Origin: Candidatus Methylumidiphilus alinenensis
GTDB taxonomy: Bacteria; Pseudomonadota; Gammaproteobacteria; Methylococcales; Methylococcaceae
Direction of reading: 5' to 3'
DNA: 38,734 nt
NCBI GenBank assembly: GCA_003242955.1
Contig: QJPH01000438.1
Span: 1-38,734 of the forward strand
The translations under genes and the position numbers were made by a program. This document shows positions 1 to 38,734 of the stretch, one piece after another. The notes beneath the pieces are model-generated. The model was not told where the DNA came from. It made no database searches and saw only the letters and a program-made list of their open reading frames with translations. Position 1 is the stretch's first letter. Each line of letters starts with the position of its first letter.

Positions 1-92
1 CCGTGGGAACGCCTCCTGTGACGCTCTGCGTCAAAACCCGCCGGAGCGGTCCCGGCTGCATTTCCACGCTGGAGCGTGGGAACAATAGGATG
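1..92. repeat. Degenerate palindromic repeat (family C)
   Basis: The first 92 bases start with CCGTGGGAACGC and end with GCGTGGGAAC. The interior is rich in short complementary stretches such as GACGC...GCGTC. The same GTTCCCACGCTCCGG word recurs at 24146-24280. It sits just downstream of the spike gene and may separate it from the rest of the operon beyond the window edge. No open frame of interest is present. Confidence 0.5.
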
Positions 93-96
93 CTTG

Positions 97-1890
97 TTAA
101 TCATTTTTAAAGTTTTTGCCGTTAATATTTACATTATTCTCTTTTGACATAATACTAATTTTATTTTTTGAATCAATTGATATTCCCTCACTACTCATGC
201 TAATACTGTTTTCATTTATATCACTTATTACGATTGTTTTATTTTTTCCATCCAACACTATCGAGTTAGTATTATTCAATGTTACAATACTGATTTTCTC
301 ATTCTTATCATCAAAAACAATAGACATGCCTGTTTTGCTAACCCAGCCTTTTTTATCATTTTCGGCATTGGGTGTTCCAACGATGTTTTCAGCCGGGATT
401 GGATTTATTCCAGAGCTATATAAAGACCCGATAATCACGGGTTGGCGAGGGTCCTCATTGAAAAACCCCAAGACCACTTCGTCGCCCGCTTCAGGCCGTA
501 CATAAAAACCCCTTTTGTTCCCCGCGTCGGGCGAAGCCAAGCGCGCCCATACGGAAACCGGCGGTTGCTGCCCTTCCTGCGGCTGTCCAGCCAAAGCCGG
601 GATTTTGACTTTTACCCTGTATGGCCCGTACTTATCCTCTTCAAAGGTGTCCACGACTCCGATTTGCAGGCCGCTGACTGGCGGTGTCAAACCCGCCGCC
701 GGAGGCGGGGCGATATCCGGGCGGTTGGCAAACCAGTCCTCGGCAAGCCCAAACTGCAAGTCTGTCACCCAGCCAAGCTCTTCGGTGACGCGATGGCGTA
801 GCCCCGTCACCATGGCCCGACCACCGTTCGCACCGCCGAAGTGCTTGCCCACGCCGGTTATCACAATCGTATCCAGCAGATTGATATTGGTCCTGCCGGG
901 TACACAGATGCGCCCACGGATCAAGGCCAAACGGCTACGGGCCAGCGTACCATCACACCAAGACTGTAACTCGGCAGGTTTTAACGGAGCAGGGCTGGTC
1001 AAGGCATGGTGTTTATTCTGTAAAGCAGCAGCCAAATCTGCACTCTTAATATCGCCAGGGGAAACTATCAAGTTTGCAATCGAAGGTTTTTGGGGAACGG
1101 TCATTTTTTGATTGGGGATATCCCATCCCGTGCTGGAAACCTCATCATATTGACCATTGGCATTAGCCTCTATCTCAATAGAATAAACAACATCAATAAC
1201 GTAATTAATAGTCGTTGAATCTTGGGAGCGAGGCAATGGCAATGATGACCGCCTTTTTAGCGAGGGAGACACCCTCGCTTCCAGGTTTGTTGACCTCCTT
1301 TTTAGCGAGGGAGACACCCTCGCTTCCAGGTCTATAGTGTTGAATGATATTGACCCATTAACTACGTTAACGAGTAAGCCGTTGGCCTCTGCTCTAGTCA
1401 ATATGAAATCCCAGTCCGTGCAATTGTACTGAACTATATCGTTAGAGGGTTTAACTGGGAATTCTGGCTGGCCTACCTCCAATTTATAAGAGTTAATAAT
1501 GTTGTTTATAACGGATTGATCTGTAGTGTTTAATGACACTCGGCTTTTCCGTGACTGGGTCATTTTGATGGCTGAATCTTTTAACACAATCGTCAAAATG
1601 GATTGATTGGTGTTTGCTTCCCACGCATGGCTCATCACCAATCCCCTAAAAACCAAAACATCTTGATTTTCACCTTTCGGCCTAAGATATACTTCAATTA
1701 CCTGACCAAGGTCGAAAAAACCGCTGTCGCTAATCAGAAATTCACGTTTGGCAACATCGCCGTCAATCAGCGTCAGAGTCGCTAGAGGAATACGATTGAC
1801 CTGCCTGACAATATCAATGGCCAACACAATATATGAAGCTGGCATTTTTGGCGGAATAACCGTATCATTTTTAATAATAATCTCTGTCAT
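97..1890 (-). CDS. eCIS/phage-like VgrG spike protein (Afp8/Pvc8-like)
   Basis: This 597-aa protein is the probable trimeric spike at the tip of a contractile injection particle, linking the inner tube to the baseplate. The N-terminal ~370 residues look like the gpD/gp27-like ring domain. Residues ~405-495 are an OB-fold gpV domain with the typical stretch GVVDTFEEDKYGPYRVKVKIP, then SVWARLASPDAGNKRGFY and VILGSLYS-like sequence (IIGSLYSS). The last ~90 residues are short repeats rich in I, N, S and K, as in spike beta-helices. It follows the LysM gene as afp8 follows afp7, with a family A palindrome in the 145-bp gap. Odd feature: residues ~187-216 contain two copies of LEARVSPSLKRRS, encoded by a palindromic tandem duplication that looks like an inserted repeat. 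The upstream Shine-Dalgarno is weak, perhaps because the palindrome moved into the gap. Confidence 0.9.
   Translation of the reverse strand: MTEIIIKNDTVIPPKMPASYIVLAIDIVRQVNRIPLATLTLIDGDVAKREFLISDSGFFDLGQVIEVYLRPKGENQDVLVFRGLVMSHAWEANTNQSILTIVLKDSAIKMTQSRKSRVSLNTTDQSVINNIINSYKLEVGQPEFPVKPSNDIVQYNCTDWDFILTRAEANGLLVNVVNGSISFNTIDLEARVSPSLKRRSTNLEARVSPSLKRRSSLPLPRSQDSTTINYVIDVVYSIEIEANANGQYDEVSSTGWDIPNQKMTVPQKPSIANLIVSPGDIKSADLAAALQNKHHALTSPAPLKPAELQSWCDGTLARSRLALIRGRICVPGRTNINLLDTIVITGVGKHFGGANGGRAMVTGLRHRVTEELGWVTDLQFGLAEDWFANRPDIAPPPAAGLTPPVSGLQIGVVDTFEEDKYGPYRVKVKIPALAGQPQEGQQPPVSVWARLASPDAGNKRGFYVRPEAGDEVVLGFFNEDPRQPVIIGSLYSSGINPIPAENIVGTPNAENDKKGWVSKTGMSIVFDDKNEKISIVTLNNTNSIVLDGKNKTIVISDINENSISMSSEGISIDSKNKISIMSKENNVNINGKNFKND
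1252..1331. repeat. Two 35-bp palindrome-bearing repeats, 45-bp period, in the spike gene
   Basis: Bases 1252-1286 and 1297-1331 are identical 35-bp copies with a 45-bp (15-codon) period. Each holds the inverted repeat AGCGAGGG-AGACA-CCCTCGCT (8-bp stem). Both stay in frame on the minus strand and encode LEARVSPSLKRRS twice. The GC-rich, symmetrical sequence contrasts with the AT-rich coding sequence around it, which suggests insertion of a REP-like unit followed by tandem duplication. Confidence 0.85.
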
Positions 1891-1904
1891 GGGGAATCAG
1901 TCTC

Positions 1905-2023
1905 GATTTTAGGTAAGCGTTCACTCCCCCCCGCCTTTTCCTGGGAGCGCGGCCATCATGGCCGCAATTCTGGCGGGCGGGACGCCCGCGCTCCCAGGGG
2001 GGAGTGAACGCTTACGATTTTAG
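1905..2023. mobile_element. Family A MITE-like palindrome, copy A1, with 8-bp target duplication
   Basis: The element spans 1913-2015 (103 bp). Its ends are perfect 19-bp inverted repeats starting GTAAGCGTTCACTCC. Inside is an 11-bp stem (CCTGGGAGCGC with GCGCTCCCAGG), then the hairpins GCGGCCATCATGGCCGC and GCGGGCGGGACGCCCGC. It is flanked on both sides by GATTTTAG (1905-1912 and 2016-2023), an 8-bp target-site duplication. It lies between the LysM and spike genes. It carries no transposase, so it would need one supplied in trans. Confidence 0.85.
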
Positions 2024-2035
2024 TAGGGTGGAATT

Positions 2036-2773
2036 CTAGGTCAGCGGCGGAAAATATAGCTTTTGGCCTGGTTGCAGGTTTCTGAAATTATCCAATCCAT
2101 TGGCTTGTGCAACCGTCGGATAATAGCTAGAGTCCCCATAGATTTGTTGGCACAACAACGGCAAGGTGTCGCAGCTGTTGACAATACGCATATGAGTTAG
2201 GTCAGGGGAACTGAAATTATTATCTAGATTCTCTCTCTTTGTAGAACAATCACCCTTAAAAGCAATATCTAGTTCAGCAGCCGTTGGATTCCCCTGCGGG
2301 TTAAAACGTGTATATTTAATTTCAACGCTACTTAACCTGCATGGAAATTTAACTCCTGCCCATTCTATTTGTAGAAATAAAGGCGCATGGTTTTCAGCTT
2401 TGGGTATCCAACATAAATCGCGAAAGTTCTTCACCCAAGTTCTAGTTGAATCTACAATTTCATAATCTACTAATTTAGTTCCTGCTATACATATTTTGTT
2501 TTTAAAAGTAATTTCAGGGTTGTTTCTGAAGTAGTAGTCATCCAGAATTAGCTTTACTTTCATCTCTTCAGGTGGGTTATACACATAGTCAAGTTGTTGA
2601 GCACTTCGACCGATACCTTGTGGTTTGGAAAACTTAGTCGAAAACTTTGTCGTTAATGTATCGGGGTTAAACATTGCTGGAAATTGACACATCTCTTCAT
2701 GACGTTCCTTGTCCTTATAGACATGTATTATAAATTTCGTTACTTTTTTACTGCCGGAACGAAAGAGTTCCAT
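2036..2773 (-). CDS. LysM-containing eCIS tube-adaptor protein (Afp7/Pvc7-like)
   Basis: This 245-aa protein matches the architecture of the eCIS and phage gp53-like LysM proteins that join the tail tube to the spike/baseplate hub. Residues ~15-190 form the conserved N-terminal domain, with FPAMFNPDTLTTKFSTKF near its start and LDIAFKGDC near its end. Residues ~195-245 are a LysM-like module with NSCDTLPLLCQQIYGDSSYY, QANGLDNFRNL and PGQKLYFPP. An AAAGG Shine-Dalgarno lies about 8 bases before the ATG. The start is one base after the stop of the upstream 51-aa gene, so the two are probably translationally coupled. The gene is AT-rich compared with the sheath gene. Confidence 0.85.
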   Translation of the reverse strand: MELFRSGSKKVTKFIIHVYKDKERHEEMCQFPAMFNPDTLTTKFSTKFSKPQGIGRSAQQLDYVYNPPEEMKVKLILDDYYFRNNPEITFKNKICIAGTKLVDYEIVDSTRTWVKNFRDLCWIPKAENHAPLFLQIEWAGVKFPCRLSSVEIKYTRFNPQGNPTAAELDIAFKGDCSTKRENLDNNFSSPDLTHMRIVNSCDTLPLLCQQIYGDSSYYPTVAQANGLDNFRNLQPGQKLYFPPLT

Positions 2774-2774
2774 A

Positions 2775-2930
2775 TCACCTTTCCCCCTTAGTCTTGAGTA
2801 TTTTCAATATCTGCCTGACACATTCCTCAATAATCTGCCCGATATCCGGTGCTGCAGCTGGTGTCTCGCCGGGTTTTGGGGCTTCCTGCACCACGGCACG
2901 GATAATCAGTTCGCGTATTTCCACTGGCAT
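2775..2930 (-). CDS. Small eCIS protein, DUF5908-type (Afp6/Pvc6-like)
   Basis: This 51-aa protein begins MPVEIRELIIRAVVQE, which is typical of the small DUF5908 proteins found between the tube and LysM genes of Afp/PVC clusters. A Pro/Ala-rich linker (residues 18-29) and a short helix (GQIIEECVRQILKILK) follow. AAGGA lies about 11 bases before the ATG. The stop is separated from the LysM start by one base, and the preceding gene ends 4 bases upstream, so position and spacing both support a real gene. The family role in the particle is not well defined; it is assumed to be a structural or assembly component. Confidence 0.8.
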   Translation of the reverse strand: MPVEIRELIIRAVVQEAPKPGETPAAAPDIGQIIEECVRQILKILKTKGER

Positions 2931-2934
2931 GGCA

Positions 2935-3489
2935 TTAAATCCTTACGCTCCACATAGTTTGAAAGGCCAGTTCCATGTGGTCGACCACAATGGCTTCATC
3001 GCTGGCATTAAAGTCCGATATTTTCCATTTGACCGGGAAGGCATTGCGGAATTTCCATGCGGCAAGCGGAATGAACTCCGTCCCATGCAATATCACGAGT
3101 ACATCGCATGGGTCGAATTCCATCTTTTCCATGGCATCCACGAACAATTTTGTCACAGGAGAAAATGATAAGCCTATAATGGCTTTAGACGGTATTAACA
3201 CCAAGCCCCTCTCCAGCACTAAGTTTTCGTATTCCACCCGGTCGGGCAAGCGGTGGACGAATAAGTTCTCCCCCCCCTCGTTAAACTTGCGCATCGCAAT
3301 GCTTGAACCTATGCCAGCAACTTTTTGGAAAGCCATATCCCATGGGAAAATATCAGGTAAATTTATGCCGAAAATCCTAGGGCAAAACACAACTGAAAAC
3401 TGGTTTGCCAGCGGAGGCACCTGAACCATTACAGTACGGAACACTTGAGATTGCCACGTCGATTGATTTGAAAACGTTTCGAAGCCCAT
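2935..3489 (-). CDS. Third tube-like eCIS protein (Afp5/Pvc5-like)
   Basis: This 184-aa protein is a diverged gp19-type tail tube protein, in the position of Afp5/Pvc5 just before the small Afp6-like gene. The tube fold is suggested by FQKVAGIGSS near residue 53, RGLVLIPSK near residue 93, and a C-terminal block KWKISDFNASDEAIVVDHMELAF that resembles the end of the two upstream tube proteins. Proteins of this kind form the layer between the main tube and the baseplate. I chose the ATG at 3489 (MGFETFSNQ) with TAAGG upstream. A longer reading from 3576 would overlap the end of the preceding gene by 59 bases and has no better signal. Confidence 0.8.
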   Translation of the reverse strand: MGFETFSNQSTWQSQVFRTVMVQVPPLANQFSVVFCPRIFGINLPDIFPWDMAFQKVAGIGSSIAMRKFNEGGENLFVHRLPDRVEYENLVLERGLVLIPSKAIIGLSFSPVTKLFVDAMEKMEFDPCDVLVILHGTEFIPLAAWKFRNAFPVKWKISDFNASDEAIVVDHMELAFQTMWSVRI

Positions 3490-3517
3490 GGTTGATTGCC
3501 TTATAGGTTTTGCATTA

Positions 3518-4006
3518 TTAATTAAAATCCACTTCCAAGTCTTTCGCGATAATATCCAGTCGTTCGATGGCAACATCCTGGCCGGAGGCTACAAAATCCG
3601 GGCCGGCAAGCTTCACTGGAATTGCACCGATGACTTTCCATGACATTAGCTTTAAGCCTAGTGTGTCGCACAAATCAATTCGAATATCCCTAGTCGGCAC
3701 TGTTACAAGCGACCGCCAGCCTTTTACACTATCAAACCAATCATCCAAATAACTGGCGTTGCTGCTGTTTTTGATGACACCCCGCTTTAGGGTAAGTTGC
3801 AGCGGTTTAATTCGAGCCGGTATGATCATATAACCGAAAGCAAAGCTCATGCCATGTTTGTAAGTGACGGTATTATATTCCCGGCTTAAGCCGGTCACTT
3901 CTGAAAAGTTTATCGTTGACGAACTATTTTCATCTATTATTGTCACCCTATAGTTATAAGCTGGAAGCGGATAGGTATTCTGTAAAGTTTCTGCACTGAG
4001 CGTCAT
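3518..4006 (-). CDS. eCIS inner tube protein (gp19 family)
   Basis: This 162-aa protein is a T4 gp19-like tail tube subunit that would stack as hexamers inside the sheath. Visible family features are YPLPAYNYRVTI near the start, FSEVTGLSREYNTVTYKHG, the RGVI segment before the loop, and the final IGAIPVKLAGPDFVASGQDVAIERLDIIAKDLEV. It is clearly paralogous to the 160-aa protein encoded just upstream. Either the tube has two subunit types or one of them forms the tube end. The two genes are separated by 284 bp of nested palindromic elements, whereas tube genes in related clusters normally sit close together. AGGCAAGACAAG precedes the ATG. Confidence 0.9.
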   Translation of the reverse strand: MTLSAETLQNTYPLPAYNYRVTIIDENSSSTINFSEVTGLSREYNTVTYKHGMSFAFGYMIIPARIKPLQLTLKRGVIKNSSNASYLDDWFDSVKGWRSLVTVPTRDIRIDLCDTLGLKLMSWKVIGAIPVKLAGPDFVASGQDVAIERLDIIAKDLEVDFN

Positions 4007-4051
4007 CTTGTCTTGCCTATTGGATAAACTGTTTTATTTTGAGGGGGACTT

Positions 4052-4298
4052 TCATTTCCCGTTCACTCCCCCCGGCCTTTTCCTAGGAACGCGGTCACCT
4101 TGACCGCCTTTTTTGCAGGCGGGATGCCCGCGCTCCCAGGCAATACTGTTGAATTAAGGAGTAGGTCGGCATCCCTATGCCGACTGAGCACACGGTTTGT
4201 CTCGGCGGCAAAGGGTTGCCGCCCTACGATTTGGTACGTGAGCGTGCTTAATTCAACGGTATTGGCGCTCCCAAGGGGAGTGAACGGGTATCATTTCC
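4052..4298. mobile_element. Family A palindrome, copy A4, split by a family B element
   Basis: The outer element (4060-4290) begins CGTTCACTCCCCC and ends GGGGAGTGAACGGGTA. It is bounded by an 8-bp target duplication, TCATTTCC, at 4052-4059 and 4291-4298. The right duplication contains the stop codon of the 160-aa tube gene. Its right arm (GCGCTCCCA) occurs twice because a family B element (4141-4264) interrupts it. The nesting shows that the family A insertion came first. Confidence 0.75.
4141..4264. mobile_element. Family B MITE-like element, copy B1, nested in A4
   Basis: This 124-bp element has 18-bp inverted ends, CAATACTGTTGAATTAAG and CTTAATTCAACGGTATTG (17 of 18 match). The interior holds two hairpins, GTCGGCATCCCTATGCCGAC and GGCGGCAAAGGGTTGCCGCC. 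It is flanked by GCGCTCCCA on both sides (starting at 4130 and 4265), compatible with a 9-bp target duplication. Related copies are at 8028-8160 and 23962-24095. Confidence 0.75.
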
Positions 4299-4773
4299 CC
4301 CCTGGTGGAGCCATTTCAATGCTTTGAGCCAACACCTGCAAGCTTTCTATCGCAGCATCGTTAGAATTTGCGACAAAACTAGGGGCATCTAAACGGATGG
4401 GAAAAGCATTGTGTAGTATCCATTTCACTACGCATATTCCGGTCTCATCACAGAGATAGACCGTGATATCCCTTTTATCAACAACATTGGTTTTGATGCT
4501 ATCAATCCAATTATACAAATCGTAAATCTGTGTGGAATTAACAACCCCCCGGTTGAAGCTTATGGGATTTGACAAGTCCTTTTGCGCAGGCATGGTCATA
4601 CTCTGTGGCTTTACATCAAGATCGCCTAGGCTTTGCTTGTAACGAGTAATATTATAAAGTATCGTCAACCCGGTCACTTGCGAAAAGTTGTAGGTAGTAG
4701 ATCCAATCTGAACCCGATATTGGTAAGATGGAAGCGGGTAAGTGGACTTTATGGTTGCTGTATCTGTTGTCAT
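4291..4773 (-). CDS. eCIS inner tube protein (gp19 family), second copy
   Basis: This 160-aa gp19-like tube subunit has YPLPSYQYRVQIG at the N-terminus, NFSQVTGLTILYN, FNRGVV before the inner loop, and the C-terminal block NAFPIRLDAPSFVANSNDAAIESLQVLAQ. It is first after the sheath gene, as in Afp/PVC clusters, so it is the likeliest main tube protein. GAAAGG lies about 9 bases before the ATG. The stop codon lies inside the 8-bp target duplication of a family A palindrome, so the insertion happened right at the 3' end without changing the protein's end. The sheath gene ends 50 bp upstream. Confidence 0.9.
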   Translation of the reverse strand: MTTDTATIKSTYPLPSYQYRVQIGSTTYNFSQVTGLTILYNITRYKQSLGDLDVKPQSMTMPAQKDLSNPISFNRGVVNSTQIYDLYNWIDSIKTNVVDKRDITVYLCDETGICVVKWILHNAFPIRLDAPSFVANSNDAAIESLQVLAQSIEMAPPGGK

Positions 4774-4823
4774 GTCGATAACCTTTCAGTAGTAGGTAAT
4801 AAGGGGCAGGCGTACGTTTGCCA

Positions 4824-6440
4824 TCAGGATTGCTGGATTAATTGCGTAAACCGCAAAATGATAAACTCGGCCGGCCTGACCGGGGCCACGCCCACTTCGA
4901 CGATCATGCGGCCTTCCAACACGTCTTGCGGGGTCATGGTTTTGCCTAAGCCCACATTGACGAAATAGGCTGAATTTTGATCGGTGCCGGCTAAGGCTCC
5001 TTGTTCCCATAACCCGTACAAATAGCTTTCGATCATTGACTGGACTTTCAGCCAAGTGACTGCGTCATTGGACTCGAACACTGCAAAGCTGGAGGCTTTT
5101 TGGCAGGATTCTTCGATGGTGATGAACAAACGGCGCACCGATATATAGCGCCAATTGTTGTCATTGCCTGCCAAGGTGCGCGCCCCCCAAACCAAGGTAC
5201 CCTGGCCGGTGAAGGCGCGGATGGCGTTGATGGATTTTCCGCCCGTCGGATCAACATTGAGGTCGGCTTGATCCAAATTGCTGATCTGCACCACGGGGGC
5301 GACCACCGAAGCCAGGCTGACATTGGCCGGTGCCTTCCAAACCCCCCGGCTACCGTCTACAGCAACGTAAACGCCCGCCAAGGAGGAACTCGGCGGCATA
5401 ATGACGTTTTCAGCTGCCAATAAAACCTTGACTTGGTTGTATAAAGAGGTGTTGGTTGATTTAATATCGCTTAGGGCTTGTTGGTTGACCTGCAACGAGG
5501 TACTGGCTATTGTGCTCAACACCGAGCTGCCATTGCCATTGGCGATGACATTGAAATTGTTACTTGCACCAGTCCAAGTTGACCACGCCGTCGCCACCGC
5601 CGCAGTGGTCGTGCTTGCTGGAAGGGTGATCGCCAAAGTCCCAGGCGTTGTCGTGGTGTCAAAACTGACGGCACTTCCGGTCCCGACAACGAAGCTTACA
5701 CTGGCCGTGCCATCTACTAGATTGCTGACGGTTATGCCATTCGGGTCGGAAGACCAAGACCAGCCATTGGTCACCTTAACGCCTGTTTCCAAGTATTGGT
5801 AATTCAAACTGGTTTTCAAATAAGGATAATAGGCCGCCCCGTAACACAGGTTATTTATCCCGATGTTATTCCTAAAGTTAGCGATGTCACCGGGTGCGAC
5901 ATCCAGTATGGCGAAGCGGTCCGCGAGAGTCGCGCAATGGGCCAGCGTATCTTGGGCTAGTGCGTAATAATCTGGCTGAGGCAAATTGACGGCATCGGGC
6001 AGCACGACCAGAGTCGGTTCGTCTTGCTTTGCCAATAATAACAAACCGGCTTCAAAATCCGCTTTTGCCGGCACTGTTGTAGTGGGTTTGCCGTCCGCCG
6101 TAGTCGTCGTGTAACCGCCGATGGAAATGATATAGCAAGTGCTGCCCCCGTTGAGGAAGTACATTTGCACGGCGTAGTACATTAAAAAATTATTGCTGGC
6201 CGCGTCGCTGCGGGTCACGTTGAGGTCGCCATCGACTGAGAATGCACTTGGATTGGCTAGCCCGAAAAGATTAGTGTAATCCAGTAAGGTATTGATCCTG
6301 GCAATTGACGGATTCGGGCCCGTAAAGCCTTTTTCTGTGTATCCAATGAACGCAGGGACTGCCGTCGCCACTTGGACCACGGACGGGGCCAGGTTGGATA
6401 CCTCTTCGACATAGACGCCAGGAGTATTGTATGTAGCCAT
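4824..6440 (-). CDS. eCIS contractile sheath protein with a variable insertion domain
   Basis: This 538-aa protein is the tail sheath subunit that contracts to drive the tube into the target. It starts with the classic MATYNTPGVYVEEVSN and ends with the conserved C-terminal sheath domain, including AIRAFTGQGTLVWGARTLAG, WRYISVRRLFITIEESCQKA and RPAEFIILRFTQLIQQS. Residues ~217-335 are a Ser/Thr/Ala/Asn-rich insertion between the N-terminal part and VIMPPSSSLAGVYVAVD. Such segments usually form surface-exposed domains on sheaths. Only one sheath gene is visible, whereas Afp and PVC have two or three. GAAGG lies upstream of the ATG. The preceding 258-aa gene ends 12 bases before it, so they are probably co-transcribed. 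Confidence 0.93.
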   Translation of the reverse strand: MATYNTPGVYVEEVSNLAPSVVQVATAVPAFIGYTEKGFTGPNPSIARINTLLDYTNLFGLANPSAFSVDGDLNVTRSDAASNNFLMYYAVQMYFLNGGSTCYIISIGGYTTTTADGKPTTTVPAKADFEAGLLLLAKQDEPTLVVLPDAVNLPQPDYYALAQDTLAHCATLADRFAILDVAPGDIANFRNNIGINNLCYGAAYYPYLKTSLNYQYLETGVKVTNGWSWSSDPNGITVSNLVDGTASVSFVVGTGSAVSFDTTTTPGTLAITLPASTTTAAVATAWSTWTGASNNFNVIANGNGSSVLSTIASTSLQVNQQALSDIKSTNTSLYNQVKVLLAAENVIMPPSSSLAGVYVAVDGSRGVWKAPANVSLASVVAPVVQISNLDQADLNVDPTGGKSINAIRAFTGQGTLVWGARTLAGNDNNWRYISVRRLFITIEESCQKASSFAVFESNDAVTWLKVQSMIESYLYGLWEQGALAGTDQNSAYFVNVGLGKTMTPQDVLEGRMIVEVGVAPVRPAEFIILRFTQLIQQS

Positions 6441-6452
6441 GATGTTAAGCCT

Positions 6453-7229
6453 TCATTTTGTTGGGGTGTTCATGAAAGTCAAGACGTGGTAAATCGCATC
6501 GACGCTTTGTGCGGTACCCACATCGGTTTGCAGAAAATTGCGGTAACTGGGGTTGGGCAGACTATCTATCAGTCTTGTGTTATTCGGGCTCCCTTGAACT
6601 TTGAGTTGAATATTTGCCATACCCGATTGCTGACAAGGGATCGTCTGGCCCGACAGGAAACTGGCAACCTTAAACCCCGGCGATTGCAAAGCCAGCCCAT
6701 TGGCAACCGGGTCTGTCCCTGTTACCAAGGACCAGGTATATTGCGCAGGGTTGGTGTTGCTTGCGATTGAATAGGTATTGGTGTCGTTCGCCAAAGTCAG
6801 CAGGTAATACAGCCAGCGAACCGGCTTAGCCACAAAAGCGATGGCCACCTGTTCGCCCGTGACTTGATTAAAGTCACGGGTAATGTCCACTTGGGCATAG
6901 ACCGGGGCCGAGATTTGACTGAAATAGGTAATCCCGACATTGTTGCCTGTCGGCAATTGGGTCAAGTCGGTGAACAGCGAAAAGTCAAGGTTGCGCAAGC
7001 GCAGTTCAAAGCTGAGCGTATCGCTGTCATCAAAAGCTATTGCCGGATTGCCATTGGCGTCTGTCTGCACATAGAGGTCCAAACCTGTAGCCTTGGGCTT
7101 GACCAGACAACGCTGGTTGGTGAGAAACTGCTGCGTGTCGGGGCTGGGCAGGGTGATGAAGTCCGGGCATAAACCGTCTGTATAGTAAGCATGCTGGAGT
7201 TCTATGCCTAATAACGAAGCGTAACTCAT
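6453..7229 (-). CDS. Unrecognised eCIS-linked protein between cap and sheath genes
   Basis: I do not assign a known function to this 258-aa protein. It has no signal peptide or membrane segment and looks beta-rich. Conspicuous stretches are MSYASLLGIELQHAYYTDGLC, LSFELRLRNLDFSLFTDL and PVRWLYYLLTL. The C-terminus (DSLPNPSYRNFLQTDVG, then IYHVLTFM) is hydrophobic. Its start overlaps the stop of the cap-type gene as ATGA, and it ends 12 bases before the sheath start, so it is embedded in the eCIS operon and is probably a particle or assembly component. It could be a terminal adaptor paired with the cap protein, but that is inference from position. Confidence 0.8.
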   Translation of the reverse strand: MSYASLLGIELQHAYYTDGLCPDFITLPSPDTQQFLTNQRCLVKPKATGLDLYVQTDANGNPAIAFDDSDTLSFELRLRNLDFSLFTDLTQLPTGNNVGITYFSQISAPVYAQVDITRDFNQVTGEQVAIAFVAKPVRWLYYLLTLANDTNTYSIASNTNPAQYTWSLVTGTDPVANGLALQSPGFKVASFLSGQTIPCQQSGMANIQLKVQGSPNNTRLIDSLPNPSYRNFLQTDVGTAQSVDAIYHVLTFMNTPTK

Positions 7230-7765
7230 GGCTGCACCTGCACTTGCAAATCAATGGTATTAATCGGCGTTGACGGAATATTCGATGCCGAACTGCCAAA
7301 CACCACGGTTTTAACTTGATACGCAACGGAAGGCAGATAAGCATTCGTATGCATGAGCCAGAGCGCGCTTTGGTCGGCAAGGTCGAACGTGATGATGTCG
7401 ACAGCCAATTCCCCCAAACTTGCGGCCATGTCGGGTGCGTTTTGCGGGTTAAAACTGCGGTGGGTTTGGAAAAACTGGATGGTTTGGGAGAGATATTTAA
7501 GGCTAGTCTGGTAATCGGTGACGGTGACGACAAACAGGACATTCAGATTGATATTCATGGTCGGGCAGCTAGGAGTGCCGCGTTGCCCCATGACCGGGTC
7601 TTTTTCAATGCGGTAGAGCAGCACGTTGACCTTGCCCGGTTTCAGAGTGAACTGGCTGGTCGCCGGGTTGATGGCCGGAAAGTCTGCCGCCGACCCGTCC
7701 AAAGACAGGGAAGCAAAATAGCTGTTCAATTGGTTTTTCAGCAGCACCAGCACATCATTGATCAT
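7226..7765 (-). CDS. DUF4255 family eCIS cap/terminator protein (Afp16/Pvc16-like)
   Basis: This 179-aa protein resembles the DUF4255 cap proteins that end the tube and sheath of eCIS particles. MINDVLVLLKNQLN at the start, KVNVLLYRIEKDP, LNVLFVVTVTDYQTSLKYLSQTIQFFQ, ITTFDLAD-like sequence (IITFDLADQSALW) and PSVAYQVKTVVF fit the family. I chose the ATG at 7765 because the family begins with this motif; a longer frame from 7924 has no similarity to it. The gene leads the operon here, while in Afp/PVC it is the last structural gene. Its stop overlaps the next start (ATGA), so the two are coupled. An AT-rich inverted repeat lies about 80-100 bp upstream. Confidence 0.85.
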   Translation of the reverse strand: MINDVLVLLKNQLNSYFASLSLDGSAADFPAINPATSQFTLKPGKVNVLLYRIEKDPVMGQRGTPSCPTMNINLNVLFVVTVTDYQTSLKYLSQTIQFFQTHRSFNPQNAPDMAASLGELAVDIITFDLADQSALWLMHTNAYLPSVAYQVKTVVFGSSASNIPSTPINTIDLQVQVQP

Positions 7766-7841
7766 CGCGTGGACTCTCCCGGCAGTCGTTATTAGATGTG
7801 GGATAGTCTGGACTTCCGCCTTAGGGTTTGTATATAGGAAA

Positions 7842-7865
7842 AAATCTGATTTTTCTATCAGATTT
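7842..7865. promoter_or_regulatory. AT-rich inverted repeat upstream of the cap-type gene
   Basis: AAATCTGAT and ATCAGATTT form a 9-bp perfect inverted repeat with a 6-base spacer, followed by a T run when read on the minus strand. It could be an operator for the eCIS operon or a weak leader terminator. The sequence does not decide between these. Confidence 0.35.
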
Positions 7866-7924
7866 AGTTTGCAAAAAACCAATTTATTGATGAAGAAACT
7901 TATAGATTTGGGTCGGAGGAACAC

Positions 7925-8308
7925 CGTGACGGGGCAATCTTGTTGACACAGCCGTCATACCGTTCGGCAATCCCTGCCGGAACGACGGGCAAACCCGCGT
8001 CAACAGCATGGGAGATAGGGGGATATCCAATGCTGTTGAATTAAGGCTTGCGAATAGCCAACGCCGGGAGTGCAAGGCTTGCCTTGCTAGGATTTACAGG
8101 GGGTTGGGAACCTCGCAAGGCAAGCCTTGCACTCCATTCGTGCTTAACTTAATGGCAGTGAGGGTTAGGGTGGGGGCGGGATAGAACCGTGGAATTGCCG
8201 ACATTGATGCTGGCCTCCAAGCTTTTAACTTGCCCCCTCCCAACCTCCCCCCGATGGGGGGAGGGGTGTGTCAACAGCATTGGGGGGATTTCCTGATGCC
8301 GAATCGGA
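7925..8308. repeat. Repeat-filled gap between the eCIS cap gene and the 138-aa gene
   Basis: No convincing gene lies here. The stretch holds a diverged CCGTTCGGCAATCCCTGCCGGAACG palindrome (about 7967-7988), a family B element (8028-8160), and TCAACAGCATTG at 8273-8284. The last matches a family B end and may mark a further degraded copy. GTCAACAGCAT also occurs at about 7999, and GGGGGGAGGGGTG runs fill the rest. Any promoter for the cap gene would have to lie at its left end. Confidence 0.6.
8028..8160. mobile_element. Family B element, copy B2
   Basis: This 133-bp element begins CAATGCTGTTGAATTAAG and ends CTTAACTTAATGGCAGTG. Its interior is a long hairpin made of GGAGTGCAAGGCTTGCCTTG and its complement, unrelated to the interiors of the other two copies. 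It sits in the gap upstream of the eCIS cap gene. Confidence 0.7.
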
Positions 8309-8725
8309 TTACTGACCTTCGCCCAGAATTCCGCGTAGCCGGTCACCCAATCGCGCAAACTCGACTGGATTGCTTTTTTGAAATTGCCTGACCTGTTCCT
8401 CGATAGAGTGGGCCAAGGATGAAGCCTGATCCTTCTTGATGTTGTCTATTTTAAGTTGGATATCTTTCAGACGATCAAGGGATTCCGCTGCCTTTGGCGA
8501 CAATGGGGCTTGTTTGTCGGCAAGCTCTACAAGAACCTTGGTAAGTAAGCCCAACTGGGTTCCATAAGACGCTTCATCAAACGCCTTCTTCTCAATTTTT
8601 CCGTCGCCGGCATCGGCGTTGATGGAGTCGAAGAACCAATCCATATTGGGTTCGATCTGTTGGGCCACACTACCGCTCCACGGAAAGTAGAGTTGAGGGG
8701 CATAAAGCCAAAGCCATGGGAACAT
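8309..8725 (-). CDS. 138-aa protein upstream of the eCIS operon, function unknown
   Basis: The start is well supported: GGAGAAGG lies 4 bases before the ATG at 8725. The N-terminal ~30 residues are aromatic and hydrophobic (MFPWLWLYAPQLYFPWSG) and resemble a membrane-surface segment rather than a cleavable signal. Next comes a conserved-looking block, NMDWFFDSINADAGDGKIEKKAFDEASYG, then a predicted coiled coil (about 75-120) rich in K, D and Q. I cannot name its family. It has the same direction as the eCIS genes but is separated from them by 543 bp of repeats, so membership of the operon is uncertain. Confidence 0.7.
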   Translation of the reverse strand: MFPWLWLYAPQLYFPWSGSVAQQIEPNMDWFFDSINADAGDGKIEKKAFDEASYGTQLGLLTKVLVELADKQAPLSPKAAESLDRLKDIQLKIDNIKKDQASSLAHSIEEQVRQFQKSNPVEFARLGDRLRGILGEGQ

Positions 8726-8745
8726 TTGCCTTCTCCGTTAATATC

Positions 8746-8868
8746 TCAAATTGATGGAGGCTCTAGTTGCAGGTTCCAACCTTCTTGGACATTGACTTCG
8801 CCTAATAAGAAAAAAACGCCTATAATCAGGGTCACAACTTTCAAAGCTAGAATTTTTTGCTTGTTCAT
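8746..8868 (-). CDS. Possible 40-aa membrane peptide
   Basis: A short frame encodes MNKQKILALKVVTLIIGVFF followed by a polar tail. The N-terminus is a Lys-flanked hydrophobic segment like an uncleaved signal or single membrane helix. It ends 20 bases before the 138-aa gene, and the Shine-Dalgarno of that gene lies in the gap. Its own ribosome binding site is not evident, so it may be a leader peptide or chance. Confidence 0.35.
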   Translation of the reverse strand: MNKQKILALKVVTLIIGVFFLLGEVNVQEGWNLQLEPPSI

Positions 8869-9609
8869 GATAATTATTACCGAGTAAAATACTAGTTAAA
8901 TCGGACTACAATATACGCACCGATATAATATGACCACAGTCAATAAAAAACAATAGCTACAGCGTTTTCATATTCTAATAGTTACTTACTTAACGTACAT
9001 CCATGTCGGCAAAGGGTTGCCAACCTACTGTGTAACAAGGGTCGTAGGGCGGCAACCCCTTGCCGCCAAAGATAAACAAAGTAATCAATCGAAGTTAAAA
9101 ACGCTGTATAATGCAGATTTTGACATGGATAACCCACATGTATCTGGCATCAAGGGATGTAAGTTTCGGTCTATGACAAGTCTGGGAAAGCAGGAAAAGC
9201 CGTCGTTTCGGCAGGGATGCCGAAATCCAGGCCATGGACGGTAATAAGTCGGTTATGCAAATGCTTAAATTAGGTAACATGCCAACCCGCAGTTTCATGT
9301 TCGCGGTTACTGGGAAATCGGTCGCGGCCCCCCCCAGTTTGCCATCCTTGGACGCTGGATTTCGGCATCCATGCCGAAATGACGGGTCTTCTACACTTCG
9401 AGCGCTGGATCGAGGGAACCAGAAAAGACGGCTACAAACTTAGGGCGGGGCTGTTCAAGGCCGTTCGTGGTGAGTCCTGAGCTTGTCGAAGGATCGAACC
9501 ATGAACGGCTTAAACGTCCACCCTTCGACTGCTCGACAGGCTCGCAGCTCAGGGCGAACGGTTAAGCTTTTCACCTGTCCCGCCTTAAGCTGATAGCCTT
9601 TCATGGCTA
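8869..9609. repeat. Intergenic stretch made of several palindromic repeats
   Basis: No gene is supported here. The first ~130 bp are AT-rich and could carry a minus-strand promoter. Then come a GGCAAAGGGTTGCC hairpin pair (about 9005-9067), a family D element (9200-9385), and an inverted pair built on CTGAGCTTGTCGAAGG and CCTTCGACTGCTCGACAGG (about 9454-9562), a common bacterial intergenic repeat. The apparent frames across this stretch run through repeats. Confidence 0.6.
9200..9385. repeat. Family D element, copy D1
   Basis: The two arms, 9200-9241 and about 9342-9385, are inverted copies that each contain a TTTCGGCAT...ATGCCGAAA-type palindrome joined to CCATGGACGG or its complement-like CCATCCTTGGACGCTGG. 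The interior (9242-9341) shares words such as CCCGCAGTTTCATGTTC with copy D2 at 10418-10595 (CCCGTAGTTTCATGTTC). The copies therefore belong to one element about 180 bp long. They flank the ABC ATPase gene. Confidence 0.65.
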
Positions 9610-10359
9610 TCATAACAGTGCGCTTATCTCAGGATGCCCGGTGACAAGCCGTTGGCGGAAGGCTTCAACTTCGGACTCGTCTTCCCTTGCGCAACGGGGA
9701 ATATCGACTACGACTTCATGTAATAGCGAAGCAGGCGGGGCGGACAGGAAAAGCAACCGGTCGGCCAAGGTGATCGCCTCGCGCAAATCGTGGGTGACGA
9801 ACAGCACGGTATGCGGTCGCTCCTGCCAGACGCGGATAAGCAACTGCCGCACCCGTCGTGCCGTGGGCGCATCAAGCGAGACAAATGGCTCGTCCATCAG
9901 CAACAGCGTCGGTTGGATGGCGAAAGCCCGCACCAAAGCGACCCGCCGGCTCATTCCCAAAGATAGCCTTTCCGGGTACTGGCCCTGCGACTGGGCCAGC
10001 CCCATCACGTCCAATAGATGGTCAACTGCCCTGCCGTCTTGACCGGCAGGCAAGGCTAGGTCAATGTTTTCCCGCACAGTGCGCCAAGGCAATAAACGGG
10101 GATTTTGGAACATATAACCAATGCGTAGCGTTCCGCCTGCCTCGTCGGCCTTGATCGAACCCTCGAAATGCGGGTCCAGCCCGGCGATCAGATTCAGCAA
10201 CGTCGTCTTGCCGCACCCGGAAGGCCCGACCAGACAAACGAACTCCCCTGCCCCCAACTCGATGCGCAGGTTTTGTATCGCCACATGCCCGACCGACCCC
10301 TGCTTGGCGGGATAGGTTTTGTTGCGGATGTCAATCACTATACGGCTCGTAACAGTCAT
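9610..10359 (-). CDS. ABC transporter ATPase (SsuB/TauB/NrtD-like)
   Basis: This 249-aa protein is the nucleotide-binding subunit of a nitrate/sulfonate/taurine-type importer. Walker A is GPSGCGKTTLLNLIAG (about residues 43-58), the Q-loop is YMFQNPRLLPW, the signature is the family-typical LSLGMSRRVALVRAF, Walker B is LLLMDEPFVSLD, and the H-loop is VTHDLREA. The permease gene lies upstream on the same strand, 324 bp away. The gap is filled by a family D repeat, so co-expression may be weakened. No periplasmic binding protein gene is near, so the substrate cannot be named. The Shine-Dalgarno is weak. Confidence 0.9.
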   Translation of the reverse strand: MTVTSRIVIDIRNKTYPAKQGSVGHVAIQNLRIELGAGEFVCLVGPSGCGKTTLLNLIAGLDPHFEGSIKADEAGGTLRIGYMFQNPRLLPWRTVRENIDLALPAGQDGRAVDHLLDVMGLAQSQGQYPERLSLGMSRRVALVRAFAIQPTLLLMDEPFVSLDAPTARRVRQLLIRVWQERPHTVLFVTHDLREAITLADRLLFLSAPPASLLHEVVVDIPRCAREDESEVEAFRQRLVTGHPEISALL

Positions 10360-10417
10360 TTTAGTTTGCCAATTCCCAAGCCCCGATTCTCATCATTGTA
10401 GACAAGTAGACCCAACC

Positions 10418-10595
10418 CCGTCATTTCGGCAGGGATGCCGAAATCCAGGCCATGGACGGTATCCAGTCGATTGCACATGCGCTTGATTAAGATTGCTTGC
10501 CAGCCCGTAGTTTCATGTTCTTGAATACAGGGACACTTGTCGTGAACCCATGTTGCCATCCGTGGACGCTGGATTTCGGCATCCTGCCGAAATGA
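10418..10595. repeat. Family D element, copy D2, inside the ABC transporter operon
   Basis: The arms contain TTTCGGCAGGGATGCCGAAA and ATTTCGGCATCCTGCCGAAAT, joined to CCATGGACGG and CCATCCGTGGACGCTGG. The interior is similar to D1. Outside the arms lie TAGACAAGTAGA and ACACTTGTGTATAACGGCG; the latter matches the outer sequence of the nested palindrome at 24169-24256. It occupies the space between the permease stop and the ATPase start. Confidence 0.65.
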
Positions 10596-10683
10596 CGTGC
10601 CTCCAACACTTGTGTATAACGGCGAGAGCAGTCGCTTGGGAACCAGCGCAGAGGAGGAAAATCAAATATAAATTGGTTATAAA

Positions 10684-11427
10684 TCATCGCCGCCACCGCA
10701 TGGCATGGCGGTCCAGCGGTTTCAAAATCAACAGTTCGATACACTGGATCACCGTCACAAAAGCAATGGTATAGGCCAGAATGCCGGCGACATTGAACAT
10801 TTGGAAAAACAAGTGCAACTGGTAGCCCATACCATTGCCACGCCCAAGGAGTTCGACCACTAGAATAATTTTCCAAATCAAGGCAATGCCGGTGCGCGCC
10901 GCGCCGATTAGATACGGGAACAATGGCGGCCAGATGACATGGCGCAAGGTTTTCCAGCGACCGAACTGATAAGCTTGGGCCATTTCCAGCAGATCGCGGT
11001 CCAACGCCCGCGCACCCTCCCGCACCGTCACCACCACGTTGGGCAATTTATTGGCCACCACGGCGGCAATGGCGGCAACCTCGGTCAACCCAAACCAGAC
11101 ATAACAGAGGATGATGGTCACCAGCGCAGGGACATTAAGGAAAATGACCAGCCAATTGTCGAAAAAACGGTCTAACTTTTCATGTCGGCCTAAAATAATG
11201 CCGATCAGCGACCCCAAACTCATCGCCAACACAAAACTCACCAACAACCGTGCCAACGTCACCCCCAAATGATAGGGCAACTGGCCTGATTTGATTTCTC
11301 CATAAAGCACACTAAACACCTCTTCCGGTTCGGGCAAGGCGGGCGAATCCAGCAACACTGCCAAAACCTGCCAGAGCGCTAGGAACAATAGTGACGAAAA
11401 AATAGGATGTTGCAGGGCGGAATGCAT
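10684..11427 (-). CDS. ABC transporter permease (SsuC/TauC-like)
   Basis: This 247-aa inner-membrane protein has about six hydrophobic segments. Its typical binding-protein-dependent permease region includes SLGSLIGIILGRHEKLD, DNWLVIFLNVPALVTIILCYVWFGLTEVAAI and the coupling loop EMAQAYQFGRWKTLRHVIWPPLFPYLIGAARTGIALIWK. It partners with the ATPase encoded downstream. I chose the ATG at 11427 because AGGTAAG lies just upstream; the frame is open one codon further to a TTG. Sulfonate, taurine, nitrate and pyrimidine-precursor importers share this permease type, so the substrate is open. Confidence 0.88.
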   Translation of the reverse strand: MHSALQHPIFSSLLFLALWQVLAVLLDSPALPEPEEVFSVLYGEIKSGQLPYHLGVTLARLLVSFVLAMSLGSLIGIILGRHEKLDRFFDNWLVIFLNVPALVTIILCYVWFGLTEVAAIAAVVANKLPNVVVTVREGARALDRDLLEMAQAYQFGRWKTLRHVIWPPLFPYLIGAARTGIALIWKIILVVELLGRGNGMGYQLHLFFQMFNVAGILAYTIAFVTVIQCIELLILKPLDRHAMRWRR

Positions 11428-11517
11428 CAACTTACCTGATTAACAAGTCGTATCAGCTAAACCCAAAGCGTCGAAGTCCCGGTATGGATCACCAGAACAT
11501 AGGCTCCATGGACAGCG

Positions 11518-11573
11518 AGGTTTGGGGGCATCCCTGCAATCTGGATTCCGGCGATCCATGCCGGAATGACGGA
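11518..11573. repeat. Diverged family D-type palindrome
   Basis: CTGGATTCCGGCGATCCATG continues into GCCGGAATGACGG, an imperfect palindrome of the widespread GGATTCCGGCAT...ATGCCGGAATGACG type. It lies between the permease start and the end of the hybrid kinase gene. Confidence 0.5.
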
Positions 11574-11604
11574 ATAGCTGAAACATCGTTCTAGTCAGGT
11601 TAGT

Positions 11605-14600
11605 TTATATTAAGGACAACTCAGCTAGAATAGCCTCGGCCAAAACCGAATATTCTGCAATAGCGACCTTACTCAACCGGTTAATTTTTTCAACGTCAAT
11701 ATTTTCACTTAACGCATCGTTCAGCCATTGCGCGTTTGCCTGTAATGACGTGGCCCCCATCGTACCGGCCAGACCTTTGAGGGTATGGGCGATACGTTTA
11801 GCGGTGATCCAATCGCCTTCCACCAATGCCTGTCGTAAATTAGCCATTTCGACAGGCTGTCTTAGCGCGAACTTGCGTAGAAGTCTAATGTAACTTCCCT
11901 GCTTGCCGGCCAAGCTGACTAACCCTATTTGTGGGTTTAGGCCTGGTATGGCGGCAAGCTGTGCCATTTGGTCTTCCATGGACGGGGGTGAAGAGGAAAT
12001 AGCCGGCAACACCATAGCATCTGTTTCATGGGCAGTCGATAGTTTGCCGTTCAACCAGAACGACAGCGTCTCGTACAACTCTTTCACTACAATGGGTTTG
12101 GCGACGTGACCGTTCATCCCTGAGTCAATATAAAGGTCAACATCTTCGGGGAAGGCGTTCGCGGTAAGTGCCAAAATAGGAACATCGGCCCGATCTGGCA
12201 TCCGTCGAATAACGCGGGTCGCTTCCAAACCATCCATTTTAGGCATTTGAATATCCATCAGAATCAGATCGTAAGTTTGCGCTGCGACCCGGTTGACGGC
12301 TTCCACCCCGTTCGATGCCACATCCACCGCCATACCGGCATTTCTGAGCAATTCAAAGGCTATTTCTTGGTTAATTACATTGTCTTCAACCAGCAACACG
12401 CGGACATGGCCATGGCCTTTTGCCAGGCTATCCGCTAGGCCAGTCATCGAGAACGTCTCGTCTTGCCGGGGCGGAGCTTGCGAACCCTTGCTTAAAGGTA
12501 TCACGCACCAGAAGGTGCTACCGATGCCCAATGCGCTGTCAACGCCAATGCTTCCACCCATTTGTTCCACCAAGCGTTTACAAATGGCCAATCCAAGCCC
12601 GGTCCCGCCAAATTTACGAGTGCTTTGGTTGTCCGCCTGCTCGAAGAAATTGAACAAGCGTGGCTGGTCCTGGGATGAAATGCCTAAACCAGTGTCCTGC
12701 ACCTCAAACCGAACCAAGAAGTTTTCTTCACCCGGAGACATCCGCAACACTCTGACAGTGACTTTGCCCTTTTCTGTGAACTTTAATGCATTGCCTACTA
12801 AATTTAACAGTATTTGCCGGATTCGCATCCTGTCCCCTCTGAGAATCTCGGGCAGGCCGGGGTCTATTTCAGACGACAAATCCACGTTTGACGCGTCCGC
12901 CTTGTCGGCAAGCAAATTGATAACCCCCTCGATTTTTTCCCGTAGCGGAAAGTCGGAGATTTCCAACCTGAGCTTGCCCGCTTCGATTTTAGAAATGTCC
13001 AGAATATCATTGACGATGGACAATAGATGATGGGCCGCCTGGGCAATGGTTTGGATTTTCCTTTTGACGTTCCCATCCAACTCCTGCATTTGTAAAAGCT
13101 GTGCCATCCCAAGTATGCTGTTCAACGGTGTCCGTATTTCGTGGCTCATGTTCGCCAGGAACGCACCTTTGGCCCGGTTGGCCGCCTCGGCTGCCTGTGT
13201 TGTCTCGGCAAGCCTCTCCATCAACTGCTTGCGCAAAGTAATCTCCCGCCAGCCGCAATAATAAAATGGCGATCCGCCAATCTTGATGGGTGTCAGGGAA
13301 ACATCCACATAAAAATCGGAACCGTCCCTGCGAATGCAGTGCCAGTCAAAGCGCTGGCTCCGTCCTTGACGGAGTTCATTCATAACTTCTGTGGATATTT
13401 CGTCACTTCTGCGCCCATCATCCTGGAGTTCCGGGGAAACATCGTCAGGGGTCAGGCCAATAAACTCTTCCTTTGTCAGTTGGATCAAGTCCAAAGCCGC
13501 CTGATTGCATTCGACAAAATAGTATTCCTTCATCAGTATTACGGGGTCCAAGGAGTCTTGGAAAAGCCTTCGGAAAGTTTCCTCGCGTTCCTGCAAAATA
13601 GCCTCGGCCAATTTTCGCGCATCAATGTCGGTGTGCGTCCCAATCATCCGTAGTGGTTTTCCATCAGGCGACCAATGCGTCACCTTTCCGCAAGTATATA
13701 TCCAGCGATACCCGCCTTGTTTGGTGCGAAGGCGAAGATCGGCCCGATAATCAGGATTGTTGCCGACAAAATAATCTTGCAAACTCTGCATCACACCCGC
13801 CCTGTCGTCAGGATGGATCAATTGCTCCCAAGCATCAACATTGCCGTCGATATCGTCTTCCGCATAACCCAGCATGCTTTTCCAACGAGGGGAAAAGAGT
13901 ACCTTGCCACTATCAAGAGCCCAATCCCAGACACCCATCTCGTGGCTATCCAGTGCGACATGCCAGCGCATTTCTTTTTCGGACAATTCTTCGGTCCGTT
14001 CTTTCACCTTCTGTTCAAGCTGCTGGTTCAAGAGCAGCAGTTCTTGCTCCATCACCAACCGATGCCCTAGGTTTTGGTTGCGCCAAACCAGAAATAGAAT
14101 TAGGTAACTTACAAACAAAGTGCTGGTAAAGAACGCCCCTGAGAATAAACCTAACCGGTGAATCTTGGCATACGCTTCATTTTTGTCCATCTTGGCCACC
14201 ATGATCCAAGGTGTTTCCTTGATTGGCGTCACATAGGACAATACCGGCTGCCCACGGTAATCCGTGCCATTTTTAACAATCCCTCGATAGCCCCGCAAAC
14301 CTCTAGCGTCAGGCAATTCAATGTTATGAAAGGGCATCCGTTTGACCATGGCTGGTATTTTTAACAGGTACAACGGGCTTATGTACTCGATAGACTCGCC
14401 TTCGCGACGCACTAAAATCGTTTCAGCAGTGGCATGGGGAACAGGCCATGAAGTCAGCATGGGATACAGATAATCCTCCGGGTTCACTGTCAGATACAAA
14501 GCGCCAATAGTTTGCCCTGACTGGGTGACGAACGGGGCCATCACCCCCAATTCGATCTTTCCGTCGATATTCCTATGCAAATCGACAAATCTGGGCCTGC

Positions 14601-15111
14601 CGTCGCGGATTACTTCCAAGACCAACGGGCTGTGTTCGGCCAGATCCGCTGCCCCCCCCACCGTCAAAACAACTTGACCCTGGGTGTCGAACACGACGAG
14701 GGAGTCGAAATGGCGACTGTCGCGAATTTGCCCCAACCGGGTAAGGATTGATTTTTTCAAGGCTTCATCCTTTTGCCCATTTTGCAACCACGCACCCAAC
14801 ATATCGGCCAAGAAACTACCTTCACTGAATATAACGGTTTCTTGGCTTATATTTGATAACCAAAGTTCAATCTGTTGTTTTTTTTGTTCGGCTATGGTTG
14901 TCAGGCTTTGCTGCACCTCTTCCCTGATGGATTGCCTTGCCTTCAAGAAGGCATAGCCACCTATGCCACCTAAAATCAAAACCGGCAGCAACGCAATGAA
15001 AACCCAGCCCAGGCGATGCCACTGTGATCGGATTTTTGGCGCAGATACCCCTGGCGCTTGCCCTGGGGAAATTGAAGGGGAACCATCACCCACCATCATA
15101 CCTAAGTTCAT
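11605..15111 (-). CDS. Hybrid sensor histidine kinase with PAS, REC and Hpt domains
   Basis: This 1168-aa membrane kinase has a membrane helix at ~34-56, a large periplasmic sensor region (~57-320, dCACHE-like), a second helix (~323-345), a short coiled coil, PAS1 with PAC (~385-505), PAS2 (~510-630), HisKA with phospho-acceptor H657 in NMSHEIRTPLNS, HATPase with NALKF, DTGLGIS and GGTGLGLAI, a receiver with D953 in LMDIQMPKMDG, and a C-terminal Hpt with H1109 in AHTLKGLAGTMGA. This gives a complete internal phosphorelay. It lies 40 bp downstream of a response regulator gene and probably shares its operon. A 12-bp tandem duplication (AACTTAGGTATG) covers the start, so initiation could be at 15111, 15099 or 15096. 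Confidence 0.93.
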   Translation of the reverse strand: MNLGMMVGDGSPSISPGQAPGVSAPKIRSQWHRLGWVFIALLPVLILGGIGGYAFLKARQSIREEVQQSLTTIAEQKKQQIELWLSNISQETVIFSEGSFLADMLGAWLQNGQKDEALKKSILTRLGQIRDSRHFDSLVVFDTQGQVVLTVGGAADLAEHSPLVLEVIRDGRPRFVDLHRNIDGKIELGVMAPFVTQSGQTIGALYLTVNPEDYLYPMLTSWPVPHATAETILVRREGESIEYISPLYLLKIPAMVKRMPFHNIELPDARGLRGYRGIVKNGTDYRGQPVLSYVTPIKETPWIMVAKMDKNEAYAKIHRLGLFSGAFFTSTLFVSYLILFLVWRNQNLGHRLVMEQELLLLNQQLEQKVKERTEELSEKEMRWHVALDSHEMGVWDWALDSGKVLFSPRWKSMLGYAEDDIDGNVDAWEQLIHPDDRAGVMQSLQDYFVGNNPDYRADLRLRTKQGGYRWIYTCGKVTHWSPDGKPLRMIGTHTDIDARKLAEAILQEREETFRRLFQDSLDPVILMKEYYFVECNQAALDLIQLTKEEFIGLTPDDVSPELQDDGRRSDEISTEVMNELRQGRSQRFDWHCIRRDGSDFYVDVSLTPIKIGGSPFYYCGWREITLRKQLMERLAETTQAAEAANRAKGAFLANMSHEIRTPLNSILGMAQLLQMQELDGNVKRKIQTIAQAAHHLLSIVNDILDISKIEAGKLRLEISDFPLREKIEGVINLLADKADASNVDLSSEIDPGLPEILRGDRMRIRQILLNLVGNALKFTEKGKVTVRVLRMSPGEENFLVRFEVQDTGLGISSQDQPRLFNFFEQADNQSTRKFGGTGLGLAICKRLVEQMGGSIGVDSALGIGSTFWCVIPLSKGSQAPPRQDETFSMTGLADSLAKGHGHVRVLLVEDNVINQEIAFELLRNAGMAVDVASNGVEAVNRVAAQTYDLILMDIQMPKMDGLEATRVIRRMPDRADVPILALTANAFPEDVDLYIDSGMNGHVAKPIVVKELYETLSFWLNGKLSTAHETDAMVLPAISSSPPSMEDQMAQLAAIPGLNPQIGLVSLAGKQGSYIRLLRKFALRQPVEMANLRQALVEGDWITAKRIAHTLKGLAGTMGATSLQANAQWLNDALSENIDVEKINRLSKVAIAEYSVLAEAILAELSLI

Positions 15112-15151
15112 ACCTAAGTTCGGGAAACTGAACGGGGACTATCACTCGCTT

Positions 15152-16081
15152 TCATTCTATGGTGGACTCTGCGTTCATGTTTTCCTCTGGAAGCCTTACC
15201 GTGGCAACCACGGTGTTGCCGTTACCCTGATATTCGAGGGAGTCGAAACTCGTCGTGCGCGCCATGGCAATTCCCCTGCCATTGGGATCAAACACACGCT
15301 CAGGGTCGAAATTCAAGTAACGCTGCCAATCGAAGCCTTGGCCTTGGTCGCGGATGGTGAAAACCAAATCGTTGGGTCTGCGCTCAAAAACAATTTCCAC
15401 TCGCTTGCCTAGGTTTTCCTCCAAAGCCAATCGCCTTGCAATTTCCTGACTCATCTGACCCGTATCGATTAATTCTCCTTTTTCGTGGTAGGTAATCCCC
15501 AAATTGCCATGTTCCACCGAGTTGATAATCAGCTCCCGCAATCCAAGGATGGCCTTGTCGGGTTTAGGGCAGGCATGGGCGAAAAAGTCGGCCAATAGGC
15601 AACCATCTTCAATGGTTTGGAAACGGAAAACACCATTATCGAGGCATGCAAAGGGCCGTTGGGCCTGTCGCAAGCTGTCTTGCATGGCCAGATGGTCGTG
15701 GTATTGCGTCACTGCCGCCTTGACAATGCTTAACAAAACCTTGGGTTCGAAAGGTTTGATTAGATAATAGTAGGCACCGGCATTAAGCCCTTCCTGTATG
15801 CTAGCTGAATCACCCGCGGCGGTTTCCATGATAACGGGGATTTGGTCAAGCTCTGGGTTTGCCTTGATTTTGGACAACAGTTCCATGCCATCCATCCGGG
15901 GCATCAGCCTATCCAACAAAATTGCATCAAAGCCAGTGTCGCGCTCTTCAGTCAGAAACTTCCATGCTTCCTGCCCATCCTCGGCATGCCTGATTGAAAA
16001 ACCACCATCAGTGAGAACCTCTTCGATGATCTCTGCGAAGATAATCTCGTCTTCCACCAATAAAATTCGATTGCCTGACAT
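15152..16081 (-). CDS. Response regulator with RsbW-like ATPase output domain
   Basis: This 309-aa protein joins a receiver to a GHKL ATPase. The receiver (1-~125) has acidic residues in LLVEDE, phospho-acceptor D57 in LLDRLMPRMDG, and the lysine in YLIKPFEP. Residues ~165-300 look like an HATPase_c of the anti-sigma/serine kinase type, with the N-box GLRELIINSVEHGN, then IRDQGQGFDW and NGRGIAMAR. Such proteins often switch partner proteins by phosphorylation or sequestration instead of binding DNA. I chose the ATG at 16081 because AGGAG lies about 8 bases upstream; the frame continues 11 codons further. It precedes the hybrid kinase gene, which probably phosphorylates it. Confidence 0.9.
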   Translation of the reverse strand: MSGNRILLVEDEIIFAEIIEEVLTDGGFSIRHAEDGQEAWKFLTEERDTGFDAILLDRLMPRMDGMELLSKIKANPELDQIPVIMETAAGDSASIQEGLNAGAYYYLIKPFEPKVLLSIVKAAVTQYHDHLAMQDSLRQAQRPFACLDNGVFRFQTIEDGCLLADFFAHACPKPDKAILGLRELIINSVEHGNLGITYHEKGELIDTGQMSQEIARRLALEENLGKRVEIVFERRPNDLVFTIRDQGQGFDWQRYLNFDPERVFDPNGRGIAMARTTSFDSLEYQGNGNTVVATVRLPEENMNAESTIE

Positions 16082-16160
16082 CTTTAATTCTCCTATACAA
16101 ATTTCTGCTATCATAATAGCATTATAAATTGATAGTATTGTGTGTCTACATCGGGTGACA

Positions 16161-16276
16161 GAACTTGATTAAGCGTTCACCCCCCTTGGGAGCGCGGGTG
16201 TCTCGCCCGCTGAGGGCGGCCAAGATGGCCGCACTCCCGAGAAAAAGCAGGGGGGAGTGAACGCTTACGAACTTGA
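16161..16276. mobile_element. Family A palindrome, copy A2, with 8-bp target duplication
   Basis: The element is 16169-16268 (100 bp), starting TTAAGCGTTCACCCCCC and ending GGGGGGAGTGAACGCTTAC. Its internal hairpins are in the opposite order from copy A1, so it is inserted in the other orientation. GAACTTGA flanks it at 16161-16168 and 16269-16276. It lies between the divergent response regulator and DUF6316-like genes, where it could affect promoters of both. Confidence 0.85.
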
Positions 16277-16341
16277 TGGGCCGGTATTTATCATTACCGT
16301 TTAACTTTCCAAATTATCCTTCTGAGACACTCATACAGCCT

Positions 16342-16530
16342 ATGCCTAACATCATTGACCGTATATTCCAAGGGGAATGCAATCAACCTGGTCAAGAAGA
16401 GTGGTTTTACCGTGCCCGTGAGGGCATCGGTGGACCCTATCTATCCAAAGATGATGCTGCATCTGCCCTGCTTAGTTTCATCCACTTTTGCAAAGAGAAT
16501 GGTTTCAGCGGCGGCAGGAACGATAACTAA
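16342..16530 (+). CDS. Small DUF6316-like protein
   Basis: This 62-aa protein (from MPNIIDRIF) has the pattern of short DUF6316 proteins: EEWFYRAREGIGGPYLSKDDAASALLSFI, an aromatic-Arg-Glu-Gly core followed by GPF/Y-x-S-K/R. The role of the family is unknown to me. I prefer the ATG at 16342; an in-frame start at 16273 would add 23 residues encoded next to the palindrome. It ends 45 bp before nadD in the same direction and may be in one transcript with it. Confidence 0.65.
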   Translation: MPNIIDRIFQGECNQPGQEEWFYRAREGIGGPYLSKDDAASALLSFIHFCKENGFSGGRNDN

Positions 16531-16575
16531 CCATACCGATGCCGGGTTCGGCAAGCCATGGCGAGAAACTGAAAG

Positions 16576-17217
16576 ATGCTGGGAATCTTCGGTGGAACTT
16601 TCGACCCAGTGCATTACGGACATTTGCGCACTGCACTGGATGTGAAGGAAACCCTGCGGCTATCTGATCTGCGTTTCCTACCTTGCCGCATTCCGTCCCA
16701 TCGCAGTTCGCCTGGGGCAAGCCCTCAGCAACGGCTAAGGATGCTAGAATTGGCCTTGCAGAATGCGGACACGGGGTTTTCCATTGATAGGCGTGAACTT
16801 GACAGAGAAGGCACGTCCTACATGGTCGATACATTGGCATCCTTACGGGAAGAGAACCTTTCCCGGTCAATTTGCCTAATTTTAGGGATAGACGCGTTTG
16901 CAGACCTCCCCTACTGGCATCGCTGGGGGGAATTGTTCAATCTGGCCAATTTCGTTGTCATGCGGCGTCCAAACTCAACGGAACCTGAATTAACGGGCGA
17001 ACTTGCGGACCTTGTACTGGAAAACCGGATGGAAGACACTGGGGAATTTGCAGCCAGTCCGTTTGGCAAAATTGTATTTCTTGAAGTAACCCAGCTTGCC
17101 ATTTCTGCCACTGGAATCAGAAAACTGATTGCCTGTGGCAAAAGCCCCCGTTACCTGTTGCCTGACCCCGTGCTTGAGATGATTCAGTCGCAGGGGCTTT
17201 ACCGAACCGCGAGTTAG
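16576..17217 (+). CDS. nadD: Nicotinate-nucleotide adenylyltransferase
   Basis: This 213-aa cytosolic enzyme converts nicotinate mononucleotide and ATP to deamido-NAD in NAD synthesis. The nucleotidyltransferase signature GIFGGTFDPVHYGHLR lies at residues 3-18, followed by LRFLPCRIPSHR, YMVDTLASLRE, LILGIDAFADLPYWHRW and, near the end, the second nucleotide-binding element ISATGIRKLIACGKSPRYLLPDPVLEMI. Length is normal. In many gammaproteobacteria rsfS follows nadD, but here the next gene is on the opposite strand, so that link is lost. The Shine-Dalgarno is weak (GAAAG). Confidence 0.95.
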   Translation: MLGIFGGTFDPVHYGHLRTALDVKETLRLSDLRFLPCRIPSHRSSPGASPQQRLRMLELALQNADTGFSIDRRELDREGTSYMVDTLASLREENLSRSICLILGIDAFADLPYWHRWGELFNLANFVVMRRPNSTEPELTGELADLVLENRMEDTGEFAASPFGKIVFLEVTQLAISATGIRKLIACGKSPRYLLPDPVLEMIQSQGLYRTAS

Positions 17218-17291
17218 CTAGGCATCATAATATCAGAGTGGGTTTAGACCGACTCGGCTTTTGAGCAGCAATTCTCATTTTGAAAAAACCG

Positions 17292-17397
17292 GGCGGGTTT
17301 GGAACCCGCCCCTACGAATCGACATTCCGTATCCTGTTTATAATACATTGAAAATTCTGAATTAACTACCTGCGTAGGGGCGGGTTCCAAACCCGCC
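17292..17397. repeat. 25-bp perfect inverted repeats downstream of nadD
   Basis: Bases 17292-17316 and 17373-17397 are exact reverse complements (GGCGGGTTTGGAACCCGCCC plus five bases). Each arm also folds on itself (GGCGGGTT-TGG-AACCCGCC). They lie between the convergent ends of nadD and the 153-aa gene and could end transcription from both sides, but no T run follows either arm. Confidence 0.75.
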
Positions 17398-17458
17398 ATT
17401 ATTATCTTTGCCAAAATTTGAATTGCTGGCGTTTGAGTCCGAGCTGACTCGGCCTACT

Positions 17459-17920
17459 CTAGTCTGGTTCGTTGAAATCGACACCGAGCATGTCCCAACT
17501 TTTCACATCAGCCAAGTCACCCCCGTTAAACTTGATCTTACAGGCGTACTTCCTCTCGATAGAACCCTTTTCGGGTGAAGCGACTATCACCACGGAGCGA
17601 ATGAGGTAAGTCCTGCCTCCCAATGCCCATGCTTCGTATTGCTTGTCAACAAATTGCGCTGTTTCCGGGACGTGTCTATCCGCCACCATCACGCTCTTGC
17701 ACTGGTTAAATGCCATATCGCTGCGTTGATTATTGATTTTACCCAGCTCCTCCTGTTCCTCGTCCTTCTCAAAAAAGAAATTGGATTGAACCACTGCCAT
17801 GACTCCGGGCATGATGACCTTTTGCAGCAACACATAAAGCGCCACAATGAATAGAACGAGCAAGATGACGGACCATATTTTAGGAAGCTTGGCAATTTTT
17901 TCTAGCAATTTATTGAGCAT
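17459..17920 (-). CDS. Small membrane-anchored protein of unknown function
   Basis: This 153-aa protein has one N-terminal membrane helix (about residues 16-38, IWSVILLVLFIVALYVLLQK) and a soluble C-terminal part. That part has two cysteines (FNQCKS and KYACKIKFNG) that could pair in the periplasm, and a YEAWALGGRTYLIRSVVIV strand region. I do not recognise the family. It is divergent from prfC, with 126 bp between the starts, and convergent with nadD. Confidence 0.75.
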   Translation of the reverse strand: MLNKLLEKIAKLPKIWSVILLVLFIVALYVLLQKVIMPGVMAVVQSNFFFEKDEEQEELGKINNQRSDMAFNQCKSVMVADRHVPETAQFVDKQYEAWALGGRTYLIRSVVIVASPEKGSIERKYACKIKFNGGDLADVKSWDMLGVDFNEPD

Positions 17921-18009
17921 GTCTTTTTTTCTCTAGGTTTGGTTCGAGTAGTTTAGCCTTCATCTCGCTTTGGCGGAAATTTTGCGTAAAAGTTCATGGC
18001 AGGGTTCGG

Positions 18010-18015
18010 TATAAT
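18010..18015 (+). promoter_or_regulatory. Probable -10 element of the prfC promoter
   Basis: A perfect TATAAT ends 31 bases before the chosen prfC start. The -35 is not clear (TTGCGT is 22 bases upstream, too far for an ideal sigma-70 site). If used, the transcript would begin near 18022, which excludes upstream start codons at 17996 and 18014. Confidence 0.5.
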
Positions 18016-18046
18016 GAACTTCTTTTTTGCAGCCACTGTCTTTTTC

Positions 18047-19627
18047 ATGTCCCAACTGTCCAACGAGTTGAATCGCAGGCGCACTTTCGCCATCATCTCC
18101 CATCCCGATGCCGGCAAGACCACTTTGACCGAAAAATTGCTACTTTTCGGCGGTGCCATTCAATTGGCCGGATCGGTAAAAAGCCGCAAAGCAGCCCGTC
18201 ACGCCACTTCCGATTGGATGGAGATGGAAAAACAGCGTGGCATCTCAGTCACCACTTCGGTCATGCAGTTCGAGCACCAAGACTGTGTACTCAATCTATT
18301 GGATACACCCGGTCATGAAGACTTTTCCGAGGACACCTACCGCACCTTGACCGCAGTGGACTCCGCTTTGATGGTCATCGACAGCGCCAAAGGAGTGGAG
18401 GACCGCACGGTCAAATTAATGGAAGTCTGCCGTTTGCGCGACACCCCGATACTAACCTTCATTAATAAGTTGGATCGCGAAGGCAGGGAACCCATCGACT
18501 TGTTAGATGAAATAGAAAGCATTTTGAAAATCCAATGCACTCCGATGACCTGGCCTATTGGCATGGGTAAACGATTCAAGGGTGTTTATAACTTGATCGA
18601 GGATTCGGTGCATTTGTTCAGCCCCTCCCACGGCGACAAAATCATCAAGGGCGAGACCATTCAAGGAATCGACAACCCCAAACTCGACGATGTTTTGGGG
18701 GATATAGCCGATGAACTGAGGCTGGATATCGAGTTAGTCAAAGGGGCAAGCCACGAATTCAGCCTGGATAGCTATCTTGCCGGCAAGCAAACGCCCGTGT
18801 TTTTCGGTTCGGCGATTAATAACTTCGGTGTGTTGGAATTGCTCGATGCCTTTGCCGATTTCGCGCCTCGGCCCAAGCCGCGCCAAGCACTTGAACGTTT
18901 AGTCGAAGCCGAAGACGATAAATTCACAGGCTTTGTCTTTAAGATACAAGCGAACATGGACCCCGCCCACCGCGACCGGATTGCCTTTCTTCGCATTTGC
19001 TCTGGCAAGTATGACAAAGGCATGAAGATTTTCCATGTCCGCACCGGCAAGCAAGTGCAAATCGCCAATGCCATCACCTTCCAGGCCGATAGCCGGAAGA
19101 ATGTGGAAGAGGCTTACGCCGGCGACATTATCGGGCTGTACAACCATGGCACCATACAGGTGGGCGACACTTTCACCCAAGGCGAAAGCTTAAAATATGC
19201 CGGAGTGCCCTATTTCGCACCGGAACTGTTCCGTCGTGTCGTTTTGAGAGACCCCCTACGCGCCAAAGCCCTGCAAAAAGGCTTGCAGCAATTGACCGAA
19301 GAGGGTGCCACCCAATTGTTCAAACCATTTAAGAACAACGATCTGATTTTAGGCGCGGTGGGCGTGTTGCAATTTGACGTGACTGCCTTTCGCTTGAAAT
19401 CCGAATACAACGTCGAATGCGCCTACGATAACGTCTCTGTCTACACCGCACGCTGGGTGTCCAGCACCGACCCCAAAAAGCTGGAGGAATTCAAGAAAAA
19501 ATCCTTCGACCACCTTGCGGAAGACGGTAGCGGATGCTTAGTATACCTCGCCACCAGCCGGGTGAACCTGTCATTGACCCAAGAGCGCTGGCCCGAAATC
19601 AGCTTTAACGGAACCCGCGAATTGTGA
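18047..19627 (+). CDS. prfC: Peptide chain release factor 3
   Basis: This 526-aa translational GTPase recycles RF1 and RF2 from the ribosome after termination. G1 is [12 protein letters not shown] (residues 19-30), the switch region is [20 protein letters not shown]3 is [21 protein letters not shown], and G4 is FINKLD. The RF3-specific blocks [38 protein letters not shown] and [17 protein letters not shown] are all present. Length agrees with Escherichia coli RF3 (529 aa). I chose ATG 18047 because it gives the family's usual length and lies downstream of a TATAAT box, although the Shine-Dalgarno is poor. The stop overlaps the next gene's GTG as GTGA. Confidence 0.96.
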
Positions 19628-22600
19628 GCGAGAGCACTAGCGTCATGACCGACCCCATAGAACAAGAACGCCAAGCACTTTTCAGTGCATTCCAACTGTT
19701 GCCCGGCCCAGACAAGGCAGCAGTCAAGTTACTGGCTATAAATTGGATGCCCTTGGGTAAATCACAAATCACTAGCGCTTTGCGCAAGACTTTGGGTCCT
19801 ACGGGAGTGAAAAGCATCGACTTTGCCGGGCTGCGCAAAAGCAAAATATTGGTATCAGGCAGTGCTTGGAGTAGCGAGCATCAAAGTTGCAACCCGTTGA
19901 TTCTCGAACTTGTGGCACGTTATGCCATTCTCGATGCCACATTCAACCTCTACGCGGATTTGGCCCATATTGCGGCCCCCTTGCAAAAAAGTTATGGGGC
20001 TCCTGCAAAAAATGAAATTTATTTCCGCAACGATGACGAATTAATTAGGGAAACACGGTTGGGCATGTATTGGCGGGACGAAGCATACATCACCTCGCTG
20101 TTTCGGATGTTTGAACGCCACCGCTCTGGGTATTACCAAGGCTCTTTGAAGTATTGCACCGATCCATCCATCATTTACGGGATAGTTTGCTCAAACCCTT
20201 TCGACGCAGAATGGTTCCAAGGGCTTCCCATCGGCATCAGGATTAAGGCACTGCCGAGCACACTGTCCCTGTTACTGGAAAATTGGCGATGTGATGGACA
20301 AGCGCTGGCATTGGCAATGCAAAGCTGCAACTCCGCAGAGGCTCTCCCGGAATGGATTAACCAAACCACAAAGACAGCTATTTGCCGGGGCGATTGGGAT
20401 GTTGCCAAAACTTTGTTAAAACAAAGCCCCTTGAATTCCACCGAACATAGTCTGCGTGGCCTGCTCGCCCTGGTGATGGGTGATATTGACGCGGCAATCA
20501 AACTTTTTCAGGATGGATTGGCTTTGTTGCGCAGGGAGCAGGGTTCGATCAAGGGCTTGTTTCCAAGTTTCGTCGGCTTATTCCACATTTATGCCCTATA
20601 CCAACGCAATTCCACAGGTGATTTGGATGAAGCCGCCAGACTCATGGTTCAAGGCATGGACAATGCCCAATTCCGTCCAGCCTATGCGATACTAGCCTGG
20701 ATGCCAATGTTGGAATTAGACGAGAAAACAGCCCTGCCAAAGGTGCGCGACCAATTGCAGCAGGCTAAGCAAAACCCTTGGACATTTTGGATAGGTTTGC
20801 TCGTGCTTTCGCGTTATCAAGCCCCCCGGACACTGACCGAATATTTGCCTGTCATGAAACGGTTTGGGGAACAGGCAACAGTTAACGGGTTAAACTGGCT
20901 GGCGGCGGAAATGGCCTGTTTAATTGCCAATGTGGACCCGAAGGCTACCAGTCGACAACAACAAGCTGCTGAATTTGAAGCCCATATGGGTGTCAAACTG
21001 CTGTTTAACCGAATCCAACGCGAAGAATACTGGGAACGCGCACTTAAAGCCATTTCCAACACGGCAGCCAGGCCAAAGGAAAGCAAGGAAAAAAAAACCG
21101 TGGAAACCAGACTGGCTTGGTTAGTTTCGCCAGACACCTACTTATCAACCGGCTATAAAATTGAAATCAGGGAACAGGCCCGCAACGCCAAGGGCGGGTG
21201 GAATAAAGGCAAAGCAATCTCCTTCAAACGCCTAAGGGAAAGCTCCGCCGAGATCAATGGGTTAACTGAGCAGGATATCCACACGATCAGCCATATCGTC
21301 CTAGACCGTTACAGCAACGCCTACTATTTGGACGAGAAGGGTTGGCTGGCCTTGGCGGGTCATCATAACGTATTCTGGAAAGATAGCGCAACCGCATTGG
21401 AACTGGCGGTCGCCGAGCCCGAATTGCGCGTCAAGAAAACACCCGGCTCCGAGCAGGTGAACATTAGCTTCTGGCCAAAATTCAGCAGTGAACAAAAAGT
21501 TTCCATTGCCCCGGATGGCTTGACCCGTTTGAAAATCGTCGAACTCAAGCCCGAACACCACCGCCTCGCCGCCATCATAGGGGAAGGTTTGGAAGCGCCT
21601 TTGGCTGCACAGGAACGCATTCTTGCCAGCCTTAGCACGGTATCTTCCCTAGTCACCATTCATTCCGACATCGGCGGGACCGAATTGGCGACCGCCGAAA
21701 CCGTAACTGCCGATCCGCGCCCACGGATACAATTGGTCCCAGAAGGGGACGGGCTAAGGATAGCCTTGTTGGTCAGGCCATTCGGGGAACAAGGCTCTTA
21801 TCACGCACCCGGGGCAGGCGGGGCCGGTCTCATCGCCGAAATCGGCGGTCAACGCCTGCAAACCCTGCGCGACCTTGAACAAGAACGGAAGTTATCCGAT
21901 GAAATCCTTGCCCTCTGCCCGACTTTACGGGACAAGGCGCAGGAAACCCAAGCATGGCAGTGGCTTGCCGATGATGCCGAAAGCAGCTTGGAAGTCCTGC
22001 TGGAACTCCATGAAATCGGTGACAAAGCCATGGTGGAATGGCCCCAGGGTGAAAAATTCAAACTGATGGGCCAAGCCGGCTTGAATCGGTTCAGTGTCAA
22101 AATCCAGCAACAGCGTGACTGGTTCAGCCTCAGCGGCGAGTTGAAGCTGGACAATGGTGAGATAATCAACATGCAGCGCCTGCTGGAATTGACGGCTGGA
22201 ACTCGAAGCAAGTTCATCCGCCTTGACGAAAACCGCTTTCTGGCACTGACCGACACCTTCCGCAAACGTTTGGATGATTTGCGGAGTTATTCCGAAAAGC
22301 ACGGTAAGGACCAGCGCCTCAATGCCCTAGCCTTGCCGGTCATTGAGGAAATTGCCGAGGAAGTGGGCGAATTCAAAGGCGACGCCGCTTGGCGTAAACA
22401 GGTTTCCCGCTTGCGTCAAGCAGAACAATTCAAACCTATTCTACCCTCCACCCTTCAGGCCGAACTTCGCGACTACCAACACGAAGGATTCGACTGGCTG
22501 TCGCGTTTGGCCTCTTGGGGAGTGGGCGCCTGCCTAGCCGACGATATGGGCCTGGGCAAAACCTTGCAAGCCATCGCCGTAATCCTGACCCGCGCCGGAG

Positions 22601-23841
22601 AAGGCCCGAGCCTAGTCGTTGCCCCGACCTCAGTGTGCTTCAATTGGCAAAACGAATTGGCCCGCTTTGCGCCCACACTTAACGTGCGCTTCCTAGGGGG
22701 CGGCGACAGGCAACAACTGATCGACAACCTTCAGCCGTTGGACTTGTTGATTTGCAGTTATGGCCTACTGCAACAAGAATCTGTCGGGGAACTGTTGGCT
22801 AGCGTTAAATTCCGCACCATTGTCTTGGATGAAGCGCAAGCCATCAAAAACCCCGCTACTAAACGCTCCCAACAAGCCATGGCCTTGCAAGGGGAATTCA
22901 AGCTCATTACCACAGGAACCCCGGTCGAGAACCACTTAGGCGAACTTTGGAACCTGATGCGCTTCGTCAACCCCGGCCTGTTAGGTTCCTTGGAAAGCTT
23001 CAACCGCCGTTTCGCCGGTCCCATCGAACGTAACCAAGACCGCGAGGTCAGGCATCGGCTAAAGAGACTAATCCAACCCTTCATCCTGCGCCGCACCAAA
23101 TCTCAAGTGCTGGACGAACTGCCGCCGCGCACCGAAATCGAACTTCAGGTCGAACTGAGTGAAAAGGAAGCAACTTTCTACGAAGCTTTGCGCCGCAAGC
23201 TAGTGGATGACCTCGCTAGCGTAGACAGTGATATTCAGGACAAACGCTTCCAAGTATTAGCCGCCATCACCAAACTGCGCCGCGCCTGCTGCAACCCCGA
23301 ACTGGTGGCCCCCGGACTCGGGCTATCGAGCAGTAAACTGGAACTGTTCGGCGAAGTGCTGGACGAATTGCTGGAAAATCGCCACAAAGCCTTGGTGTTC
23401 AGCCAATTTGTAGACCATCTTAGCATCATCCGCGCCCATCTGGATGAAAAAGGCATTAACTATCAATACTTGGACGGCCAAACCCCGGCACCGGAACGGA
23501 AGAAACGGGTGGAAGCCTTTCAGGCCGGTCAGGGCGATGTATTCCTAATCAGCCTCAGAGCCGGGGGCGTCGGCCTTAACCTCACGGCGGCGGACTATGT
23601 CATCCATATGGACCCTTGGTGGAATCCTGCGGTGGAAGACCAGGCATCCGACCGCGCCCACCGCATCGGCCAGCAACGCCCGGTCACGGTTTACCGCCTA
23701 GTGACCAAAGGCACCATTGAAGAGCAGATTGTCTCCCTCCACCGACAAAAGCGCGACCTTGCCGATAGCTTGCTGGAAGGCGGAGAAATCAGTGGAAAGA
23801 TTGGCGCCGAAGATTTGTTGCAGTTGATGCGGGGGGAATGA
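19624..23841 (+). CDS. SNF2-family DNA-dependent ATPase (HepA/RapA-type helicase core)
   Basis: This 1405-aa protein has a C-terminal SNF2 motor and a long N-terminal extension. The motor begins with [41 protein letters not shown] (Walker A near residue 975), has Walker B as [10 protein letters not shown] (near 1070), [26 protein letters not shown], then the second RecA lobe with [73 protein letters not shown]. Residues 1-~900 have no motif I can name; parts look like helical repeats around residues 250-400. The likely role is remodelling of nucleic acid-protein complexes. The GTG start overlaps the prfC stop; ATG 19645 is an alternative. Confidence 0.92.
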
Positions 23842-23961
23842 GGGTTGCTAGGACCGTAAAGGGCGCAATAGCGGCATCAGCCGCGTATTGCGCCGTATGT
23901 GGATGATCCGCCCATTCGGTGCAATACGCTTCGATATTTGATGGCTCCCACGCTCCGGCGT

Positions 23962-24095
23962 CACTACCATTAAGTTAAGATGCATTAAGCGTGAAATCAG
24001 CCCTTGACGGAACGCCAAGCCCCAGCTTGGCGGGCAGATTGCCGATGCCAAGCTGGGGCTTGGCGTTCCGATAAACGCTTAACTTAATGGCAGTG
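23962..24095. mobile_element. Family B element, copy B3
   Basis: This 134-bp element has ends CACTACCATTAAGTTAAG and CTTAACTTAATGGCAGTG (17 of 18 match). Its interior is a hairpin built on GGAACGCCAAGCCCCAGCTT and its complement. ACGCTCC stands on both sides (before 23958 and from 24096), a possible target duplication, and the element appears to split a family C sequence. Confidence 0.75.
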
Positions 24096-24140
24096 ACGCT
24101 CCAGGACAGTAGGGCGGCAACCCTTTGCCGCCAATTATTT

Positions 24141-24282
24141 TGATCGTTCCCACGCTCCGGCGCTCATCGTTATACACAAGTGTAGAAAACCCGTCATTTC
24201 GGCAGGGATGCCGAAATGACGGCTATTCCTATTTTCCCAGACTTGTGTAATCGCCGAGCGCCGGAGCGTGGGAGCGATCAGA
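24141..24282. repeat. Three palindromes nested inside each other
   Basis: The outer pair is TTCCCACGCTCCGGCGCTC and GAGCGCCGGAGCGTGGGA (family C). Inside it lie TTATACACAAGTGTAGAAAA and its diverged partner TTTTCCCAGACTTGTGTAAT. At the centre is CCGTCATTTCGGC and GCCGAAATGACGG around AGGGAT (family D core). The symmetrical nesting suggests successive insertions, each near the centre of an earlier one. Confidence 0.75.
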
Positions 24283-24310
24283 GCACTGGAGCGTGGTAAC
24301 CAGAAAAACT

Positions 24311-26392
24311 TCAATCCCTCACCCAATCCTCCACCAAACGGCTGGGTTCACGGGGCGATTCCGTGCTTGGAGGGTGCGGCCTACCAGTTAATATATTGAA
24401 AATAACCCGCATCGTATCGAGCGCCAGCACCCAAGTCACGGTCAGAAACAACAGGGTCAGGCCGGCATCCAGATAATCGTTGAAGATAAGCTGCGGGGCA
24501 GAAGCAGCTTGGATAGCCGAAAGCTTGCCATCCAATAGTCTGCCGGACAAATCAGCGGCATGGGTCAAAAAGCCGACTCTTACCTCAGGGCTGAAAAGCT
24601 TTTCCAATGCTGCCGTACTGGTGATGATGAGTAGCCAAGCCAAGGGTCCGCCGGTCACCCAAAAGTAACGGGACTTGCCAGTTTTCACCAGAATGGTCGT
24701 CGCCACGCACAAGGCAATCGTCGACAGCATCTGGTTGGCGATGCCAAACAAGGGCCAAAGACTGTTAATGCCGCCCAAGGGATCAATCGTTCCCATGTAG
24801 AGAAAATAACCCCATGCAGCCACCACCAAGCCCGAACTCAACAACACCCCTGGAAACCAGCTTGTCCGTCCCAACGCCGGAACAAAATTACCCATCAAGT
24901 CTTGCAGCATGAAACGGGCAACCCGGGTGCCGGCATCCAGTGTCGTCAAAATAAACAGTGCCTCGAACATGATCGCAAAGTGATACCACAGCGACAACAA
25001 GCTTTCGCCAAATGCGCTGGCAAACAGGCTAGCCATGCCCACGGCCAAAGACGGTGCGCCGCCAGTACGGGCAAATAGAGTTTCCTCGCCCATGGCATGG
25101 GCCAATTCGCTCATCTGCCCCACCGTCACGGGAAACCCCCAGGCACTGATTTTCGCCACGGCATCCACCGCCTCTTTTCCAACGACCCCCGCCGGACTGT
25201 TGATGGCAAAAAATACCCCCGGCTCCAGCACCGTCGCCGCCACCATCGCCATGATGGCGACAAAGGACTCCATTATCATCGCCCCGTAACCGATAAAACG
25301 TGCGTCAGCCTCGTTAGTCAACAATTTGGGCGTAGTCCCCGAAGCAATCAGGGAATGGAAGCCGGAAATGGCCCCGCAAGCAATCGTTATGAACACAAAG
25401 GGAAACAGCTTGCCGCCGAAAATCGGGCCGGTTCCGTCAATAAAGCGGGTCAGCGCGGGCATTTTTATATCGGGGTGCAACAACAAAACCGCGACGGCCA
25501 AAGCGGTGATCGTGCCTAGCTTGACGAAAGTGGACAGATAATCTCTAGGTGCCAGCAACAGCCACACCGGCAACACGGCAGCGGCAAAGCCATAGGCTAT
25601 GATCATCAGTGCCAGCGACGGTCCGTCAAAATCGAACCAGCCGCGCAAACTCGCATCGGCATCAATCCAACCGCCACCCGTCACCGCCAATAACAACAGG
25701 CTCACGCCGAGGGCGGTTGCCTCCAACACCCGTCCAGGGCGGATATTACGCATGTACAGCCCGACGATCACCGCAATGGGAATGGTCGCCGCCACTGTGG
25801 ACGTGGCCCATGGACTATGTTTCATCGCGTTGACCACCACCAGCCCAAGCACGGCAATCAGGATTATCATGATTGCCATCACCCCCAATAAGGCCGCCGA
25901 ACCGCCGATTGGACCCAGTTCATCCCGCGCCATCTGGCCCAAGGAACGCCCGTCGCGACGGATGGAAAAGAACAAAATCGTGAAATCCTGCACACAACCA
26001 CCCAACACCGCGCCGAAGAGTATCCACAAAGTGCCCGGCAGATAGCCAAATTGCGCCGCCAGTGTCGGGCCTATCAACGGGCCTGGCCCGGCGATGGCTG
26101 CAAAATGATGACCAAAAACCACCCACTTGTTGGTCGGCACGAAATCCCGCCCATCGTTGAAACGCACCGCAGGCGTCGCCCGCGTAGCATCCAGCACCAA
26201 CACTTTGGCAGCTAAAAAGGCACTGTAGAAGCGGTAGCCTAGGCTGTAGACGCAAACCGCCGCGATGACGAACCAGAAGCTGTTGATGGTCTCGCCCCGG
26301 TGCAAGGCAATTGCGCCAATGGCGGTGGCTCCAATCAGGGCCACGGACAGCCAGATGAGGTGAATTTTGAAGTCAGGTTTTGTTGTATGCAT
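24311..26392 (-). CDS. cstA: CstA-family carbon starvation protein (pyruvate/peptide carrier)
   Basis: This 693-aa multi-pass inner-membrane transporter is close in size to Escherichia coli CstA (701 aa). Family blocks include LHRGETINSFWFVIAAVCVYSLGYRFY, TPAVRFNDGRDFVPTNKWVVFGHHFAAIAGPGPLIGP, QFGYLPGTLWILFGAVLGGCVQDF, FFSIRRDGRSLG, and ISGFHSLIASGTTPKLLTNEADARFIGYGAM. CstA and its relative BtsT import pyruvate, with older evidence for peptides. I chose the ATG at 26392 because it aligns with the E. coli start; two further in-frame starts lie upstream (26425 and 26476). A LytS/LytTR system of the kind that regulates btsT lies 10 kb away. Confidence 0.9.
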   Translation of the reverse strand: MHTTKPDFKIHLIWLSVALIGATAIGAIALHRGETINSFWFVIAAVCVYSLGYRFYSAFLAAKVLVLDATRATPAVRFNDGRDFVPTNKWVVFGHHFAAIAGPGPLIGPTLAAQFGYLPGTLWILFGAVLGGCVQDFTILFFSIRRDGRSLGQMARDELGPIGGSAALLGVMAIMIILIAVLGLVVVNAMKHSPWATSTVAATIPIAVIVGLYMRNIRPGRVLEATALGVSLLLLAVTGGGWIDADASLRGWFDFDGPSLALMIIAYGFAAAVLPVWLLLAPRDYLSTFVKLGTITALAVAVLLLHPDIKMPALTRFIDGTGPIFGGKLFPFVFITIACGAISGFHSLIASGTTPKLLTNEADARFIGYGAMIMESFVAIMAMVAATVLEPGVFFAINSPAGVVGKEAVDAVAKISAWGFPVTVGQMSELAHAMGEETLFARTGGAPSLAVGMASLFASAFGESLLSLWYHFAIMFEALFILTTLDAGTRVARFMLQDLMGNFVPALGRTSWFPGVLLSSGLVVAAWGYFLYMGTIDPLGGINSLWPLFGIANQMLSTIALCVATTILVKTGKSRYFWVTGGPLAWLLIITSTAALEKLFSPEVRVGFLTHAADLSGRLLDGKLSAIQAASAPQLIFNDYLDAGLTLLFLTVTWVLALDTMRVIFNILTGRPHPPSTESPREPSRLVEDWVRD

Positions 26393-26506
26393 TGAGAAAT
26401 TCTCGAAGTTGAACTCAGCGGTCATCCAGCCAGTTTTAGGTTTAATGGGCTTTCGCAACCTTAACCCTACACTCATCCTTGCAATAAATTTAATCGTTAG
26501 CTACTC

Positions 26507-27811
26507 TCACTTGGAGGACTCACATTTCTTGATAGGTTCGAATTTTCTTTTTTGAGGGAACGCTTTGTAGCTTGTATAAATTTCCATGCCGAGTTTATCT
26601 GTCATTTTTGTATGTACTTCGTTATTTATAACATCTGTTGACGCTCTCCTTAAATCTTCGATTACAAGCTGTGGAAAACGTCTAAATTGGATTACATTTT
26701 CTTCCATATCATCGCGAGCTTCTTGATTTTTAGTCTCAAAATCATAGGAGATTTCAAGACTGTACTTTCTAATGATATTTTTTATAAGCTGTTGTAAATG
26801 TGGGGATAATTCTTCATACGCATTTTTGTTTATCACCAGTTCAAACATTGTGTTTGGCTCTTGCCATCCTTGTTCATAATAATAATGTTCTCTGGGTTTA
26901 ACTCCATCAAGATGAAGGTGATGATCATGAAAAGGACCTATCCACTCTACAGCATAATTTGGTCCACTTTCAAGATAACTTTTTATAGCATCTATCGAAA
27001 CTTCATTTTGATTTACTCCAAACTTTCGAAGAACTAGTCCACCAAGATAAGGGATTCTCATACTTAATTCTTTGAAGTCGCTGGTCTTGTTTATTTCTCT
27101 TGGAAACCATCCACCCATTTGTGGACCAGAGTGACCGCATGGAAAGGGGATTAGACCTTTTTTTGCATAAAGTTCTTTCCATAGTCTATAACCTTCAGCA
27201 TCTTCATCGTTTCCATCTTTATCCTTACTAGTTCCAGTCCACGCCTCCATTTCAGAACGGTCCATACCGAATGGCACTGCAGCAAAAAATGTAGCAGCAG
27301 GTATATCATTGTGCCAATAGTAAGCTGCTGAATGTAACATTTGTATCTTTTTTTCGCTTACAGCTTTTAACATATTCTTCTGGTCAATGCCCATTTTTTT
27401 TAGTTCTTCATGCTCATCAGCTGATAAAACCTTTATTTTAAGCTGTTGATTAGATGCATCTTGAATCTCTTTAGCCATTTCTATTATTCTTGTTTGCAGA
27501 ATTGGAAAATCACTACCCCATGTTGTTCCTAAGGTCCAATTATACTGTGATTTACCTTTAACTGCACCTACATTATAAAAAAAGCTCATAAGTGCCATTA
27601 ATAATGATACACCAAAAAGATATTTCCAAGTATTTAATAACTTGTTGGGAATCCAAGAAGGTGCGAGTTTACTGACTACAAAAATCAATAAACCAATACC
27701 AATAGATATATAGGAAACCCATGAACCCACTGTAATTATATCTGCTGCATAGCCAAGGCAGTAAGGTGCACGTTCACAAAAACTAAGAATGGACAAGAAA
27801 TAGTTCTGCAT
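26507..27811 (-). CDS. Orphan TRAP DctP-like binding protein with N-terminal membrane anchor
   Basis: This 434-aa protein has two hydrophobic segments (about 28-48 and 62-80) and then a DctP/TakP-type solute-binding domain starting at YNWTLGTTWGSDFPILQTRI. Family-like stretches are YWHNDIPAATFFAAVPFGMD, KKGLIPFPCGHSGPQMGGWF, RIPYLGGLVLRKFG, and NYAVEWIGPFHDH, with tail residues that usually form the spine helix. Normal DctP proteins have a cleaved signal peptide; this one has a membrane hairpin instead, and no DctQ/DctM genes are near. The gene is clearly AT-rich compared with its neighbours, which suggests horizontal transfer. GGAG lies 11 bases before the ATG. It could be a membrane-tethered sensor of organic acids. 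Confidence 0.8.
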   Translation of the reverse strand: MQNYFLSILSFCERAPYCLGYAADIITVGSWVSYISIGIGLLIFVVSKLAPSWIPNKLLNTWKYLFGVSLLMALMSFFYNVGAVKGKSQYNWTLGTTWGSDFPILQTRIIEMAKEIQDASNQQLKIKVLSADEHEELKKMGIDQKNMLKAVSEKKIQMLHSAAYYWHNDIPAATFFAAVPFGMDRSEMEAWTGTSKDKDGNDEDAEGYRLWKELYAKKGLIPFPCGHSGPQMGGWFPREINKTSDFKELSMRIPYLGGLVLRKFGVNQNEVSIDAIKSYLESGPNYAVEWIGPFHDHHLHLDGVKPREHYYYEQGWQEPNTMFELVINKNAYEELSPHLQQLIKNIIRKYSLEISYDFETKNQEARDDMEENVIQFRRFPQLVIEDLRRASTDVINNEVHTKMTDKLGMEIYTSYKAFPQKRKFEPIKKCESSK

Positions 27812-27920
27812 GACAATTTCTCCGAATGGATATGTAACAAACTAATCATTATTTCGCTGGCGGGATGAAAAAATCTGTAAATCTTCCTAAGTAAGTTACT
27901 GACTATACCTTTCTCTGTGG

Positions 27921-28190
27921 CTAAGGCGAATGCGACCTAAGCCATTCCTTCAAGGCATCATCCACCCGCATTTGCCAGCCATTTCCCGTGGCGCGGAATC
28001 GTTCCACGACTTCGCGGGACAAACGGAGGGTTACGCTCTCCGTAGCCGGAGGGGATTGCGATGCCATGCCTAGCTTTTGCAATAATGAGGGTGGCAGTAT
28101 TTCGGTAGCCGGACGGAAATGCGCGAAGTCATCTTCGTTAAGCTCGCGGACTTCCCCTTCCTCATCAGTTAAAGGTAAGCGGTTTGCCAT
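27921..28190 (-). CDS. brnA: BrnA-like antitoxin
   Basis: This 89-aa protein is the probable antitoxin of a BrnT/BrnA type II pair. The C-terminal half, ESVTLRLSREVVERFRATGNGWQMRVDDALKEWLRSH, is a ribbon-helix-helix DNA-binding domain of the kind that autorepresses the operon. The N-terminal part, with DDFAHFRPATEILPPSLLQKLG, is the usual toxin-binding region. The gene overlaps the toxin gene by 26 bases, normal for this family. I chose ATG 28190; the frame extends upstream through the toxin gene only as a shadow. Confidence 0.88.
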   Translation of the reverse strand: MANRLPLTDEEGEVRELNEDDFAHFRPATEILPPSLLQKLGMASQSPPATESVTLRLSREVVERFRATGNGWQMRVDDALKEWLRSHSP

Positions 28191-28443
28191 ATTTTCGACT
28201 CTCCCGAGAATTAGCTTTGCGGAAACTGATAACACGGATGCCTTGTGCCGTTTCCGTAAAGCACAGGATATGAAGACGACCGTCGAGATACCCTGCCGCG
28301 ACATATCGAGTCTCGCCATAGTCCCGGCGGTTATCCACATCAACGGTAGCGGTATGGAAGTCAAACTCTGCCGCCCGATCAAATGAAAGTTGACGTTCGC
28401 GGATATTTTTTTCATTCTTGTTGAGGTTGTAGCTGATTTCCAT
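28165..28443 (-). CDS. brnT: BrnT-like ribonuclease toxin
   Basis: This 92-aa protein matches the BrnT family: MEISYNLNKNEKNIRERQLSFDRAAEF at the start, DNRRDYGETRYVAAGYLDGRLHILCFTE in the middle, and the catalytic-region motif IRVISFRKANSRESRKY. BrnT toxins are small RelE-fold ribonucleases that inhibit translation and are neutralised by BrnA. A good sigma-70 promoter ends only 7 bases before the ATG, so the mRNA may be leaderless or nearly so. It follows the DctA-like gene by 61 bp on the same strand. Confidence 0.9.
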   Translation of the reverse strand: MEISYNLNKNEKNIRERQLSFDRAAEFDFHTATVDVDNRRDYGETRYVAAGYLDGRLHILCFTETAQGIRVISFRKANSRESRKYGKPLTFN

Positions 28444-28450
28444 CCTTTCA

Positions 28451-28479
28451 ATAGTACTGGAAACACCAAAGTGCTTCAA
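28451..28479 (-). promoter_or_regulatory. Sigma-70 promoter for brnTA
   Basis: On the minus strand, TTGAAG (28474-28479) and TACTAT (28451-28456) are separated by exactly 17 bases. The expected start of transcription, 6-7 bases after the -10, falls at or beside the brnT ATG (28441-28443). Confidence 0.6.
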
Positions 28480-28504
28480 CTGGAGGCTTCCCAAGGATGC
28501 ACAC

Positions 28505-29833
28505 TTACTCCTCCTCCATCGCCGCTTGTGCCAAAGCCACATCGCCATGGGCCAATTCGTATTCGATTTCGGCCGGCGTACCGAAAAGCCGCGCCCTGGC
28601 TTCGTCGAATTCGCCCTCCCAACGGGCAACCACGACGGTGGCCAAGCAGTTTCCCAGCACGTTCACCGAGGTCCGGGCCATGTCCATCACTTCATCAACG
28701 GCAAAAATCACTGCCACGCCTTCCACCGGAAGCCCAAACGAATGCAGCGCGGCGAACAGGACCACCAACGAGGCGCGTGGCACCGCAGCAATGCCTTTAG
28801 AGGTAATCAACAAGGTCAACATTAAAGTGATTTGTTGGCCTAGGCCAAAATGCACCCCGCCTACCGATTCCGCCGCCTGCGCGACAAACACCGAGGCCAC
28901 CGCCAAATACAAGGTGCTGCCGTCGAGATTGAAGCTATAGCCAGTCGGCAAGACAAAACCGACGATAGGCTTAGGCACGCCAAAACGCTCCATGACCTCC
29001 ATGGCTTTCGGCAACGCCGACTCGCTGCTAGTCGTCACAAAGGCTAGGATGAACGGCTCTTTCACCGCTGCTATAAACTGCTTGATGGGGAGTTTAATCA
29101 AATAAGCAACCGCACCGAACACTAGGACGATAAATAACACGAGGGCCAAGTATAAAGTGCCAATCAACATCCCCAGATTGGCCAACACCCCCACCCCCAT
29201 CTTGCTGATCGTCACCGCCATCGCCGCACCAACGCCGAAAGGCGCAAAATGCATCACATAACTGGTAAACCGGAACATGACCTGGGCTAAGGATTCGCAA
29301 AAAACGAGTATCGGCTTGCCTTTCTCGCCGATGGCGGAAACCGCAAAAGCGAACATCACCGAGAACACGACGATCTGCAACACATCGTTCTGCACCATCG
29401 CCTCGACGATATTGGCCGGAAACGCATGGACGATGGTTTCGGGGAGAGTCATCGGATGATGTTCGCTCACCGAAGCCAAATTTAAGGCATCGCCTTTTAA
29501 TGGAACGCCGTAACCGGGTCCGATGAGGTTGACCACCGCCAACCCGATCACCAATGCCAGTGCCGTGACAACCTCGAAATAAATCAGCGCCTTGATTCCC
29601 ATGCGTCCGACCTTGGAATGGTCGCCGCCACCGGCAATACCCGACACAATGCTGGCGAAAATCAACGGCGCGATGATGGATTTAACCATATTCAGGAAAA
29701 TCGAACGGAGAAACTCCGTCTTGACCGCCCATTCAGGGACTAGCCAGCCAAGCAGGACCCCGACGGCAAGCCCCAAGAAAATTTGCTTGGCTAGGGACAG
29801 ATGCCACCATGTTTTGGAAGTTGATACACTCAT
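28505..29833 (-). CDS. DctA/GltP-type dicarboxylate or amino acid:cation symporter
   Basis: This 442-aa inner-membrane carrier belongs to the DAACS (SDF) family. It shows LGWLVPEWAVKTEFLRSIFLNMVKSIIAPLIFASIVSGIAG near the start, the serine-rich reentrant loop as TTSSESALPKAMEVMERFGVP, GFVLPTGYSFNLDGSTLYLAVASVFVAQA, and the second hairpin ITSKGIAAVPRASLVVLFAAL. It probably imports C4-dicarboxylates or acidic amino acids with sodium or protons. GAGGT lies 8 bases before the ATG. It starts 13 bases after the TAXI-type binding protein gene ends, so the two are co-transcribed. DctA-type carriers do not normally need a binding protein. Confidence 0.93.
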   Translation of the reverse strand: MSVSTSKTWWHLSLAKQIFLGLAVGVLLGWLVPEWAVKTEFLRSIFLNMVKSIIAPLIFASIVSGIAGGGDHSKVGRMGIKALIYFEVVTALALVIGLAVVNLIGPGYGVPLKGDALNLASVSEHHPMTLPETIVHAFPANIVEAMVQNDVLQIVVFSVMFAFAVSAIGEKGKPILVFCESLAQVMFRFTSYVMHFAPFGVGAAMAVTISKMGVGVLANLGMLIGTLYLALVLFIVLVFGAVAYLIKLPIKQFIAAVKEPFILAFVTTSSESALPKAMEVMERFGVPKPIVGFVLPTGYSFNLDGSTLYLAVASVFVAQAAESVGGVHFGLGQQITLMLTLLITSKGIAAVPRASLVVLFAALHSFGLPVEGVAVIFAVDEVMDMARTSVNVLGNCLATVVVARWEGEFDEARARLFGTPAEIEYELAHGDVALAQAAMEEE

Positions 29834-29846
29834 AAAGATACCTCAC

Positions 29847-30851
29847 TTATTGCGACTTACCGCGTTTGGGTAGGTTATCGACAACGGGAACTGGTTTCAC
29901 CGAACCTTTGGCTTCATATCTAGGCCATGCAAGGTCATCAATATTTTCAACTTCATTCCACGAGGCGTGGGCACCCCTGCGTTCTTTGATGTCGGCGAGG
30001 TTGGCGCGGAGGCATTCTCTAAAAGCGACAAGTTGCTGCTCTCGCTTGCCTGTATAGTTACGGACGAATATCTCATTTTTAGCCGCGATGGTATTGAGTC
30101 CAATAACCCCTAATTTTTGGTAGGTCAATTTGCTTGCAAAGTAGGGTTGTCCAAGGGCTTGGGCATCAGCCGGGTCAACATTAGCCAAGGTAAAGGAATT
30201 CCGGTCTAAAGTTGAAACCCAGGAAAGCGGCTTTGCACCCATGGCAATTAAAGCAAAGACATTGCCATCTCTGACGGCGGCGAGAGCCTCTTCTTTGTTC
30301 TCAAATTCCACGATATCAAGCCCCAGCTTGAGCCTTTCGTCAACCATGCGGGCCGAAATAACCCCGCTCGCCCAAGCCGCAACCTTACGCCCCTTGAGAT
30401 CGCGTAGGGTTTTTATAATGGTTCTTTCATCTTGGGTTTTACCTATGCCCAAATTTCCAGTTTTACCTTTGGTCACCACCAAACCGTTAGACGCCACGAT
30501 GATATGCATCGCTTGCCAGTTAAGGGAGACAAGCGACAGCAGTTTTCCCACACCCGGATCGCTGCGTTTCATGAACTCAGCGACATCAATGGGGACTAAG
30601 CCAGCATCGACTTCGTTGTTGACCAGTAGCAAGGTATTGTCATAACCCCCGGTAGTTTTTTGATACTCGCATATCATCGGGCAGCTTGCAATGATATCTT
30701 TAGCCACCTTGGAGTAACTTGTATCCGGGGTGCCCGTGGCGAGGAGTATCTGGTCTTCAGTGCAGGCTTGCCCCGCTGCCGTATCTTGGGCATCGGCCAT
30801 GCCAGACAGTGCTATTACAGAGTAAAATATAGCAAAATAAATGGCTTTCAT
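29847..30851 (-). CDS. TAXI-type periplasmic solute-binding protein
   Basis: This 334-aa protein has a signal peptide (residues 1-21, ending SGMADA) and a TRAP-associated extracytoplasmic binding domain: ILLATGTPDTSYSKVAKDIIAS, TGGYDNTLLLVNNEVDAGLVPIDVAEFM, DLKGRKVAAWASGVISARMVDERLKLG and VRDGNVFALIAMGAKPLSWVSTLD. No TAXI/TRAP permease is near; its partner by position is the DctA-like symporter. AGAGGAT lies 8 bases before the ATG. It could feed the symporter or act as a ligand sensor. It is part of a tight four-gene set starting at 31813. Confidence 0.85.
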   Translation of the reverse strand: MKAIYFAIFYSVIALSGMADAQDTAAGQACTEDQILLATGTPDTSYSKVAKDIIASCPMICEYQKTTGGYDNTLLLVNNEVDAGLVPIDVAEFMKRSDPGVGKLLSLVSLNWQAMHIIVASNGLVVTKGKTGNLGIGKTQDERTIIKTLRDLKGRKVAAWASGVISARMVDERLKLGLDIVEFENKEEALAAVRDGNVFALIAMGAKPLSWVSTLDRNSFTLANVDPADAQALGQPYFASKLTYQKLGVIGLNTIAAKNEIFVRNYTGKREQQLVAFRECLRANLADIKERRGAHASWNEVENIDDLAWPRYEAKGSVKPVPVVDNLPKRGKSQ

Positions 30852-30871
30852 GTGCTTATCCTCTTAACTAT

Positions 30872-31015
30872 CTACTTGTTGAAAAATAGCTTATGCCCGA
30901 TGTTTTTGACTTCAGGTTCAGGTGGTTCTTGATTGGCAAGGTACTCCAAGAAAAGCACTGCCAAAACAATCAGTGTGCCAATCATTCCGAAAAGTCGCAG
31001 TCTGTTCCAAAACAT
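30872..31015 (-). CDS. 47-aa single-pass membrane peptide
   Basis: A small frame encodes MFWNRLRLFGMIGTLIVLAV, one membrane helix, followed by EYLANQEPPEPEVKNIGHKLFF. AAAGG lies 12 bases before the ATG. It sits between the coiled-coil membrane protein gene (27-base gap) and the TAXI gene (20-base gap) on the same strand, so it is likely real. It could be a small regulator or linker of the transport complex; that is inference from context. Confidence 0.65.
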   Translation of the reverse strand: MFWNRLRLFGMIGTLIVLAVLFLEYLANQEPPEPEVKNIGHKLFFNK

Positions 31016-31042
31016 AGTCTTATAACCTTTGGTTGTGGAGTT

Positions 31043-31813
31043 TTAATTACCATCGTTTTCTGCCATTCGTTCATCGTCAGCCAATTCAAATGGTTTATTC
31101 TTTTGTTCATGACTTTCTTCGAATTCAAGCGATGTGAATGCCTCGTCAAATGCAGCCTCAACCGATCTAAAGGCTTCATCAGTCAATATGTCTTGCTGCA
31201 AACTCTCCTTGCCGGTCTTACTCATGCTCCGCAGAATTTCCTGGCCTGCTTGTGCAAAGCCATGCTCAAATATTTTCTGCTCGACGGCTGACTTGAATTC
31301 ATCCAAGGTCTTTTCAGCCTGCATCAGCTTGCCTTTTTGCTTTTGGTAATAGGTTTTCATCGCATCAAGGGATTTCCTCATTTCGCTTAGGTCGTGGCCG
31401 GGATACGACTTGGCTCGATCATCAATCACTCGTTCAAGGCTTTTAATCTTTGATGCAATTTTGAGTAATGCACTTTTCAACTGGTTTAACTGTTCATTTC
31501 TGCGTATCAATTGATTTTGCATTTGTTCAATAGGGTTTTTGCCTGCTTCCGCTTTGCGTATTCGTAAGATTTCGTTTTCCAGCTTCTGGCCGAGGTAAGG
31601 CAACAGGGTGGATAGCCCTATGCCAAGTCCTCCGATGATTGCGATACCGGCAAGTCCAAGGCTTGTCAAAAACGCATACCATATAGCCGGCAAAACGATG
31701 GCAAGCCCGACAATGCCTATTACAATACTGGCAAGGCGAGTTTTGTTTGCAATCACACCAGATTCATATAATTTAATCAAAGGCGTTTTTTTGTTATTAT
31801 TATCGTTCTCCAT
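31043..31813 (-). CDS. Membrane-anchored coiled-coil protein, first gene of the TAXI-DctA operon
   Basis: This 256-aa protein has two adjacent membrane helices (about residues 27-49 and 52-72, with a Gly-rich second helix, GLAGIAIIGGLGIGLSTLLPYLG). A long heptad-patterned region (about 85-175) carries QMQNQLIRRNEQLNQLKSALLK and YYQKQKGKLMQAEKTLDEFKSAVEQK. The tail is acidic and polar. The C-terminal part would lie in the cytoplasm. I do not recognise the family. AGGTG is just before the ATG. Its position suggests a scaffold or regulator of the transport genes downstream. Confidence 0.75.
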   Translation of the reverse strand: MENDNNNKKTPLIKLYESGVIANKTRLASIVIGIVGLAIVLPAIWYAFLTSLGLAGIAIIGGLGIGLSTLLPYLGQKLENEILRIRKAEAGKNPIEQMQNQLIRRNEQLNQLKSALLKIASKIKSLERVIDDRAKSYPGHDLSEMRKSLDAMKTYYQKQKGKLMQAEKTLDEFKSAVEQKIFEHGFAQAGQEILRSMSKTGKESLQQDILTDEAFRSVEAAFDEAFTSLEFEESHEQKNKPFELADDERMAENDGN

Positions 31814-31887
31814 ACATCACCTATTTTTCTATACATCTGAACGTTTTATATACTTGTTGCCAGTATCGCCAATCTCCGTCACTTTTG

Positions 31888-31961
31888 CACGGGGGCGACG
31901 GTGAATGGCAGAAAATCCCCGGTGAAATGCAGTTTTTGCCGGGTCAGTGCAGCGTGGACAA
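31888..31961. repeat. Degenerate repeat (family G), copy 1
   Basis: GGTGAAATGCAGTTTTTGCC and GTGCAGCGTGGACAA here match GGTGAAATGCGGCTTTCGCC and ATGCAGCGTGGACCG at 36338-36380, with a similar GCGACGGTGAA or GCGGCGAAA prefix. About 70 bp are shared in the same direction. It lies between the aspartic protease gene and the coiled-coil gene. Confidence 0.5.
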
Positions 31962-31963
31962 GT

Positions 31964-33073
31964 CTAGTTTTTTTGACTCAGACTAATATATCCTTTCTCC
32001 GCGTCCATATTGATCTTGAAGCGACTCAGAAAACTGAGGCCAAGTAAACCGTCTACCCCTCCAAGATTCTTGGTCACTATAGTTTGGATATGCCTAGCCT
32101 CGACACCCTGCACCGCGACTTGATCGACATATCCGAAGTGTCCATCAGCCATCCCATTGGCAGTTTGTGACAAGCAAGCAGGCCATTCCTGATAGTGAAT
32201 GCCTATTTTTTCGGCAAAAGCTGATGATAATACAACTACGGTAGCACCGGTATCGATCATAAACCGTCCAGCATGGACCCCATTAATTAAAGCCTGCGAT
32301 ATGATAGGGTGACCATCCTGACTGATTTTTATTTTTGCCTTACCACTGCCATGCATAGTTGAGCATCTTGGATCACTATACAATTTATTAAGTAACCGGT
32401 TAGCATTCTCGGATTGATCTGGATGATAATAGGAATATTGCTCTAGGGGCGAAACCCCTGAGCAAGGTTCTCCGAGGCGCTGATAAAGACTAGCAAGATG
32501 AAAGGGGGTTTGAGTTGCACGGGGCATCAATGCCAAGGATTGCTCGTAGTCGTTCACGGCTAGACGTAAGTCTCCCTTCTCTTCCAAGGTACCTCCTCGC
32601 ATCCAACGCAGTTCAGCATTATCTGGATACACATCAATGAGTATATTTGCGGATTCAAGGGCGATTTTCCACTCCGATAACCGCCTCGCAGCAGCATTAC
32701 GATAACGATGTAACTGGTCGTAATAACCACACTTTTCAAAAAATTCATCACTCATAATCAGGCATGATTTTGACTTATCATTTATTATAAACTCATTACA
32801 TTGCTTTAATACTTTGACTCGATCACATTCATATTTAAACCAACCATACTTTGGGATCAGTTCAAAATAAATATATGCACCCATGACGGCAACCAGCACC
32901 ATCAATACTGCGGCTTTAATTCTATTTGAAAAAAGATTACATTCAACACAAATCAACCTATTTGTCCCATAGGGAACACAGATATCACAGATAAACCGGT
33001 TGCATTTTCGGCACTTGCCAATAACCTGTCTTAAAGGGTGTTTTGGGCATTTTTTTTCGGTGACAATAGGCAT
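31964..33073 (-). CDS. Zinc-finger, TPR and retropepsin-like aspartic protease fusion
   Basis: This 369-aa protein combines three parts. Residues ~9-46 are a B-box-like zinc-binding module (CPKHPLRQVIGKCRKCNRFICDICV and ICVEC). A membrane helix follows (~52-72). Residues ~120-230 look like TPR repeats (WKIALESANILIDVYPDNAELRWMRGGTLEEKGDLRLAVNDYEQSLALMP). Residues ~250-369 are a clan AA aspartic protease, with RFMIDTGATVVVLSS (catalytic D274) and GGVDGLLGLSFLSRFKINMD. By topology the finger would be cytoplasmic and the protease periplasmic. It would act as a dimer like other retropepsin-type enzymes. Substrate unknown; the neighbouring gene encodes a membrane metalloprotease. Confidence 0.85.
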   Translation of the reverse strand: MPIVTEKKCPKHPLRQVIGKCRKCNRFICDICVPYGTNRLICVECNLFSNRIKAAVLMVLVAVMGAYIYFELIPKYGWFKYECDRVKVLKQCNEFIINDKSKSCLIMSDEFFEKCGYYDQLHRYRNAAARRLSEWKIALESANILIDVYPDNAELRWMRGGTLEEKGDLRLAVNDYEQSLALMPRATQTPFHLASLYQRLGEPCSGVSPLEQYSYYHPDQSENANRLLNKLYSDPRCSTMHGSGKAKIKISQDGHPIISQALINGVHAGRFMIDTGATVVVLSSAFAEKIGIHYQEWPACLSQTANGMADGHFGYVDQVAVQGVEARHIQTIVTKNLGGVDGLLGLSFLSRFKINMDAEKGYISLSQKN

Positions 33074-33205
33074 TGAAATTATCCGTAGTTACAGCGTTTT
33101 TAATATATCGAATAATTGCTTGTAGAGTTATATTATTTTTCAAAGCAATTCACACAATTGGTAGTTTGATTGAGTGTCCTTTATTATTTTCTTTGTTAAG
33201 AAAAA

Positions 33206-33343
33206 ACGGCCTTGGTTATCATTCAGCCCGATTGGGTGAGTCCGTAGCCCGGATGGAGCCGCTTGCGGCGTAATCCGGGTTTTGTGGTCGGCATCCTCCC
33301 GGATTGCGCCGCAAGCGGCTCCATCCGGGCTACGACACTACGG
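33206..33343. repeat. 138-bp repeat (family E), copy 1, downstream of the M50 protease gene
   Basis: The repeat starts ACGGCCTTGG and contains a long hairpin, GTAGCCCGGATGGAGCCGCT with its complement AGCGGCTCCATCCGGGCTAC. It is nearly identical, in the same orientation, to 35005-35142. Together the two copies bracket the M50 protease gene. No T run follows the hairpin. Confidence 0.85.
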
Positions 33344-33350
33344 TTTTGAT

Positions 33351-34967
33351 TTAGTATTGCGCCAGAGGAAACCGCTTTACCAGTTCTTTAGCATCCCCGC
33401 GATTGGTTACACTTAATCCTCGTAAGCGGGGATCGAAAAACCTGTAATCGACTTGTGTATTTTCCCATTCGCCAATTTTCTTAAATTCCCATGAGTAGTG
33501 GAGAGTAAGGCCACCAGTCTGTTCGCTCCAATACGAAACCAGATACGCTGCGCCCTTGTCTGTTATGTAGGCCACCTTCGCCTGACTTTTTAGCGCGATC
33601 TGCATAGCGATCTTCATGTACCAGTCATTGGTGATATCTGGCGGAACACCAGTTGGATTTGCGGTTCGGATAAAGGTCTCTGCAGCATAGACGGGAAACT
33701 TGTTTGCACTGAATTCCAAACACAAACCAGTCGTACCGCTATAAATGAATCGTTTGGATGAATTTGGGTTAGCGACCGTAACAATAGCATTATTTCTAGG
33801 AATATCACTTACGGCATATCGCATATTGTCAGTATTGTCCTGTAAGAATGGTAAACATTTCTGTTTCTCTCTTGCCAAATTTTCCTTGGTCAAAACCACG
33901 GTATCAAATTTTTGTTTGATTCGGATTTGATCGAGTGGCACATAATCTCGGGTCGTGGCGGGGTATTGTAACCGTTCACTCCCTTCTGGGGGCGTGGGCA
34001 TCTTGCCCGCAGAAATGGCGGCCAAGTTGGCCGCGTTCCCAGGAAAAGGCAGGGGGGAATGAACAGTTACTGTGTATTTGTTCTTCTGTGGATCGTCGGG
34101 GGGGTCGGTAACATTGACATGAACGTTTGGAACACGGAGTACCATCACGAAGGTCATCGCAGAGCCTAATACCACCATTAACCCAAAATATATCGCTGCG
34201 AAGCCTAAGCGTGTGCCAGTGGAAACCTGATAATAAGATTTATCCGGTGAACGCCATATTTTCCAAGCTTGGATAATACCTAAAATCAGCAACAGAATGA
34301 TGATTGGATTATAAAAAACAAGTGCGGCAAACGCCATCAGCGGAATGCCAATCAGCCACATTAACGGTGAAATGGCCCCGACTATTCTCCCGCCGTCCAA
34401 GGGGTGGACCGGAATCAAATTCAACAAGTTAAGCAAGCAACCGCTATAGGCCAGTGCCACTAACAAATTATTGTTGAACATCAGACCGGCTACAAGGCAG
34501 GCTAAGGCACCCAAGCTACCCAGTACCGGGCCACCCGCCGCCATGATCGCCTCACTACGCGCATCAGTGGGTTGCTGTTTCATAGTGATGAACGCACCAA
34601 CAAAAGGAATGAACAGCGGCATTGAGACCGGTATGCCAATCAGCTTGGCTGCCAACACATGACCACATTCATGCAAGGCTATCAGTAGCACGAAGCCAAA
34701 AGCATACCACCAGCCCATCTGCTGGGTGTATAGGGCAATCATCAAGAACATTGATGCGAAGGTGCCAAAAAATTTTGCAAATTTGAAGGCGACCAGCAAG
34801 AATTTGAATTTGTAAAATATGCCACCTATCAATGCCAAGACCCCCCAACCGCTTTTTTTGGCCTGTTTCGTGGTCTCTACAGATGGAGCGTTTTGAATGT
34901 TTGCAGTTTTTTCGTCTAGCTGTAATTCGGCTTCGGCAGGTGTAATGACAGAATGATTGGTAGACAT
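33351..34967 (-). CDS. Site-2-protease-like M50 metalloprotease with C-terminal extension
   Basis: This 538-aa membrane protein has the zinc site LHECGHVLAAK (H99-E100-x-x-H103) and the third-ligand motif NLIPVHPLDGGR, both needed for intramembrane proteolysis. About six membrane helices lie between residues 40 and 275. The C-terminal ~240 residues are soluble and unassigned. Residues ~299-333 are encoded by an inserted family A palindrome that keeps the frame. Family enzymes cut membrane-bound regulators or transport proteins. I prefer the ATG at 34967, with GGGA 8 bases upstream; 34979 is possible. Family E repeats lie on both sides, and no partner gene is in the same transcript. Confidence 0.85.
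   Translation of the reverse strand: MSTNHSVITPAEAELQLDEKTANIQNAPSVETTKQAKKSGWGVLALIGGIFYKFKFLLVAFKFAKFFGTFASMFLMIALYTQQMGWWYAFGFVLLIALHECGHVLAAKLIGIPVSMPLFIPFVGAFITMKQQPTDARSEAIMAAGGPVLGSLGALACLVAGLMFNNNLLVALAYSGCLLNLLNLIPVHPLDGGRIVGAISPLMWLIGIPLMAFAALVFYNPIIILLLILGIIQAWKIWRSPDKSYYQVSTGTRLGFAAIYFGLMVVLGSAMTFVMVLRVPNVHVNVTDPPDDPQKNKYTVTVHSPLPFPGNAANLAAISAGKMPTPPEGSERLQYPATTRDYVPLDQIRIKQKFDTVVLTKENLAREKQKCLPFLQDNTDNMRYAVSDIPRNNAIVTVANPNSSKRFIYSGTTGLCLEFSANKFPVYAAETFIRTANPTGVPPDITNDWYMKIAMQIALKSQAKVAYITDKGAAYLVSYWSEQTGGLTLHYSWEFKKIGEWENTQVDYRFFDPRLRGLSVTNRGDAKELVKRFPLAQY
33968..34070. mobile_element. Family A palindrome, copy A3, inserted in frame in the M50 gene
   Basis: This 103-bp element begins GTAACCGTTCACTCCC and ends GGGGGGAATGAACAGTTAC. 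The flanks GGGGTATT (33960-33967) and TGTGTATT (34071-34078) match at 6 of 8 positions, as expected of an ageing target duplication. 103 + 8 = 111 bases, or 37 codons, and the frame on the minus strand has no stop. The encoded peptide includes VTVHSPLPFPGNAANLAAIS. Confidence 0.85.
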
Positions 34968-35004
34968 GATATTTCCCATTCAATTTTGAGTAATTAGAAA
35001 ATTA

Positions 35005-35142
35005 ACGGCCTTGGTCATCGTTCAGCCCGCTTGGGTGAGTCCGTAGCCCGGATGGAGCCGCTTGCGGCGTAATCCGGGTTTTGTGGTCGGCGTCCTCCCG
35101 GATTGCGCCGCAAGCGGCTCCATCCGGGCTACGACACTACGG
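35005..35142. repeat. 138-bp repeat (family E), copy 2, upstream of the M50 protease gene
   Basis: Direct repeat of 33206-33343 with few differences. It lies between the exported protein gene and the M50 gene start, where any M50 promoter should lie, so the hairpin may affect its expression. The following GGCGGATTATCGCTTCGCTCC carries on a diverged palindromic sequence. Confidence 0.85.
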
Positions 35143-35178
35143 CGGATTATCGCTTCGCTCCGAATCCGACTTATGAGT

Positions 35179-35943
35179 TTATACAAGCAATTTGCGGCAA
35201 CCGAATCCGATCAAGCCAGCCAATGCTGAACCGACCATCCAGATGGCGGCGGGAACGGGGGTGGTGGCGATTGGGACACTACCCATACTGCCACCCGTAC
35301 TAGGGGGGATATACGTAGTGCAAGAGGAATTACTTGTGCAGTTGATTACGGTTTCAAAATAGGATGTGTTGGACCCGCCGTTATAATATCCATCACTAGA
35401 ATCAGATATCCAAGATGACGATGCTTTGATGCCTGGGATTTGGCCCATATACGAACCCCATATACCACTCCCATTTTGAGCTTCTATCGTGGCTTGGACA
35501 AAAGTGCCGAGAGAGCCTGTTGTGGTGCCGTAGTATGCGCCTAAGGTTCCAGTCGTTGACACGCCCCAATTAGGGTTGCCAGTAGAGATTGATTGCGTAC
35601 CGTTTGCAAATTGGTAACCAGTATCCGACAATGAAAAATCACCCAAAAAAGCACCAGGGCCACCTGTGTTAATAGCTTGGATTATCAAATACTCCGATTG
35701 ACCTGATATCGTGGCACTGTTGTTGGTGACTGTGGTACCCCATCCCGGGTAGACACTGTATGGCCACGTGATCTGCTCCTGAACGATTGTTGCCCCTACC
35801 AGACTGTTGGCATTGGGGCTTAAATATTCAATGAATTCATTGTCCACATTGACGCTGCTTGTAAGCGTTGTCGCTTCCGCTTGGCCTATGCTAAATACGG
35901 CCAATGACGTTATAGTCATGAGCGTTTTTTCAAGTGTCTTCAT
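35179..35943 (-). CDS. Exported protein with VPxPA/PEP-CTERM-like C-terminal sorting signal
   Basis: This 254-aa protein has a signal peptide (about 1-24, ending GQAEA), a Gly/Ser/Thr/Asn-rich middle with no recognised domain, and a C-terminal tail TTPVPAAIWMVGSALAGLIG followed by FGCRKLLV. That tail (short proline motif, hydrophobic helix, basic end) is the layout of PEP-CTERM and VPxPA signals cut by exosortase-type enzymes. Cysteines in NCTSNSSCTT may form a disulfide. AGGAG lies 8 bases before the ATG. The likely place is the outer surface or an exopolysaccharide matrix. Confidence 0.8.
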   Translation of the reverse strand: MKTLEKTLMTITSLAVFSIGQAEATTLTSSVNVDNEFIEYLSPNANSLVGATIVQEQITWPYSVYPGWGTTVTNNSATISGQSEYLIIQAINTGGPGAFLGDFSLSDTGYQFANGTQSISTGNPNWGVSTTGTLGAYYGTTTGSLGTFVQATIEAQNGSGIWGSYMGQIPGIKASSSWISDSSDGYYNGGSNTSYFETVINCTSNSSCTTYIPPSTGGSMGSVPIATTPVPAAIWMVGSALAGLIGFGCRKLLV

Positions 35944-36433
35944 TGTGATTCTCCTGTACTGTTGCGTTAGATTCTGGGTTTAAAGTGAAGTCCGGTTGAT
36001 GTTGGCGTTCGGTTTAGAGCAATTTTATGAAAAGCCAAACGAGGCAATCATGCCTAACCGGCGAAGCGCGATGGGGTTTGCAACCCCATCGCTTACGTTT
36101 TGTGTGTGCAACTATTCCTGCAAAATTACAAAACGTTACGGACGGGATTACAAATCCCGGCCGGCTGCGGTATTCTGCCCGGTCATGACTCCGTCCGAGT
36201 GCGCCGTAACCCGACATATCCGGCCGCCACGTGTTGGGTTACGGAGCAAAAAAACGCGCCTAACCCAACAACTAGTCAACATCATCCCCGAAAATCCCAA
36301 GCTTAGGCTGCGGCGGCGGCGAAACGCGGGAAACCGCCGGTGAAATGCGGCTTTCGCCCGTCCAAATGCAGCGTGGACCGCCCTTGGCTTTGTTAAAATC
36401 CCCTATCGCAATTAAACTCATCGTGTTCATTCC
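35944..36433. repeat. Intergenic region with hairpins and two dispersed repeats
   Basis: No gene is supported. It holds the perfect palindrome GCGATGGGGTTTGCAACCCC plus five bases (36068-36092), the pair ACGTTTTGT and ACAAAACGT (36095-36103 and 36127-36135), GGGATTACAAATCCC, the word ATTCTGCCCGGTCATGACT (36171-36189, repeated at 38669-38687), a GGGTTACG/CTAACCC arm, and the second copy of family G (about 36310-36380). A promoter for the kinase gene at 36434 must lie at the right end, but none stands out. Confidence 0.6.
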
Positions 36434-37801
36434 ATGGAATCGCAAAACCTTGTCCAAGTGTTTCAATTTTTTCTGGATTTCACCATCTTATTGGTGCCGC
36501 GCCTGTGTGTGGTGGTGGTGGCGGCATTTGCTTGCATCCGCCTGCCATGGGTTCGTCGTGCCGTGCGGGACTTGGAGGCTTCATGGAAACCCCGCCTGAT
36601 GCTGGCGCTTGCCTTTGGCGGCCTAGGCATCCTCGCCACGCATAGCGGTATTCTGGTCAATGTGGATAAAGCGGTGGGGATCATAGAGTGGCCGGTCAAT
36701 GCCCGTTTGAACGACCACCAAGCCGTGGTCAGTTTCCGCGACACACTTGTCATGGCAGGCGGCTTGATCGGCGGGCCATGGGTGGGCTTCGGCGCAGGTT
36801 TGATTGCCGGGGCTGAACGCTATTGGTTGGGAGGGTTTGTTAACGGGGCTAGTGGCTTGTCTACATTATGCTTGGGCGTGTTAGCCGGTTGGGCGCGATA
36901 TCGACGCCCACATGGGGCAACGACACCTAAGGGTGCTTTCATCGTAGCCCTATTCGGCACGGTTGTGCACCGCTTGTTTCTTATCTATTTTGCGACTCCC
37001 ACCCCTTTGGCAACCCTGTTGAGCCTGGACATCGCCCTACCGGTGGCGGTGGTGAATTGCCTAGGTTGCGTATCGTTTATTTGGGTGATCCGGGATTTGG
37101 ACCGGGACAAGCTTGAGTCTGAGTTGCGCGAGGCGCAGTGCCGGGAGCAGGAAGCCCACTTACTCAAGCAACAGGCTGAGTTATGCGTCTTGCGGGCGCA
37201 GGTCGAGCCGCATTTCCTCAACAACACCTTGAACGCGATCCGCTCGCTGATACGCATTGACCCAGACCGGGCGCGGGAGTACGTAGTCAAGCTGGCGGAC
37301 TTTTTTGAAACCACCCGGCGTTTTGCCGGAGCCAATGCCATTCCCTTGCATGAGGAAATGGAGCAACTCGGGCGTTATCTGGATTTCCAGCAATTGCGCT
37401 TTGGCGAGAGATTCGTTTACCTACCCGCCGATATCCCCGATGAGCTGCTAGACTGTTGCCTGCCTCCCCACTGTCTGCTAACCCTTGCCGAAAACGCCTT
37501 AGCCCATGGCATGAAGGATTGCGCCAGCGGATTTGTCATCAGGGTGGATGCCGAGGATATCGGCAATGGCTTGAGGCTACGGGTGTCCGACAATGGCTGT
37601 GGCATTGCACCGGAACGCTTGGCGAAGCTGGGCAAAGAGCCTGTGGATTCTCCCTTCAGTAACGGCGTCGCTTTGCACCAGTTGGCCAATAGTTTGAACT
37701 TGGCTTTCCCAACGGAAGCCAGTTTGACGCTTGCCAGCGAACTTGGCAGCGGCACCGAAGTCGTCTTGACCCTGCCCAAAATTAGGAGCGACGAGCGATG
37801 A
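36434..37801 (+). CDS. LytS/BtsS/YpdA-type sensor histidine kinase
   Basis: This 455-aa membrane kinase has five to six helices in residues 10-220 with the 5TM-LYT layout (GGLIGGPWVGFGAGLIAGAERYWLGGF and SGLSTLCLGVLAGW). A coiled linker follows, then the His-kinase domain with phospho-acceptor H260 in QVEPHFLNNTLNAIRSLIR and the ATPase with AENALAHGM and VSDNGCGIAPERL. The usual motif is QxxPHFLFNxLN; here N replaces the second F. In this family BtsS and YpdA sense external pyruvate. The stop overlaps the regulator's start (ATGA). The Shine-Dalgarno is weak. Confidence 0.92.
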   Translation: MESQNLVQVFQFFLDFTILLVPRLCVVVVAAFACIRLPWVRRAVRDLEASWKPRLMLALAFGGLGILATHSGILVNVDKAVGIIEWPVNARLNDHQAVVSFRDTLVMAGGLIGGPWVGFGAGLIAGAERYWLGGFVNGASGLSTLCLGVLAGWARYRRPHGATTPKGAFIVALFGTVVHRLFLIYFATPTPLATLLSLDIALPVAVVNCLGCVSFIWVIRDLDRDKLESELREAQCREQEAHLLKQQAELCVLRAQVEPHFLNNTLNAIRSLIRIDPDRAREYVVKLADFFETTRRFAGANAIPLHEEMEQLGRYLDFQQLRFGERFVYLPADIPDELLDCCLPPHCLLTLAENALAHGMKDCASGFVIRVDAEDIGNGLRLRVSDNGCGIAPERLAKLGKEPVDSPFSNGVALHQLANSLNLAFPTEASLTLASELGSGTEVVLTLPKIRSDER

Positions 37802-38541
37802 TGAATAAACAGCGCGTGGTTTTGATTGAAGACGAATACTTGGCCCGGGACGAATTGAAAGACATATTGCGGCGCAAGCACAAAGACGTGGAAATCGTCG
37901 GCGAGGCTGAAACGACGCAAGCGGGATGGGATTTGATCGAAAAGGGCGATGTCGATGGCGTTTTCCTCGACATCAATATTCAGACAGAAAGCCAACGCGC
38001 CGGGATGGATTTGGCCCATGCCATCCAATCCTTGACCCAACCGCCTTGGATCGTCTTCACCACGGCTTACCAGGAATTTGCAGTGGAAGCCTTCGATGCC
38101 GATCCCGTCTTTTATCTGCTCAAGCCCTTGGACGATGCAAAAGTGGCTAAAGCCATGGACCGGGTGCGCAAACGCTGCCCTCCAAAGAAAATTGCCATCA
38201 AGCACCAAGTGACAGACCGCTTTGGCGAAAGGCGGTTAGCTGTCGAATTTGTCGATCCACGGGCAGAAATCCTCTATGTTTGCACCATTCCTAGCAGTGA
38301 GGCTCTAAAGGTGCATCTGCTTGGCTGCCGCGATTTGCGCGTCGCCGGTCCTCTTAGAGATTGGCAAGACCTGCTTGAACCCTATTGCTTTGAGAAAATC
38401 CGCCGCGACTGCTTGGTCAATCTGGCATTTCGCGGTGGTTTGCAACCCCACCCGTTCCGGGACGATGCCGTCCAACTGACACTCAAAGGAAGCTGCCCTG
38501 ATCGCTTGACCGTAAGCAGAGTCAACCGCAAGGGGGGCTAA
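37798..38541 (+). CDS. LytTR-family response regulator (BtsR/YpdB-like)
   Basis: This 247-aa transcription factor has a receiver (about 5-125, acidic pair in LIEDEYLARDEL, phospho-acceptor D58 in VFLDINIQ, TTAYQEFAVEAFDADPVFYLLKPLDD) and a LytTR DNA-binding domain (about 145-240, with CFEKIRRDCLVNL and LTVSRVNR). AGGAG lies before the two adjacent ATG codons (37798 and 37801). It is translationally coupled to the kinase gene. BtsR and YpdB activate genes for a pyruvate carrier (CstA family) or YhjX, so the cstA gene in this window is a plausible target. Confidence 0.92.
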   Translation: MMNKQRVVLIEDEYLARDELKDILRRKHKDVEIVGEAETTQAGWDLIEKGDVDGVFLDINIQTESQRAGMDLAHAIQSLTQPPWIVFTTAYQEFAVEAFDADPVFYLLKPLDDAKVAKAMDRVRKRCPPKKIAIKHQVTDRFGERRLAVEFVDPRAEILYVCTIPSSEALKVHLLGCRDLRVAGPLRDWQDLLEPYCFEKIRRDCLVNLAFRGGLQPHPFRDDAVQLTLKGSCPDRLTVSRVNRKGG

Positions 38542-38554
38542 TTTACCCTAAATC

Positions 38555-38587
38555 AAGATGCCGGGCTAGTGGAAGCCCCGGCCATCT
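38555..38587 (+). terminator. Possible terminator after the response regulator gene
   Basis: AAGATGCCGGGCT and AGCCCCGGCCATCTT form an imperfect GC-rich stem about 14 bases after the stop codon. The following bases, ATTATGATTTTGG, have only a weak T run, so it may be a modest or bidirectional terminator. Confidence 0.5.
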
Positions 38588-38640
38588 TATTATGATTTTG
38601 GTGATTACTCCCGTTGCACTCGAATATTAGATAATAGTGT

Positions 38641-38734
38641 AGATCGGGTTAGGCGCACATATGAACATTCTGCCCGGTCATGACTTAGCCTGAGTACGCA
38701 TTTTAGGCCGGGAGATACGACTTGGAGGGTCGGC
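38641..38734. repeat. Dispersed repeat (family H) at the right edge
   Basis: ATTCTGCCCGGTCATGACT (38669-38687) repeats 36171-36189. GGGTTAGGCGC (38648-38658) is the complement of GCGCCTAACCC at about 36257. The pair therefore lies on both sides of the LytS/LytTR genes. It continues past the window. Confidence 0.5.

What the first reader, a model, noticed from the sequence alone, without database searches (positions are those of the whole stretch)
33960..34078. A mobile palindrome has become 37 codons of a membrane protease
Family A copy A3 lies inside the M50 gene. Element (103 bp) plus target duplication (8 bp) equals 111 bases, exactly 37 codons, and the reading frame is open through it. 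Both duplication and ends have diverged more than in the other copies, which suggests the insertion is old and tolerated. The element length may favour such protein-compatible insertions, since intergenic copy A1 is also 103 bp.
Basis: partly seen in the sequence, partly recalled or inferred. Interest (0 to 1): 0.75.

Follow-up and report, generated by a model that had tools for sequence, protein, structure and literature searches.

The report
Mobile palindrome inside a protease gene
A 103-base jumping DNA element, one of over a hundred in this bacterium, sits inside a membrane-protease gene without breaking its reading frame and adds 37 codons; sister copies have done the same to other genes, one of them next to a near-identical gene copy that still lacks the insert.

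Summary
Window 33968-34070 (-) is a 103-bp copy of an inverted-repeat family, flanked by 8-bp repeats matching 6 of 8, in frame inside an M50-type protease gene; 103+8 = 111 bp = 37 codons. It is one of 107 full-length copies examined in this genome; 82 of 107 have 8-bp duplications matching at 7-8 positions, control 0 of 107. GTAAGCG ends, 8-bp duplications and two resident IS66 transposase genes with similar ends make it an IS66-type MITE. The M50 case itself cannot be tested on homologues: those found end before the insert, and the C-terminal part has no relative found. Sister copies show the mechanism: a reductase gene with a perfect empty site in the same assembly, nine close homologues lacking net 37 residues, and a tape-measure gene whose closest relative lacks exactly 37. 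Of 11 copies inside genes 6 keep the frame, 1.6 expected. Usually only one phase per orientation is free of stops. No sign that peptide or frame is selected. It works like Rickettsia palindromic elements but derives from IS66.

The parts
33968..34070 (-). MITE copy A3, 103 bp, reads as one open frame (phase 0) inside the M50 gene
34071..34078 (-). target duplication, gene-upstream side, AATACACA on the minus strand
33960..33967 (-). target duplication, gene-downstream side, AATACCCC on the minus strand (6 of 8 identical)
33351..34979 (-). host gene: Peptidase_M50 (site-2-protease type) membrane core, about residues 53-290, plus a C-terminal part without found relatives; insert lies between them
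   Evidence: hexamer coding scores 0.316 left and 0.195 right of the insert
1913..2015 (+). MITE copy A1, 103 bp, perfect 8-bp duplication GATTTTAG
16169..16268 (-). MITE copy A2, 100 bp, 8-bp duplication TCAAGTTC
4060..4140 (+). truncated MITE copy (family positions 6-86)

Best explanation
The segment is an old copy of a non-autonomous IS66-type element (MITE). An IS66 transposase acting in trans is inferred to have inserted the 103-bp element into an existing accessory M50 protease gene, copying 8 bp of target, so that 111 bp (37 codons) were added. Because the terminal repeats carry stop codons in the other two phases, only an entry at phase 0 leaves the gene open; this one entered at phase 0, in the joint between the membrane protease core and the C-terminal part, and was tolerated. 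It has since drifted (13 of 103 positions), weakening the palindrome. Shown: family, terminal repeats, duplications, an empty site for a sister copy, open frame here. Inferred: transposition in trans by the resident IS66 transposases, translation of the insert, a neutral role as linker.
For: Family of 107 full copies among 118 listed places, duplications of 7-8 of 8 in 82 of 107 against 0 of 107 in an offset control. Empty site: the reductase gene in L066 has CTTTCCGG-element-CTTTCCGG, the 95-97% identical contig L089 has CTTTCCGG once; nine close homologues (L089-L097) each lack net 37 residues. Tape-measure gene L067: closest relative L210 lacks exactly 37. IS66: transposase genes in L084 and L085 pass the NCBIfam IS66 cut-off and are bracketed by GTAAACGATCACCCCCCT / GTACACGTTCACCCCCCC and GTAACCGTTTACCCCCCC / GTAACCGTTTAGCCCCCC; passages of PMC11946415 give IS66 repeats starting GTAAGCG and 8-bp duplications. 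Frame: 103-bp copies are open in forward phase 0 in 37 of 37, reverse phase 0 in 27 of 37, in the other four in 0-1 of 37. Survivor bias: 6 of 11 in-gene copies in frame and open against an average chance of 0.146, P = 0.0023; 6 of 8 with strong coding evidence, P = 0.0002. A3 against consensus: 3 silent, 8 replacement, 0 nonsense codon changes.
Against: No homologue of this gene spans the insertion point, so the empty site of A3 itself was not seen. Its duplication matches at only 6 of 8. The element of L085 has no matching 8-bp flanks and that of L084 begins at a contig edge. The in-gene test rests on a hexamer score, a chosen threshold and 11 copies; the family profile was built partly from copies found through this protein's frame, which may favour 103-bp copies in the list. 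Distant tape-measure relatives L213 and L214 align with a 37-residue gap in one alignment but not pairwise (5 and 12). No expression data.
Confidence: 0.88

Rival explanations
1. The M50 gene (or its C-terminal half) is unexpressed or decaying and the open frame through the element is incidental.
For: The gene was found in none of the six other genomes of its genus; in G004 the matching interval is about 600 bp instead of 2.97 kb; the C-terminal part has no relative found.
Against: 542 codons without a stop, M50 domain above its curated cut-off, positive coding scores on both sides of the insert.
Confidence: 0.15
2. The insert was kept because it is useful, for example as a linker that sets the distance between protease core and C-terminal domain (domestication).
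For: It lies between the membrane core and the C-terminal part and stays open although 12.6% diverged.
Against: 8 replacement to 3 silent codon changes shows no constraint on the peptide, and the other 31 103-bp copies show a similar mix (205 replacement, 51 silent). Removing 111 bp leaves an intact frame.
Confidence: 0.07
3. The element family has been shaped so that its copies are harmless inside genes (length plus duplication a codon multiple, one stop-free phase in each orientation).
For: 103 bp is the modal length; frame-compatible lengths are 44 of 96 outside genes (P = 0.007 against one third); one stop-free phase in each orientation.
Against: Nonsense changes are not depleted (2 observed, 3.1 expected, P = 0.33; reverse phase 0: 8 observed, 7.5 expected). 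Lengths from 90 to 105 bp occur. The copies share ancestry, so the length bias may be a founder effect.
Confidence: 0.1
4. The palindrome is a native part of the protein-coding gene and the resemblance to the repeats is chance.
For: None found.
Against: E = 2e-26 to the family profile, duplication 6 of 8, 254 terminal repeats against 2 in the control.
Confidence: 0.01

Closest known systems
IS66 family insertion sequences and MITEs derived from insertion sequences in general
   Same: Inverted repeats starting GTAAGCG (GTAACCG in a subset), 8-bp target duplication, resident IS66 transposase genes with similar ends; no coding capacity needed for movement.
   Different: 103 bp only, no transposase. 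The three paper searches that combined MITE words with IS66 did not show a published IS66-derived MITE; the library holds open-access papers only.
Rickettsia palindromic elements (RPE)
   Same: Short palindromic repeats (about 150 bp in the review) inserted in frame in unrelated protein genes, adding a tolerated peptide (passages of review PMC10969869).
   Different: Unrelated sequence; here the parent transposase family, the 8-bp duplication and an empty site are visible, and 96 of 107 copies were not classed as inside genes.
Gene-breaking bacterial MITEs, e.g. the 102-bp MITE of Pseudomonas syringae pv. actinidiae and the hupL MITE of Thiomargarita
   Same: Size class and copy number similar in the first case (78 copies of 102 bp), insertion in genes (passages of PMC6053426 and PMC4853749).
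   Different: Those are reported as interrupting genes; here 6 of 11 in-gene copies keep the frame. The Psa paper links its MITE to ISPsy25, listed there as IS630.

Membership tests
MITE | short, terminal inverted repeats, no transposase gene | tested here: met
   103 bp, 19-bp repeats perfect in A1 and in the consensus
MITE | target-site duplication | tested here: met
   7-8 of 8 in 82 of 107 copies, control 0 of 107; A3 itself 6 of 8
MITE | multiple dispersed copies and mobility | tested here: met
MITE | parent transposase recognises the same ends | not testable with these tools
   similar ends bracket two IS66 transposase genes; action in trans needs experiment
IS66-derived | inverted repeat starting GTAAGCG | tested here: met
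   consensus starts GTAAGCG; feature taken from passages of PMC11946415
IS66-derived | 8-bp direct repeats | tested here: met
IS66-derived | full-length relative with IS66 transposase and its own target duplication | tested here: inconclusive
   two bracketed IS66 genes of 4 PF03050 matches; no duplication at L085, L084 at a contig edge
Rickettsia palindromic element | in-frame insertion in protein-coding genes, lacking in homologues | tested here: met
   met for the family: reductase and tape-measure genes; untestable for the M50 gene
Rickettsia palindromic element | sequence relationship to RPE families | not tested
   no RPE sequence was fetched; I claim likeness, not membership

The most novel reading that the evidence does not exclude
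This bacterial genus carries at least two unrelated palindromic families that are recurrently built into proteins in frame: the IS66-type MITE described here and a 131-bp palindrome with two sister forms, one seen mostly inside genes (end GTTGAATTAAG, 16 of 20 copies) and one mostly outside (end ATTAAGTTAAG, 1 of 21). Codon-compatible length and stop-free phase would then be adaptations of selfish DNA to life inside coding sequence, and a steady source of new protein segments in a non-rickettsial genus.
Probability: 0.2. Interest if true: 0.78.

Novelty: new member of a known kind. Interest (0 to 1): 0.52.

Why it matters
It extends in-frame, protein-coding palindromes, best known from Rickettsia, to an IS66-type MITE whose parent family, 8-bp duplication and empty site can be seen. 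That makes the mechanism testable: copy length plus duplication and the stops in the terminal repeats predict which insertions survive in genes. It also warns annotators that some orphan 37-residue segments are translated mobile DNA.

Tried and rejected
Homologues spanning the M50 insert: genome-contig scan with the bridged protein gave one distant hit, residues 100-204; 101 relatives, 369 class genomes and 38 family genomes, plasmids, viral contigs, PDB and Pfam gave none that covers residues 339-542. Single-sequence AlphaFold model of the M50 protein: mean pLDDT 44.9, not used. In one search the Burkholderia row of the alignment was taken in a wrong frame; only its correct ORF, printed in the same output and ending soon after the last membrane segment, is used. 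One search failed to extract four homologue rows and misread L096; one search repeats it with all 20 loci.

Selection on the frame: nonsense changes not depleted. Selection on the peptide: none seen. Weaker RNA folding of in-gene copies: no difference over all (P = 0.27), P = 0.04 against 103-bp copies only, uncorrected, so not claimed. Divergence of in-gene copies does not differ from the rest (P = 0.85). The AAA-type gene L065 (insert in frame) has only distant relatives and its alignment does not resolve the insert. Element in plasmids: no match; exact terminal repeat in viral contigs: none.

Full report
What is there. ORF 33351-34979 (-) codes for 542 residues; residues 92-168 match Peptidase_M50. 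On the coding strand it contains a 103-bp segment, GTAACTG...CGGTTAC (33968-34070), starting at codon phase 0, flanked by AATACACA and AATACCCC. Removing 111 bp leaves 505 open codons. The segment folds far better than shuffles of itself (z = -6.3) but less well than the intact A1 copy (-53 against -77 kcal/mol).

The family. The terminal repeat occurs 254 times (up to 3 mismatches) in the 6.57-Mb draft genome against 2 for the reversed control. A profile found 150 matches in the own genome (150 is the scoring cap) and 69, 25, 13, 2, 0 and 0 in six genomes of the same genus, which suggests recent and uneven expansion. From the listing I took 118 own-genome places; 107 have both ends. Lengths run from 90 to 105 bp, 103 being commonest (37). 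Duplications match at 8 of 8 in 63, 7 of 8 in 19; at offset flanks none of 107 reaches 7.

Origin. Four places match the IS66 transposase family. Two full ORFs pass the NCBIfam IS66 cut-off and are bracketed by inverted ends that resemble the MITE ends, GTAAACGATCACCCCCCT / GTACACGTTCACCCCCCC and GTAACCGTTTACCCCCCC / GTAACCGTTTAGCCCCCC. Some MITE copies start GTAACCGTTCAGCCCCCC, one base from the last of these. A paper passage gives IS66 repeats as starting GTAAGCG with 8-bp duplications (PMC11946415), and another shows GTAACCG ends as well (PMC12888890). Against: the L085 element has no matching 8-bp flanks and L084 starts at a contig edge, so those copies do not show their own transposition.

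Insertion in genes. For the 107 copies I removed element and one duplication in silico and asked for an ORF with coding hexamer score on both sides. Eleven copies lie in such frames, eight with strong scores. Six of the eleven keep the frame and hold no stop: an AAA-type protein (L065), a 708-codon membrane protein (L064), a contractile-injection tape-measure protein (L067), the M50 protein, a TPR protein (L191) and a thioredoxin-reductase-like protein (L066). Five break it. All six enter at phase 0 of the terminal repeat, as they must: 103-bp copies are open in forward phase 0 in 37 of 37, reverse phase 0 in 27 of 37, and in the other four phases in 0 or 1 of 37. The average chance of an open, frame-keeping entry is 0.146, so 1.6 of 11 would be expected; P = 0.0023 for 6 of 11 and 0.0002 for 6 of 8. 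Survivors in genes are thus filtered for frame. Caveats: small numbers, a score threshold of my choosing, and a profile built partly from copies found through this protein's frame.

Proof in sister genes. L066 carries the element with a perfect duplication; a second contig of the same assembly, L089, 95-97% identical along both flanks, has the single target CTTTCCGG and no element. Nine close homologues (L089-L097, 47-92% identity) each lack net 37 residues there; eleven distant reductases lack 28-39. For the tape-measure protein the closest relatives L210 and L211 lack net 37 (one run of 37 in L210), L212 38, while the distant L213 and L214 depend on the alignment (37 each; 5 and 12).

The M50 gene itself. 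The two best core relatives align to residues 53-272 and end soon after; plasmid relatives cover at most 36% of the query. Residues 339-542 matched nothing but the own genome in 369 class and 38 family genomes, nor Pfam, PDB at a useful level, or viral contigs. In relative G004 the matching interval between window 33090 and 36062 is about 600 bp instead of 2.97 kb, so this is an accessory gene. The insert therefore lies between the protease core and a lineage-specific C-terminal part; that it acts as a loose linker is inference. Against consensus A3 has 3 silent and 8 replacement codon changes and no stop: the frame is open, but nothing shows that the peptide matters.

Is the family adapted to genes? 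One stop-free phase in each orientation and a modal length that gives 37 codons look suggestive, but nonsense changes are not depleted (2 seen, 3.1 expected), frame-compatible length is not significantly enriched in genes (P = 0.12), and the excess outside genes (44 of 96; P = 0.007) may be shared descent. I keep this as an open, less likely reading.

Comparison with the known. Review passages (PMC10969869) state that in-frame fusions by MITEs inside genes are not unusual and are most frequent for Rickettsia palindromic elements. This family works like those but is not shown to be related. Searches combining MITE words with IS66 returned 2, 1 and 0 papers, none of which, in the passages I read, describes an IS66-derived MITE; of PMC5665950 I saw the listing only. 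The library is open-access only. Verdict: a real, well-supported case of a known kind with an unusually clear mechanism.

Noticed in passing
L067 (tape-measure gene), L245-L259, L260-L279; partial copy in window 11476-11572 (-): A second, unrelated palindromic family of 131 bp (peptide SRHSGMDRRNPDC...GDPCRND) lies in frame in many long ORFs of this genus. Two sister forms: end GTTGAATTAAG, 16 of 20 copies in genes; end ATTAAGTTAAG, 1 of 21; one copy undecided. 13 of the 17 in-gene copies came from loci that I fetched for their long ORFs; without those loci it is 4 of 8 against 0 of 20, P = 0.003.
   Followed up: partly
window 33205-33343 and 35004-35142: The M50 gene is bracketed by two direct 139-bp repeats (97% identical), each a pair of inverted REP-like arms; the interval from 33090 to 36062 shrinks to about 600 bp in relative G004, as if the gene with its neighbour were a gained or lost cassette.
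   Followed up: partly
L066 (G000:C385) and L089 (G000:C391): Two contigs of one assembly, 95-97% identical along nearly their whole length, one with and one without the MITE: strain mixture or a duplicated locus.
   Followed up: no
L068 (G000:C115) and L169 (G000:C155): Two genes with strong coding scores are broken by copies with perfect 8-bp duplications: by frameshift plus stop (101 bp) and by two stops (103 bp, wrong phase).
   Followed up: partly
L252 (G006) and L259 (G003): Similar proteins of two relatives both carry the 131-bp palindrome in frame at about the same place, which suggests an insert kept since before the two genomes parted.
   Followed up: no
window 9200-9391, 10418-10611, 24109-24307: Further palindromic repeat families (ATTTCGGCAGGGATGCCGAAAT and relatives) in several copies.
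   Followed up: no
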